DNA of 38,503 nt from positions 1-38,503 of the forward strand of contig CANPYC010000017.1 of the NCBI GenBank assembly GCA_947587615.1, written 5' to 3'. Shown here piece by piece: positions 1 through 38,503 of the stretch. The stretch is from Candidatus Gastranaerophilales bacterium (GTDB taxonomy: Bacteria > Cyanobacteriota > Vampirovibrionia > Gastranaerophilales > Gastranaerophilaceae). A model generated the notes under the pieces. That model was given only the letters and a program-made list of their open reading frames with translations. It ran no database searches and had not been told where the DNA came from. Each line of letters begins with the position of its first letter. The first letter of the stretch is position 1. A program made the position numbers and the translations under genes.

Positions 1-501
1 ACCGACAGAAGGTATATCAAAACATACCGTTGCGCCGTTTAACTTTGTAGCGCTTGCGCTTACGTAACCGTCTTCTATTTTACAGTTGCATCCGAGTGCT
101 TCAAGACCTTTTATGTGAAAATTTACTCTTCTTTCTCCGATTTTACAGCCGCCGGGGAGTGCTACCTGCGCTTTTCGTAACCTGCCTATTAAGGCACCTA
201 AAACACAAAAACTTGCACGCATTTTTGATACGTATTCTTTTGAAGCAATACAATTTGTAAGATTTGTTGAATCAATTTCAACTTTTTTTAAGCTTTTGTC
301 ATAGTAAGTTTTAGCTCCAAGTTCTCTTAAAACTTCAAGCATTATTTCAACATCCGATAAATCGGGAACGTTATAGATTATACATTTATCCTTGCAAAGC
401 AAAGTTGCCGCCATAAGCTTCAATACGGAATTTTTTGCTCCCGCAATTGTTACTTCGCCTTTTGTTGGTTTACATCCTTTTATTATTAATTTTTCGCTCA
501 A
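1..501 (-). CDS. murA: UDP-N-acetylglucosamine 1-carboxyvinyltransferase (MurA), partial: 167 N-terminal residues
   Basis: First committed step of peptidoglycan synthesis: transfers enolpyruvate from PEP to UDP-GlcNAc in the cytoplasm. The gene enters from the left window edge, so the C-terminal part is missing. Visible are the N-terminal GAKNSVLKLMAATLL motif (residues 21-35) and the PEP-binding loop LPGGCKIGERRVNFH (115-129) with the catalytic cysteine at about 119, so it is the Cys (fosfomycin-target) form. I place the start at TTG (499-501): AAGGA lies about 7 bases upstream and the next residues, SEKLIIKG, fit the family N-terminus. No ATG in this frame gives a full N-terminal strand. 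It is followed by yidC on the same strand upstream, about 85 bases away. Confidence 0.93.
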   Translation of the reverse strand, partial: MSEKLIIKGCKPTKGEVTIAGAKNSVLKLMAATLLCKDKCIIYNVPDLSDVEIMLEVLRELGAKTYYDKSLKKVEIDSTNLTNCIASKEYVSKMRASFCVLGALIGRLRKAQVALPGGCKIGERRVNFHIKGLEALGCNCKIEDGYVSASATKLNGATVCFDIPSVG

Positions 502-585
502 GTTATTGTCCTTTTCTAACTGATTTTATTATAAATTTTAATTCATATAAATATATAAGGCAAAAAATAAAATTTTTGTACGATA

Positions 586-1701
586 TTATTTTTCATCCTT
601 ATTATCTACAACTTTTGCATCAATAACTTTAGCGTCAACTATATTGTTATCAGTTGTTTGCGCTTTATTTTTTTTATTGTCCTCAAGCTCTAACTGCTTA
701 TTAATTGCAACCGTTTGAACAATTTGAAAAACATTACTTGTAACAAGGTATAATAAAGCGCCTGCGGGTATCGGGATAAATACAAATGTTAGTATTATCA
801 TAACAGGCATAATTGTACCCATTGATTTTTGAATTGCTGCTTGAGTTGCATCCTGGTTTTTTTGCTGGGTTGTTGCTATCATAACTTTTTGAGAGAGCCA
901 AATTGTAATACCAAACAGGGCAACAAGTAAAATAACGTCATAATGTATTGCGTTTTGAGCAGGGATAGTTGGTATTGAAGCTGCAAGAATAGTTTCACCT
1001 TTTTTAGTGAATTGAATATTTTCCGTCTCTTTTGTCATGATATTCATAACGGAAATATCTGCCTTTTGAACTTTGCTTAATTGACTAAAGCTTAAATTTA
1101 AGTCATCAAGCGATATTTTAAGCTCAATCGGTTTATCTTTTTCAATTTCTCCTTGAATTTGAATTGCCTTTTGAGGTTTGGTTATTTTAACGTTATTTAT
1201 AACCTGATTATCTTCTAAATATACTTTAGCTGTTTTTCCTGCCTGGAATTGAGCGTTGTTTGATACGGAGAATTTACCGTCCAGTGAAACTCCCGCATTA
1301 GATTTAATTGTTGCATCAAGTCTGTTTATAAAAAGAAAATGGGTATTACCTGCTATTTGAATAAATTGAGGGCTCATTAGGGCACTATAAAGCATAATAA
1401 ATACGGGGATTTGTATAAGCATGGGAAGACACCCTGCCGTTGGGTTAAAATTATGCTCTTTATAAAATTCCATCATTTTTTGCTGCATTAATTGAGGATT
1501 AGATTTGTATTTTTCTTGTATCATTTTCATTTTAGGGCCGAGGCTTTGCATATTTTTCATTGAGCGTTGTTGAGTAACGCTGATTGGCCAAAGGCATGCT
1601 CTCATAACTATTGTAAAAATTATTATTGCCATACCGTAAGAACCTGCTATTTGCGCAAGTTTATTTAATATTTGTATTGTTATGGTAACAAAATCTGTCA
1701 T
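586..1701 (-). CDS. yidC: Membrane protein insertase YidC/Oxa1/Alb3 family, with a large extracytoplasmic insertion
   Basis: Inserts and folds inner-membrane proteins, alone or with SecYEG. The conserved core is clear: TM1 with the groove arginine (R34, in IVMRACLWPISVTQQRSM), the cytoplasmic coiled hairpin (residues 48-85), the NPTAGCLPMLIQIPVF segment of TM2 (86-101), TM3 near 253-272 and the terminal TM pair near 298-330. Unlike the usual short loop, about 120 hydrophilic residues (127-248) separate TM2 and TM3. They read as strand-rich (KVYLEDNQVINNVKIT, PIELKISLDDLNL) and end near IPTIPAQNAIHYD. The C-terminus is a charged tail with VDAKVIDAKVVD repeats. There is no long N-terminal periplasmic domain as in Proteobacteria. 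A strong GAGGAGAG site precedes the ATG. It is divergent from mnmE across 73 bases. Confidence 0.95.
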   Translation of the reverse strand: MTDFVTITIQILNKLAQIAGSYGMAIIIFTIVMRACLWPISVTQQRSMKNMQSLGPKMKMIQEKYKSNPQLMQQKMMEFYKEHNFNPTAGCLPMLIQIPVFIMLYSALMSPQFIQIAGNTHFLFINRLDATIKSNAGVSLDGKFSVSNNAQFQAGKTAKVYLEDNQVINNVKITKPQKAIQIQGEIEKDKPIELKISLDDLNLSFSQLSKVQKADISVMNIMTKETENIQFTKKGETILAASIPTIPAQNAIHYDVILLVALFGITIWLSQKVMIATTQQKNQDATQAAIQKSMGTIMPVMIILTFVFIPIPAGALLYLVTSNVFQIVQTVAINKQLELEDNKKNKAQTTDNNIVDAKVIDAKVVDNKDEK

Positions 1702-1758
1702 TATTCTCTCCTCAAATTTAACAGTTTAAAGATTTACGTATAAATTTTACTATAAACA

Positions 1759-1767
1759 TGCTAAAAT
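1759..1767 (+). promoter_or_regulatory. Extended -10 promoter for mnmE, apparently leaderless
   Basis: TG-C-TAAAAT at 1759-1767 is an extended -10 element ending 7 bases before the mnmE ATG. The expected start point therefore falls on or next to the A of the start codon. No Shine-Dalgarno sequence is present. Confidence 0.5.
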
Positions 1768-1774
1768 TATTCCT

Positions 1775-3109
1775 ATGGAAAATAATTTTGATACAATTGT
1801 TGCAATAATTACCCCAATGGCTTATAGTGCAGTTGGTATAATAAGATTATCGGGTGAAAAGTCAATTCAAATAGCACAGAGCATATTTTCAAGAAAAATT
1901 AAGCCCAAAAAAATAAACTACGGACATATTTTGAATTCAAATAAAGATGTATTGGATGAAGTAATACTTTTGCCTTTTGTTGCCCCTCACAGCTATACGG
2001 GTGAAGATGTCGTAGAAATTCAAACCCATGGAAACCCGCAAATATTAAATTCAATTCTTGAACTTATTATCTCAAAAGGGGCAAGAATTGCTCAAAGAGG
2101 TGAATTTACAAAACGTGCTTTTTTAAACCACAGAATAGACCTCTCGCAAGCAGAAGCGGTTTTGGATATAATCCAATCAAAAAGCATTAAATCGGCTCAA
2201 AATGCGCTTTCTAATCTTGACGGATATTTAAAAAATAAAATACTTGAGATAAAAAATAATTTAGTCGATATCTATTCAAAAGTTATTGCTTCAATTGATT
2301 TTCCAGAAGATGTGAAAGAAGTTGATAAAAATACTATCGTTTCGATATGTAGTGATAATATTCAGAAGATTAATGAAATTTTAAAAAACGCTAAAAGCCA
2401 CGATTTTATAAGAGACGGAATATCAGCCTGTCTGATTGGCAGACCCAATGTCGGTAAAAGTTCATTATTTAACGCACTTTTAAACTATTCAAGGGCAATA
2501 GTAACACCAATCGAAGGAACAACAAGAGATACAATTAAAGAAGCGATTAATTTAGAAGGCTATTTAATTAATTTTATAGATACCGCAGGAATAAGAGATA
2601 AAGATAAGGCGGATGTTGTTGAAAAAATAGGAATTGATAATTCAATTGAGCAAATTAAAAACTCTGATATCGTATTATTTTTATTTGAAAAATCAATTGA
2701 TGAAGTTGATAAAAATTTAATTGAATTAGCTAAAGATAAGAATTATCTTTTCATTAAAACAAAATGTGATATAGAAGAAAAAAACATAAACGATAGCGAA
2801 AATTTAATTTCAACAAGTTCTAAAACGGGTTTTGGAGTAAATAAACTTAAAGAAAAAATTGTTCAAATAATTAAAAATTTAATTCCGAATGATACTAGCT
2901 ATACAACAAATAAAAGGCAGCAAAATTGCCTTATAAAAGCACTTGATGCCCTTCAAAACGTTATCTGTGCGCCTGAATTTGATGATATGAGCGATTTATA
3001 CGCAATGGATTTAAAAAACGCAATTTTAGCGCTTGATGAAATAACGGGAGAAGTTTTAACGGATAATATTTTAGATAATATCTTTGACAATTTTTGTATA
3101 GGAAAATAG
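1775..3109 (+). CDS. mnmE: tRNA uridine-5-carboxymethylaminomethyl(34) synthesis GTPase MnmE
   Basis: With MnmG it modifies wobble uridine-34 of certain tRNAs in the cytoplasm, using a formyl-folate carbon and GTP hydrolysis. The order is the N-terminal folate-binding domain (1-118, with RGEFTKRAFLNHRIDLSQAE at 108-127), the helical domain, the inserted G domain with P-loop GRPNVGKS (222-229), TTRDT switch I (248-252), DTAG (269-272) and TKCD as G4, and the C-terminal CIGK box whose Cys is conserved in the family. At 444 residues the length is typical. The start codon lacks a Shine-Dalgarno sequence and sits just after a -10 element, so it is probably translated leaderless. Confidence 0.97.
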   Translation: MENNFDTIVAIITPMAYSAVGIIRLSGEKSIQIAQSIFSRKIKPKKINYGHILNSNKDVLDEVILLPFVAPHSYTGEDVVEIQTHGNPQILNSILELIISKGARIAQRGEFTKRAFLNHRIDLSQAEAVLDIIQSKSIKSAQNALSNLDGYLKNKILEIKNNLVDIYSKVIASIDFPEDVKEVDKNTIVSICSDNIQKINEILKNAKSHDFIRDGISACLIGRPNVGKSSLFNALLNYSRAIVTPIEGTTRDTIKEAINLEGYLINFIDTAGIRDKDKADVVEKIGIDNSIEQIKNSDIVLFLFEKSIDEVDKNLIELAKDKNYLFIKTKCDIEEKNINDSENLISTSSKTGFGVNKLKEKIVQIIKNLIPNDTSYTTNKRQQNCLIKALDALQNVICAPEFDDMSDLYAMDLKNAILALDEITGEVLTDNILDNIFDNFCIGK

Positions 3110-3127
3110 CCGTTTAACTTTATATTC

Positions 3128-4414
3128 TTATTTGTATAGGGATTTTATGTATTTTGCTACACCTTCACCCATTGACATACAGCTTTTTTGAACTCTAAGA
3201 GCGCTATGGGCTTCAAAATCCGCACCTACGATTTTACCTATAACAAAAAGATTATCATAATCAATACTCATTAATGCCTCAACAGGTAGCTCATAGCTTG
3301 GTGTTTCAAGCAAAATTGAAGCGTTTTTTTCGGATGAATGGATGTCTATTGAATAATTTGCGCTCAAAACCGGGTTTTTAAATTTTTTATTATTTAAAAT
3401 ATCTTCTTTTTTATAGATATATTTGGTTTTAACCCTGTTTTGTTCACGAATACCCGTTTGAGTTGCTATATTTGTAATTATTGAATGTTCAAAACCGGGG
3501 AAATATTTTTTTGTAAAGTTATAAATTCTATAAATTGCTTGACGTGCTAAAATCAGTTCATTTGAAGCCATAAAGATATTATCTTTATAATTATCAATCC
3601 TCGGGCAATTAAGCGCAACAAGCCCATCGCCACCCGCAATTGAAAAAATTTGAAAATAGGCTCTATCGGTATTTTTTAAAACACCGTCAACTACTGCTTG
3701 CTTTAAGTATTTATCAATAGCCCAAGTTTTATTTGTATCCCATGTTGAAGCGGTTGTAAAATGAAGTTCGTTTGATGTATTTGTCTCGTCACGATAGGTA
3801 TTGGTAATATTCTCATCTTTATCAACTTCTTTTAAAAATTTACAAAATTTTTCTATATTAACATTTCCTAAGATAAACCTTAAAGTGTTTTGTTGTTTTA
3901 AGTTTGTATCAACTAAAAAAGAACACCCGGCTTTTTTTGAAAATTCCGCTGAACCTGTTGCATCAACAAAATATGTCGAGCTGATTGGTAATGATAAAAA
4001 ACCTGTATCTAAAACAACATTTTTTACTTCATTATCAACGGTTGATATTTTATCAATATTTGCTTCAAATAAGATATCGAGGTATTGTTTTATTTCTTCA
4101 TCAGATAAAATATCATCCAAAACAATTTTCAACAGTTCAGGATTAAACCAACCGTCATTTCCATCTTTATATGTTATTTGAGCGTGATATTTTTTTGCCG
4201 TTTCAACCAGTTTTTTATAATAATCACAGTTTAAATCATTGACGGATGATTTCATAACGGGAACAACGAGCCCTGCGCTCATCAAGCCGCCCAAAAAATT
4301 ATTTTTTTCAACAAGAAGGGTTTTGAGTTTATTTTTTGCACAATTATAAGCACAGGCACAACCCGAAGTCCCCCCGCCTATAATTACAACATCATATTTT
4401 AGATTATTTTCCAT
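3128..4414 (-). CDS. FAD-dependent oxidoreductase (FAD_oxidored family)
   Basis: A soluble flavoprotein with an N-terminal Rossmann dinucleotide-binding motif, VVIIGGGTSGCACAYNCAKN (residues 9-28), then VEKNNFLGGLMSAGLVVPVM, where the flavin-contact GG is followed by a hydrophobic stretch typical of the FAD-dependent dehydrogenase group seen in many anaerobes. A second FAD-contact segment is recognisable as YFVDATGSAEFSKKAG (148-163), and the C-terminal FAD loop as DNLFVIGKIVGADFEAHSALRVQKS. The substrate cannot be told from sequence. It converges with mnmE (18 bases between stops, no clear terminator) and starts leaderless from a good promoter. At 428 residues it looks complete. Confidence 0.85.
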   Translation of the reverse strand: MENNLKYDVVIIGGGTSGCACAYNCAKNKLKTLLVEKNNFLGGLMSAGLVVPVMKSSVNDLNCDYYKKLVETAKKYHAQITYKDGNDGWFNPELLKIVLDDILSDEEIKQYLDILFEANIDKISTVDNEVKNVVLDTGFLSLPISSTYFVDATGSAEFSKKAGCSFLVDTNLKQQNTLRFILGNVNIEKFCKFLKEVDKDENITNTYRDETNTSNELHFTTASTWDTNKTWAIDKYLKQAVVDGVLKNTDRAYFQIFSIAGGDGLVALNCPRIDNYKDNIFMASNELILARQAIYRIYNFTKKYFPGFEHSIITNIATQTGIREQNRVKTKYIYKKEDILNNKKFKNPVLSANYSIDIHSSEKNASILLETPSYELPVEALMSIDYDNLFVIGKIVGADFEAHSALRVQKSCMSMGEGVAKYIKSLYK

Positions 4415-4420
4415 AGTTAA

Positions 4421-4449
4421 ATTATAAAATAGTTTATTGAATTAGTAAA
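4421..4449 (-). promoter_or_regulatory. sigma70 promoter of the FAD oxidoreductase gene
   Basis: On the minus strand TTTACT (4444-4449), a 17-base spacer and a perfect TATAAT (4421-4426) lead after 6 bases to ATGG. The transcript should start at or beside the ATG, which has no Shine-Dalgarno sequence. Confidence 0.65.
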
Positions 4450-4571
4450 AAAATTAATATTTGTTTTAATGATTTTTTGATAAATTTCAAGCCTTATTTT
4501 TTACTTTTTAACCCAAAAAGTATAATGCAACATATTAGGGCAATATATCCTTATATTATAATTAATCGATT

Positions 4572-4599
4572 GGTTATGATAATGTATATTATGTAAAAA
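4572..4599 (+). other. dif: dif-like site / attL
   Basis: Three blocks line up with the E. coli dif site: XerC arm GGTTATGATAA (4572-4582), centre TGTATA (4583-4588), XerD arm TTATGTAAAAA (4589-4599). The centre is identical to E. coli dif. The inner ATAA and TTATGT arm ends also match, and the outer GGT is kept. This copy has both arms, so it can serve as the working chromosome-dimer resolution site after insertion. Confidence 0.85.
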
Positions 4600-4603
4600 A
4601 ATG

Positions 4604-4612
4604 TGTTATAAT
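4604..4612 (+). promoter_or_regulatory. Extended -10 promoter just inside the prophage left end
   Basis: TG-T-TATAAT (4604-4612) is an extended -10 element with a perfect hexamer 29 bases before the first phage gene, which has its own AGGAG ribosome site. No good -35 box is seen at 17 bases. It belongs to the phage side of attL, so it should drive the VP5-VP3-VP1 genes in both the integrated and the circular form. Confidence 0.45.
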
Positions 4613-4641
4613 AAATTTCATAGATTTTATAGGAGTAAAAA

Positions 4642-4983
4642 ATGTTTGATAATTTAATTTTTTCTGTTTACGATTCGGCTAAAGACATCTATCTAGCCCC
4701 GTTTCTATCAATGTCAACTAAAGAAGCCAAGCGCTTTATTTATCAACAGTTAAAACAATCCCCTGATAGCCTTTTATCAATGTATCGTCATCAATACCAC
4801 TTAAAACAAATAGGCAATTTTAATTCAAGAACTGCTAAGGTTACCGATAATTTAACAAAAGATTTAGGCACTCTTAACAATCTATTTGTTGAACAACAAA
4901 CTGAACTATTAGAAGAGCAAGAAAAAGAACAGGCTAAATTAGAAGCTTTTGAACTTTCAAGGAAGAAGGCATCCAATGGCTAA
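4642..4983 (+). CDS. Gokushovirus VP5/ORF5-like small nonstructural protein
   Basis: 113 residues. The N-terminal half (FSVYDSAKDIYLAPFLSMST, then MYRHQYHLKQIGNFNS at about 47-62) has the layout of the ORF5/VP5 protein of chlamydiaphage-type microviruses: a 'xxVYDxxxxxYxxPF' opening, a helical middle and a 'YxLxxIGxFxxxTG' ending. That family is thought to act in genome packaging or replication control, but its role is unproven. A Gln/Glu-rich coiled-coil-like tail (82-106) is longer than usual for the family. The ribosome site is ATAGGAGTAAAAA-ATG. The 3' end overlaps the scaffold gene start by 8 bases, which implies coupled translation. It is the first gene after attL. Confidence 0.7.
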   Translation: MFDNLIFSVYDSAKDIYLAPFLSMSTKEAKRFIYQQLKQSPDSLLSMYRHQYHLKQIGNFNSRTAKVTDNLTKDLGTLNNLFVEQQTELLEEQEKEQAKLEAFELSRKKASNG

Positions 4984-5458
4984 AAGTAATCAATTTTATA
5001 CAAAATTTAATCCTCCGCCCGTTACTGCCTTAGAACAAAAAAATCCTTCAATGACACAACAATCATTCAGTTATGAAACAGACATAAACAACATGGTCAA
5101 AACTATGGTTGATAAAAATGGTAGACAGCATGCAGTTTCAACTGGTGTTCAATCTAGCATTCCGCCATCATCTGCTATTCCTAAGTACGGTGATTTTACT
5201 ATTTACACTCCTTAAAAAATTAGTGAAGCGAGGCAGCTTTTAGCTGAAGCACAAAGTAAATTTAACTCGCTTCCTTCTTCTTTGAGAGATAGATTTCAAA
5301 ACTCGCCTGAAAAACTCGTTAATTTCGTCCTTGATTCGCGAAATTATCAAGAAGCTGTTAAGCTTGGACTTGTAGCTCCTAAAGCTTCTGAAACAACCGA
5401 TACTCTAAACCCATCAACTGACTTAAAACCTAGCGTGCAAGGTCCTGAGGTGTCATAG
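4976..5458 (+). pseudogene. Gokushovirus VP3 internal scaffolding protein, interrupted by an in-frame TAA at codon 80
   Basis: The start ATG (4976) follows a good AAGGAAGAAGG site and opens MAKSNQFYTKFNPPPV. The scaffold hallmarks are SMTQQSFSYETDINNMVK (about 28-45) and IPKYGDFTIYTP (68-79), then TAA (5213-5215). The same frame then continues without interruption for 79 more residues to TAG (5456-5458): KISEARQLLAEAQSKFNSLP, SSLRDRFQNSPEKLVNFVLD and EAVKLGL, which are the conserved C-terminal scaffold signatures. The whole unit is 160 codons plus stop, the normal family length. One base change explains the break. The internal scaffold is needed to build procapsids, so unless the ochre codon is suppressed, this copy should not make particles. 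The VP1 gene also ends in TAA, which argues against a recoded TAA. Confidence 0.85.
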
Positions 5459-5567
5459 CTAAAAGCTACGACTTCTCACACTGCTTGAAGTCGGTCCGCA
5501 TTCTTCCCACTTGATATATATATGCGGACTGACAGAAACCAGTAAATACAATACTTTTACGTTTCTG
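5452..5567 (+). repeat. Chain of four stem-loops between VP3 and VP1
   Basis: Four inverted repeats follow one another: (1) 5452-5460 with 5464-5472, 9-bp stem with one mismatch and a 3-base loop; (2) CGACTTC 5469-5475 with GAAGTCG 5487-5493; (3) TCGGTCCGCAT 5491-5501 with 5522-5532, 11 bp with one G.T pair; (4) CAGAAAC 5533-5539 with GTTTCTG 5561-5567. Neighbouring arms share bases (1/2 and 2/3), so the foldings compete. The first arm covers the VP3 stop codon. In ssDNA phages such intergenic folds can be complementary-strand origins, packaging signals or mRNA stabilisers; which one applies is not shown. Confidence 0.7.
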
Positions 5568-5591
5568 ACCATAAAAAAAGGAGTTTATAAA

Positions 5592-7238
5592 ATGCCCTCT
5601 AACCAAATGATTAATAGTTATAACCAAGTACCTCAAACCCTAATAAATCGTAGTATCTTTGACCGCTCATTTAAACACTCAACTACTTTAGATTCAGGAT
5701 ATCTTGTTCCAATCTTTACTGATGAAATATTACCTGGTGATACGATTGATTTATCTGCTACATTATTTGCTCGTCTTGCTACTCAAGTAGTTCCCTTTAT
5801 GGATAACGCTTATATTGAATTTCACCTCTGGTTTGTCCCCCGCCGTCTTGTTTGGGACAATTGGCAAAAATTTATGGGTGAGCAATTAAACCCTGGTGAT
5901 TCTATTGACTACCTAATACCTCAAGTTGAATCTCCCTCAAAAACTGGCTGTTTAGAAGGTGAATTACTAACTTATTTAGGTATGCCTATTCGTGTTCCTG
6001 ATTTCAAAATTGACGCTTGTTATCCTCGTTCATACAATCTTGTTTATAACGAGTGGTACCGTTCAGAAATACTTCAAGATTCTGTACCAGTTCCTAAAGA
6101 TGATGGACCTGATGATATTACTAACTACAAGTTATTAAGACGCGGTAAACGTGGTGATTATTTCACAAATGCAACTCCCGCTCCACAAAAAGGTGCTGGT
6201 GTAGAGCTCCCCCTTGGTGGAACTGCTCCAGTCTTTGGTAACGGAATGTCATTAGGTTTGCAGTCATATAAAAACAATCCTCAAGGTTTAGATAAAGTAG
6301 GATTAATTGGTCATAATGACTCTGTAGGTGCCTGGTTTTATGGTTCAACTGGTTCATATGGAAAAATGACATCAGATACTACAGCAGGCGGAGGTAATTA
6401 TAATTCAGCAGGTAAAATTTACGGTGTTACAACAGAGCCCGATAAATCCGGTTTAATTTGTGATTTAAGCACTGCTACAGCTGCAACAATCAATACACTA
6501 CGTCAAGCAATCGCTTTACAACAATTTCTTGAAAAAGATATGAGAGGTGGTACCCGCTATATCGAGTTAGTATTCTCTCATTTTGGTGTTGTTTCCCCTG
6601 ATGCACGACTTCAAAGACCTGAGTTTCTCGGTTCCTTCTCTGCTCATCTTAATCAAAATACAGTTGCTCAAACTTCACAAACAACTCAAGGTGAAAACGG
6701 AAGCCCTCAAGCTAACCTTTCTGCCTATTCAACATTCTCTGTACAAGGTAACAATATAGTTCATTCATTCACTGAACACGGTATATTATTAGGTATCTGC
6801 CAAATAAGAGCTGACTTATCCTATCAATACGGCTGTGACAGAGCCTTAACCCGTCGTACAAGATATGATTTCTTCTGGCCTGAATTTGCTCACTTAGGTG
6901 ATCAAGAAATAAGAAATAAAGAAATTTATGCTCAAGGTAATGAACAGGATGATGAAATATTCGGTTATACTGAACGCTACGGTGAATACAGAATAAAAAA
7001 TAATTTAATTACTGGTCGTCTTAATTCCAGAGCTCAAACTCCTTTGGATGTATGGCATTTAGCACAAAAATTTGCTAAATTACCTGTACTTAATGATGAA
7101 TTTATCCAAGATACACCTGACTTTAAACGTGTTATTGCTGTTCAGGATGAACCTGAGTTTATACTTGACGCAGATTTCCAATACTATCACACACGCCCAA
7201 TCCCTGTATACGGTATCCCTGGTCTTGAAAGGATATAA
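5592..7238 (+). CDS. Gokushovirus major capsid protein VP1
   Basis: 548 residues from the ATG at 5592, chosen because AGGAG lies 8 bases upstream and MPSNQMINSYNQVPQTLINR is the expected N-terminal style; the reading frame is open further upstream but that part overlaps a hairpin region. Family marks: SFKHSTTLDSGYLVPIFTDE with the 'LPGDT' strand, FHLWFVPRRLVWDNWQKFMG, YNLVYNEWYRSEILQDS, KRGDYFTNATPAPQKG, then YIELVFSHFGVVSPDARLQRPEFLGS and the C-terminal RTRYDFFWPEFAHLGDQ. It is the Microviridae eight-stranded jelly-roll capsid subunit. The Gly/Ser/Thr-rich stretch between PAPQKG and LRQAIALQQF sits where gokushoviruses carry the large surface insertion that makes threefold spikes, and is the most variable part. 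It ends 2 bases before the VP2 start. Confidence 0.97.
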   Translation: MPSNQMINSYNQVPQTLINRSIFDRSFKHSTTLDSGYLVPIFTDEILPGDTIDLSATLFARLATQVVPFMDNAYIEFHLWFVPRRLVWDNWQKFMGEQLNPGDSIDYLIPQVESPSKTGCLEGELLTYLGMPIRVPDFKIDACYPRSYNLVYNEWYRSEILQDSVPVPKDDGPDDITNYKLLRRGKRGDYFTNATPAPQKGAGVELPLGGTAPVFGNGMSLGLQSYKNNPQGLDKVGLIGHNDSVGAWFYGSTGSYGKMTSDTTAGGGNYNSAGKIYGVTTEPDKSGLICDLSTATAATINTLRQAIALQQFLEKDMRGGTRYIELVFSHFGVVSPDARLQRPEFLGSFSAHLNQNTVAQTSQTTQGENGSPQANLSAYSTFSVQGNNIVHSFTEHGILLGICQIRADLSYQYGCDRALTRRTRYDFFWPEFAHLGDQEIRNKEIYAQGNEQDDEIFGYTERYGEYRIKNNLITGRLNSRAQTPLDVWHLAQKFAKLPVLNDEFIQDTPDFKRVIAVQDEPEFILDADFQYYHTRPIPVYGIPGLERI

Positions 7239-7240
7239 CA

Positions 7241-8041
7241 ATGTCAATAGGTTCTTCGGTAGCTAATGGTTTATTTGGTCTTGCCTCCGGTTTCCTTGGT
7301 GGTTTCCTCGGTGATTATTCAAGTGCAAAAGCAGCTAAACGTTCTTTTGAATATTCATCTCGCCTTCAAGCTCAACAAAATGCATTCACTGAAAGGATGG
7401 CAAATACTGCTCATCAACGTGAAGTTAAAGACCTTAGAGCTGCTGGTCTAAACCCAATATTATCAGCAACCGGTGGTAGTGGTGCAGCTACCCCTTCTGC
7501 CGGTTCTGCTTCTCTTTCCGTTGATAACTCACATCTTGAAAATGCAGTGGCTACAGCATTAGATTTCAAACGCTTGCGCAATGAAACACAACTCAAAGAT
7601 AGCACAAAAGAAGTTAACGCTTCTACTGTCAAATTAAATGAAGCTAATGAACGTAAGTCAATCTATGATGCTGATACTGCACATGAACAAGCTGCATATA
7701 TTAATGAACAAAACAGACAATTTCAAGTATATGGCCCTCAACTGTCACAACTTCAAGTATTGCAAGGTTTAACAAATATAAAAAATCAAAATGCTGTTAC
7801 AGCTCAACAGGTCAAATTAATGCAATCACAGATTGACAATTACCGCTCATCTACTTGGAGAAATTATAAATCTGCTCTTGGATTTTCTGAAAGTGAATCT
7901 GAAAGTTACAGTACTAACCAAGATGATACTAAGCACCCATTTAGTTTTTCTGCCGGAAAAAGTGGTATTTCATTAACTCCTAGCTATAAATCTGATAGTG
8001 GCGGTTACTCTCGTTCTCGTTCTCGTTCACGTTCTTATTAG
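7241..8041 (+). CDS. Gokushovirus VP2 (DNA pilot / minor capsid protein)
   Basis: 266 residues. A Gly-rich hydrophobic N-terminus (about 7-25, with GxxxG spacing) is followed by the family signature MANTAHQREVKDLRAAGLNP (53-72) and ILSATGGSGAATPSAGSASL. The middle (residues 100-205) is long amphipathic helix rich in Gln/Asn, consistent with the pilot proteins that assemble into a DNA-translocating helical tube. The C-terminus is a run of Ser/Arg dipeptides (SRSRSRSRS), basic and probably DNA-contacting. An AAGGATATAAC site precedes the ATG, and its start nearly abuts VP1. Confidence 0.95.
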   Translation: MSIGSSVANGLFGLASGFLGGFLGDYSSAKAAKRSFEYSSRLQAQQNAFTERMANTAHQREVKDLRAAGLNPILSATGGSGAATPSAGSASLSVDNSHLENAVATALDFKRLRNETQLKDSTKEVNASTVKLNEANERKSIYDADTAHEQAAYINEQNRQFQVYGPQLSQLQVLQGLTNIKNQNAVTAQQVKLMQSQIDNYRSSTWRNYKSALGFSESESESYSTNQDDTKHPFSFSAGKSGISLTPSYKSDSGGYSRSRSRSRSY

Positions 8042-8160
8042 TTAAATATTTTAGCCATTATTATTATTGCTATTATTCCAATAGCATAAAAACCTACAAT
8101 TAATCCTGCAATTATTTTAGCTACTAATATTATAGTTTTTCTTAATTCATTCCAATTCAT
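8038..8160 (-). CDS. Putative 40-residue single-pass membrane peptide on the phage antisense strand
   Basis: On the minus strand an ATG (8158-8160) opens 40 codons to TAA (8038-8040). A GAGG Shine-Dalgarno motif lies 5 bases upstream (GAGG-TATTT-ATG). The product begins MNWNELRKTI and then has about 26 very hydrophobic residues with small-residue spacing (AGLIVGFYAIG), ending MAKIFN: one transmembrane helix with positive residues near both ends. It fills the only sizeable gap between VP2 and the next plus-strand gene and overlaps the VP2 stop. Gokushoviruses normally code on one strand only, so this could be a lysogeny or superinfection gene, a host-acquired small protein, or a chance ORF in AT-rich DNA, which tends to translate as Ile/Leu/Phe. 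Confidence 0.35.
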   Translation of the reverse strand: MNWNELRKTIILVAKIIAGLIVGFYAIGIIAIIIMAKIFN

Positions 8161-8206
8161 AAATACCTCACAGTCTACACACACATTATAAAGGAGTAAC
8201 AATTTT

Positions 8207-8449
8207 ATGACAACAAGTTACATGATGATACAAAAAAAATTATCACAGATTAACCGTTTATCAGCCCAGAAATCAATCAATCCTTCATTTTTTATCGGTT
8301 ATTTTTTTGATTATCTAAATCATAACTATATTACAAACCTTACTGATAAAGTTTCATTTCAAACATATCAACAATTTTTACTTTTTATTAATTCTTTTTG
8401 TGACTTTGTTTTGGAGGATTTGGACGATGAGCGCCCTTTATCCAAATAA
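8207..8449 (+). CDS. Phage hypothetical protein, 80 residues
   Basis: Opens after AAGGAGTAAC with a 10-base spacing. Predicted mostly helical, with aromatic-rich middle (PSFFIGYFFDYLNHNYI) and an acidic end (VLEDLDDE). No family recognised. It sits at the head of a block of four overlapping small genes between VP2 and VP4, the place where gokushoviruses carry poorly conserved accessory ORFs. The 3' end overlaps the next gene by 23 bases. Alternative starts exist at Met6 or Met7 but are farther from the ribosome site. Confidence 0.55.
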   Translation: MTTSYMMIQKKLSQINRLSAQKSINPSFFIGYFFDYLNHNYITNLTDKVSFQTYQQFLLFINSFCDFVLEDLDDERPLSK

Positions 8450-8609
8450 ATCAGACAGCATTAAAGAAAAATGCTCAAAAGCTTGTTATTTATGGCTTAT
8501 CGATTATATTTCAGATACTGTCTTCGTTGACTACCTCACGCAGTTTAAAAATGATTTTCAAAATCATAAACTTGATAATTCAGAGATTTTAAGAAGGTTT
8601 CAAAAATGA
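8427..8609 (+). CDS. Phage hypothetical protein, 60 residues
   Basis: I chose ATG 8427 (MSALYPNKSDSIKE) over the upstream in-frame ATG at 8400 because TTGGAGGA lies at about the right distance before it. The product is a small, probably helical soluble protein with three aromatic clusters and charged ends (KEKCSKACYLWLIDYI). No family recognised. It overlaps the preceding gene by 23 bases in another frame, and its stop overlaps the next start as ATGA, so translation is likely coupled. Confidence 0.55.
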   Translation: MSALYPNKSDSIKEKCSKACYLWLIDYISDTVFVDYLTQFKNDFQNHKLDNSEILRRFQK

Positions 8610-8776
8610 AATATACCAACCGTATAAAATCTTTTAAATTATTAAAACAGTTTACTAGTTTAGTTCGTTTATTTGTTGATGGAATTATAACTGAAACTGA
8701 ATACAGGCATAATTTACATTTTCTTTGCAATGAGTATCGCACATTAAAACTTAATGAAAGGATTTATTTAAAATGA
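8606..8776 (+). CDS. Phage hypothetical basic protein, 56 residues
   Basis: Begins with ATGA overlapping the previous stop (8606-8609) and ends with ATGA overlapping the next start (8773-8776). The product starts MKYTNRIKSFKLLKQFTSLV and is basic and probably two helices. AAGAAGG lies about 10 bases before the start. No family recognised. The tight ATGA links on both sides make it a genuine coding unit even though it is short. Confidence 0.55.
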   Translation: MKYTNRIKSFKLLKQFTSLVRLFVDGIITETEYRHNLHFLCNEYRTLKLNERIYLK

Positions 8777-8886
8777 GAAGAGCTCTAAACAATTCCGCTA
8801 GTCGCGGTTACTTCACAAAAACAGCAATGTATACCAAGTCAATTAATTTGTTTACCTCACCTATGAGAGGTGGTTATCGTATGTAA
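8773..8886 (+). CDS. Gokushovirus VP8-like small basic DNA-binding peptide
   Basis: 37 residues, strongly basic. The sequence FTKTAMYTKSINLF followed by SPMRGGYRM matches the pattern 'F-x-x-TA-x-x-T-x-x-x-N ... RGG-x-R' seen at the end of the small ORF8/VP8-type protein that gokushoviruses encode near VP4. By analogy with the phiX174 J protein it probably coats or compacts the packaged ssDNA; that role is inferred. An AAAGGATTT site sits upstream in the tail of the preceding gene, which it overlaps by 4 bases. Confidence 0.7.
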   Translation: MRRALNNSASRGYFTKTAMYTKSINLFTSPMRGGYRM

Positions 8887-8914
8887 TTATATCCTATCTT
8901 CACAAATTATTTTA

Positions 8915-8968
8915 GGAGATGTTTTTCTCCCCCGGCTCTTATAGCCGGGCTTGTTTTTACAAGCCGGC
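8915..8968 (+). repeat. GC-rich competing hairpins before the Rep gene
   Basis: In an AT-rich phage this patch is conspicuously GC-rich. Hairpin A: GGAGA 8915-8919 with TCTCC 8926-8930. Hairpin B: CCCGGCT 8931-8937 with AGCCGGG 8943-8949. Hairpin C: GCCGGGCTTGT 8944-8954 with ACAAGCCGGC 8959-8968, one bulged G and a TTTT loop. B and C share 8944-8949, so only one can form at a time. More complementary sequence follows (GCCGTCGGC, 8971-8979). It could be an attenuator or terminator for upstream genes, or a replication or packaging structure. Confidence 0.65.
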
Positions 8969-9005
8969 ATGCCGTCGGCAGGACTTAAGAGGAGTTTAAT
9001 TTATT

Positions 9006-10112
9006 ATGGTATGTTTCCATCCGCTTGAGTGTTATCTTCCTTTAGACTATGATAAGGAATTTAAAAGACACTTGATATTTTCGCCTGAAAAAATTTATAG
9101 ATTTAAAAAGGCTACTATACGTAAATTTGAAGACATTGGCTTAATGCCACGTTTTCACGACGATAATTTTAAAATTTTTGATGAAAAATCACGTTTTCCT
9201 GAAATTTACTTAACTAAAGAAGTTACTGATGACTTACCTAACGGACTTATAATTCAAGTCCCTTGTAATAAATGTATCGGCTGCAAATTAGATTATTCCC
9301 GCCGTTGGGCAACTCGTGCTATTAATGAAGCCTTTTTATACGACCACTACAGAAATTGTTCATTCCTGTCTTTAACATTTAATGAGGAAAATTTAAACCG
9401 TACTAATCTAGGTTATTCAGTTGATAAAGCGTTCTTTAAATCCTGGGTTAAGCGCCTTCGTTTCGCTATAAAAGATAAATATAATGTTGAGTTTAGACAT
9501 ATGTCTTGCGGTGAATACGGCTCAAAACGTGGTCGCCCTCATTATCATATGTTAATCTTCGGCTTTGATTTCCCTGACAAATACATATTTAAAGTAAATC
9601 GCACAAAATACGGTGATGTTATCAATTATTATCGTTCGCCCTTTCTTGAATCACTCTGGCACCTTCCAGGCAGAACTGACACAGCTGGTTATTGTATTAT
9701 TGGTAATGTAACCTTTGAAAGTTGCGCCTATGTCGCGCGCTATGTTACAAAAAAAATGCAAGATAAAACTTTGTACGGTGACCAGCAACCTGAATTTCTT
9801 TCAGTATCAAGGATGCCCGGTCTAGGATATGATTACTGCGTTAAATACTTAAAAAATATTTTTGAAACACGTAAAGTCGCTTTACCTAACGGTTTCAGTT
9901 CCCCTGTACCTCGCTATTATGAGTCAGTATGTGAAAAATTAGACCCTGAACTATATTACACTTACAAAAGTGACAAATTTAATGAATTTTATAAAGAAAT
10001 GTTAAGAAAATTTAATGAAAAATCTAACCCTGACAAAAAAAGATTACAAGCCTTAGAAGAGCTTCACAGTATGCGTTTAGATAAATTAATACGTACGTAT
10101 GAATACTCTTGA
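9006..10112 (+). CDS. Gokushovirus VP4 rolling-circle replication initiator (HUH endonuclease)
   Basis: 368 residues, start ATG 9006 after AAGAGGAGT. It nicks the viral strand at the origin and becomes covalently joined through tyrosine. Visible motifs: a Cys cluster PCNKCIGCK (86-94) with SRRWATR after it, LSLTFNEENL (121-130), CGEYG (168-172), the metal-binding HUH-type motif GRPHYHMLIFG with His179 and His181, and the twin-tyrosine catalytic motif YVARYVTKK (Tyr242 and Tyr246, spaced YxxxY as in phiX174 protein A). Length and motif order fit gokushovirus VP4. Its 3' end overlaps a small ORF that runs into the right attachment site. Confidence 0.96.
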   Translation: MVCFHPLECYLPLDYDKEFKRHLIFSPEKIYRFKKATIRKFEDIGLMPRFHDDNFKIFDEKSRFPEIYLTKEVTDDLPNGLIIQVPCNKCIGCKLDYSRRWATRAINEAFLYDHYRNCSFLSLTFNEENLNRTNLGYSVDKAFFKSWVKRLRFAIKDKYNVEFRHMSCGEYGSKRGRPHYHMLIFGFDFPDKYIFKVNRTKYGDVINYYRSPFLESLWHLPGRTDTAGYCIIGNVTFESCAYVARYVTKKMQDKTLYGDQQPEFLSVSRMPGLGYDYCVKYLKNIFETRKVALPNGFSSPVPRYYESVCEKLDPELYYTYKSDKFNEFYKEMLRKFNEKSNPDKKRLQALEELHSMRLDKLIRTYEYS

Positions 10113-10328
10113 TAAATTATATAATCACGTCATGTTTAGTCAACATGTTAATTTAACATCTTTAAAAGACCTCTTATCCAGTTATAACGGTGCTTTTGAT
10201 ACTTTAAATGTATATTATGTAAAAATCTGTTTGAACAAAACGGAAATATCAAAATACCTAAAAATTATTTAACCCGCCTTAAACGGCATTTTGGAAGCCA
10301 TGAATATATATCTTACTTAAAACTTTAA
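10099..10328 (+). pseudogene. Small ORF running through attR, frame broken inside the repeat
   Basis: From ATG 10099 (overlapping the VP4 end by 14 bases) the frame reads MNTLDKLYNHVMFSQHVNLT and on through the attachment site, stopping at 10270-10272 after 57 residues. The tail after the site looks unnatural in that frame. A different frame (10224-10328) gives NLFEQNGNIKIPKNYLTRLK and RHFGSHEYISYLKL, which looks like real protein. One extra A in the five-A run at 10221-10225 would join both into one 76-residue protein. The left repeat has seven As in the same place. Either the ORF is frameshifted, or the right half is a remnant of an earlier related insertion. No Shine-Dalgarno site; coupling to VP4 is possible. 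Confidence 0.4.
10198..10225 (+). other. attR: half dif-like site
   Basis: Centre TGTATA (10209-10214) and XerD arm TTATGTAAAAA (10215-10225) are identical to attL, but the XerC-side arm is GATACTTTAAA (10198-10208), which matches the dif XerC arm poorly. This is expected if the incoming phage site had a good XerD arm and a poor XerC arm, so that the intact dif was rebuilt on the left. Confidence 0.8.
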
Positions 10329-10344
10329 TTCAAGTTTAAATAAG

Positions 10345-10350
10345 TATAAT
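10345..10350 (+). promoter_or_regulatory. Candidate -10 box upstream of the response regulator
   Basis: TATAAT at 10345-10350, 81 bases before the gene start, with no convincing -35 box. The 10273-10430 gap otherwise contains the end of the broken ORF, an 18-base inverted repeat (10320-10337) and no other gene that I can see. Confidence 0.3.
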
Positions 10351-10430
10351 AATGCGCCCTAAATAAACAAAAATTCCAATGAAAAGTTAAATTTAGCCTG
10401 TTAATCTTATTTGGTAATAAGGAGTAAAAT

Positions 10431-11120
10431 ATGGAAAATATACAGCAAAATAAATCAACCGATAAAGTTAGACTTATGCTGATAGATGATCACAAATTAT
10501 TTCGCTGCGGCATAAAGTCTTTATTTGAAAACTCAAACAATATATGCGTTATAGCTGAAGCTCAAAACGGGAAGGAAGGAATTAACAAAATTCTTTCTCA
10601 AAACCCTGATGTTGTTTTATTGGATTTAGAGCTTGGTGACATTAACGGGTTAGAGCTTATTGAGAAGGTATCCTCTCAAAAACCGAATGTAAAATTTGTT
10701 ATTCTAACTTCGCACTTGAACGAGCATGTTATAAATAAAGCAATGAAGCTTGGAATTTACGGCTATATTTTGAAAGATATCAATTCAGAATTTCTTGATA
10801 TGATTGTTAAAACAGTTTCAAGCGGGGCAATGTGGATTGATAAAAAAGCGGTGCAAATTTTAAGAGAATTAAATCCAAATGTTATACCAAATACACAAAT
10901 GAGCCGCTCTAACTTTAAATCAACCCATGCGAATTTAACCGCAAGAGAATACGAGGTCTTAAAACTTGTGGTGGATGGGAAATCTAATCAGCAAATTGCC
11001 GATAAATTGAATATCTCCGAGCATACTTCAAAAGCCCATGTATGTAATATTATTCAAAAGCTCGTTGTTGATGACAGAACGCAAGCCGCTGTTAAGGCAA
11101 TTAGGGAAGGAATTGTTTAA
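10431..11120 (+). CDS. NarL/LuxR-family two-component response regulator
   Basis: 229 residues. The receiver domain (13-130) has the acidic pair D19/D20, phospho-acceptor D65 in VVLLDLELGD, T93 in FVILTS and K114 in YGYILKD, so all switch residues are present. The C-terminal LuxR-type helix-turn-helix (about 165-225) reads LTAREYEVLKLVVDGKSNQQ then IADKLNISEHTSKAHV. It should therefore be a phosphorylation-controlled DNA-binding regulator. No histidine kinase is nearby, so it is an orphan. An AATAAGGAG site gives a firm start. It is the first host gene right of the prophage, and the rhodanese-like gene 153 bases downstream is preceded by repeated operator-like boxes that it might bind (inference). 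Confidence 0.9.
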   Translation: MENIQQNKSTDKVRLMLIDDHKLFRCGIKSLFENSNNICVIAEAQNGKEGINKILSQNPDVVLLDLELGDINGLELIEKVSSQKPNVKFVILTSHLNEHVINKAMKLGIYGYILKDINSEFLDMIVKTVSSGAMWIDKKAVQILRELNPNVIPNTQMSRSNFKSTHANLTAREYEVLKLVVDGKSNQQIADKLNISEHTSKAHVCNIIQKLVVDDRTQAAVKAIREGIV

Positions 11121-11130
11121 TATATTATCA

Positions 11131-11251
11131 ATACCTATCGATACAATATAAATATTGCGCAAAACTTTGCTTGAATATTATAATTACCAATCGAACAGAT
11201 AGAATTATTTAAATTATATCAGTATATTACCAATACCAATCGAGATAACAT
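11131..11251 (+). repeat. Three direct repeats TACC(A/T)ATCGA before the rhodanese-like gene
   Basis: TACCTATCGA begins at 11133, TACCAATCGA at 11186 and TACCAATCGA at 11235, all on the same strand, spaced 53 and 49 bases, close to five helical turns. Each is followed by an A-rich stretch (GATACAA, ACAGATA, GATAACA). They fill the whole 153-base gap between the response regulator and the rhodanese-like gene and could be binding sites for one regulator. Confidence 0.45.
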
Positions 11252-11273
11252 AATTTTAAAAGGAGAAATAAAA

Positions 11274-11672
11274 ATGAAAGACAATTTAATATTTGACACG
11301 AAAAAAGCTCAAGAATTTTTCTTACATAAGTTATCTTTTTTAATGTCGCCTTATGAATTGAAAGAACAAATTAAAGACAATATTCAAAAGTTAAATATCG
11401 TTGATGTTAGAGAATATGATGATTATATAGCAGGGCATATTCCTTTTGCAATACATATTCCTATAAATAGCTTAGAAGAGCACTTTACAATGCTTGAAAA
11501 GGAAAATATAAATATAATTTATACATATAATCAATTCTGTAAACGCAGCATAAAAGCAGCTTATCACATTGCTAAAAAAGGCTTCCCTGTTGTTGTTTTA
11601 ATGGGCGGCTTCAGCATCTGGCAAAAGCTTGGTTTTGATGTTGTTGAAACAGATTCTCAACAAGATAGCTAA
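11274..11672 (+). CDS. Rhodanese-like domain protein, probably lacking the usual catalytic cysteine
   Basis: 132 residues with one rhodanese fold: VDVREYDDYIAGHIPFAIHI (residues 43-62) is the CH2A-type 'DVRE..EY..GHI..A..IP' motif, and VVLMGGFSIWQKLGF (about 103-117) is the C-terminal 'L.GG...W...G' motif. The active-site loop reads YTYNQFCKRSIKAA. Where single-domain rhodaneses have Cys after the Tyr (YC-x4-R/C), this protein has Thr, and the only Cys is five positions later. Sulfurtransfer by the standard mechanism is therefore doubtful; it may use the second Cys or act as a binding module. An extra N-terminal 40 residues (FDTKKAQEFFLHKLSFLMSP) are helical. Ribosome site AAAAGGAGAAAT. Confidence 0.85.
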   Translation: MKDNLIFDTKKAQEFFLHKLSFLMSPYELKEQIKDNIQKLNIVDVREYDDYIAGHIPFAIHIPINSLEEHFTMLEKENINIIYTYNQFCKRSIKAAYHIAKKGFPVVVLMGGFSIWQKLGFDVVETDSQQDS

Positions 11673-11732
11673 TAAATAATACTAAAATATGATTTCACAT
11701 TCATATAAAGAATATATAATATAAATTGTTAA

Positions 11733-11756
11733 TAAAAAAAAGCCCATAAAATGGGC
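11733..11756 (-). terminator. Rho-independent terminator, minus strand (downstream of rex)
   Basis: Stem GCCCAT (11742-11747) / ATGGGC (11751-11756) with a 3-base loop. Read on the minus strand it is followed by eight Ts (plus-strand As at 11734-11741). It lies about 160 bases after the rex stop; the 3' region between contains no minus-strand gene. Confidence 0.6.
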
Positions 11757-11812
11757 CTTAAGATTTACTAACGATACAAGATTTATTTTGATAACCGTCT
11801 TTGATTCAATTT

Positions 11813-11839
11813 CAAATTCGGTTTTTTATTACGAATTTG
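11813..11839. repeat. Perfect 8-bp inverted repeat between the rhodanese gene and rex
   Basis: CAAATTCG (11813-11820) and CGAATTTG (11832-11839) with an 11-base loop, in the 3' untranslated region of rex. There is no T-tract immediately next to it, so its role is unclear. The rest of 11757-11914 shows no gene. Confidence 0.4.
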
Positions 11840-11914
11840 TTTTCAAAGGGTGCATATTCTATTATCCTTGGAAAAAATTTTTTGGCAAGTGTATAATTAA
11901 AAAATTAACAAAAC

Positions 11915-12538
11915 TTAACAAATATTTTCGATGGCGCAAAATTGCAAAAAACTTCCGATTAAATTTTCATTCCAAACCTTAACATTATCTGGTGTTTTGA
12001 TAATTGTCGGGGCAAAATTCCAAATATATTTTATTCCGGATTTAACTGCAAAATCTGCAACATCTTGCGCTACTTTGTTTGGAATTGTTAGAATTGCAAT
12101 TTCAATATCTGTTTTTTTAATTTGTTCACCCAGCTCTTGAAGTGAATATATTTTCTTTTCGCCTATCATTGTATTTATTTTTGATTTATCATTATCGAAC
12201 AGAGCAACAATTTCAAGCCCAAATTCACTGAATTTAGAATACTTTGATAGTGCTATTCCTAAGTTACCCGCACCGATTACATAAGCACGCTTAACAATCT
12301 TATAATCAAGAACATTCTCAATTATATCCTTAAGTTCTTTTGCGTTATAGCCAACGTTGCACTTTCCTTTACAATTGATATTTTTTAAATCTTTTCTTAC
12401 TTGCGTTTCGTCAATATGAAGAAGCTGCGAGATTTGAGAAGATGTAATATATTTAATATCTTTTTTTGTATAATCACGAAGGATTGTATGGTATTGGGTT
12501 AAGCGATTAATTGTTCTTTGTGACAGTGAATTTTTCAT
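11915..12538 (-). CDS. rex: Redox-sensing transcriptional repressor Rex
   Basis: Senses the NADH/NAD+ ratio and represses fermentation and respiration genes. The N-terminal winged helix (1-75) contains RTINRLTQYHTILRDY, ITSSQISQLLHIDETQVRKD and the CNVGYNAKEL turn. The Rossmann domain has the dinucleotide loop YVIGAGNLGIAL (86-97), the acidic strand end ALFDNDKSK, LTIPNKVAQDVAD and the C-terminal swapped helix ending LQFCAIENIC. At 207 residues it is a normal length. The start lacks a Shine-Dalgarno site, and the adhE terminator hairpin lies 17 bases upstream, so it depends on read-through or on its own weak promoter. It sits directly after adhE, a classic Rex target. Confidence 0.92.
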   Translation of the reverse strand: MKNSLSQRTINRLTQYHTILRDYTKKDIKYITSSQISQLLHIDETQVRKDLKNINCKGKCNVGYNAKELKDIIENVLDYKIVKRAYVIGAGNLGIALSKYSKFSEFGLEIVALFDNDKSKINTMIGEKKIYSLQELGEQIKKTDIEIAILTIPNKVAQDVADFAVKSGIKYIWNFAPTIIKTPDNVKVWNENLIGSFLQFCAIENIC

Positions 12539-12550
12539 AATAAAACCGAT

Positions 12551-12587
12551 AAAAATTAGAGCTTGGGTATGTTGCCCAAGCTCTAAT
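12551..12587 (-). terminator. Rho-independent terminator of adhE
   Basis: A perfect 13-bp stem: ATTAGAGCTTGGG (12555-12567) and CCCAAGCTCTAAT (12575-12587), loop of 7. On the minus strand it is followed by TTTTTA. It ends adhE transcription and stands in the 58-base gap before rex, so rex expression from the adhE promoter would be limited. Confidence 0.85.
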
Positions 12588-12596
12588 CATATTAAA

Positions 12597-15239
12597 CTAA
12601 ACTACACCGTTATAAGCGTCAATGAATAGCTTTTTCATATCTTCCATTAAAGGATATACAGGGTTTGCGCCCGTGCATTGGTCGTCAAATGCTAATTCAA
12701 CCATTTGATCAAGTTTTTCATAGAATTCTTTATCAGCGTCAGTGTGACCGTTCTTTTCTAAGAATTCTTTAATTGAATTTGGAAGATCGATATCTTTCAT
12801 TAATGCGTCAATTGCATTAATTAAGTTTTGAGTTTTTTCTTCGTTTGTATTACCGCCCAATTTCAATTCATCTGCAATTTGAGCATATCTTTCAATTGCA
12901 CATGGGAATTTATATTGAGGGAAAGTTGCTTGTTTTTTAGGACAATCGGTTGCATTATACTTAATTATTTGTCTGATTAATAAAGCATTAGCAACACCAT
13001 GAGGTACATGGAACATTGCACCTAATTTGTGAGCCATTGAGTGGCAAAGACCTAAGAAAGAGTTAGCAAATGCCATACCTGCAATTGTTGCTGCATAGTG
13101 CATTTTTTCTCTTGCAATCGGGTCATTAGCGCCTTCATGATATGAACGGGGCAGATACTTAAATACTAATTTACAAGCTTCCAGTGCGTTTGAATTAGTA
13201 AAGTTTGTTGCCATACAAGAAACATAAGCTTCAACAGCGTGAACTAAAGCGTCAATACCTGAAGCAGATGTTAAACCTTTTGGCATACCGTCAACAAAGT
13301 TAGGATCAACAATTGCCATTGAAGGTGTTAGAGCGTAATCAGCAATTGCATATTTTACACCGCATTTATCATCAGTAATAATTGAGAATGGTGTAACTTC
13401 AGACCCTGTACCTGATGTTGTAGGAATAGCAACCATAAGAGCTTTTTTACCAAGTTCGGGCAGTTGGCAAATTCTCTTTCTGATATCCATAAATCTCATT
13501 GAAATATCTTCAAATACGGTGTCAGGTTGTTCATATTTTAACCAAAGGATTTTTGCTGCATCCATCGGAGAACCGCCACCCAGTGCAATAATTACATCAG
13601 GTTCAAAAGGTTTCATAATTGCAAAAGCTTCTTCGATTGTTGACAAGGTTGGGTCAGGTTTAACATCAAAGAAAATTTCATGGTCAATTCCGATATCATC
13701 TAAAACTTTAGTAATTTGATCAGCGGCACCTGAATTGAATAAAAATCTGTCTGTTACAATGAATGCTTTTTTTCTGCCTGCTAATTCTTTTAGAGCTAAA
13801 TCAGTAGCACCACGTTTGAAATATACCTTTTGAGGAACCTTAAACCAAAGCATGTTTTCTCTCCTTTCAGCAACTCTCTTGTAGTTTAATAAATCTCTAA
13901 CACCAACGTTTCCTGATACGGAGTTTTTGCCCCATGAACCGCAACCAAGTGTTAAAGAAGGTTCTAAGCGGAAATTATATAAATCGCCGATACCGCCTTG
14001 GCTTGAAGGCTGATTTATTAAAACTCTGCAAGATGGCATTTTTTGAGCATAAGCGTCAATTCTGTCTTTTTTGCGCTCATCCGTATAAAGAACGGAAGTA
14101 TGACCTGCTCCGCCACGTGATACAAGGTAATATGCTTTTTCAGCTGCGTCTTCAAAATTAGCAGCTTTATACATAGCTAAAATAGGAGATAATTTTTCTC
14201 TTGAAAAAGGATCATCCCAATTAACTTCGCCTCTTTGTGCAACTAAAACTTTAGCATTTTCAGGAACGTCAAAACCTGCCAATTTTGCAATTGTATGAGC
14301 GCTTTGACCAACGATTTGAGGATGAGCGGTTCCTCTTTGAGGGTCAATGAACGGTAAATTGATTAATTTTTGCATTTCATCATCGTTCATTAAATATGCG
14401 CCTCTATATTCAAATTCACGTTTTACTTCTTCATAAACGCTATCAACTATAACTACCGATTGTTCGGAAGCACAAATCATACCGTTATCAAATGTTTTTG
14501 ACATTAAAATCGAAGAAACTGCCATTTTAATATTAGCTGTTTCATCGATTACAACTGATGTATTACCGGGACCAACACCGAGAGCGGGGTTGCCTGAAGA
14601 GTAAGCTGCGCTAACCATACCCGGACCACCTGTTGCTAAGATGCAAGCGATTTTTTTATGTTTCATCAATTGTCCAGATAATTCGATTGAAGGTACATCA
14701 ATCCAGCCGATAATATCTTTTGGTGCGCCTGCTTTAACTGCGGCTTCTAAAACTATTTTTGCAGCTTCAATTGTACATTTTTTTGCTCTGGGGTGCGGTG
14801 AAAAGATTATACCGTTTCTTGTTTTAAGAGCAATTAAAGATTTAAATATGGCGGTTGAAGTCGGGTTTGTTGTAGGAACAATACCTGCTAAAACTCCTAA
14901 AGGTTCTGCTACGATTTTTAATCCGTTAGCTTTATCTTCTTCAACAACACCGCAAGTTTTGGTGTTTTTATGTTTGTTGTAAATGTATTCCGCAGCAAAG
15001 TGATTTTTAATTATCTTATCTTCAACTACACCCATTCCTGATTCTTCTCTAGCCATTTTAGCTAAAGGAATACGAGCTTTGTCTGCTGCTGTTGCTGCTG
15101 CTTTAAAGATTTTATCTACTTGTTCTTGAGTGAATGTAGAATATTCTTTTTGTGCAGCTGCTACTCTATCTATAAGAGCGTCGAGTTGTTCAGCGGTTTC
15201 TACAAGCTCAGCTTGTTTTTTTTCTTTAGTAGCTGTCAT
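12597..15239 (-). CDS. adhE: Bifunctional acetaldehyde-CoA / alcohol dehydrogenase AdhE
   Basis: Converts acetyl-CoA to acetaldehyde and then ethanol with two NADH, recycling NAD+ in fermentation; the family forms filaments called spirosomes. The N-terminal CoA-dependent aldehyde dehydrogenase (to about 440) has TTNPTSTAIFKSLIALKTRN and the catalytic cysteine at about 256 in DNGMICASEQS. The C-terminal iron alcohol dehydrogenase has GGGSPMDAAK, the metal-binding SASGIDALVHAVEAYVS and GLCHSMAHKLGAMFHVPHG. I prefer the second ATG (15237-15239): GGAG lies 8 bases before it but only 2 bases before the first ATG (15243-15245). That gives 880 residues, a typical size. Rex, encoded next downstream, probably represses it, though I see no good Rex operator at the promoter. 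Confidence 0.97.
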   Translation of the reverse strand: MTATKEKKQAELVETAEQLDALIDRVAAAQKEYSTFTQEQVDKIFKAAATAADKARIPLAKMAREESGMGVVEDKIIKNHFAAEYIYNKHKNTKTCGVVEEDKANGLKIVAEPLGVLAGIVPTTNPTSTAIFKSLIALKTRNGIIFSPHPRAKKCTIEAAKIVLEAAVKAGAPKDIIGWIDVPSIELSGQLMKHKKIACILATGGPGMVSAAYSSGNPALGVGPGNTSVVIDETANIKMAVSSILMSKTFDNGMICASEQSVVIVDSVYEEVKREFEYRGAYLMNDDEMQKLINLPFIDPQRGTAHPQIVGQSAHTIAKLAGFDVPENAKVLVAQRGEVNWDDPFSREKLSPILAMYKAANFEDAAEKAYYLVSRGGAGHTSVLYTDERKKDRIDAYAQKMPSCRVLINQPSSQGGIGDLYNFRLEPSLTLGCGSWGKNSVSGNVGVRDLLNYKRVAERRENMLWFKVPQKVYFKRGATDLALKELAGRKKAFIVTDRFLFNSGAADQITKVLDDIGIDHEIFFDVKPDPTLSTIEEAFAIMKPFEPDVIIALGGGSPMDAAKILWLKYEQPDTVFEDISMRFMDIRKRICQLPELGKKALMVAIPTTSGTGSEVTPFSIITDDKCGVKYAIADYALTPSMAIVDPNFVDGMPKGLTSASGIDALVHAVEAYVSCMATNFTNSNALEACKLVFKYLPRSYHEGANDPIAREKMHYAATIAGMAFANSFLGLCHSMAHKLGAMFHVPHGVANALLIRQIIKYNATDCPKKQATFPQYKFPCAIERYAQIADELKLGGNTNEEKTQNLINAIDALMKDIDLPNSIKEFLEKNGHTDADKEFYEKLDQMVELAFDDQCTGANPVYPLMEDMKKLFIDAYNGVV

Positions 15240-15277
15240 ATTCATTTCTCCTTTTCGTGAAAAAAATCTCTAATAAA

Positions 15278-15305
15278 ATAGTACTATATAATTATAAAAT
15301 GTCAA
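15278..15305 (-). promoter_or_regulatory. sigma70 promoter of adhE
   Basis: On the minus strand a perfect TTGACA (15300-15305), 16-base spacer and TACTAT (15278-15283) precede the adhE ribosome site, giving a leader of about 30 bases. I looked for the Rex consensus (TTGTGA-N6-TCACAA or TTGTTAA-N4-TTAACAA) in 15240-15384 and did not find it. Confidence 0.6.
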
Positions 15306-15384
15306 TCGTACACTTTATATAAAAAAATTTACATGCAAAAAAAATTATTTATTTGCGTTATATAATATATCAAAGGAGGCAACT

Positions 15385-15672
15385 GTGTTAAGAACTGTAT
15401 CACTTGAAACAAATACAAAAAACGGTAAATATTCAAATCTTATTGCAAGAACAACGCTTAACAGTGCGATTCTTGGAGGAATTGTACAAGGAAGTAACTG
15501 TCTTGTACATGCAAGGTCAATTAAAAAAGCAGGTGCAATTAAACCGGCTTTTAAATCAATCGGCGCTACTATGGTAAACAGTGCAATTCTGGGTGCTGTT
15601 GTCAGCGGTGTATATTGTCTTTATAATGTTATCAAAAATAAAATTCAAAATAAAAATAATCAAAATTTATAG
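15385..15672 (+). CDS. Hypothetical 95-residue protein with an internal duplication
   Basis: Starts with GTG behind an excellent AAAGGAGG site. Two copies of the same stretch are visible: LNSAILGGIVQGSNCL (25-40) and VNSAILGAVVSGVYCL (64-79), 39 residues apart, each a Gly/Ala-rich hydrophobic segment long enough for one membrane helix and ending at a Cys, each followed by a basic stretch (HARSIKK and NVIKNKIQNK). It looks like a two-helix membrane hairpin or glycine-zipper protein that arose by duplication. No family recognised. It is divergent from adhE. Confidence 0.7.
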   Translation: MLRTVSLETNTKNGKYSNLIARTTLNSAILGGIVQGSNCLVHARSIKKAGAIKPAFKSIGATMVNSAILGAVVSGVYCLYNVIKNKIQNKNNQNL

Positions 15673-15693
15673 TAATATTTTAATTTTGAATTT

Positions 15694-15722
15694 TTGACAT
15701 GGCTTAATAAAATATTTATTAT
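15694..15722 (+). promoter_or_regulatory. sigma70 promoter of the TOPRIM-domain gene
   Basis: TTGACA (15694-15699), 17-base spacer, TATTAT (15717-15722). The next gene starts 11 bases later without a Shine-Dalgarno sequence, leaving a leader of at most a few bases. Confidence 0.6.
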
Positions 15723-15733
15723 ATACTTTTTTT

Positions 15734-16714
15734 ATGAAATATAAAAAAATTCCAAAAGAATATTTTGTAACAATTCTTGACAGATTAACAAGATTAGAAC
15801 CTGCTTATATTCGCTATAAACGTGTATTTGACGATGTAATTAATAAGTTCTTTGTATCAGACAGATTGAAAAATCTAACTCTTAGTGATGAAATAAAATT
15901 TGTTGAAGAAATATTTTATTTTTCACTTGAAGATGAATCTTATGATGACATGGGGAATAGTTTTTCAATTAATAAAGTATTAACAAATCTCGAAGAGAAA
16001 TATTTTACTTTTAATGAGTTATCTTATCAATACCTATCGGCTCGATTGGATTTATCAAAAATGATAAATCAAATTAAGTATGATAAAAAATTACCAAAAA
16101 ATGTTCAATGGCTAACGCAAATCAATCACCCAAATTGTGATATTTTGAAAGAAAGAGAAGAAAAAAGCCTGCTCTATCCGATAGAAAAAATAATTCTTTG
16201 CGAGGGAGAAACGGAAAACACGCTTTTAGAGCCAATTTTTAAGCTTTTTAATATTGATTTTGATAAGCTCGGATATCTTATAATCCCTGCGGGAGGAAAA
16301 AATCAGGTCGCTAAAAAGTTTTATAAAATGATTGAATATATAAAGCTTCCTTTTTTTATTCTTCTTGATAAAGATGCACTTTTGATTAATCGGCTGATTG
16401 AACCTAAGCTTCGTGATATTGACACTCTTTATTTAATTCAAAGCGGGGAATTTGAAGATTTAATTCCGAAAAATATTCTTCAAAAAACTATAAATTTAGT
16501 TCACAAGAACGATTTTAACTGTTTATATGACGATTTTAAGCAAAATCATACTATGGTTTATAACCTTGCGGAAATTTATCGTAAATATGGTTTTGGTGTG
16601 TTTAAAAAGGCTGAATTTGCGAGACATTTAAAAGAATACATCGTAAGATTTACAACAAAAGAAGATTTTATGAACTCTGAAATTTGTAATATTGCAAAAA
16701 ATATTGTTTCATAG
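15734..16714 (+). CDS. Stand-alone OLD-like TOPRIM domain protein
   Basis: 326 residues. An N-terminal 145-residue helical region without recognisable motifs is followed by a TOPRIM fold: IEKIILCEGETENTLLEPIF (150-169) carries the acidic motif with E157 and E161, IIPAGGKNQVAKKFYKMI (183-200) is the glycine-containing middle, and LPFFILLDKDALLINRL (205-221) carries the D212-x-D214 pair. This layout is that of the OLD-family nuclease TOPRIM, but no ABC-type ATPase (Walker A) is present, unlike true OLD or Septu-type proteins. Activity could be metal-dependent cleavage of DNA or RNA. No partner is evident; the next gene is a degenerate SDR in the same direction with its own promoter. Confidence 0.6.
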   Translation: MKYKKIPKEYFVTILDRLTRLEPAYIRYKRVFDDVINKFFVSDRLKNLTLSDEIKFVEEIFYFSLEDESYDDMGNSFSINKVLTNLEEKYFTFNELSYQYLSARLDLSKMINQIKYDKKLPKNVQWLTQINHPNCDILKEREEKSLLYPIEKIILCEGETENTLLEPIFKLFNIDFDKLGYLIIPAGGKNQVAKKFYKMIEYIKLPFFILLDKDALLINRLIEPKLRDIDTLYLIQSGEFEDLIPKNILQKTINLVHKNDFNCLYDDFKQNHTMVYNLAEIYRKYGFGVFKKAEFARHLKEYIVRFTTKEDFMNSEICNIAKNIVS

Positions 16715-16778
16715 CTAAATATTATCTTATATGTTATACTTTCGGCAAAAATCAAATATCATAAACTTTAATAACTTC

Positions 16779-16807
16779 TTTACAATACTTTGAAAAAAAA
16801 TTAAAAT
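16779..16807 (+). promoter_or_regulatory. sigma70 promoter of the SDR gene, leaderless
   Basis: TTTACA (16779-16784), 17-base spacer, TAAAAT (16802-16807), then 7 bases to ATGG. No Shine-Dalgarno sequence, so the mRNA probably begins at the start codon. Confidence 0.6.
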
Positions 16808-16814
16808 ATTTACT

Positions 16815-17705
16815 ATGGACAAGATATTAATAACGGGTTGCGCAGGTTTTCTCGGGTCTAATCTTTTAGAGTATCTGCTTACAAATACTAACAATATAAT
16901 ATACGGTATTGATAATTTTTCTTCTTCAAGAATTTCAACAATCTATCCTTTTTTAAAAAATGACAGATTTATTTTTCTTGAAGACGATATAAGAAACAAT
17001 ATTGATTTTGAAGTTGATAAAGTGTATCATCTTGCCTCAAGTGGAGATTTATCAAGATATTTTTCAAATAAATATGAATATGTATTTGAACAAATTGAAA
17101 TAATAAAAAATATTTTTCACTATATTAACAATACAGGTGCAAAGCTTATAATAACACAGCCTTTTTACAGCTACAACACAGGCGCAAAAGAAAAATATAT
17201 GCTCTATGATATGCTGAATTTAATAACAAATATGACAATTTATCAAATAAAAGAAAATAACTTCGATTGCAAAATTGCCCGTCTTGCCTATTACTACGGT
17301 AAAAATATGATTAAAGAAGATAAAAGGCTTGTAAATGATACAATTATCAAGGCTTTAAATAATGAAGATATAGAACTTGAATTTGATGAAGAAATATATG
17401 CAACTTATGTTACAGATATTATAAAAGCACTAAATTTAATTATGGATAATATGTTAAGCCGGCCAATTGTCGATGTGTCATGCGGTTCTACAATGAGAAA
17501 ATCAGATATAATCAAACTTATAATTACTTTTCTTAAGTCTCAATCAAAGTTTAAGGTTAATAATCCCGATTTAATAAAGCATAGCTATAAACCCGATATT
17601 GAGCTTTTAAATAAAGAACTGAATTTTAAATGCACAACTTCAATTCTTGAAGGAATGTCAAAAACGATTAATTTTTACGCAAAAAAATCAAATTATAGAG
17701 CTTAG
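16815..17705 (+). CDS. NAD-dependent epimerase/dehydratase-family protein (extended SDR), catalytic motif altered
   Basis: 296 residues. The N-terminus ILITGCAGFLGSNLLEYLL has the extended-SDR cofactor loop GxxGxxG (8-14), with an acidic end of beta-2 (YGIDNFSS) and DDIRNN, which suit NAD(H). The region resembles UDP-glucuronate decarboxylase or UDP-sugar epimerases (VYHLASSGDLSRY). At the usual YxxxK position I find KEKYMLYDMLN: a Tyr is present but the Lys four residues later is Asp, and the Ser/Thr of the catalytic triad (normally 'SSxEVYG') reads ITQPFYSY. It is therefore probably not a normal epimerase; it may bind nucleotide sugar, or use altered chemistry. Its 3' end overlaps the convergent nadC stop by 4 bases. 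Confidence 0.8.
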   Translation: MDKILITGCAGFLGSNLLEYLLTNTNNIIYGIDNFSSSRISTIYPFLKNDRFIFLEDDIRNNIDFEVDKVYHLASSGDLSRYFSNKYEYVFEQIEIIKNIFHYINNTGAKLIITQPFYSYNTGAKEKYMLYDMLNLITNMTIYQIKENNFDCKIARLAYYYGKNMIKEDKRLVNDTIIKALNNEDIELEFDEEIYATYVTDIIKALNLIMDNMLSRPIVDVSCGSTMRKSDIIKLIITFLKSQSKFKVNNPDLIKHSYKPDIELLNKELNFKCTTSILEGMSKTINFYAKKSNYRA

Positions 17706-18562
17706 TTTAAATAATCAAAAGCTAAATCCAGTGTTTGAGCTTTCATAACTATTGCACTTGTTGAAATTACATCAACACCACAAGAGGCAATTTGTTCAAT
17801 ATTATCTAAAGTTACACAGCCCGAAGCTTCAACAATTGCCTTTTTATTAATAAGTTTTGTACACTCCTTCATTTGTTCACAGGTCATATTATCAAGCATA
17901 ATTATATCAACATTATTTTCAATAGCTTCTCTAACCTGTTCAATTGTGTCGCACTCAATTTCAATTTTATGAGCATGGGAAATTTGTTTTCTAATTTCAC
18001 TTACAGCCCTTGTGATTGAACCGTCAAAAAGAGCTATATGATTATCTTTTAACATAACACAGTCGGATAAATTAAATCTATGCAGATGGTTTGTTCCTAC
18101 TTTTACGGCATATTTTTCAAACAACCTGAAATTCGGGGTATTTTTTCTTGTGTCAACAACGCTAACTCCGTATTGCTGCGCTTTTTGCTGATATTGCCTG
18201 CTTAGTGTTGCAATTGCGGACAATTTCTGAACAAAGTTAAGCGCCAGCCTTTCACCCGTAAGGATATAGTGCGCATCACCTTTAATATAGGCGATTTTAT
18301 CACCCGCTTTAATTTCATCCCCGTCATTGAAGTAAAATTCTATTTGTACGCTTTTGTCTGCTAAAAGTTGGAAAACTCTTTCAAATATCGGTTTTCCGCA
18401 TAAAATTCCATCCGCTCTTGTTGTTAAATATACGCAAAACTCTTTTTTATCCGCAGTTGCACAAATCGACTCTGTTGTAATATCTCCAAAGTACATATCC
18501 TCTTTAAGAGCGGAAATTATAAAATCATCAATCGCAAAATTATTTAGATAATAGTTTGTCAT
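17702..18562 (-). CDS. nadC: Nicotinate-nucleotide diphosphorylase (quinolinate phosphoribosyltransferase)
   Basis: Converts quinolinate and PRPP to nicotinate mononucleotide in de novo NAD synthesis. Motifs: EDMYFGDITTESI near the N-terminus, LTGERLALNFVQKLSAIATL, DTRKNTPNFRLFEKYAVKVG followed by TNHLHRFNLSDCVMLKDNH, IEIECDTIEQVREAIEN, DIIMLDNM and VEASGCVTLDNI. The usual GGG before NHR is GTNHLHR here. The frame is open to 18634, but the N-terminal extra 24 residues would lie wholly inside nadB and have no family counterpart, so I use ATG 18562 (MTNYYLNNF), giving 286 residues. It overlaps the nadB end by 23 bases, so translation is coupled. Confidence 0.95.
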   Translation of the reverse strand: MTNYYLNNFAIDDFIISALKEDMYFGDITTESICATADKKEFCVYLTTRADGILCGKPIFERVFQLLADKSVQIEFYFNDGDEIKAGDKIAYIKGDAHYILTGERLALNFVQKLSAIATLSRQYQQKAQQYGVSVVDTRKNTPNFRLFEKYAVKVGTNHLHRFNLSDCVMLKDNHIALFDGSITRAVSEIRKQISHAHKIEIECDTIEQVREAIENNVDIIMLDNMTCEQMKECTKLINKKAIVEASGCVTLDNIEQIASCGVDVISTSAIVMKAQTLDLAFDYLN

Positions 18563-20162
18563 TTTGTTGTATGCTTTCTTTTTCTGTATTGTTGTCAGTA
18601 ACCATGTTGGTATCTGCTCGATAATGCGAACCAATTGAACTGTCTCGCTTTAAAGCTGCACTTGCAACAAGTTGAGCGCAGCAAAGCGCATTGTTTAATT
18701 CAAACCTTAGCCTTGATTGAACCGTAATATTATTTTTTAATTTTTGTTTAATCGTAGCTATTTTTTCAAGCGCTTTTTCAAGCCCCTCTTTTGTTCTTGT
18801 TATTCCGACATTATTTGTCATTGTTTCTTTTAATTGCTCAAAAAGCTCCAAATAAAAATTATCATCAGCAACAGCTGAGCTGATTAGAGAGTATTTATCA
18901 ATGGTTCTTTTTATTTGTTCATCATTTTTCTTAGGCGGGTCAAGTTTTTCTTTTTGAAGGGTTTTACAAAGCTGATGAGCAAAAACAGCACATTCTAAAA
19001 GAGAGTTTGAAGCAAGTCTGTTTGCTCCATGCAGCCCTGTTGAAGCGCATTCGCCGATTGCATAAAGATTATTTATTGTTGTTTTTGAATTAATATCCGT
19101 TTTAATTCCGCCCATAAAATAATGCTCGGCAGGAGTAACGGGAATAAGCCCGTCAGATAAATCAATATTATTTTCTTCACATAGTGAAGTAATTGTCGGA
19201 AAACGTTTTTTAAATTTTTCAATTCCTATTTGAGAAATATCTAAATTTACATACTCGCTATCCGTTAGTTTTGCCTGATTAACAATTGCTCTTGCAACAA
19301 CATCTCGAGGTGCAAGGTCGGCAAGATGGCTGTATGATTTTGCAAAATAATTCCCTTTTAAATCAACAAGTTTAGCGCCTTCTCCTCTTGCTGATTCCGA
19401 TACAAGGGGCATGGTTTTTTTGCTTTTGCAATATAGTGCTGTCGGGTGAAATTGGACAAATTCCATATTTTCTACTTTAGCTCCCGCTCTATATGCTAAC
19501 GCTATACCGTCACCCGTTGAAGAAGCGGGATTTGTAGTATTTTTATAAATTTGACCTATACCGCCCGTTGCAATAACGATATTATTTGAATAAACAGCTT
19601 CATAGTAATTATTCTTCCAATTATAGACAATAACACCTCTGCAAACAGAACCCGAATCAACCAAAAGCTCAAGAGCCATTGTATTATCATATAATTCAAC
19701 ATTTTTGCAGGTTTTCAAATGCTCACACAGTGTTTTTTCAATTACACGCCCTGTTGAGTCTCCTTGCGCATGAAGTATTCGAGGATGTGAATGAGCACCT
19801 TCAAGAGCAAAACTAAGCTTATTTTTATCCGTTTTATCAAATTCAACACCAAAACTGATAAGTTCTTGAGCAACGGTTGAACTTTTTTCGGATACAAATT
19901 TAACAACATTTAAATCGTTTAAACCACAACCTGCTTTAATTGTGTCGTTGATGTGTGACTCAATACTGTCTGTTTTATTAATTTCAGGAATAACGGAAAC
20001 TATTCCGCCCTGCGCAAGAGCAGAAGAGCCCGAAAACAGTTCTTCTTTGGTTATAATTAAAATACCGTCTTTGCAGTCAATTGTTTGAGAAAGCTTATTT
20101 GCAAGATATAATCCGCTTATGCCGCTTCCGATTATAACAACATTATATTTTGAATACTTCAT
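18540..20162 (-). CDS. nadB: L-aspartate oxidase
   Basis: Flavoenzyme oxidising aspartate to iminoaspartate, first step of de novo NAD synthesis; in anaerobes fumarate is the usual electron acceptor. It has the FAD motif VVIIGSGISGLYLA (8-21), SGSSALAQGGIV, AHSHPRILHAQGDSTGRVIE, the active-site MEFVQFHPTAL and SESARGEGAKLVD, DLAPRDVVARAIV, TPAEHYFMGGI and ECASTGLHGANRLASNSLLE. At 540 residues the length is normal. The start has AAAGAGAAA upstream. It forms an operon with nadC. The third pathway gene, nadA, is not in this window. Confidence 0.96.
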   Translation of the reverse strand: MKYSKYNVVIIGSGISGLYLANKLSQTIDCKDGILIITKEELFSGSSALAQGGIVSVIPEINKTDSIESHINDTIKAGCGLNDLNVVKFVSEKSSTVAQELISFGVEFDKTDKNKLSFALEGAHSHPRILHAQGDSTGRVIEKTLCEHLKTCKNVELYDNTMALELLVDSGSVCRGVIVYNWKNNYYEAVYSNNIVIATGGIGQIYKNTTNPASSTGDGIALAYRAGAKVENMEFVQFHPTALYCKSKKTMPLVSESARGEGAKLVDLKGNYFAKSYSHLADLAPRDVVARAIVNQAKLTDSEYVNLDISQIGIEKFKKRFPTITSLCEENNIDLSDGLIPVTPAEHYFMGGIKTDINSKTTINNLYAIGECASTGLHGANRLASNSLLECAVFAHQLCKTLQKEKLDPPKKNDEQIKRTIDKYSLISSAVADDNFYLELFEQLKETMTNNVGITRTKEGLEKALEKIATIKQKLKNNITVQSRLRFELNNALCCAQLVASAALKRDSSIGSHYRADTNMVTDNNTEKESIQQNDKLLSK

Positions 20163-20286
20163 GATAATTTCTCTTTAGTCTCTATTTAATAATATTATAA
20201 AAAGAAATTAAAATAAAACTAATCTTAATAACGATTTTTTCCATGATAAAATATAGTAGTTAAAAAAGTATATAACGAGGTAGAAA

Positions 20287-21816
20287 ATGTCAAATTCACA
20301 AAAAAGAGCGCTGTTGTGCATACTAGACGGATGGGGAATTTCAAAAGACCATAATTACAATGCTGTTTATAGCGCAAATACGCCAAATTACGATAAATTT
20401 AAAAAAGAAAGACCAAATACAACAATCCATGCTGATGGCTTATTTGTAGGGCTGCCTGAAGGGCAGATGGGTAACTCTGAAGTAGGACACTTAAACATTG
20501 GAGCTGGAAGAGTTGTTTATCAGGAATTAACCAGAATTAATAAATCAATTGATGAAGGCGAATTTTTTAAAAACGAAGAATTTTTAAATGCAATTAATCA
20601 TGTTAAAAAGAATAATTCAGCCATGCATATTTACGGGCTTGTTTCCCCGGGCGGTGTCCATAGTTCAATGAAGCACCTTAGAGCTTTAATTGAAATGATG
20701 AAAAAAAATGATGTTAAAGATGTGTATATCCATGCTTTTTTAGATGGAAGAGACACTCCTCCAAAATCGGCTCAAGACTATTTAGCCCAAGTTGAAGAAG
20801 AACTTGTTAAAAATAATCTTCCAAAAATTGCTTCAATTATTGGCAGATACTGGGCAATGGATAGAGATAAACGCTGGGATAGAGTAGAGCGTGCTTATAA
20901 TTGTTTAACCTTAGGGGAAGGAATACAAGAAACAAGTTCATCTGACGCTATTTTAAACTCTTATAAAAACGAAAAAACCGATGAATTTGTTGAACCTACG
21001 GTAATTCAAAAAAGAAGAATTGAAGATAATGATGCAATAATTTTCTTTAACTATAGACCCGATAGGGCAAGAGAAATTACAAGAGCATTTAACGACAAAG
21101 ATTTTGACGGTTTTAAAAGAAAAAAAGTAATTAATAATCTTTATTACGTTTGTATGACACAATATGATGAAACATTCACCGTTCCTGTTGCTTTTAAACC
21201 TCAAACATTGACAAATATTTTAGGTGATGTATTGGATGATAACAACATTAAACAGTATAGAACCGCAGAAACGGAAAAATATGCTCATATAACATTCTTC
21301 TTTAATGGCGGTGTTGAAAAATCGGGAAAACTTGAAACAAGGGCTCTTGTTAATTCTCCTAAAGTTGCAACTTATGACCTTCAACCGCAAATGAGCGCTT
21401 ATGAAGTATGTGATAACGTTTTAAAAGCACTTGATAATCCTCAATACGGTTTTATTCTTGTTAATTTTGCAAACCCTGATATGGTAGGTCATACAGGAGT
21501 AATGGAAGCAGCGGTTAAAGCTTGTGAAGCGGTTGATGAGTGTGTAGGTAAAATTGCCGCTAAAGCACTTGAAAATAATGTAACAATGATAATAACAGCT
21601 GACCATGGTAACGCAGAGTGGATGTACAATGAACAAACTCACGCTCCTCAAACGGCACACACGACAAACCCCGTACCTTTTATTGTTGTTTCAAATGATA
21701 AATATAAAGTTAAAGATTCAGGTGCTCTATGCGATATAGCACCATCCGTTTTAGATATTTTAGGACTAAAAAAACCGGATGAAATGACAGGAAGTTCACT
21801 GGTTGAAAAAGTTTAA
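20287..21816 (+). CDS. gpmI: 2,3-bisphosphoglycerate-independent phosphoglycerate mutase
   Basis: Interconverts 3- and 2-phosphoglycerate in glycolysis using two metal ions, usually Mn. The alkaline-phosphatase-like domain has D14 in LLCILDGWG and the phospho-serine S64 in GQMGNSEVGHLNIGAGR. The inserted domain has FLDGRDTPPKSAQDYL, GRYWAMDRDKRWDR and FFNYRPDRAREITRA. The C-terminal metal site includes VNFANPDMVGHTG, ADHGNAEWM and APQTAHTTNPVPF. 509 residues is a full-length enzyme. A GAGGT ribosome site precedes the ATG; a hairpin terminator follows the stop. Confidence 0.98.
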   Translation: MSNSQKRALLCILDGWGISKDHNYNAVYSANTPNYDKFKKERPNTTIHADGLFVGLPEGQMGNSEVGHLNIGAGRVVYQELTRINKSIDEGEFFKNEEFLNAINHVKKNNSAMHIYGLVSPGGVHSSMKHLRALIEMMKKNDVKDVYIHAFLDGRDTPPKSAQDYLAQVEEELVKNNLPKIASIIGRYWAMDRDKRWDRVERAYNCLTLGEGIQETSSSDAILNSYKNEKTDEFVEPTVIQKRRIEDNDAIIFFNYRPDRAREITRAFNDKDFDGFKRKKVINNLYYVCMTQYDETFTVPVAFKPQTLTNILGDVLDDNNIKQYRTAETEKYAHITFFFNGGVEKSGKLETRALVNSPKVATYDLQPQMSAYEVCDNVLKALDNPQYGFILVNFANPDMVGHTGVMEAAVKACEAVDECVGKIAAKALENNVTMIITADHGNAEWMYNEQTHAPQTAHTTNPVPFIVVSNDKYKVKDSGALCDIAPSVLDILGLKKPDEMTGSSLVEKV

Positions 21817-21853
21817 TAAATAAATTAAAACACAAGCAAAAAGTTATCGGTTG

Positions 21854-21885
21854 ATAAGGCAGAGTTAATTCTCTGTCTTATTTTT
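21854..21885 (+). terminator. Rho-independent terminator of gpmI
   Basis: ATAAGGCAGAG (21854-21864), loop TTAATT, CTCTGTCTTAT (21871-21881), 11 bp with one G.T pair, then five Ts. The right arm lies inside the 3' end of the convergent lgt gene, whose stop codon is in the loop. Confidence 0.8.
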
Positions 21886-22671
21886 CAGGTTAATTTTTAT
21901 AAGCACTAAAGCTGAAGTTAAAAAAACAATTATACAAATTACTTGAGCAACAGGCATGCTAAATATGTATAAAAGGCTATCAATTCTTATGCTTTCAACA
22001 AAAAATCTTAAAAGTGAATAACACATCAAATAAATCAGAAAAATTGAACCCTGTTTAATATTTTTAAATTTAAATAAAATTGTTACAAGTAAAACAAAAA
22101 CAAATAAATTTAAAAAACTCTCATATAAAAAAGTCGGGTGATAATATTCACTATCAATATATTGAGCTTTTCTGTGCATTGTATCGATATACAGCTTTAT
22201 TATTCCCTCGCTTGGTAAACCGTATGCCTCCTGATTAAAAAAATTGCCCCATCTTCCAATAGCCTGTGATAACGGCAGTGCGCAGGCAATTATATCCGCA
22301 TATTTAAAGAAATTTATTTTATGCTTTTTTGAGATAATATAAAAACTGATAATCCCTGCCGTTAATGCACCGAAAATCGATAAACCGCCATGGTTTATCA
22401 TTATTATTTCATTAGGGTTTTTAAGATAAAACTTTAAATCTGAAAAAATATAGAATAATCGAGCGCCTATAATTGAAAAAATTATAACAATCGGGAGAAT
22501 ATCCAAAAGCAATTCTGCTTCTTTTTTAGAATATAGTTTTTTTAGCGTAAAGTATGCAAATGCTATTCCGATAAAGATTGCAAGTGAAAGAAAAATGCCG
22601 TAAAATCTTATCGGAAAATTAAAAATATAAAACGCTATTGGATTATCAGGTGAATATAAAACTATATTCAT
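21865..22671 (-). CDS. lgt: Prolipoprotein diacylglyceryl transferase
   Basis: Membrane enzyme that attaches diacylglycerol from phosphatidylglycerol to the lipobox Cys of prolipoproteins. 268 residues with about seven membrane segments. Signatures: RFYGIFLSLAIFIGIA in the first segments, HGGLSIFGALTAGI (94-107), and the PROSITE-type motif GRWGNFFNQEAYGLPS (139-154) with the conserved R140, N143 and E148. The C-terminal FFVESIR-type arginine motif is also present (FFVESIRID). AGGA lies 9 bases before the ATG. It is 11 bases downstream of a TPR protein gene with a lipoprotein-like signal, so the two are probably co-transcribed. Confidence 0.97.
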   Translation of the reverse strand: MNIVLYSPDNPIAFYIFNFPIRFYGIFLSLAIFIGIAFAYFTLKKLYSKKEAELLLDILPIVIIFSIIGARLFYIFSDLKFYLKNPNEIIMINHGGLSIFGALTAGIISFYIISKKHKINFFKYADIIACALPLSQAIGRWGNFFNQEAYGLPSEGIIKLYIDTMHRKAQYIDSEYYHPTFLYESFLNLFVFVLLVTILFKFKNIKQGSIFLIYLMCYSLLRFFVESIRIDSLLYIFSMPVAQVICIIVFLTSALVLIKINLKNKTEN

Positions 22672-22682
22672 TTTAATTTATC

Positions 22683-23234
22683 CTAGAAAGAAAGGTTAGT
22701 TGATTGCTTGGATGTTTTATTATTTAAAAAGAGTATCTTTTCTTTGATTGCGCTAAGGTCGGTTGTATTAGGCGCTTTTCTTATGTATATTTCATAGTTT
22801 TCTACTGCTTTTTTCAAAGAATCGTTGTAGTCTTTGTCCGTGTTTTGTGTATTTGGGGTATTCTCTTCGTTTATATCGGAATCTTCAATAAATTCATTTG
22901 CAAGATTTTCATAAGAAACGGCAAGGTTGTAGTAGGTGTCTGCTTCGTCGGGTTTAATATCTTGCGCAACTAAAAGATTGTCAATTGCTTCTTTATATCT
23001 TCCTACCTGCATATAGCACGTTGCAAGATTATATCTTGATTCATATATTCGAGGGTCTAAGTCGATTGAAGCTTCAAGACGGGAGATTGCAGCCTTGGGA
23101 TTGTTTTCGTTAATATATTTCATTGCAATTTTGTTAAGTTCTTGAACTGCGTATGTATTAATACATGCACTTGAAATTACTGCTAAAAACAGTACGAAAA
23201 TAAATGCGATTATTTTTTTCATATTTTTTTCCAT
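22683..23234 (-). CDS. TPR-repeat exported protein, possible lipoprotein
   Basis: 183 residues. A signal sequence (KKIIAFIFVLFLAVISSAC) ends at Cys24. The box SSAC has Ser rather than Leu at -3, so it is a weak lipobox. Two to three TPR units follow (about 30-112): NPKAAISRLEASIDLDP, SRYNLATCYMQVGRYKEAID and TYYNLAVSYENLAN. An Asn/Asp/Thr-rich linker (118-135) and a last helical pair complete it. The start may be Met5 (23222), which has GGA upstream; Met1 has no ribosome site. Being next to lgt fits lipid attachment. Partner proteins are unknown. Confidence 0.75.
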   Translation of the reverse strand: MEKNMKKIIAFIFVLFLAVISSACINTYAVQELNKIAMKYINENNPKAAISRLEASIDLDPRIYESRYNLATCYMQVGRYKEAIDNLLVAQDIKPDEADTYYNLAVSYENLANEFIEDSDINEENTPNTQNTDKDYNDSLKKAVENYEIYIRKAPNTTDLSAIKEKILFLNNKTSKQSTNLSF

Positions 23235-23252
23235 ATAAATTTGTTAAATTGT

Positions 23253-23273
23253 ACACAAATAGAATATTTGTGT
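23253..23273. promoter_or_regulatory. Perfect palindrome in a divergent intergenic region
   Basis: ACACAAAT (23253-23260), AGAAT, ATTTGTGT (23266-23273): a perfect 8-5-8 inverted repeat between the TPR gene (-) and the GT11-like gene (+). It is operator-like and well placed to control either gene. It does not fit the Rex consensus. Confidence 0.4.
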
Positions 23274-23326
23274 TAGACTTAAATGTAAATCATACATTTG
23301 GTTAATTTTTTTAAGGATAGCATCTG

Positions 23327-24124
23327 ATGGAGTGTCAAAACCTTACAATAGCAAATTATCATGAAAATTTTGCCGATAATTTTACTTCAATAGCTTATGC
23401 CAATATTTTACAGGAGAAGTTTGGTTCAAAGTGCTATTTTAAAAATTCAAGACAGGAAAGAAAAAATTTTGAAGAAAAAATGGCATATTTTGATATTGAG
23501 TATAATTATATTTCTCAAGCAACAATTGACAAGATTTCTTTGAGTGCGGATATTTACAATAAAGATTTTGTCGACAACAAAAAATTAATAAAAAATATTA
23601 AAAGAAGAACAAAATCAAATAAGAATAATATTTTGAATTTAAAATTCTTTCAAATAGATGATATTGATAAAATATCTCCAAAAACAAAAAAGATGTTTGA
23701 ATTTAACAAAAAAGATTTTCTTGTTAATTACGATGTTTTAGATAAAATTACATCAACAAATTCAGTCGGCCTTTACATAAATAAAAATGATATAATTGCA
23801 AATAATATCGACTATGATTTTATATATAGGGCTACAATGCGCTTAAATAAATATTTGATTAAGCCTAAATTATTTATATTTTCAAGCGAAAGTATTAAGG
23901 ATAAAATTACATCCTGTTTTGATTTTGAAATTATTAAACAGTATAACTGGAGGGAAGAATTTTACTTTCTTTCAAAGTGTCGTCATAAAATTGTTTTAAA
24001 TTCGCCAAATTCATATTCAGAGGGATTTTGGGCTTCAATATTGAAAAACAGAGATTATAGCATAACAATTTTTGATAAAAACCTAAGCAAACATAAGAAA
24101 TATCATAATTGGTTAGGTGTTTAA
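23327..24124 (+). CDS. Glycosyltransferase family 11-like protein (alpha-1,2-fucosyltransferase relatives), divergent
   Basis: 265 residues. The overall order matches GT11: an N-terminal Asn-x-Phe segment (ADNFTSIAYANILQEKFG, 16-33), a mid-protein strand VGLYINKNDI (147-156) at the position of the donor-binding HxRRxDY motif, KPKLFIFSSESIKDKI (179-194) at the place of 'FFIFSDD', and the C-terminal EFYFLSKCRHKIVLNSPNSY (211-230), the counterpart of 'LMSxCKHxIIANSSFSWW'. The HxRR basic motif is lost (YINK) and WW is absent, so donor specificity is uncertain. Such enzymes build surface glycans. AAGGA lies 9 bases before the ATG. It stands alone between minus-strand genes, without other glycan genes. 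Confidence 0.6.
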   Translation: MECQNLTIANYHENFADNFTSIAYANILQEKFGSKCYFKNSRQERKNFEEKMAYFDIEYNYISQATIDKISLSADIYNKDFVDNKKLIKNIKRRTKSNKNNILNLKFFQIDDIDKISPKTKKMFEFNKKDFLVNYDVLDKITSTNSVGLYINKNDIIANNIDYDFIYRATMRLNKYLIKPKLFIFSSESIKDKITSCFDFEIIKQYNWREEFYFLSKCRHKIVLNSPNSYSEGFWASILKNRDYSITIFDKNLSKHKKYHNWLGV

Positions 24125-24131
24125 TAAAGAT

Positions 24132-24752
24132 TTAATCAAGGGGCTGTTTAATATATACCCCGTCGCCTCCCAAGTATTCAACTTCTTTGTTATCTATATA
24201 AAGATAAATGTCTTTATCGGGTTCAAGATTTTTAACGGTTTTTGATAATTGTTGTACTCGATTTTCAATACTCTGGCTTCCTCCTCCCGAGCCAAAGTTT
24301 GAAGTAAGATTAACGATTATTGAATTATTTTCACGCTTCAGTGAGATTAAATCAACCTTTGGAGGAATTTCCGTATATATTCCTTTTTTTGATTCCGTAA
24401 TTAAAGGACCTTTTAATAAAAGAACTATTGTATTTTCAAGAGTTGCTTCCTGCGGCATTTGCCTTTCTAAGGGAATAAGTTTTCCGCTTGGGGTATAGAA
24501 AAAACAAGTGTGAGTGTGTTTTGTCGGCTTAGGTTTTTCAACAACTTTTTGCTCTTGTTTATTTGGTATAATTTCATCAGGCTCTTGCGTTTGTGTTTGC
24601 ACTTTGTTTTGACCTTTGTCCATTGAAAAAATCGGGCTTTGTTTTGATAATTTAAGATTTTTGTCATAGCTTCCTTCGCCAAAGAGCGTATAAGCAAGAA
24701 AGCCGAGAACAACAACAAGACAAAAGAAAAAAGTTTTTAAAAATGTATTCAT
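24132..24752 (-). CDS. GerMN-domain membrane-anchored protein
   Basis: 206 residues. An N-terminal signal anchor (LKTFFFCLVVVLGFLAYTLF) and a low-complexity linker (about 25-75) precede a GerMN domain: HTHTCFFYTPSGKLIPLERQ, TLENTIVLLLKGP, TEIPPKVDLISLKRENNSII, VNLTSNFGSGGGSQSIENRV and LYIDNKEVEYLGGDG. The fold is known from GerM and many cyanobacterial and clostridial cell-envelope proteins; its ligand is not known, though peptidoglycan contact is suspected. I use ATG 24752 (AGGAG 9 bases upstream) rather than the upstream TTG. The start overlaps the truB stop as ATGA, so it is the last gene of the infB operon. Confidence 0.8.
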   Translation of the reverse strand: MNTFLKTFFFCLVVVLGFLAYTLFGEGSYDKNLKLSKQSPIFSMDKGQNKVQTQTQEPDEIIPNKQEQKVVEKPKPTKHTHTCFFYTPSGKLIPLERQMPQEATLENTIVLLLKGPLITESKKGIYTEIPPKVDLISLKRENNSIIVNLTSNFGSGGGSQSIENRVQQLSKTVKNLEPDKDIYLYIDNKEVEYLGGDGVYIKQPLD

Positions 24753-25600
24753 AAGCAATTGCTCCTAAATAGTTTTTTAGGTTTTAATATATTATCTGAT
24801 AAATTTGCAATTGATACAAGTTTGTTATTTTTTGTTAATAGAATTGTATTTGTTTTAAAATTTCCTTCTGTTTTTATAAAATTGCCGTTTAAAATCCTTT
24901 TGTATTCAAATTCATTGAGTTCTTTTTTGTCAAAATTAATAACATCAAGAGGGTTGATTTTGCTTAAATTTTCATCATTTAATGAATTTGAATTTTCTAT
25001 GTAGAAATTTCCTGCTTTTGTTCTTTTTAAATCGCTTAAGTAAGCCCCGCAGCAAAGATATTTGCCTATATCATGCGCAAGGGTTCGAATATATGTACCC
25101 TTTGAGCATTGAACCTTTATTTGAGCTTCATCAAAGCCGTTAAAATTAATTAGCTCAATTGAATATATCGTAATTTCTCTTTGAGGAATTTCAATATCTT
25201 TGTTAATATTTTTTCTTACAATATCGCAGGCTTTTTTTCCGTTTATTTTAATTGCGCTATATTTAGGCGGGGTTTGAATAATTTTACCGCTAAAGTTTTC
25301 AAGTGCGGATTTTAGCTTTAAAGAAGAAAATTCAGGCTTTTTAATAAATTCCTTATCACCTTCCGAATCATAGGTGGTTGTAGTGTAGCCAAATTTAATA
25401 TTTGCTATATATTCTTTGTTTGAACCTAAGTAGTCCAATAGCTTTGTACATTCACCAACACCAATTTGTAAAACTCCGCAAGCAAGCGGGTCGAGCGTTC
25501 CTGAGTGACCTATTTGTTTAATATTTAACCTTTTTCTTAATTGCCTTATTACATCAAAAGAAGTTAAACCTTTAGGTTTATTAATATTAAGAAAATACAT
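24749..25600 (-). CDS. truB: tRNA pseudouridine(55) synthase TruB
   Basis: Isomerises uridine-55 in the T-loop of tRNAs. The N-terminal NINKPKGLTSFDVIRQLRKR and the catalytic motif GHSGTLDPLACGVLQIG (31-47) with nucleophile D37 are clear, as are KEYIANIKFG, SGKIIQTPPKYSAIKINGKK, CSKGTYIRTLAHDIGKYL and GAYLSDLKRTKAGNF. At 283 residues it has a short C-terminal PUA-like region. Transcribed after rbfA with a 1-base overlap, the common infB-rbfA-truB arrangement. Confidence 0.97.
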   Translation of the reverse strand: MYFLNINKPKGLTSFDVIRQLRKRLNIKQIGHSGTLDPLACGVLQIGVGECTKLLDYLGSNKEYIANIKFGYTTTTYDSEGDKEFIKKPEFSSLKLKSALENFSGKIIQTPPKYSAIKINGKKACDIVRKNINKDIEIPQREITIYSIELINFNGFDEAQIKVQCSKGTYIRTLAHDIGKYLCCGAYLSDLKRTKAGNFYIENSNSLNDENLSKINPLDVINFDKKELNEFEYKRILNGNFIKTEGNFKTNTILLTKNNKLVSIANLSDNILKPKKLFRSNCL

Positions 25601-25950
25601 TATATTTCGCCACGTTCGATTTTGTTAATTAAATCCATAACTTTTGCGCCTTTTTCAAAGGATTCATCAAGAATGAATAACAAAGAAGGTGTTTTTCTAA
25701 GTCTTATTCTCTGACCGACTTCATGGCGAATTTGACCTACATGGCGCTCAAGCGCAGCTGATGTTTTCTTTTTTTCTTCATCCGAACCGAAAACACTGTA
25801 AAAAACTTTTGCACTTGAATTATCAGACGACACTTCAACATTGGTTATTGAAACCATAGCACATATTTGAGGGTCTTTGATTTCTCGAAATATTATATCA
25901 GAGATTTCTCTCATTAATTGTTTTCTTACTTTTTCATTTCTTAATGACAT
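25600..25950 (-). CDS. rbfA: 30S ribosome-binding factor A
   Basis: A KH-like 116-residue protein that helps mature the 16S rRNA 5' end and the 30S subunit, especially in cold. Signatures are RNEKVRKQLMREISDIIFRE, IKDPQICAMVSITNVEVSSD, AKVFYSVFG, AALERHVGQIRHEVGQRIRL and KTPSLLFILDESFEKGAKVM, with the family end 'IERGE'. It lies 21 bases downstream of infB and overlaps truB by one base. Confidence 0.96.
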   Translation of the reverse strand: MSLRNEKVRKQLMREISDIIFREIKDPQICAMVSITNVEVSSDNSSAKVFYSVFGSDEEKKKTSAALERHVGQIRHEVGQRIRLRKTPSLLFILDESFEKGAKVMDLINKIERGEI

Positions 25951-25971
25951 ATAAATTCCTATTGTTGATGA

Positions 25972-28500
25972 TTAGATGAGCTTTTGCGGTTCAATTTCTT
26001 TTGTTGTAGATACTTCAATTATATCGCCTTCTTGAATGTCATTGAATTTAGAAAACGATATACCGCATTCAAACCCTTCTTTAACTTCTTTTACGTCGTC
26101 TTTAAAGCGTTTAAGCTGGTCGATTTCTCCTTTAAATATTTCAACACCGCCTCTTAATAAACGTGCGGTTTTAGAGCGGACAATTTTTCCTTCTGTTACG
26201 TAGCAGCCTGCAATCTTAGTAGTTTTACCTATTGTGAATACTGCTCTTACTTCAGCCTTGCCAAGTTCTACATCTTCAATTTCAGGAGATAATAAGGCAA
26301 GCATTGTTTTTTCAATATCCTCTAAAACCTGATAGATGATATCGTATTTTTTAATTTTAACACCTTCTTTTTGAGCGGATATTAAAGCATTTGAATCTTC
26401 TTTAACCGTAAAACCGAGAATAATAGCATCGGAGGCTGAAGCAAGCATGACATCCGCTTCCGATATATCACCGACACCGACATGAACAATTTTCGGCACA
26501 ACCTTTGAAGATTTAACATTTTGAATAGCATGAGATACAGCTTCGGCTGAGCCGTTTGTATTTGCTTTTATAATTAAGTTCAAGTTTGTAACTTCGTTAT
26601 CAGTCATCGCCTCTTTTTGAACATGGGCAGCTGTCATTGCTTCAAGACGAGTCGAGCGTTCTTGAGTTTTGCGCTGTTGAACAATAGCTTTCATTGCCTT
26701 TTCATTTTCAACAACTTCAAAAATATCACCCGCTTGCGGTACTTCATTTAAGCCCAATATTTCAACAGGTGTTGAAGGGCCCGCTGTTCTGACTCTTCTA
26801 CCGGAGTCATCCAATAAAGCTCTTACTTTTCCTCCGACACTACCGGCTACAATTGAGTCACCCACTTTTAAGGTACCGTTTTGAACAAGCATTGTTGCAA
26901 CGGGGCCTTTTCCTTTATCTAAATTAGCTTCAATAATAACACCCGTTGCAGGACATTTTTCAACGGCTTTTAATTCCTGCATATCTGCAACAAGTAAGAT
27001 ATATTCCAAAAGTTCATCAATACCTGTTTTTTGAAGTGCCGAAACAGGTACACAAATTGTATCTCCACCCCACTTTTCAGGCAGAAGATTGTGTTCTGCA
27101 AGTTCTTGTAAAACTTTATCGGGGTTAGCATCAGGTTTATCAATTTTATTTACCGCAACAATAATAGGTACACCCGCCGATTTGGCATGCGATATGCTTT
27201 CTATTGTTTGAGGCATAACCCCGTCATCCGCTGCAACGACCAATACCGCAATATCGGTTGATTGAGCACCACGAAGGCGCATTTGAGTAAATGCTTCATG
27301 CCCCGGGGTATCAATAAAAACAATTTTTCTTTTGTCGAGCCAAACGGTATAAGCTCCGATACTTTGGGTAATTCCGCCGACTTCTGTTTGTACGATTTTA
27401 TGTTTTGAAGCCCTGATTGAATCTAAAAGCGTTGTTTTGCCGTGGTCAACATGACCCATAACTGTTACAACGGGAGCACGTTTTACGATATCTTCTTCTT
27501 TAGCATTAACAAGATATTTGTTCACGCCTTCTTTTTCTTCTTCGGCTGCAATAAACGCTTCAACATCTTCATCCAAAACTTCAAGTTCAAAGTTTAGCGC
27601 AACTTTTTTAGCCGTTTGAGTATCAATTGGTGTATTAACCGTTACCATAATGCCTTCAAGCATTAAGAATTTGATAATTTCAGCGGGAGTTTTTTTAATT
27701 TTGTCGCTAAGCTCTCCAACGGTCATTGGTTTATCAATAACGACAGATGTTACGACTTCCACCGTACCTGTGTCTTGAGTATGTTTTTTGTGTTTATTTT
27801 GAACGGCTTTTTCAAGACTTATTCTTTCTTGTTCTTCTTGCTTGTTATTGTAAGCGTGTTCTTTTTTCTTTTTCTTAGCGCCTCTGAATTGGTTTTGATA
27901 AATGTCTTGCGGTATTATATGTCTTTTAATCGGTTGAGCAGGTATAGACTGTTTTTGATTTTTATTTTCCCTGTTGTCTTTTTGTTTTTTATCAAATTGT
28001 CTTGACGAAGGTTTATCATCAACCGGTTGTTTTGAGAAGTTCTTTTTTGTCATTGAAGGCAGATTCATATATCTGTCTGTTGAGTTCTCAATTTTTTGTT
28101 TTTTAACTTCCGCTTTTAAAACCGGTTTTTCATCTTCACGAATTTTAGGTTTTTGTTGAGTTTTATTTTTTGTTTCAGTATTTTGATTTTGTTGTTTGGG
28201 TTGTTTTTTGGGAGCACTTCTAACTATTTCAAGCTTTGATACGGTTTTCATCACGGGCTTTTGCTGCTCGGGCGCTTGAGGAGTTTCTTTTTCAGCTGTT
28301 TTTTGTTTCTTTACAACAAACGCTTTTGGTTTTATTGAAGAGTTGTGCGTTTTTTTGTAAAGTGCCTTAATTTTATCTGCTTGACTGTCTGCAACAGTGG
28401 AACTGTGTGATTTAAGCCCCATATTAAGCAATTCATTAGCTTTTTCAATTAACTCTTTTGAAGTTATATTTAATTCTTTTGCAAGTTCGTGTACTCTCAT
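25972..28500 (-). CDS. infB: Translation initiation factor IF-2
   Basis: GTPase that brings initiator tRNA to the 30S subunit and drives subunit joining. 842 residues. An N-terminal IF2-N domain ([20 protein letters not shown]) is followed by a long, Lys/Gln-rich disordered linker (55-240) and a second IF2-N ([20 protein letters not shown] at 259-278). The G domain has GHVDHGKT (349-356), [16 protein letters not shown] and NKIDKPDAN, then domains II, III and C2 ([20 protein letters not shown]). The usual upstream nusA and rimP are absent; instead a TPR protein precedes it. GGAGA precedes the ATG. Confidence 0.98.
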
Positions 28501-28567
28501 GGTTCTCCAGTTTTATTGAATAACAACTTACAATTAGAATAACACAAGCATAATTTGAAGTACAGTA

Positions 28568-29821
28568 TTAAAAATTAAGTTTATCAATTCCTACTAATGT
28601 CCAGGGTGCATTTTTTCTTTTTTTGAAATAGTATTCAATAATTACATCGTTGTTGCCCGTGTCTATGAACTTAACACCACTTGGAAGTTTAATTTTAGTA
28701 TCTTCAATTACCTCTGACGGCTGTAAAAATTTAAATTGGGAATAAATATCGTATTCATTTGAATTTATAAAAACTTTTACTTTGCAAAACAAGTTATTTA
28801 TAGTGTATTTTGAATTGTTTGTAATATCAAAATCAAGATAATATTTTCTTTTATTTGATACTAACTTTTTTTCCATCGTAATTCTGCTGCCGTCAATCTG
28901 AATATCTTCTTTATAGATATAAGAATGCTCAAGTATTTTTTTATACCTTGCAAGCTTCATACTGTAATAATTATAAGTTGATTTATCCATTCTTTCTTGC
29001 GCTTGCTTGATTAAATACATCAATACGGAGTTATAAACATAAGGATTTACTATATACGGGTCTTTCATTAATGCGTTATATATATGTACTTCGGCTAATT
29101 TTTTATCCGTAGCAAGGTAAATTAAGCCGAGCTTATACTCGGTTGTAGGAAGATATTTAATATTAAGCGAATTTTTTAAATCAGAAGCAGCGTCTAGCGT
29201 GTTTAACTTTTCCATTCTTTTATCTGCCAGCTTAACGTATTCAAGGGCATATCTTTCTTTAATTGAATTAAAAAGAGAGAGCTTTTTTAAACTTTTTGCA
29301 TATTTAAAAGCCACCTGATAAGCCTTAAGAGAAGCTTCATACTCTCCTTGTTTATCCAAATTAATTGCAATTTGATTATATATATTTGTTTTATATTCAA
29401 TCGTTTTCTTGTTTATAAGTGACAACTCTTCACATAATGTTATACTTAGCGCAAAAAGATTTTGCCTTGCACAGAACATTGCATAGCAATAAAGCACGTA
29501 GTTAGCTCTATTTGAAACTTTAAGAGCAATTTCATAGTAATCGTTTGCTTTTGCAATTTGCCCCAGTTCTTCGTATTTTTGAGCAAGCCTAAGACTAATA
29601 AGATAGTTTTCAGGGTCTTGTTCAAATTTTTCTTCAAGCAGTTCAATTGTGTAAAATTGCGCAAGGTTGTTTGTAGAAAAACCTTTGTCATTAACTCTTT
29701 GCTCGGTTCTGAACAACAGCTCAAGTTCTGCAAAAAGACAAAAAGAAACTGCAATTACAGCAGATATAACAATTGAAATAAGGTATTCTTTAATGTGTGT
29801 TTTTTTAGCTTTTTTAATCAT
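28568..29821 (-). CDS. Membrane-anchored TPR protein with C-terminal beta domain
   Basis: 417 residues. A single N-terminal transmembrane helix (YLISIVISAVIAVSFCLFAE) and short linker lead into TPR-like helical repeats (about 55-270), e.g. NYLISLRLAQKYEELGQIAK and QGEYEASLKAYQVAFKYAKS. The last 120 residues form a strand-rich domain (KKLVSNKRKYYLDFDITNNS, SQFKFLQPSEVIEDTKIKLP) similar in style to FxLYD/DUF-type extracytoplasmic domains. It would face outside the membrane. No specific role can be assigned. It overlaps the mgtC-like gene by 8 bases and precedes infB by 67 bases. Confidence 0.7.
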   Translation of the reverse strand: MIKKAKKTHIKEYLISIVISAVIAVSFCLFAELELLFRTEQRVNDKGFSTNNLAQFYTIELLEEKFEQDPENYLISLRLAQKYEELGQIAKANDYYEIALKVSNRANYVLYCYAMFCARQNLFALSITLCEELSLINKKTIEYKTNIYNQIAINLDKQGEYEASLKAYQVAFKYAKSLKKLSLFNSIKERYALEYVKLADKRMEKLNTLDAASDLKNSLNIKYLPTTEYKLGLIYLATDKKLAEVHIYNALMKDPYIVNPYVYNSVLMYLIKQAQERMDKSTYNYYSMKLARYKKILEHSYIYKEDIQIDGSRITMEKKLVSNKRKYYLDFDITNNSKYTINNLFCKVKVFINSNEYDIYSQFKFLQPSEVIEDTKIKLPSGVKFIDTGNNDVIIEYYFKKRKNAPWTLVGIDKLNF

Positions 29822-30524
29822 AATATTCTCTTATTTCAATTGATTCAATTGTATTAATTTTTTTAAATATTTCATTAATTTCTTTTAAAGTTTTTTTGGT
29901 TGAGATAACCCCGCTGAATTTTAACTCACTATGATTTAAAAGTTTTTTGTTAAATTTAAATATTTTATGAAAATTATTTTCAAAAATCGATTGAATTGCT
30001 TCGCATTCATCCATTGAAGCACTAAGAGAGATTTCATACAAATTATAGAATTTTTTTCTTTTTGATAGTACATCTTTTTCAAGACGTCTGATTAATATTA
30101 AAACTACAAGTGTTGCAAGAGAAGCCGTAATTGCGCTCATATATTGTCCGCAGCCGCATGACATACCGATTGCTGCGCAAATCCATAAAGTTGCTGCTGT
30201 TGTAATACCTAAAACATTACTTCCATGACGCATAACCGTTCCCGCACCGATAAAACCAATCCCTGTAATAACTTGAGCAGCAATTCTGGCGGGGTCGTTT
30301 TGAACAACGATATTATCCGCTACTCTCATCTGAAAGCCGTATATTGATAACAGCGTAAATACGCATGCTCCAACACAAACAAGAATATGCGTCCTAAGAC
30401 CTGCAAATTTACCTGTCAATTCTCTTTCGGTTCCCGGAATGAAAGCTAAAATCACGGCAAGGATTATTCTAAAAATTATTATAAAGTTGTCATTAGAGCT
30501 TAAATTGTTGATTACTTCCTGCAT
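29814..30524 (-). CDS. MgtC/SapB family membrane protein
   Basis: 236 residues from ATG 30524; a GTG three codons earlier overlaps the AAGGTGA ribosome site and is less likely. The MgtC core has four to five helices: FRIILAVILAFIPGTERELT with the conserved E-R-E/G-K-x-A-G-L-R-T block (ELTGKFAGLRTHILVCVGAC), RIAAQVITGIGFIGAGTVMR, and the G-I-T-T-A-A-x-x-W block (VLGITTAATLWICAAIGMSC). A C-terminal ACT-like cytoplasmic domain follows (160-236). MgtC proteins affect magnesium-limited growth and ATP synthase activity in pathogens; elsewhere their role is uncertain. It follows oppC closely in the leftward gene run. Confidence 0.9.
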   Translation of the reverse strand: MQEVINNLSSNDNFIIIFRIILAVILAFIPGTERELTGKFAGLRTHILVCVGACVFTLLSIYGFQMRVADNIVVQNDPARIAAQVITGIGFIGAGTVMRHGSNVLGITTAATLWICAAIGMSCGCGQYMSAITASLATLVVLILIRRLEKDVLSKRKKFYNLYEISLSASMDECEAIQSIFENNFHKIFKFNKKLLNHSELKFSGVISTKKTLKEINEIFKKINTIESIEIREYYD

Positions 30525-30534
30525 TCTTATCACC

Positions 30535-31605
30535 TTATTTTATTGTTTTAGGGTCTGATATATCTCTTATTTTATCCCCCAGAACGTTAAATGACAAAAC
30601 TGCAATAAAAATTAAAAATCCGGGAGTTAAAAGCCAGGGTCTGTAGAGTATATTTGCAAATTCCTGCGCTTCTTTAAGCATATTTCCCCAGCTTGCATCG
30701 GGCAGCTGTATTCCAAGACCCAAAAAGCTCAATCCCGACTCCGCTAAAATATAAGAAGGAACCGATAAAGTTATTGCAATAATAACATAACTTGATGTTT
30801 GAGGAAGAATATGTTTAATAATAATCCTTCTTCTGCTTGCCCCTATTGTTTCAATTGCCTTTATGTATTCCATATTTTTAATTGATAAGACCATGCCCCT
30901 TATTACCCTTGCAAAACCTGCCCAGCCGATAAGAGCGAGTATCGCTGTAATAAGCGCAAAACGTTGTTTGGATGTCATATTTGAAGGCAGTATCGAAGCA
31001 AGAATAATTAACAAATAAAAGCTTGGAACAGACATTACGGCTTCAGCCGTTCTCATTAATATTTTATCAACTCTGCCTCCCAAATAGCCTGAAATACCCC
31101 CATATATTGCGCCTATGGGTATTGAAATTAAAAGCGCCAAAAAGCCGATTGTAAGAGAAATTTGACCTCCGAAAAACAACCTTGAATAGACATCATGCCC
31201 GTTTATATCCGTACCAAGTAAAAATAAATTACAATCTTCAGGCTTTGAAATTAAATGTAAATTACATTTAAAAAGACCTAAAAACTTGTATTCATAACCT
31301 TTTGCAAAAAATTTAAGCTTATATTTTTTAGATCTGTCTTGTTTATATTCAATTTCAAGACTGTCTTTATCAAATGTTTTTATGTAATTATAAGTGTAGG
31401 GAAATTTTAGTCTGTTATTTTTATCAATGATATATAAATTACTCGGCGGCTGATAAGCAAGATTTCTGTTTGAATAGTTTGAAGGATACACGGCAAAAAA
31501 ATCCGCAAATAATATCAGGCAATAAAGAATAACAAGAACAATAAATGCACTAAACGGTATTTTATCTTTTTTAAGTTTATAAAAAAAGTCTTTATAAGGT
31601 TTCAT
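30535..31605 (-). CDS. Peptide-type ABC transporter permease, OppC/DppC family
   Basis: 356 residues. TM1 (FSAFIVLVILYCLILFADFF) is followed by an extracytoplasmic stretch of about 105 residues, longer than in OppC, rich in Tyr, Phe and Lys. Then come the family motif LLGTDINGHDVYSRLFFGGQ, five more helices and the cytoplasmic EAA loop EYIKAIETIGASRRRIIIKH that contacts the ATPase, then SGLSFLGLGIQLPDASWGNM. Such long loops occur in the YejE-type group. It pairs with the upstream oppB-like gene (start just after its stop). No ATPase or substrate-binding protein gene lies in this window, so the substrate is unknown. Confidence 0.92.
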   Translation of the reverse strand: MKPYKDFFYKLKKDKIPFSAFIVLVILYCLILFADFFAVYPSNYSNRNLAYQPPSNLYIIDKNNRLKFPYTYNYIKTFDKDSLEIEYKQDRSKKYKLKFFAKGYEYKFLGLFKCNLHLISKPEDCNLFLLGTDINGHDVYSRLFFGGQISLTIGFLALLISIPIGAIYGGISGYLGGRVDKILMRTAEAVMSVPSFYLLIILASILPSNMTSKQRFALITAILALIGWAGFARVIRGMVLSIKNMEYIKAIETIGASRRRIIIKHILPQTSSYVIIAITLSVPSYILAESGLSFLGLGIQLPDASWGNMLKEAQEFANILYRPWLLTPGFLIFIAVLSFNVLGDKIRDISDPKTIK

Positions 31606-31606
31606 C

Positions 31607-32572
31607 TTACACCCTTACACGAGGATCGGTAATTTTTAATAATATATCTGCAATTAAATTGCCTAAAATCAGCATAAAAGCACCTATCATAAGACTTGCC
31701 ATAACAAGATTAATATCTGAAGCTAAAACAGCTTCAAGTATCAATTTACCAAGCCCGGGATACTGAAAAACATACTCGGTTAAAGCAGCTCCCGATAACA
31801 ACCCCGCAAATTCAAAACCAAGCATGGTTATTATCGGATTAATAGCATTTCTTAGAGCATGCTTTGTTATAACCTTAAATTTTGTTAATCCTTTAGCATA
31901 GGCAAATTTAACATATTCCTGATTTAATATGTCAAGCAAATTTGCTCTCATTTGCCTCATTATCGAAGAAAGGGATATAGTTGAAAGAACAAAAACAGGT
32001 AGTGCTAAATGATGAATAATATCTAAAATTTTTTGAATTAAATTCATCTCGGGAAAATTAACGCTCTGTAAACCGCCAATCGGAAACCAGCCTGTTTTTT
32101 GCGCAAAGAGCAACATTAAAATTGCAAAGAAAAAAGAAGGAATTGCCATCCCGACGCTTGTTAAAACGGTTAAAATTTTATCAAATAACGAGTCGTAATA
32201 TACTGCGGCAATAATACCTAAAGGCAGAGCAATTATCCAACTTACAAAAATTACGCATATTGATAATAACAAGGTGTTTAAAATTCTTGATTTAATTTTT
32301 GTTGATACTTTGGTATTATCCGTACAATAGCCCATATTTCCGACTATAAAATTTTTTGCCCAAAGCATATATTGAACAATTATCGGTTTATCCAGCCCAA
32401 GCCTTTTTGTTTCTTTTTCAATTGTTTCTTTGCTAATTGCAGGGTTCATCTTAAGTTGAGCCAAAGGGTCAACGGGAGATAAACGTATCAAAAAGAAGCT
32501 GATTAAAGATACGATAAAAAGAATAGGAATGCTGCTTAAAATTCTTTTGAAAATATAAACCCAAGTACTCAT
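31607..32572 (-). CDS. Peptide-type ABC transporter permease, OppB/DppB family
   Basis: 321 residues with six membrane helices. N-terminal YIFKRILSSIPILFIVSLIS and FFLIRLSPVDPLAQLKMNPA are the standard opening with 'P.DP'. LGLDKPIIVQYMLWAKNFIV follows, and the EAA loop reads EYVKFAYAKGLTKFKVITKH-ALRNAINP. The end, FQYPGLGKLILEAVLASDIN with DPRVRV at the terminus, is typical. It forms a translocation pair with the adjacent OppC homologue. The leftward run continues from a TPR gene about 50 bases upstream. Confidence 0.93.
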   Translation of the reverse strand: MSTWVYIFKRILSSIPILFIVSLISFFLIRLSPVDPLAQLKMNPAISKETIEKETKRLGLDKPIIVQYMLWAKNFIVGNMGYCTDNTKVSTKIKSRILNTLLLSICVIFVSWIIALPLGIIAAVYYDSLFDKILTVLTSVGMAIPSFFFAILMLLFAQKTGWFPIGGLQSVNFPEMNLIQKILDIIHHLALPVFVLSTISLSSIMRQMRANLLDILNQEYVKFAYAKGLTKFKVITKHALRNAINPIITMLGFEFAGLLSGAALTEYVFQYPGLGKLILEAVLASDINLVMASLMIGAFMLILGNLIADILLKITDPRVRV

Positions 32573-32621
32573 CTTACTAAAATCCTACAATAAAACAAAC
32601 TTTTTAAAATAGCCCGCTTGA

Positions 32622-34202
32622 TTAATTAAATAAATTATTTAATCTTTCCTGAATATCCTCAGGGTCTATTTCATTTGTTATATTGTTAACATCCATTGAA
32701 GCTTGAAAATATTTAGCAGCTTCAATATTTTCGTTTTTAAGGGCATAACATCTGCCAAGGTTATAGTAAGCAAGTGCATAATTAGGGTTGCACTCAACCG
32801 CTTTTTTAAAGCAGTCAATTGCATTTTGCATTTGTACCAAATCATCAAGATAAATAACACCGAGGTTATTATATGCGATATCATATTTTGAATCAAACTT
32901 AATTGAGAGCTTATATTCTTTTATTGCTTCATCAATATTTCCCATGCCCCAGTATAAATAACCTAAGTTACAGTGTATCTTAGAATTGTCCGGTTCAAGC
33001 TCAAGTGCTCTTCGATATACGATTAGAGCGTTTTTATAATCTTCATTATCATAAAAAGCACTTCCTAAGGAAATATATACATCAATTTCTTTAGGTGTTA
33101 GTGCATTTGCCGCACAATAATTTGCAATTGCACAATCGGTATTCTTTATAACGTTTTGTTGAATATAGCCGAGCGTTTGAGCGACTATACTTGTCCAATC
33201 TGCCTTAGGATTAATTGCAATAGCAGCTTGATAGTGACTTACGGCTTTTTCAACTTCACCCTTCATAAAATAAAGATTAGCTATGTTTGAATGCATAAGA
33301 GCGTTTTGCGGATGAATTTTTACATATTTTTCACTGTATGCAATTGCGTTTTCGTAATCTCCCATTTCTTCATAAGTATTAACCAAACCGCTGTATGCTC
33401 TATAACTTAAAGGTTCAATCCAAAGTGCCATTTTAAATTCAATTATTGCTTCTTCAAGCTTACCCGCCTTAACGTAAACATTGCCGAGAGCCGTATATAA
33501 ATCGGCAAAACCGGGCATTTTATCAATTGCTTCGTTGCAGCAGGCAAATGCTTTTTCAAATTCTCCTTTAGCGGCCAAGCATTCCGCTTGAACCATTACT
33601 GTTATATATTGCAGTCTGTTTGCCTTCTTAAGAGCTTCTTTATCAAAAGGCAGGGTTATAATCGCCATAAAAAGTTCAAAATTACTTAAAAATCTTTGTT
33701 TAAAATTTGTAAAGTATAACATTTTTAACAGCTTTGATTTTGAATAATGCATTCTTGCGCTGTTAAAAAACCTTCCTTTTAAAGCTTTTGTAACGTGGAC
33801 TAAAGCGTCTTGGTATCTGTCTTTTTTCTTTAAACAATTTGAAATCATAAAATGACAATCAGATTTATTGGCATTTTTATCAATTGCAATGTTAAAATAG
33901 TTAATTGCTTTATCAAGCTCACCTTTATAATAAAGAGCTACGCCGATTTTATAGTATATTTGCCCGTTATCGATTAAAATTTCAGCTGCTTTTTGATACT
34001 CTGTTATTGCTTCATCTATATATTGCTTAGCCTGATAAATGTCTAAGTGTCTGTCTAAGTATAAATCTCCCAATCTTATATGAAGATTGGTATCAGAAGG
34101 AGAATTTTGAAGTAAATCTTGACAATATTCGATTGCATGCTGGATATCTCCTTTTTTTGTCAGTTTATCAATTTTCTTTTCAATTTTTTTAATATCTTCC
34201 AA
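32622..34202 (-). CDS. Large cytoplasmic TPR protein
   Basis: 526 residues made almost wholly of tetratricopeptide repeats: I count at least ten units, e.g. GQIYYKIGVALYYKGELDKA, ADLYTALGNVYVKAGKLEEA, ALMHSNIANLYFMKGEVEKA, IDVYISLGSAFYDNEDYKNA and SKIHCNLGYLYWGMGNIDEA. No signal peptide or membrane helix. It is a protein-interaction scaffold; partners are unknown. The start appears to be TTG (34202), with CGGGG 5 bases upstream; no ATG lies near. It follows the PilZ gene by 15 bases, so it may take part in a c-di-GMP-linked process (inference). Confidence 0.85.
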   Translation of the reverse strand: MEDIKKIEKKIDKLTKKGDIQHAIEYCQDLLQNSPSDTNLHIRLGDLYLDRHLDIYQAKQYIDEAITEYQKAAEILIDNGQIYYKIGVALYYKGELDKAINYFNIAIDKNANKSDCHFMISNCLKKKDRYQDALVHVTKALKGRFFNSARMHYSKSKLLKMLYFTNFKQRFLSNFELFMAIITLPFDKEALKKANRLQYITVMVQAECLAAKGEFEKAFACCNEAIDKMPGFADLYTALGNVYVKAGKLEEAIIEFKMALWIEPLSYRAYSGLVNTYEEMGDYENAIAYSEKYVKIHPQNALMHSNIANLYFMKGEVEKAVSHYQAAIAINPKADWTSIVAQTLGYIQQNVIKNTDCAIANYCAANALTPKEIDVYISLGSAFYDNEDYKNALIVYRRALELEPDNSKIHCNLGYLYWGMGNIDEAIKEYKLSIKFDSKYDIAYNNLGVIYLDDLVQMQNAIDCFKKAVECNPNYALAYYNLGRCYALKNENIEAAKYFQASMDVNNITNEIDPEDIQERLNNLFN

Positions 34203-34217
34203 AATAACCCCGAGTCT

Positions 34218-34802
34218 TTAACTTTGTGCCATTAATCTAAATACATGTTTTACGATTTTATCTTCGTCGTTTTGTGCTAAGTTAATATATTTAGCAACAT
34301 AAACGTTATTTTCCGCTTTTATAATTCTAGCTTGAGTAAATATATCTTTTTCAAAATCTTTTTCAAAGAGTTGAATATTTATAATTTCGTTAATATTAAG
34401 CTTAACATCACTAAACAAAAATGCAACTCCACCTGCTGATATATTTTTTGAAACAACCTGATAAATTTTATCATTAACGCTTATATTAAAATTAAATTCG
34501 CTAACTACTCTTGCATGCTGCCTTTTTTGTTCAACGGAAACAGAAGCGGAATTTTCAACAATAATTGTATTATTTTTTGAATTTAGCTCAGATATAACAA
34601 GTGATATCATTCTTTTAAGCCCTAAGTGGGTATCAACGATTATATCAAGTTCATCCAGCTCCTTAATGTTTTTTGCTTCTTCAAGCGAGTTATCTGAAAT
34701 TAATATTTTAACCCTATCTGAAATATATGCTAAAACAATACCGTCTAAAACAGCATTTTTGAATTTGATTTTAAGCGCCTGATTATTTCTTATTTCTTCC
34801 AT
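34218..34802 (-). CDS. PilZ-domain cyclic-di-GMP receptor protein
   Basis: 194 residues. An N-terminal YcgR-like beta domain (1-88) precedes a PilZ domain (about 92-190). The c-di-GMP-binding signature is complete: RxxxR as R94-QHA-R98 and the N-x-S-x-x-G motif as NISAGG (120-125), followed by VAFLF. It should respond to cyclic di-GMP and act on motility, surface polysaccharide or a partner protein. The start has no Shine-Dalgarno sequence but a -10 box ends 6 bases before ATGG, so it is likely leaderless and begins a new transcript inside the leftward run. Confidence 0.9.
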   Translation of the reverse strand: MEEIRNNQALKIKFKNAVLDGIVLAYISDRVKILISDNSLEEAKNIKELDELDIIVDTHLGLKRMISLVISELNSKNNTIIVENSASVSVEQKRQHARVVSEFNFNISVNDKIYQVVSKNISAGGVAFLFSDVKLNINEIINIQLFEKDFEKDIFTQARIIKAENNVYVAKYINLAQNDEDKIVKHVFRLMAQS

Positions 34803-34808
34803 AAACCG

Positions 34809-34814
34809 ATTTTA
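34809..34814 (-). promoter_or_regulatory. -10 box of a leaderless promoter before the PilZ gene
   Basis: On the minus strand TAAAAT (34809-34814) ends 6 bases before ATGG. The base 17 positions upstream starts TTGCGT, a poor -35. It fits the arrangement seen at four other genes in the window. Confidence 0.4.
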
Positions 34815-34845
34815 AATTATTTTTTCAATTTACGCAAATTATTTA

Positions 34846-35391
34846 CTAAATTTCGCTCATAATCATATCGCATTTATAGTCAAAACTGTCTTGAATAAAT
34901 TTATCGGTTATAAATTTGCTTTGTAAAACCAAAATTTTCTTAGCTTTAATATTATTTTTTGAAAAAAATCTGTCATAAAAGCCTTTACCGTAACCCAGTC
35001 TGTAATTTTGAGAGTTGGCAATAAGCGTTGGTATATAGATTACATCTAAAATATCAGGGTTAATTTTTTCACCCTTTGGCTCCATAATTCCAAATTTGCC
35101 TAAATGTAAATCATTAACCGACTCGACAAGGCAAAACTCAAGCTCTTGATTGTTACATCTCGGAAAATAAAATAACTTATCTTTAAAATTAAGCAATTTT
35201 AAAAGGCTTATTTCTCCTCTAATAGGGTAATATAAACCAATATGAGAAGATGAGATAAACTCTTTTGAATTGATAATTTTATTTGTAATTAAATCTGAAT
35301 AAGTATTTATAAGCCCTTGAGCTAAATCTTTTTTTCTTTTTTCAAGCGCTGTTTTTCTTAATTCTTCTTTGGTTTTAATAAGTAATGTCAT
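34846..35391 (-). CDS. 5-formyltetrahydrofolate cyclo-ligase (5,10-methenyl-THF synthetase)
   Basis: Uses ATP to convert 5-formyl-THF to 5,10-methenyl-THF. 181 residues with the family order: N-terminal KEELRKTALEKRKK (basic ATP-contact helix), SHIGLYYPIRGEISLLKLL, LYYPIRGE for substrate, FGIMEPKGEKINPDILDVIY, IPTLIANSQNYRLGYGKGFY-DRF with the conserved G-x-G-K-G-x-Y-D motif, and the closing CDMIMSE. It lies 11 bases downstream of the HIT gene. No clear ribosome site, so translation may be coupled to the upstream gene. Confidence 0.93.
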   Translation of the reverse strand: MTLLIKTKEELRKTALEKRKKDLAQGLINTYSDLITNKIINSKEFISSSHIGLYYPIRGEISLLKLLNFKDKLFYFPRCNNQELEFCLVESVNDLHLGKFGIMEPKGEKINPDILDVIYIPTLIANSQNYRLGYGKGFYDRFFSKNNIKAKKILVLQSKFITDKFIQDSFDYKCDMIMSEI

Positions 35392-35402
35392 AGTAATTTT
35401 GT

Positions 35403-35711
35403 TTAATCCGATAAGATGTGTATATGAAGATGTTCAACAACTTGACCCGCATCTTTTCCCGTATTTATTAAAGTCTTAAAATGTGTAATATTTTCCTGTT
35501 TGTTAATTTTTGTAATGGCTTCAAACATTTTTTTAATTAAAGTAAAATCTTTAACTTCGTTTAAAGACTTAATATGTTCTTTTGGTATTACAAGAATATG
35601 CTTTTTTGCTTTCGGGTTAATGTCGTTAATTGCAAAGCATGTTTCATCTTCATAAACGAATTCTGAAGGGATTTGCTTGTTTAATATTTTACAAAAAATA
35701 CAATCGTCCAT
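35403..35711 (-). CDS. HIT family (HINT-like) nucleotide hydrolase
   Basis: 102 residues. It has the zinc-ligand pair CIFC (4-7), the FAINDINPKAKKHILVIPKE strand block, GKDAGQVVEHLHIHIL with the histidine triad H94-x-H96-x-H98, and the usual N-terminal KILNKQIPSEFVYED. Such proteins hydrolyse purine nucleoside phosphoramidates or related AMP conjugates. It ends two residues after the triad, about ten residues shorter than most HINT proteins, so the C-terminal loop that shapes substrate choice is missing. A GAGGAG site gives a firm start. It is the most upstream gene of the leftward run. Confidence 0.92.
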   Translation of the reverse strand: MDDCIFCKILNKQIPSEFVYEDETCFAINDINPKAKKHILVIPKEHIKSLNEVKDFTLIKKMFEAITKINKQENITHFKTLINTGKDAGQVVEHLHIHILSD

Positions 35712-35788
35712 AATTTCTCCTCACTAATTTAGCGTAAAATTTAACAATTAAATTATAATTTAAAAATATTAAAATTTTAATCAATTAT

Positions 35789-35816
35789 TTTACAACCCAA
35801 AAAAACGTATTATAAT
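35789..35816 (+). promoter_or_regulatory. sigma70 promoter of the secreted 372-residue protein gene
   Basis: TTTACA (35789-35794), 16-base spacer, perfect TATAAT (35811-35816), then TTTACT and ATGG. The start codon has no Shine-Dalgarno sequence, so the transcript should be leaderless. Confidence 0.65.
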
Positions 35817-35822
35817 TTTACT

Positions 35823-36941
35823 ATGGGGATTAATTTCAAAAAAATTTTATCAATATTATTGTTTTTGTCATTCATAAATGTTCAACTTGCTCTTTGTGAA
35901 CCAATTTCAGGGCATGTTCAAATGGATGATAAGCTTGAGCAAACGCTTGATAAGGAACTTTTTACGGGTGAAATTGAAAAACTTGATTCCGATGATGTTA
36001 TTACTCTCAGCGTTTCACAAGTTTTAAGCTCAGGCTATACAATTGAAGGTGATGAATTTTTTGCTGAAGTAACATCTGACGTTGAATCGACTAAAGGAGT
36101 GATTATCCCTGTCGGTACAATTGTACACGGCACCGTGCAATATATAGGCGAAGCTAAAAATATGGGCAGGGACGGTTATGTAAATGTTGCTTTTGATTAT
36201 ATGGTTACACCTGACGGCAGAGAAATTCCCATACAAGCAACTCTTACAACAAAAGACACTCCAATAAAAGGTGCAGCTAAGACAATAGCTCATCATGCGG
36301 GCTATACAATTATAGGCGGGCTTGCAGGCGGTTTTTTGGCTTTAAATACCCTAGGGCTTGGCGCCGCAGTTGCTTCTAACGGTTATACAATTGCGGGAGG
36401 TGCTGCAATCGGCGGTGTTGTTGGGTTAACTGCGGCAATTGTTACAAAAGGCGACGGTTTTATGATAAAACCCGGGGACGAGCTTAAAATTAAGGTTTCA
36501 TCAAGTATTGATATGCCCGTATTTTCTCCAAACGCATTTCGAGAAGAAGAGCTTCTGCTTGAAGGTCTGAAGGTTAGAATAAACTCGGTTAATCTCGAAA
36601 AAGACCCTTTTGGAACTGAAAATACAATTGTTCTTTCGTTAGGGATAGATAATTACACGGATTATTATTTTTCAACTTTTGATATTGCGCTTGTTTCAAA
36701 TACAAATCAGGTTTTTTTTCCAAGCCCCTTTGGTGATACATCTCTTTGGTTTAAAACAATTGCTCCGGGGGATAGAGTTGCAGGCAAACTTTCTTTCAGT
36801 GTAACAGATAAAAAAGCTCATCATTGGCTTGTTTTTTATGACCGTAAAACAAAAAAACCTCTTGCAAAATTTTCAATTGATAATGCTAAATCAGATTTAA
36901 AACAATTGGCTAAAGCTAAAGAAAAGAAAAAAAAGAAATAG
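35823..36941 (+). CDS. Exported hypothetical protein with glycine-zipper and C-terminal beta domain
   Basis: 372 residues. A signal peptide (FKKILSILLFLSFINVQLAL, then C-E at 26-27) is followed by a strand-rich N-domain with repeated VGTIVHGTV-like turns (IIPVGTIVHGTVQYIGEAKN), a glycine-rich zipper segment (AGYTIIGGLAGGFLALNTLG, then IAGGAAIGGVVGLTAAIV), MIKPGDELKIKV, and a C-terminal beta domain (residues 240-350; VVLSLGIDNYTDYYFSTFD style) ending in a poly-Lys tail. The signal-linked Cys could be a lipid site but the -3 residue is Ala. The middle recalls TrbI/VirB10-type 'PxGTxIxG' domains, without other secretion genes nearby. No function is assigned. Confidence 0.75.
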   Translation: MGINFKKILSILLFLSFINVQLALCEPISGHVQMDDKLEQTLDKELFTGEIEKLDSDDVITLSVSQVLSSGYTIEGDEFFAEVTSDVESTKGVIIPVGTIVHGTVQYIGEAKNMGRDGYVNVAFDYMVTPDGREIPIQATLTTKDTPIKGAAKTIAHHAGYTIIGGLAGGFLALNTLGLGAAVASNGYTIAGGAAIGGVVGLTAAIVTKGDGFMIKPGDELKIKVSSSIDMPVFSPNAFREEELLLEGLKVRINSVNLEKDPFGTENTIVLSLGIDNYTDYYFSTFDIALVSNTNQVFFPSPFGDTSLWFKTIAPGDRVAGKLSFSVTDKKAHHWLVFYDRKTKKPLAKFSIDNAKSDLKQLAKAKEKKKKK

Positions 36942-36974
36942 CAATTCTTTTCTAAAAATTGTTTTTATATATAT

Positions 36975-38048
36975 ATGATAAACACCGGTTTAAATAGCGC
37001 ACTAAACGAAAATAAAAATTTTTATCAAAATGTATCGGATAAAAATAATAATGCTGCGCCCCTGAATAAAATAAATAAAACCGGTTTTTACACACCTTCA
37101 AATAACGATACTTTTTATTATAACGACCCTAAAAAAGAAAAAAGAAAAAAGATTTTTAAATATTCAACTCTTATAACAACAGCCATTGTTGGAGTTGCGG
37201 CACTTTTTAAAGTAGGACAAAGTAAACACATAAGCGAAATTTTGAAAAATTTAACAAGCGGTATTCAACAAAAAAGTGAACAACAATCAAAAGCAATAGC
37301 TAATATTATGTCAAATACAATTAATATTAAAGATGATCTTTGGGATAAATTTGCAAAAAAATTAAAAAAATGTCATATAGGTATTGTTGATAGAATTGGC
37401 AATTGGATTACAAACGTCTATAAAGCCGGAATAAGCAATTCTCTGGGTAAAAAGTATGATAAGATGAGAGAAAAACTTGTTACTTTAGGGTATAGCGATA
37501 TTGATGATTTTAAAACATGGTTCGATAAAACTAACGCTGATATGTTTGAAAGTTTACACAAAGAAGGAGAAAAAGTTACCGATAATCTCTTTAATAAAGA
37601 CATATTTAAAAGAGTTACTTCTTCAAACATAGCTGACGGCAAACTGAAAGATGTTTATTCAAAACAAACAATCAGGGCACCCGAAGGCGCAAGCGAAGAG
37701 TTAAATAAAACACTTAAAGAATTTAATTCGCTAAAATCAACCATGCTTGCAAAAATGCGTGATATTAACTGCGGAAGTGCTCCGACTGATTTACTTACAA
37801 TAATTATGTCAACACTCGGACTTGGTGTTGCAACAGCAACGGCAGATAATAAAGAAGAGCGAAAATCAATCGTTGTTAATTTGGGTATACCGCTTATTGC
37901 GACACTTGCAAGTACAACTTACGGTACAATTAAATGCTTTAGCGGGGCAAAATCTTTAATATTCGGTCTGGCGCTCGGGCAGGTTGCAAAGATTGGCGCA
38001 AAAACAATTGATAATACGCTAAAGAAAAAAGATAATCAAACAATATAA
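36975..38048 (+). CDS. Hypothetical protein with membrane segments (lineage-specific type)
   Basis: 357 residues. A Asn/Lys-rich disordered N-terminus (1-60) leads to a hydrophobic helix (YSTLITTAIVGVAALF, 62-77), a long charged helical region (80-270) with Trp/Lys patches (LWDKFAKKLKKCHIGIV), then a hydrophobic C-third with two likely membrane helices (LTIIMSTLGLGVATATAD, NLGIPLIATLASTTYGTI and SLIFGLALGQVAKIGAKTI). The start opens from a TATATA run with no ribosome site. I recognise no family. It follows the exported protein by 33 bases on the same strand, and a hairpin terminator follows its stop. Confidence 0.6.
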   Translation: MINTGLNSALNENKNFYQNVSDKNNNAAPLNKINKTGFYTPSNNDTFYYNDPKKEKRKKIFKYSTLITTAIVGVAALFKVGQSKHISEILKNLTSGIQQKSEQQSKAIANIMSNTINIKDDLWDKFAKKLKKCHIGIVDRIGNWITNVYKAGISNSLGKKYDKMREKLVTLGYSDIDDFKTWFDKTNADMFESLHKEGEKVTDNLFNKDIFKRVTSSNIADGKLKDVYSKQTIRAPEGASEELNKTLKEFNSLKSTMLAKMRDINCGSAPTDLLTIIMSTLGLGVATATADNKEERKSIVVNLGIPLIATLASTTYGTIKCFSGAKSLIFGLALGQVAKIGAKTIDNTLKKKDNQTI

Positions 38049-38050
38049 AA

Positions 38051-38076
38051 AGCTCTGAACGTTATTGTTCAGAGCT
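38051..38076. terminator. Terminator hairpin, strongest for the ferredoxin gene
   Basis: A perfect 10-bp stem, AGCTCTGAAC (38051-38060) and GTTCAGAGCT (38067-38076), with a 6-base loop. On the minus strand it is followed by TTTTTAT, so it ends the ferredoxin transcript. On the plus strand the following ATATTG gives only weak support for the 357-residue protein gene. Confidence 0.8.
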
Positions 38077-38095
38077 ATATTGTAGTATAAAAATA

Positions 38096-38275
38096 TTATT
38101 CGGAAATTGATATAACGCTAACAGGACATGCGTCAGCAGCGTCTTTTACGCAGTCTTCATTACCGCTTACTTTGGATTGATTAACCGTGCAAACATCTTC
38201 TACTTTAAATACGTCAGAGCAGTAAGATTCGCAAGCGCCGCAGCCAATGCAGCCATCTTCTATGGTAACTTTCAT
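38096..38275 (-). CDS. Ferredoxin with one [4Fe-4S] cluster (monocluster, 59 residues)
   Basis: 59 residues, electron carrier in the cytoplasm. Cluster ligands: C9-x2-C12-x2-C15 and C50 followed by Pro (ACPVSVISIS). Two further cysteines, C19 and C42, stand where the Thermotoga maritima ferredoxin has its disulfide (C20-C43), so a similar crosslink is likely. The start ATG (38273-38275) has AAAAGGAG upstream. This fits a strict anaerobe, where such ferredoxins serve PFOR and hydrogenase. It is a single gene transcribed leftwards into a strong terminator. Confidence 0.93.
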   Translation of the reverse strand: MKVTIEDGCIGCGACESYCSDVFKVEDVCTVNQSKVSGNEDCVKDAADACPVSVISISE

Positions 38276-38380
38276 ATTAATCTCCTTTTACAAAGTGCTA
38301 CGCTGTATTATATATAAAAATTCGTTTTTTTTCAAGTGTGTAATGTTATTTTACTGAATATGTCTTATTTTAAGTGAGAT

Positions 38381-38402
38381 GGCAGACTAAAGTCTGCCCT
38401 AC
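38381..38402 (-). repeat. REP-like palindrome unit 1 (minus orientation)
   Basis: Read on the minus strand: GTAG-GGCAGACT-TT-AGTCTGCC. An 8-bp perfect stem with a two-base loop after a 5' GTAG foot, the arrangement known from REP/RAYT elements. It pairs with a sister unit 29 bases away in the opposite orientation. Confidence 0.65.
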
Positions 38403-38431
38403 TTTCTTCATTAACATTGTTTAGTTGAGCC

Positions 38432-38453
38432 GTAGGGTGGACTTCAGTCCACC
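38432..38453 (+). repeat. REP-like palindrome unit 2 (plus orientation)
   Basis: GTAG-GGTGGACT-TC-AGTCCACC: 17 of 22 bases equal unit 1, and the stem differences are compensatory (C-G to T-A, A-T to G-C). No gene overlaps it. The gap 38276-38503 otherwise holds nothing I can call. Confidence 0.65.
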
Positions 38454-38503
38454 GTTTTATTATGGTAATCTTGCTAAATATGTACTGTGTCAATCGTAAT
38501 GGT

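Follow-up and report, generated by a model that had tools for sequence, protein, structure and literature searches.

A gokushovirus, a small phage with single-stranded DNA, that lies in dif, the chromosome-dimer-resolution site, of a gut Gastranaerophilales bacterium has very probably entered it by XerC/XerD recombination, without an integrase of its own. The window in which it is found, meaning the whole stretch of DNA analysed, is the complete 38,503-bp contig C17; the genome to which it belongs amounts to 2.13 Mb over 81 contigs and is 99.6% complete. The insertion and its boundaries, the empty sites of relatives, the recurrence of such insertions and the matching attP in free relatives can all be read from the sequences themselves.

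A gokushovirus between two copies of dif

The element, 5,626 bp, stands between two copies of a 19-bp repeat (window 4572-10225). The repeat, AATGTATATTATGTAAAAA, occupies 4581-4599 and 10207-10225; the longest word common to the two flanks is 19 bp, whereas 1,000 dinucleotide shuffles of these flanks gave at most 15, and the 16-bp core of the repeat is matched, with one mismatch allowed, at just two places in the whole 2.13-Mb genome, namely attL and attR. The left arm of attL is of the host type seen in all empty sites, and the site has the makeup of a chromosomal dif: 28 bp, two 11-bp arms about a 6-bp spacer, conserved, and one per chromosome. The XerC side of attR diverges strongly from the consensus. 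Within the window's genus, phage-derived left arms share 5-7 of 11 positions with the host consensus and right arms 9-11 of 11, the left arm being taken as the XerC side by its likeness to E. coli dif, an arm assignment from sequence likeness only.

The genes run in the order VP5-VP3-VP1-VP2-VP8-VP4 (Table 1). A sequence-only reading of this DNA had placed a six-gene core between the repeat copies and seen no phage integrase there. Its coordinates were exact and the core genes found Pfam and PHROG matches, VP3, however, being interrupted; those ORFs of the element that were scanned against Pfam and PHROGs gave neither an integrase, as that reading had held, nor a repressor. VP1 is about 48-52% identical to records named gokushovirus, and this gokushovirus-type VP1, together with genes for VP2, VP3 (interrupted), VP4, VP5 and a VP8-like protein, places the element in Gokushovirinae by gene content.

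Table 1. Features of the prophage, its attachment sites and the neighbouring host DNA (window coordinates).
Feature	Position	Strand	Evidence or remark
Host FAD-dependent oxidoreductase, left neighbour of dif	3128..4414	-	PF12831 E=8e-69; in 28/28 congeners
TCGATWGGTWNYNRTAA-like copies	3791, 4566	+	Towards dif; 3791 off by 1-2 bases
attL, complete 28-bp dif	4572..4599	+	XerC-side arm GGTTATGATAA, spacer TGTATA, XerD-side arm TTATGTAAAAA
VP5-like nonstructural protein	4642..4983	+	PF20577 E=5e-11, phrog_1670
VP3 internal scaffolding protein gene, interrupted	4976..5458	+	PF09675 E=2e-7; alignment with free-phage VP3
VP1 major capsid protein, 548 aa	5592..7238	+	PF02305 E=8e-157; phrog_514 E=1e-182; PDB 8des major capsid protein E=8e-160
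VP2 DNA pilot protein	7241..8041	+	phrog_8693 E=5e-25
Small ORF	8207..8449	+	Small ORFs at same position in free relatives
Small ORF, 56 aa	8606..8776	+	VP8-like start overlapped by ATGA
VP8-like basic protein, 37 aa	8773..8886	+	Matches same ORF in free relatives L025, L027, L028
VP4 replication initiator	9006..10112	+	PF23343 E=1e-14, phrog_942 E=1e-80
attR	10198..10225	+	Phage XerC-side arm GATACTTTAAA, spacer TGTATA, XerD-side arm TTATGTAAAAA
Host LuxR-type response regulator, right neighbour of dif	10431..11120	+	PF00072, PF00196; 80-89% identical in congeners
TCGATWGGTWNYNRTAA-like copies	11125, 11178, 11227, 16023	-	Towards dif; 16023 off by 1-2 bases

Occupied and empty dif sites across the order

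The response regulator adjoining the prophage is 80-89% identical to genes of MAGs, most of them titled Candidatus Gastranaerophilales, an order which NCBI places in the Cyanobacteriota/Melainabacteria group. This gene and the FAD oxidoreductase flank the same junction in all 28 genomes of the genus (27 related genomes and the window's own; the host genomes are MAGs). In 24 of the 28 the junction is empty, consisting of a single dif free of phage; in the other four (the window genome, G202, G171 and G383) the gap measures 5.8-6.0 kb and a microvirus lies between two dif copies. GATAATGTATATTATGTA is invariant in 24 aligned sites, comprising 23 empty ones and the joined flanks of the window genome. 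At the 24th empty site, that of G089, the single dif stands beside an unrelated extra gene, a 465-aa ORF between the response regulator and the empty dif (L108, 2946-4343).

These results bear out the earlier reading on several points. It had named Gastranaerophilales as the probable host, as the identities of the neighbouring regulator indicate; it had taken the left repeat copy for dif, and the site is found at the same place in 28 of 28 congeners, its core having no further match in the genome; and it had expected an empty dif at the same spot in phage-free relatives, which 24 of the 28 congeners provide. Neither marker genes placing the contig elsewhere nor phage-free relatives lacking a dif were encountered. 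Taken at sequence level, the insertions and the empty sites fix where dif lies in this non-photosynthetic relative of the cyanobacteria.

Of 383 genomes of the order searched for Phage_F, 12 have a microviral capsid, and in nine of these a gokushovirus is fused to host DNA; G383, which lies outside the 383 and was added separately, brings the number to ten. A dif-type site is present in every one. Both copies are seen in nine, 4.6-5.6 kb apart, and in each of the nine the dif repeat, usually only 15-21 bp, is the longest flanking repeat; in G343 the contig stops inside the phage. The FAD gene adjoins nine of the ten phages, the exception being G032, from another family. The phage spacer is that of the host genus (TGTATA or TAGATA): in the genus of G066 the phage has TAGATA, and the congener G083, whose genome gave no phage capsid match in the Phage_F search, has the same spacer in the site adjoining its FAD gene. 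None of the three unfused microvirus MAG contigs (G316, G358, G211) has a dif, and two have repeated ends, as in free circles. Other genomes gave weak VP1-alignment matches, about 75 residues long and lying within longer ORFs, which were left out of the phage count, and a VP1 search of the genome contigs collection found no related loci.

Since most VP1 identities among the ten fused phages fall at 27-53%, two pairs being closer (66% and 76%), several phage lineages use the dif site; in the VP1 tree, the deep forks of which are poorly resolved, the ten are scattered over several places. Loci L107 (G383) and L044 (G171) hold a second, distant gokushovirus lineage in the same dif as the window phage, with VP1 31-32% identical to the window's; its three closest free relatives, bajarodmic viruses 902, 440 and 879, are without dif. 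In L044 attL and attR (6561 and 12085) share 36 bp, reaching well past the XerD-side arm, and the G171 phage therefore carries a host-like flank, perhaps a trace of past imprecise excision or gene conversion.

The surroundings of dif have a feature of their own: a 17-bp motif, TCGATWGGTWNYNRTAA, made up of the left half of dif and its flank, clusters there (Table 1 gives the window copies). It has 75 exact matches in the 28 genomes (about 50 Mb), 15 being dif itself, 58 lying at most 8.7 kb from dif and two elsewhere; the reversed-pattern control gave one match in the same genomes. All 58 non-dif copies near dif point towards it, 29 from each side, though they are not independent events, their positions being partly common by descent and some falling within the FAD coding sequence. 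Other genera show a weaker trend (19 converging versus 6 diverging; reversed control, 3), and in L208 the flanking copies diverge under the orientation assigned. In L175 (8694) the dif arm is TATACTTATAA in place of GGTAGCTATAA, and the flanking copies at -525 and +607 are altered likewise. There is a hint here that one protein binds both the dif arm and the flanking half-sites; the motif may give FtsK its orientation, be a binding site of a Xer protein or help to organise the terminus, and its convergence on dif would fit the location of the replication terminus.

Free relatives, known systems and the probable route of entry

Closest among phage records, with VP1 62-67% identical, are circular genomes of 5.3-5.6 kb recovered from the faeces of rodents and marmots. 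The eight free relatives fetched share the prophage's gene order, and all eight have a dif-like site at the VP4-VP5 junction, the very point at which the prophage opens. Bajarodmic viruses 473, 557, 771, 1057 and 1137 and Microvirus mar38 resemble the window phage in gene order, VP8-like protein and VP4/VP5 dif-like site, but are free circles only, with an intact VP3 and no known host. The VP1 tree, its root arbitrary, groups the window phage with dif-bearing gut gokushoviruses at 98/99 support; the larger group around it also holds the Bdellovibrio phage phiMH2K, the deep forks of the tree being poorly resolved. When 50,697 phage records were searched with a 30-base dif query, many of the hits were microviruses, although large phages too gave numerous matches by chance. 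The IMG/VR relatives L015-L024 are 33-50% identical and without dif, and the AATGTATATTATGTAAC pattern occurs in 13 IMG/VR contigs, none with a microviral capsid.

The closest known system is seen in the Enterogokushovirus prophages of Enterobacteriaceae (EC6098 and relatives; PMC7062461), which likewise have gokushovirus genes, no integrase, insertion at the host dif, and an intact upstream dif with a divergent downstream copy. There, dependence on XerC/XerD was shown, whereas the window case is known from sequence; the hosts belong to different phyla; the window circle opens between VP4 and VP5, whereas the enterobacterial prophages start with VP4 (VP4-VP5-VP3-VP1-VP2-VP8); variation in the phage site falls on the XerC-side arm here but on the spacer and XerD arm there; and sizes are 4.6-5.6 kb here against 4.3-4.7 kb. 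With Gastranaerophilales as host and a different prophage gene order, the window phage falls outside Enterogokushovirus. The microvirus proviruses of Bacteroidetes (Krupovic and Forterre 2011, PMC3091885) are also integrated Microviridae without integrase, for which use of the host Xer proteins was proposed, but they belong to another microvirus group and other hosts. The Vibrio phages CTX, VGJ and TLC, too, insert at dif via the host XerC/XerD, but are filamentous phages or satellites of these, and their attP retains the XerC side and diverges on the XerD side, the reverse of the window phage (PMC5357621). An analogy with TLC phage, as having an attP without the XerC arm, was dropped: the review states the reverse.

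By the proposed route, the phage circle would present a dif-like attP between VP4 and VP5, and XerC/XerD would recombine the 6-bp spacers of this attP and the host dif; the whole host dif would remain on the left as attL, a copy with a divergent XerC-side arm would come to lie on the right as attR, and the same kind of recombination would release the circle. XerC/XerD-dependent gokushovirus lysogeny has been demonstrated in E. coli (PMC7062461). We infer catalysis by the host's Xer proteins, reversibility of the insertion and production of virions. The host genome has two XerC/D-type recombinases, both just below the XerC and XerD equivalog cut-offs and above the Xer subfamily cut-off, besides four further phage-integrase-family matches. 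Having no integrase of its own, a dif-like attP and an insertion at chromosomal dif, the element has the characters of an IMEX.

Those four matches, and the 36 bp shared by attL and attR in G171, could be taken to point to homologous recombination or to a recombinase from another element, dif being merely an incidental landing site; but with ten of ten fused insertions at dif, repeats usually so short, and spacers that match by genus, we regard such a route as highly improbable. We give as little credence to an artefact of assembly or binning, in which a free phage circle was misjoined to a host contig at the short dif they share. The host genomes are indeed MAGs, short-read assembly could be misled by a 19-bp repeat, and a 2022 survey warned of such errors for Melainabacteria (PMC9239249); yet independent assemblies from several genera have different phages at the same locus, the host site is found open between conserved genes and both hybrid sites are present, microvirus contigs that are not fused to host DNA have no dif, and the dif-like attP of free phages would be left unexplained.

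Entry by XerC/XerD recombination would be modified, though not excluded, if the prophage were now a dead, domesticated remnant, fixed in the genome and defective. An in-frame TAA interrupts VP3 at residue 80 of 160 (5213-5215), and the 80 codons 3' of it still align well with VP3 of free relatives, a conserved second half that may speak for a remnant. The stop would be either pseudogenisation of the window prophage or an assembly error; because of it, the window copy is probably impaired and may not be a functional phage. Set against this, no other core gene is interrupted, both attachment sites are intact, one stop codon might reflect misassembly, and the window phage is not common to its congeners, its insertion therefore being recent. 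We consider a remnant possible but rather doubtful.

A host for gut gokushoviruses

Gokushoviruses are abundant in animal guts, and a host is known for almost none. Short of culture, few host links are firmer than chromosomal insertions matched by empty sites, and those described here assign to Gastranaerophilales a clade of gokushoviruses from rodent guts as well as several other lineages. The earlier reading had proposed a new host group for temperate gokushoviruses. The host link is borne out by the insertions and empty sites, but the group is not wholly new: a microvirus of Candidatus Melainabacteria is among those listed in the 2022 survey, which distrusted the link, however, every such genome being one contig of a fragmented MAG (PMC9239249). 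Our literature search found gokushoviruses and Melainabacteria named together in that paper only, and no paper naming Gastranaerophilales together with Microviridae. On the sites reported here, the Melainabacteria association is now settled, the host group being confirmed rather than wholly new. What is new is the firm host link, a recurrent site used by multiple lineages, and the assignment of a host to one clade of free gokushoviruses from the gut; systems of this kind were already known.

The host and lifestyle of a phage also become testable from its dif-like site. We suggest, tentatively and at somewhat less than an even chance, that the Gastranaerophilales dif is an attachment site used in common by five or more separate lineages of gokushovirus, whose attP keeps the spacer and XerD-side arm while the XerC-side arm decays, in mirror image of the Xer-exploiting phages described so far, and that integration may be driven from the XerD side. 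If this is true, a substantial share of the dif-bearing gut gokushoviruses for which no host is known would be temperate phages of Gastranaerophilales.
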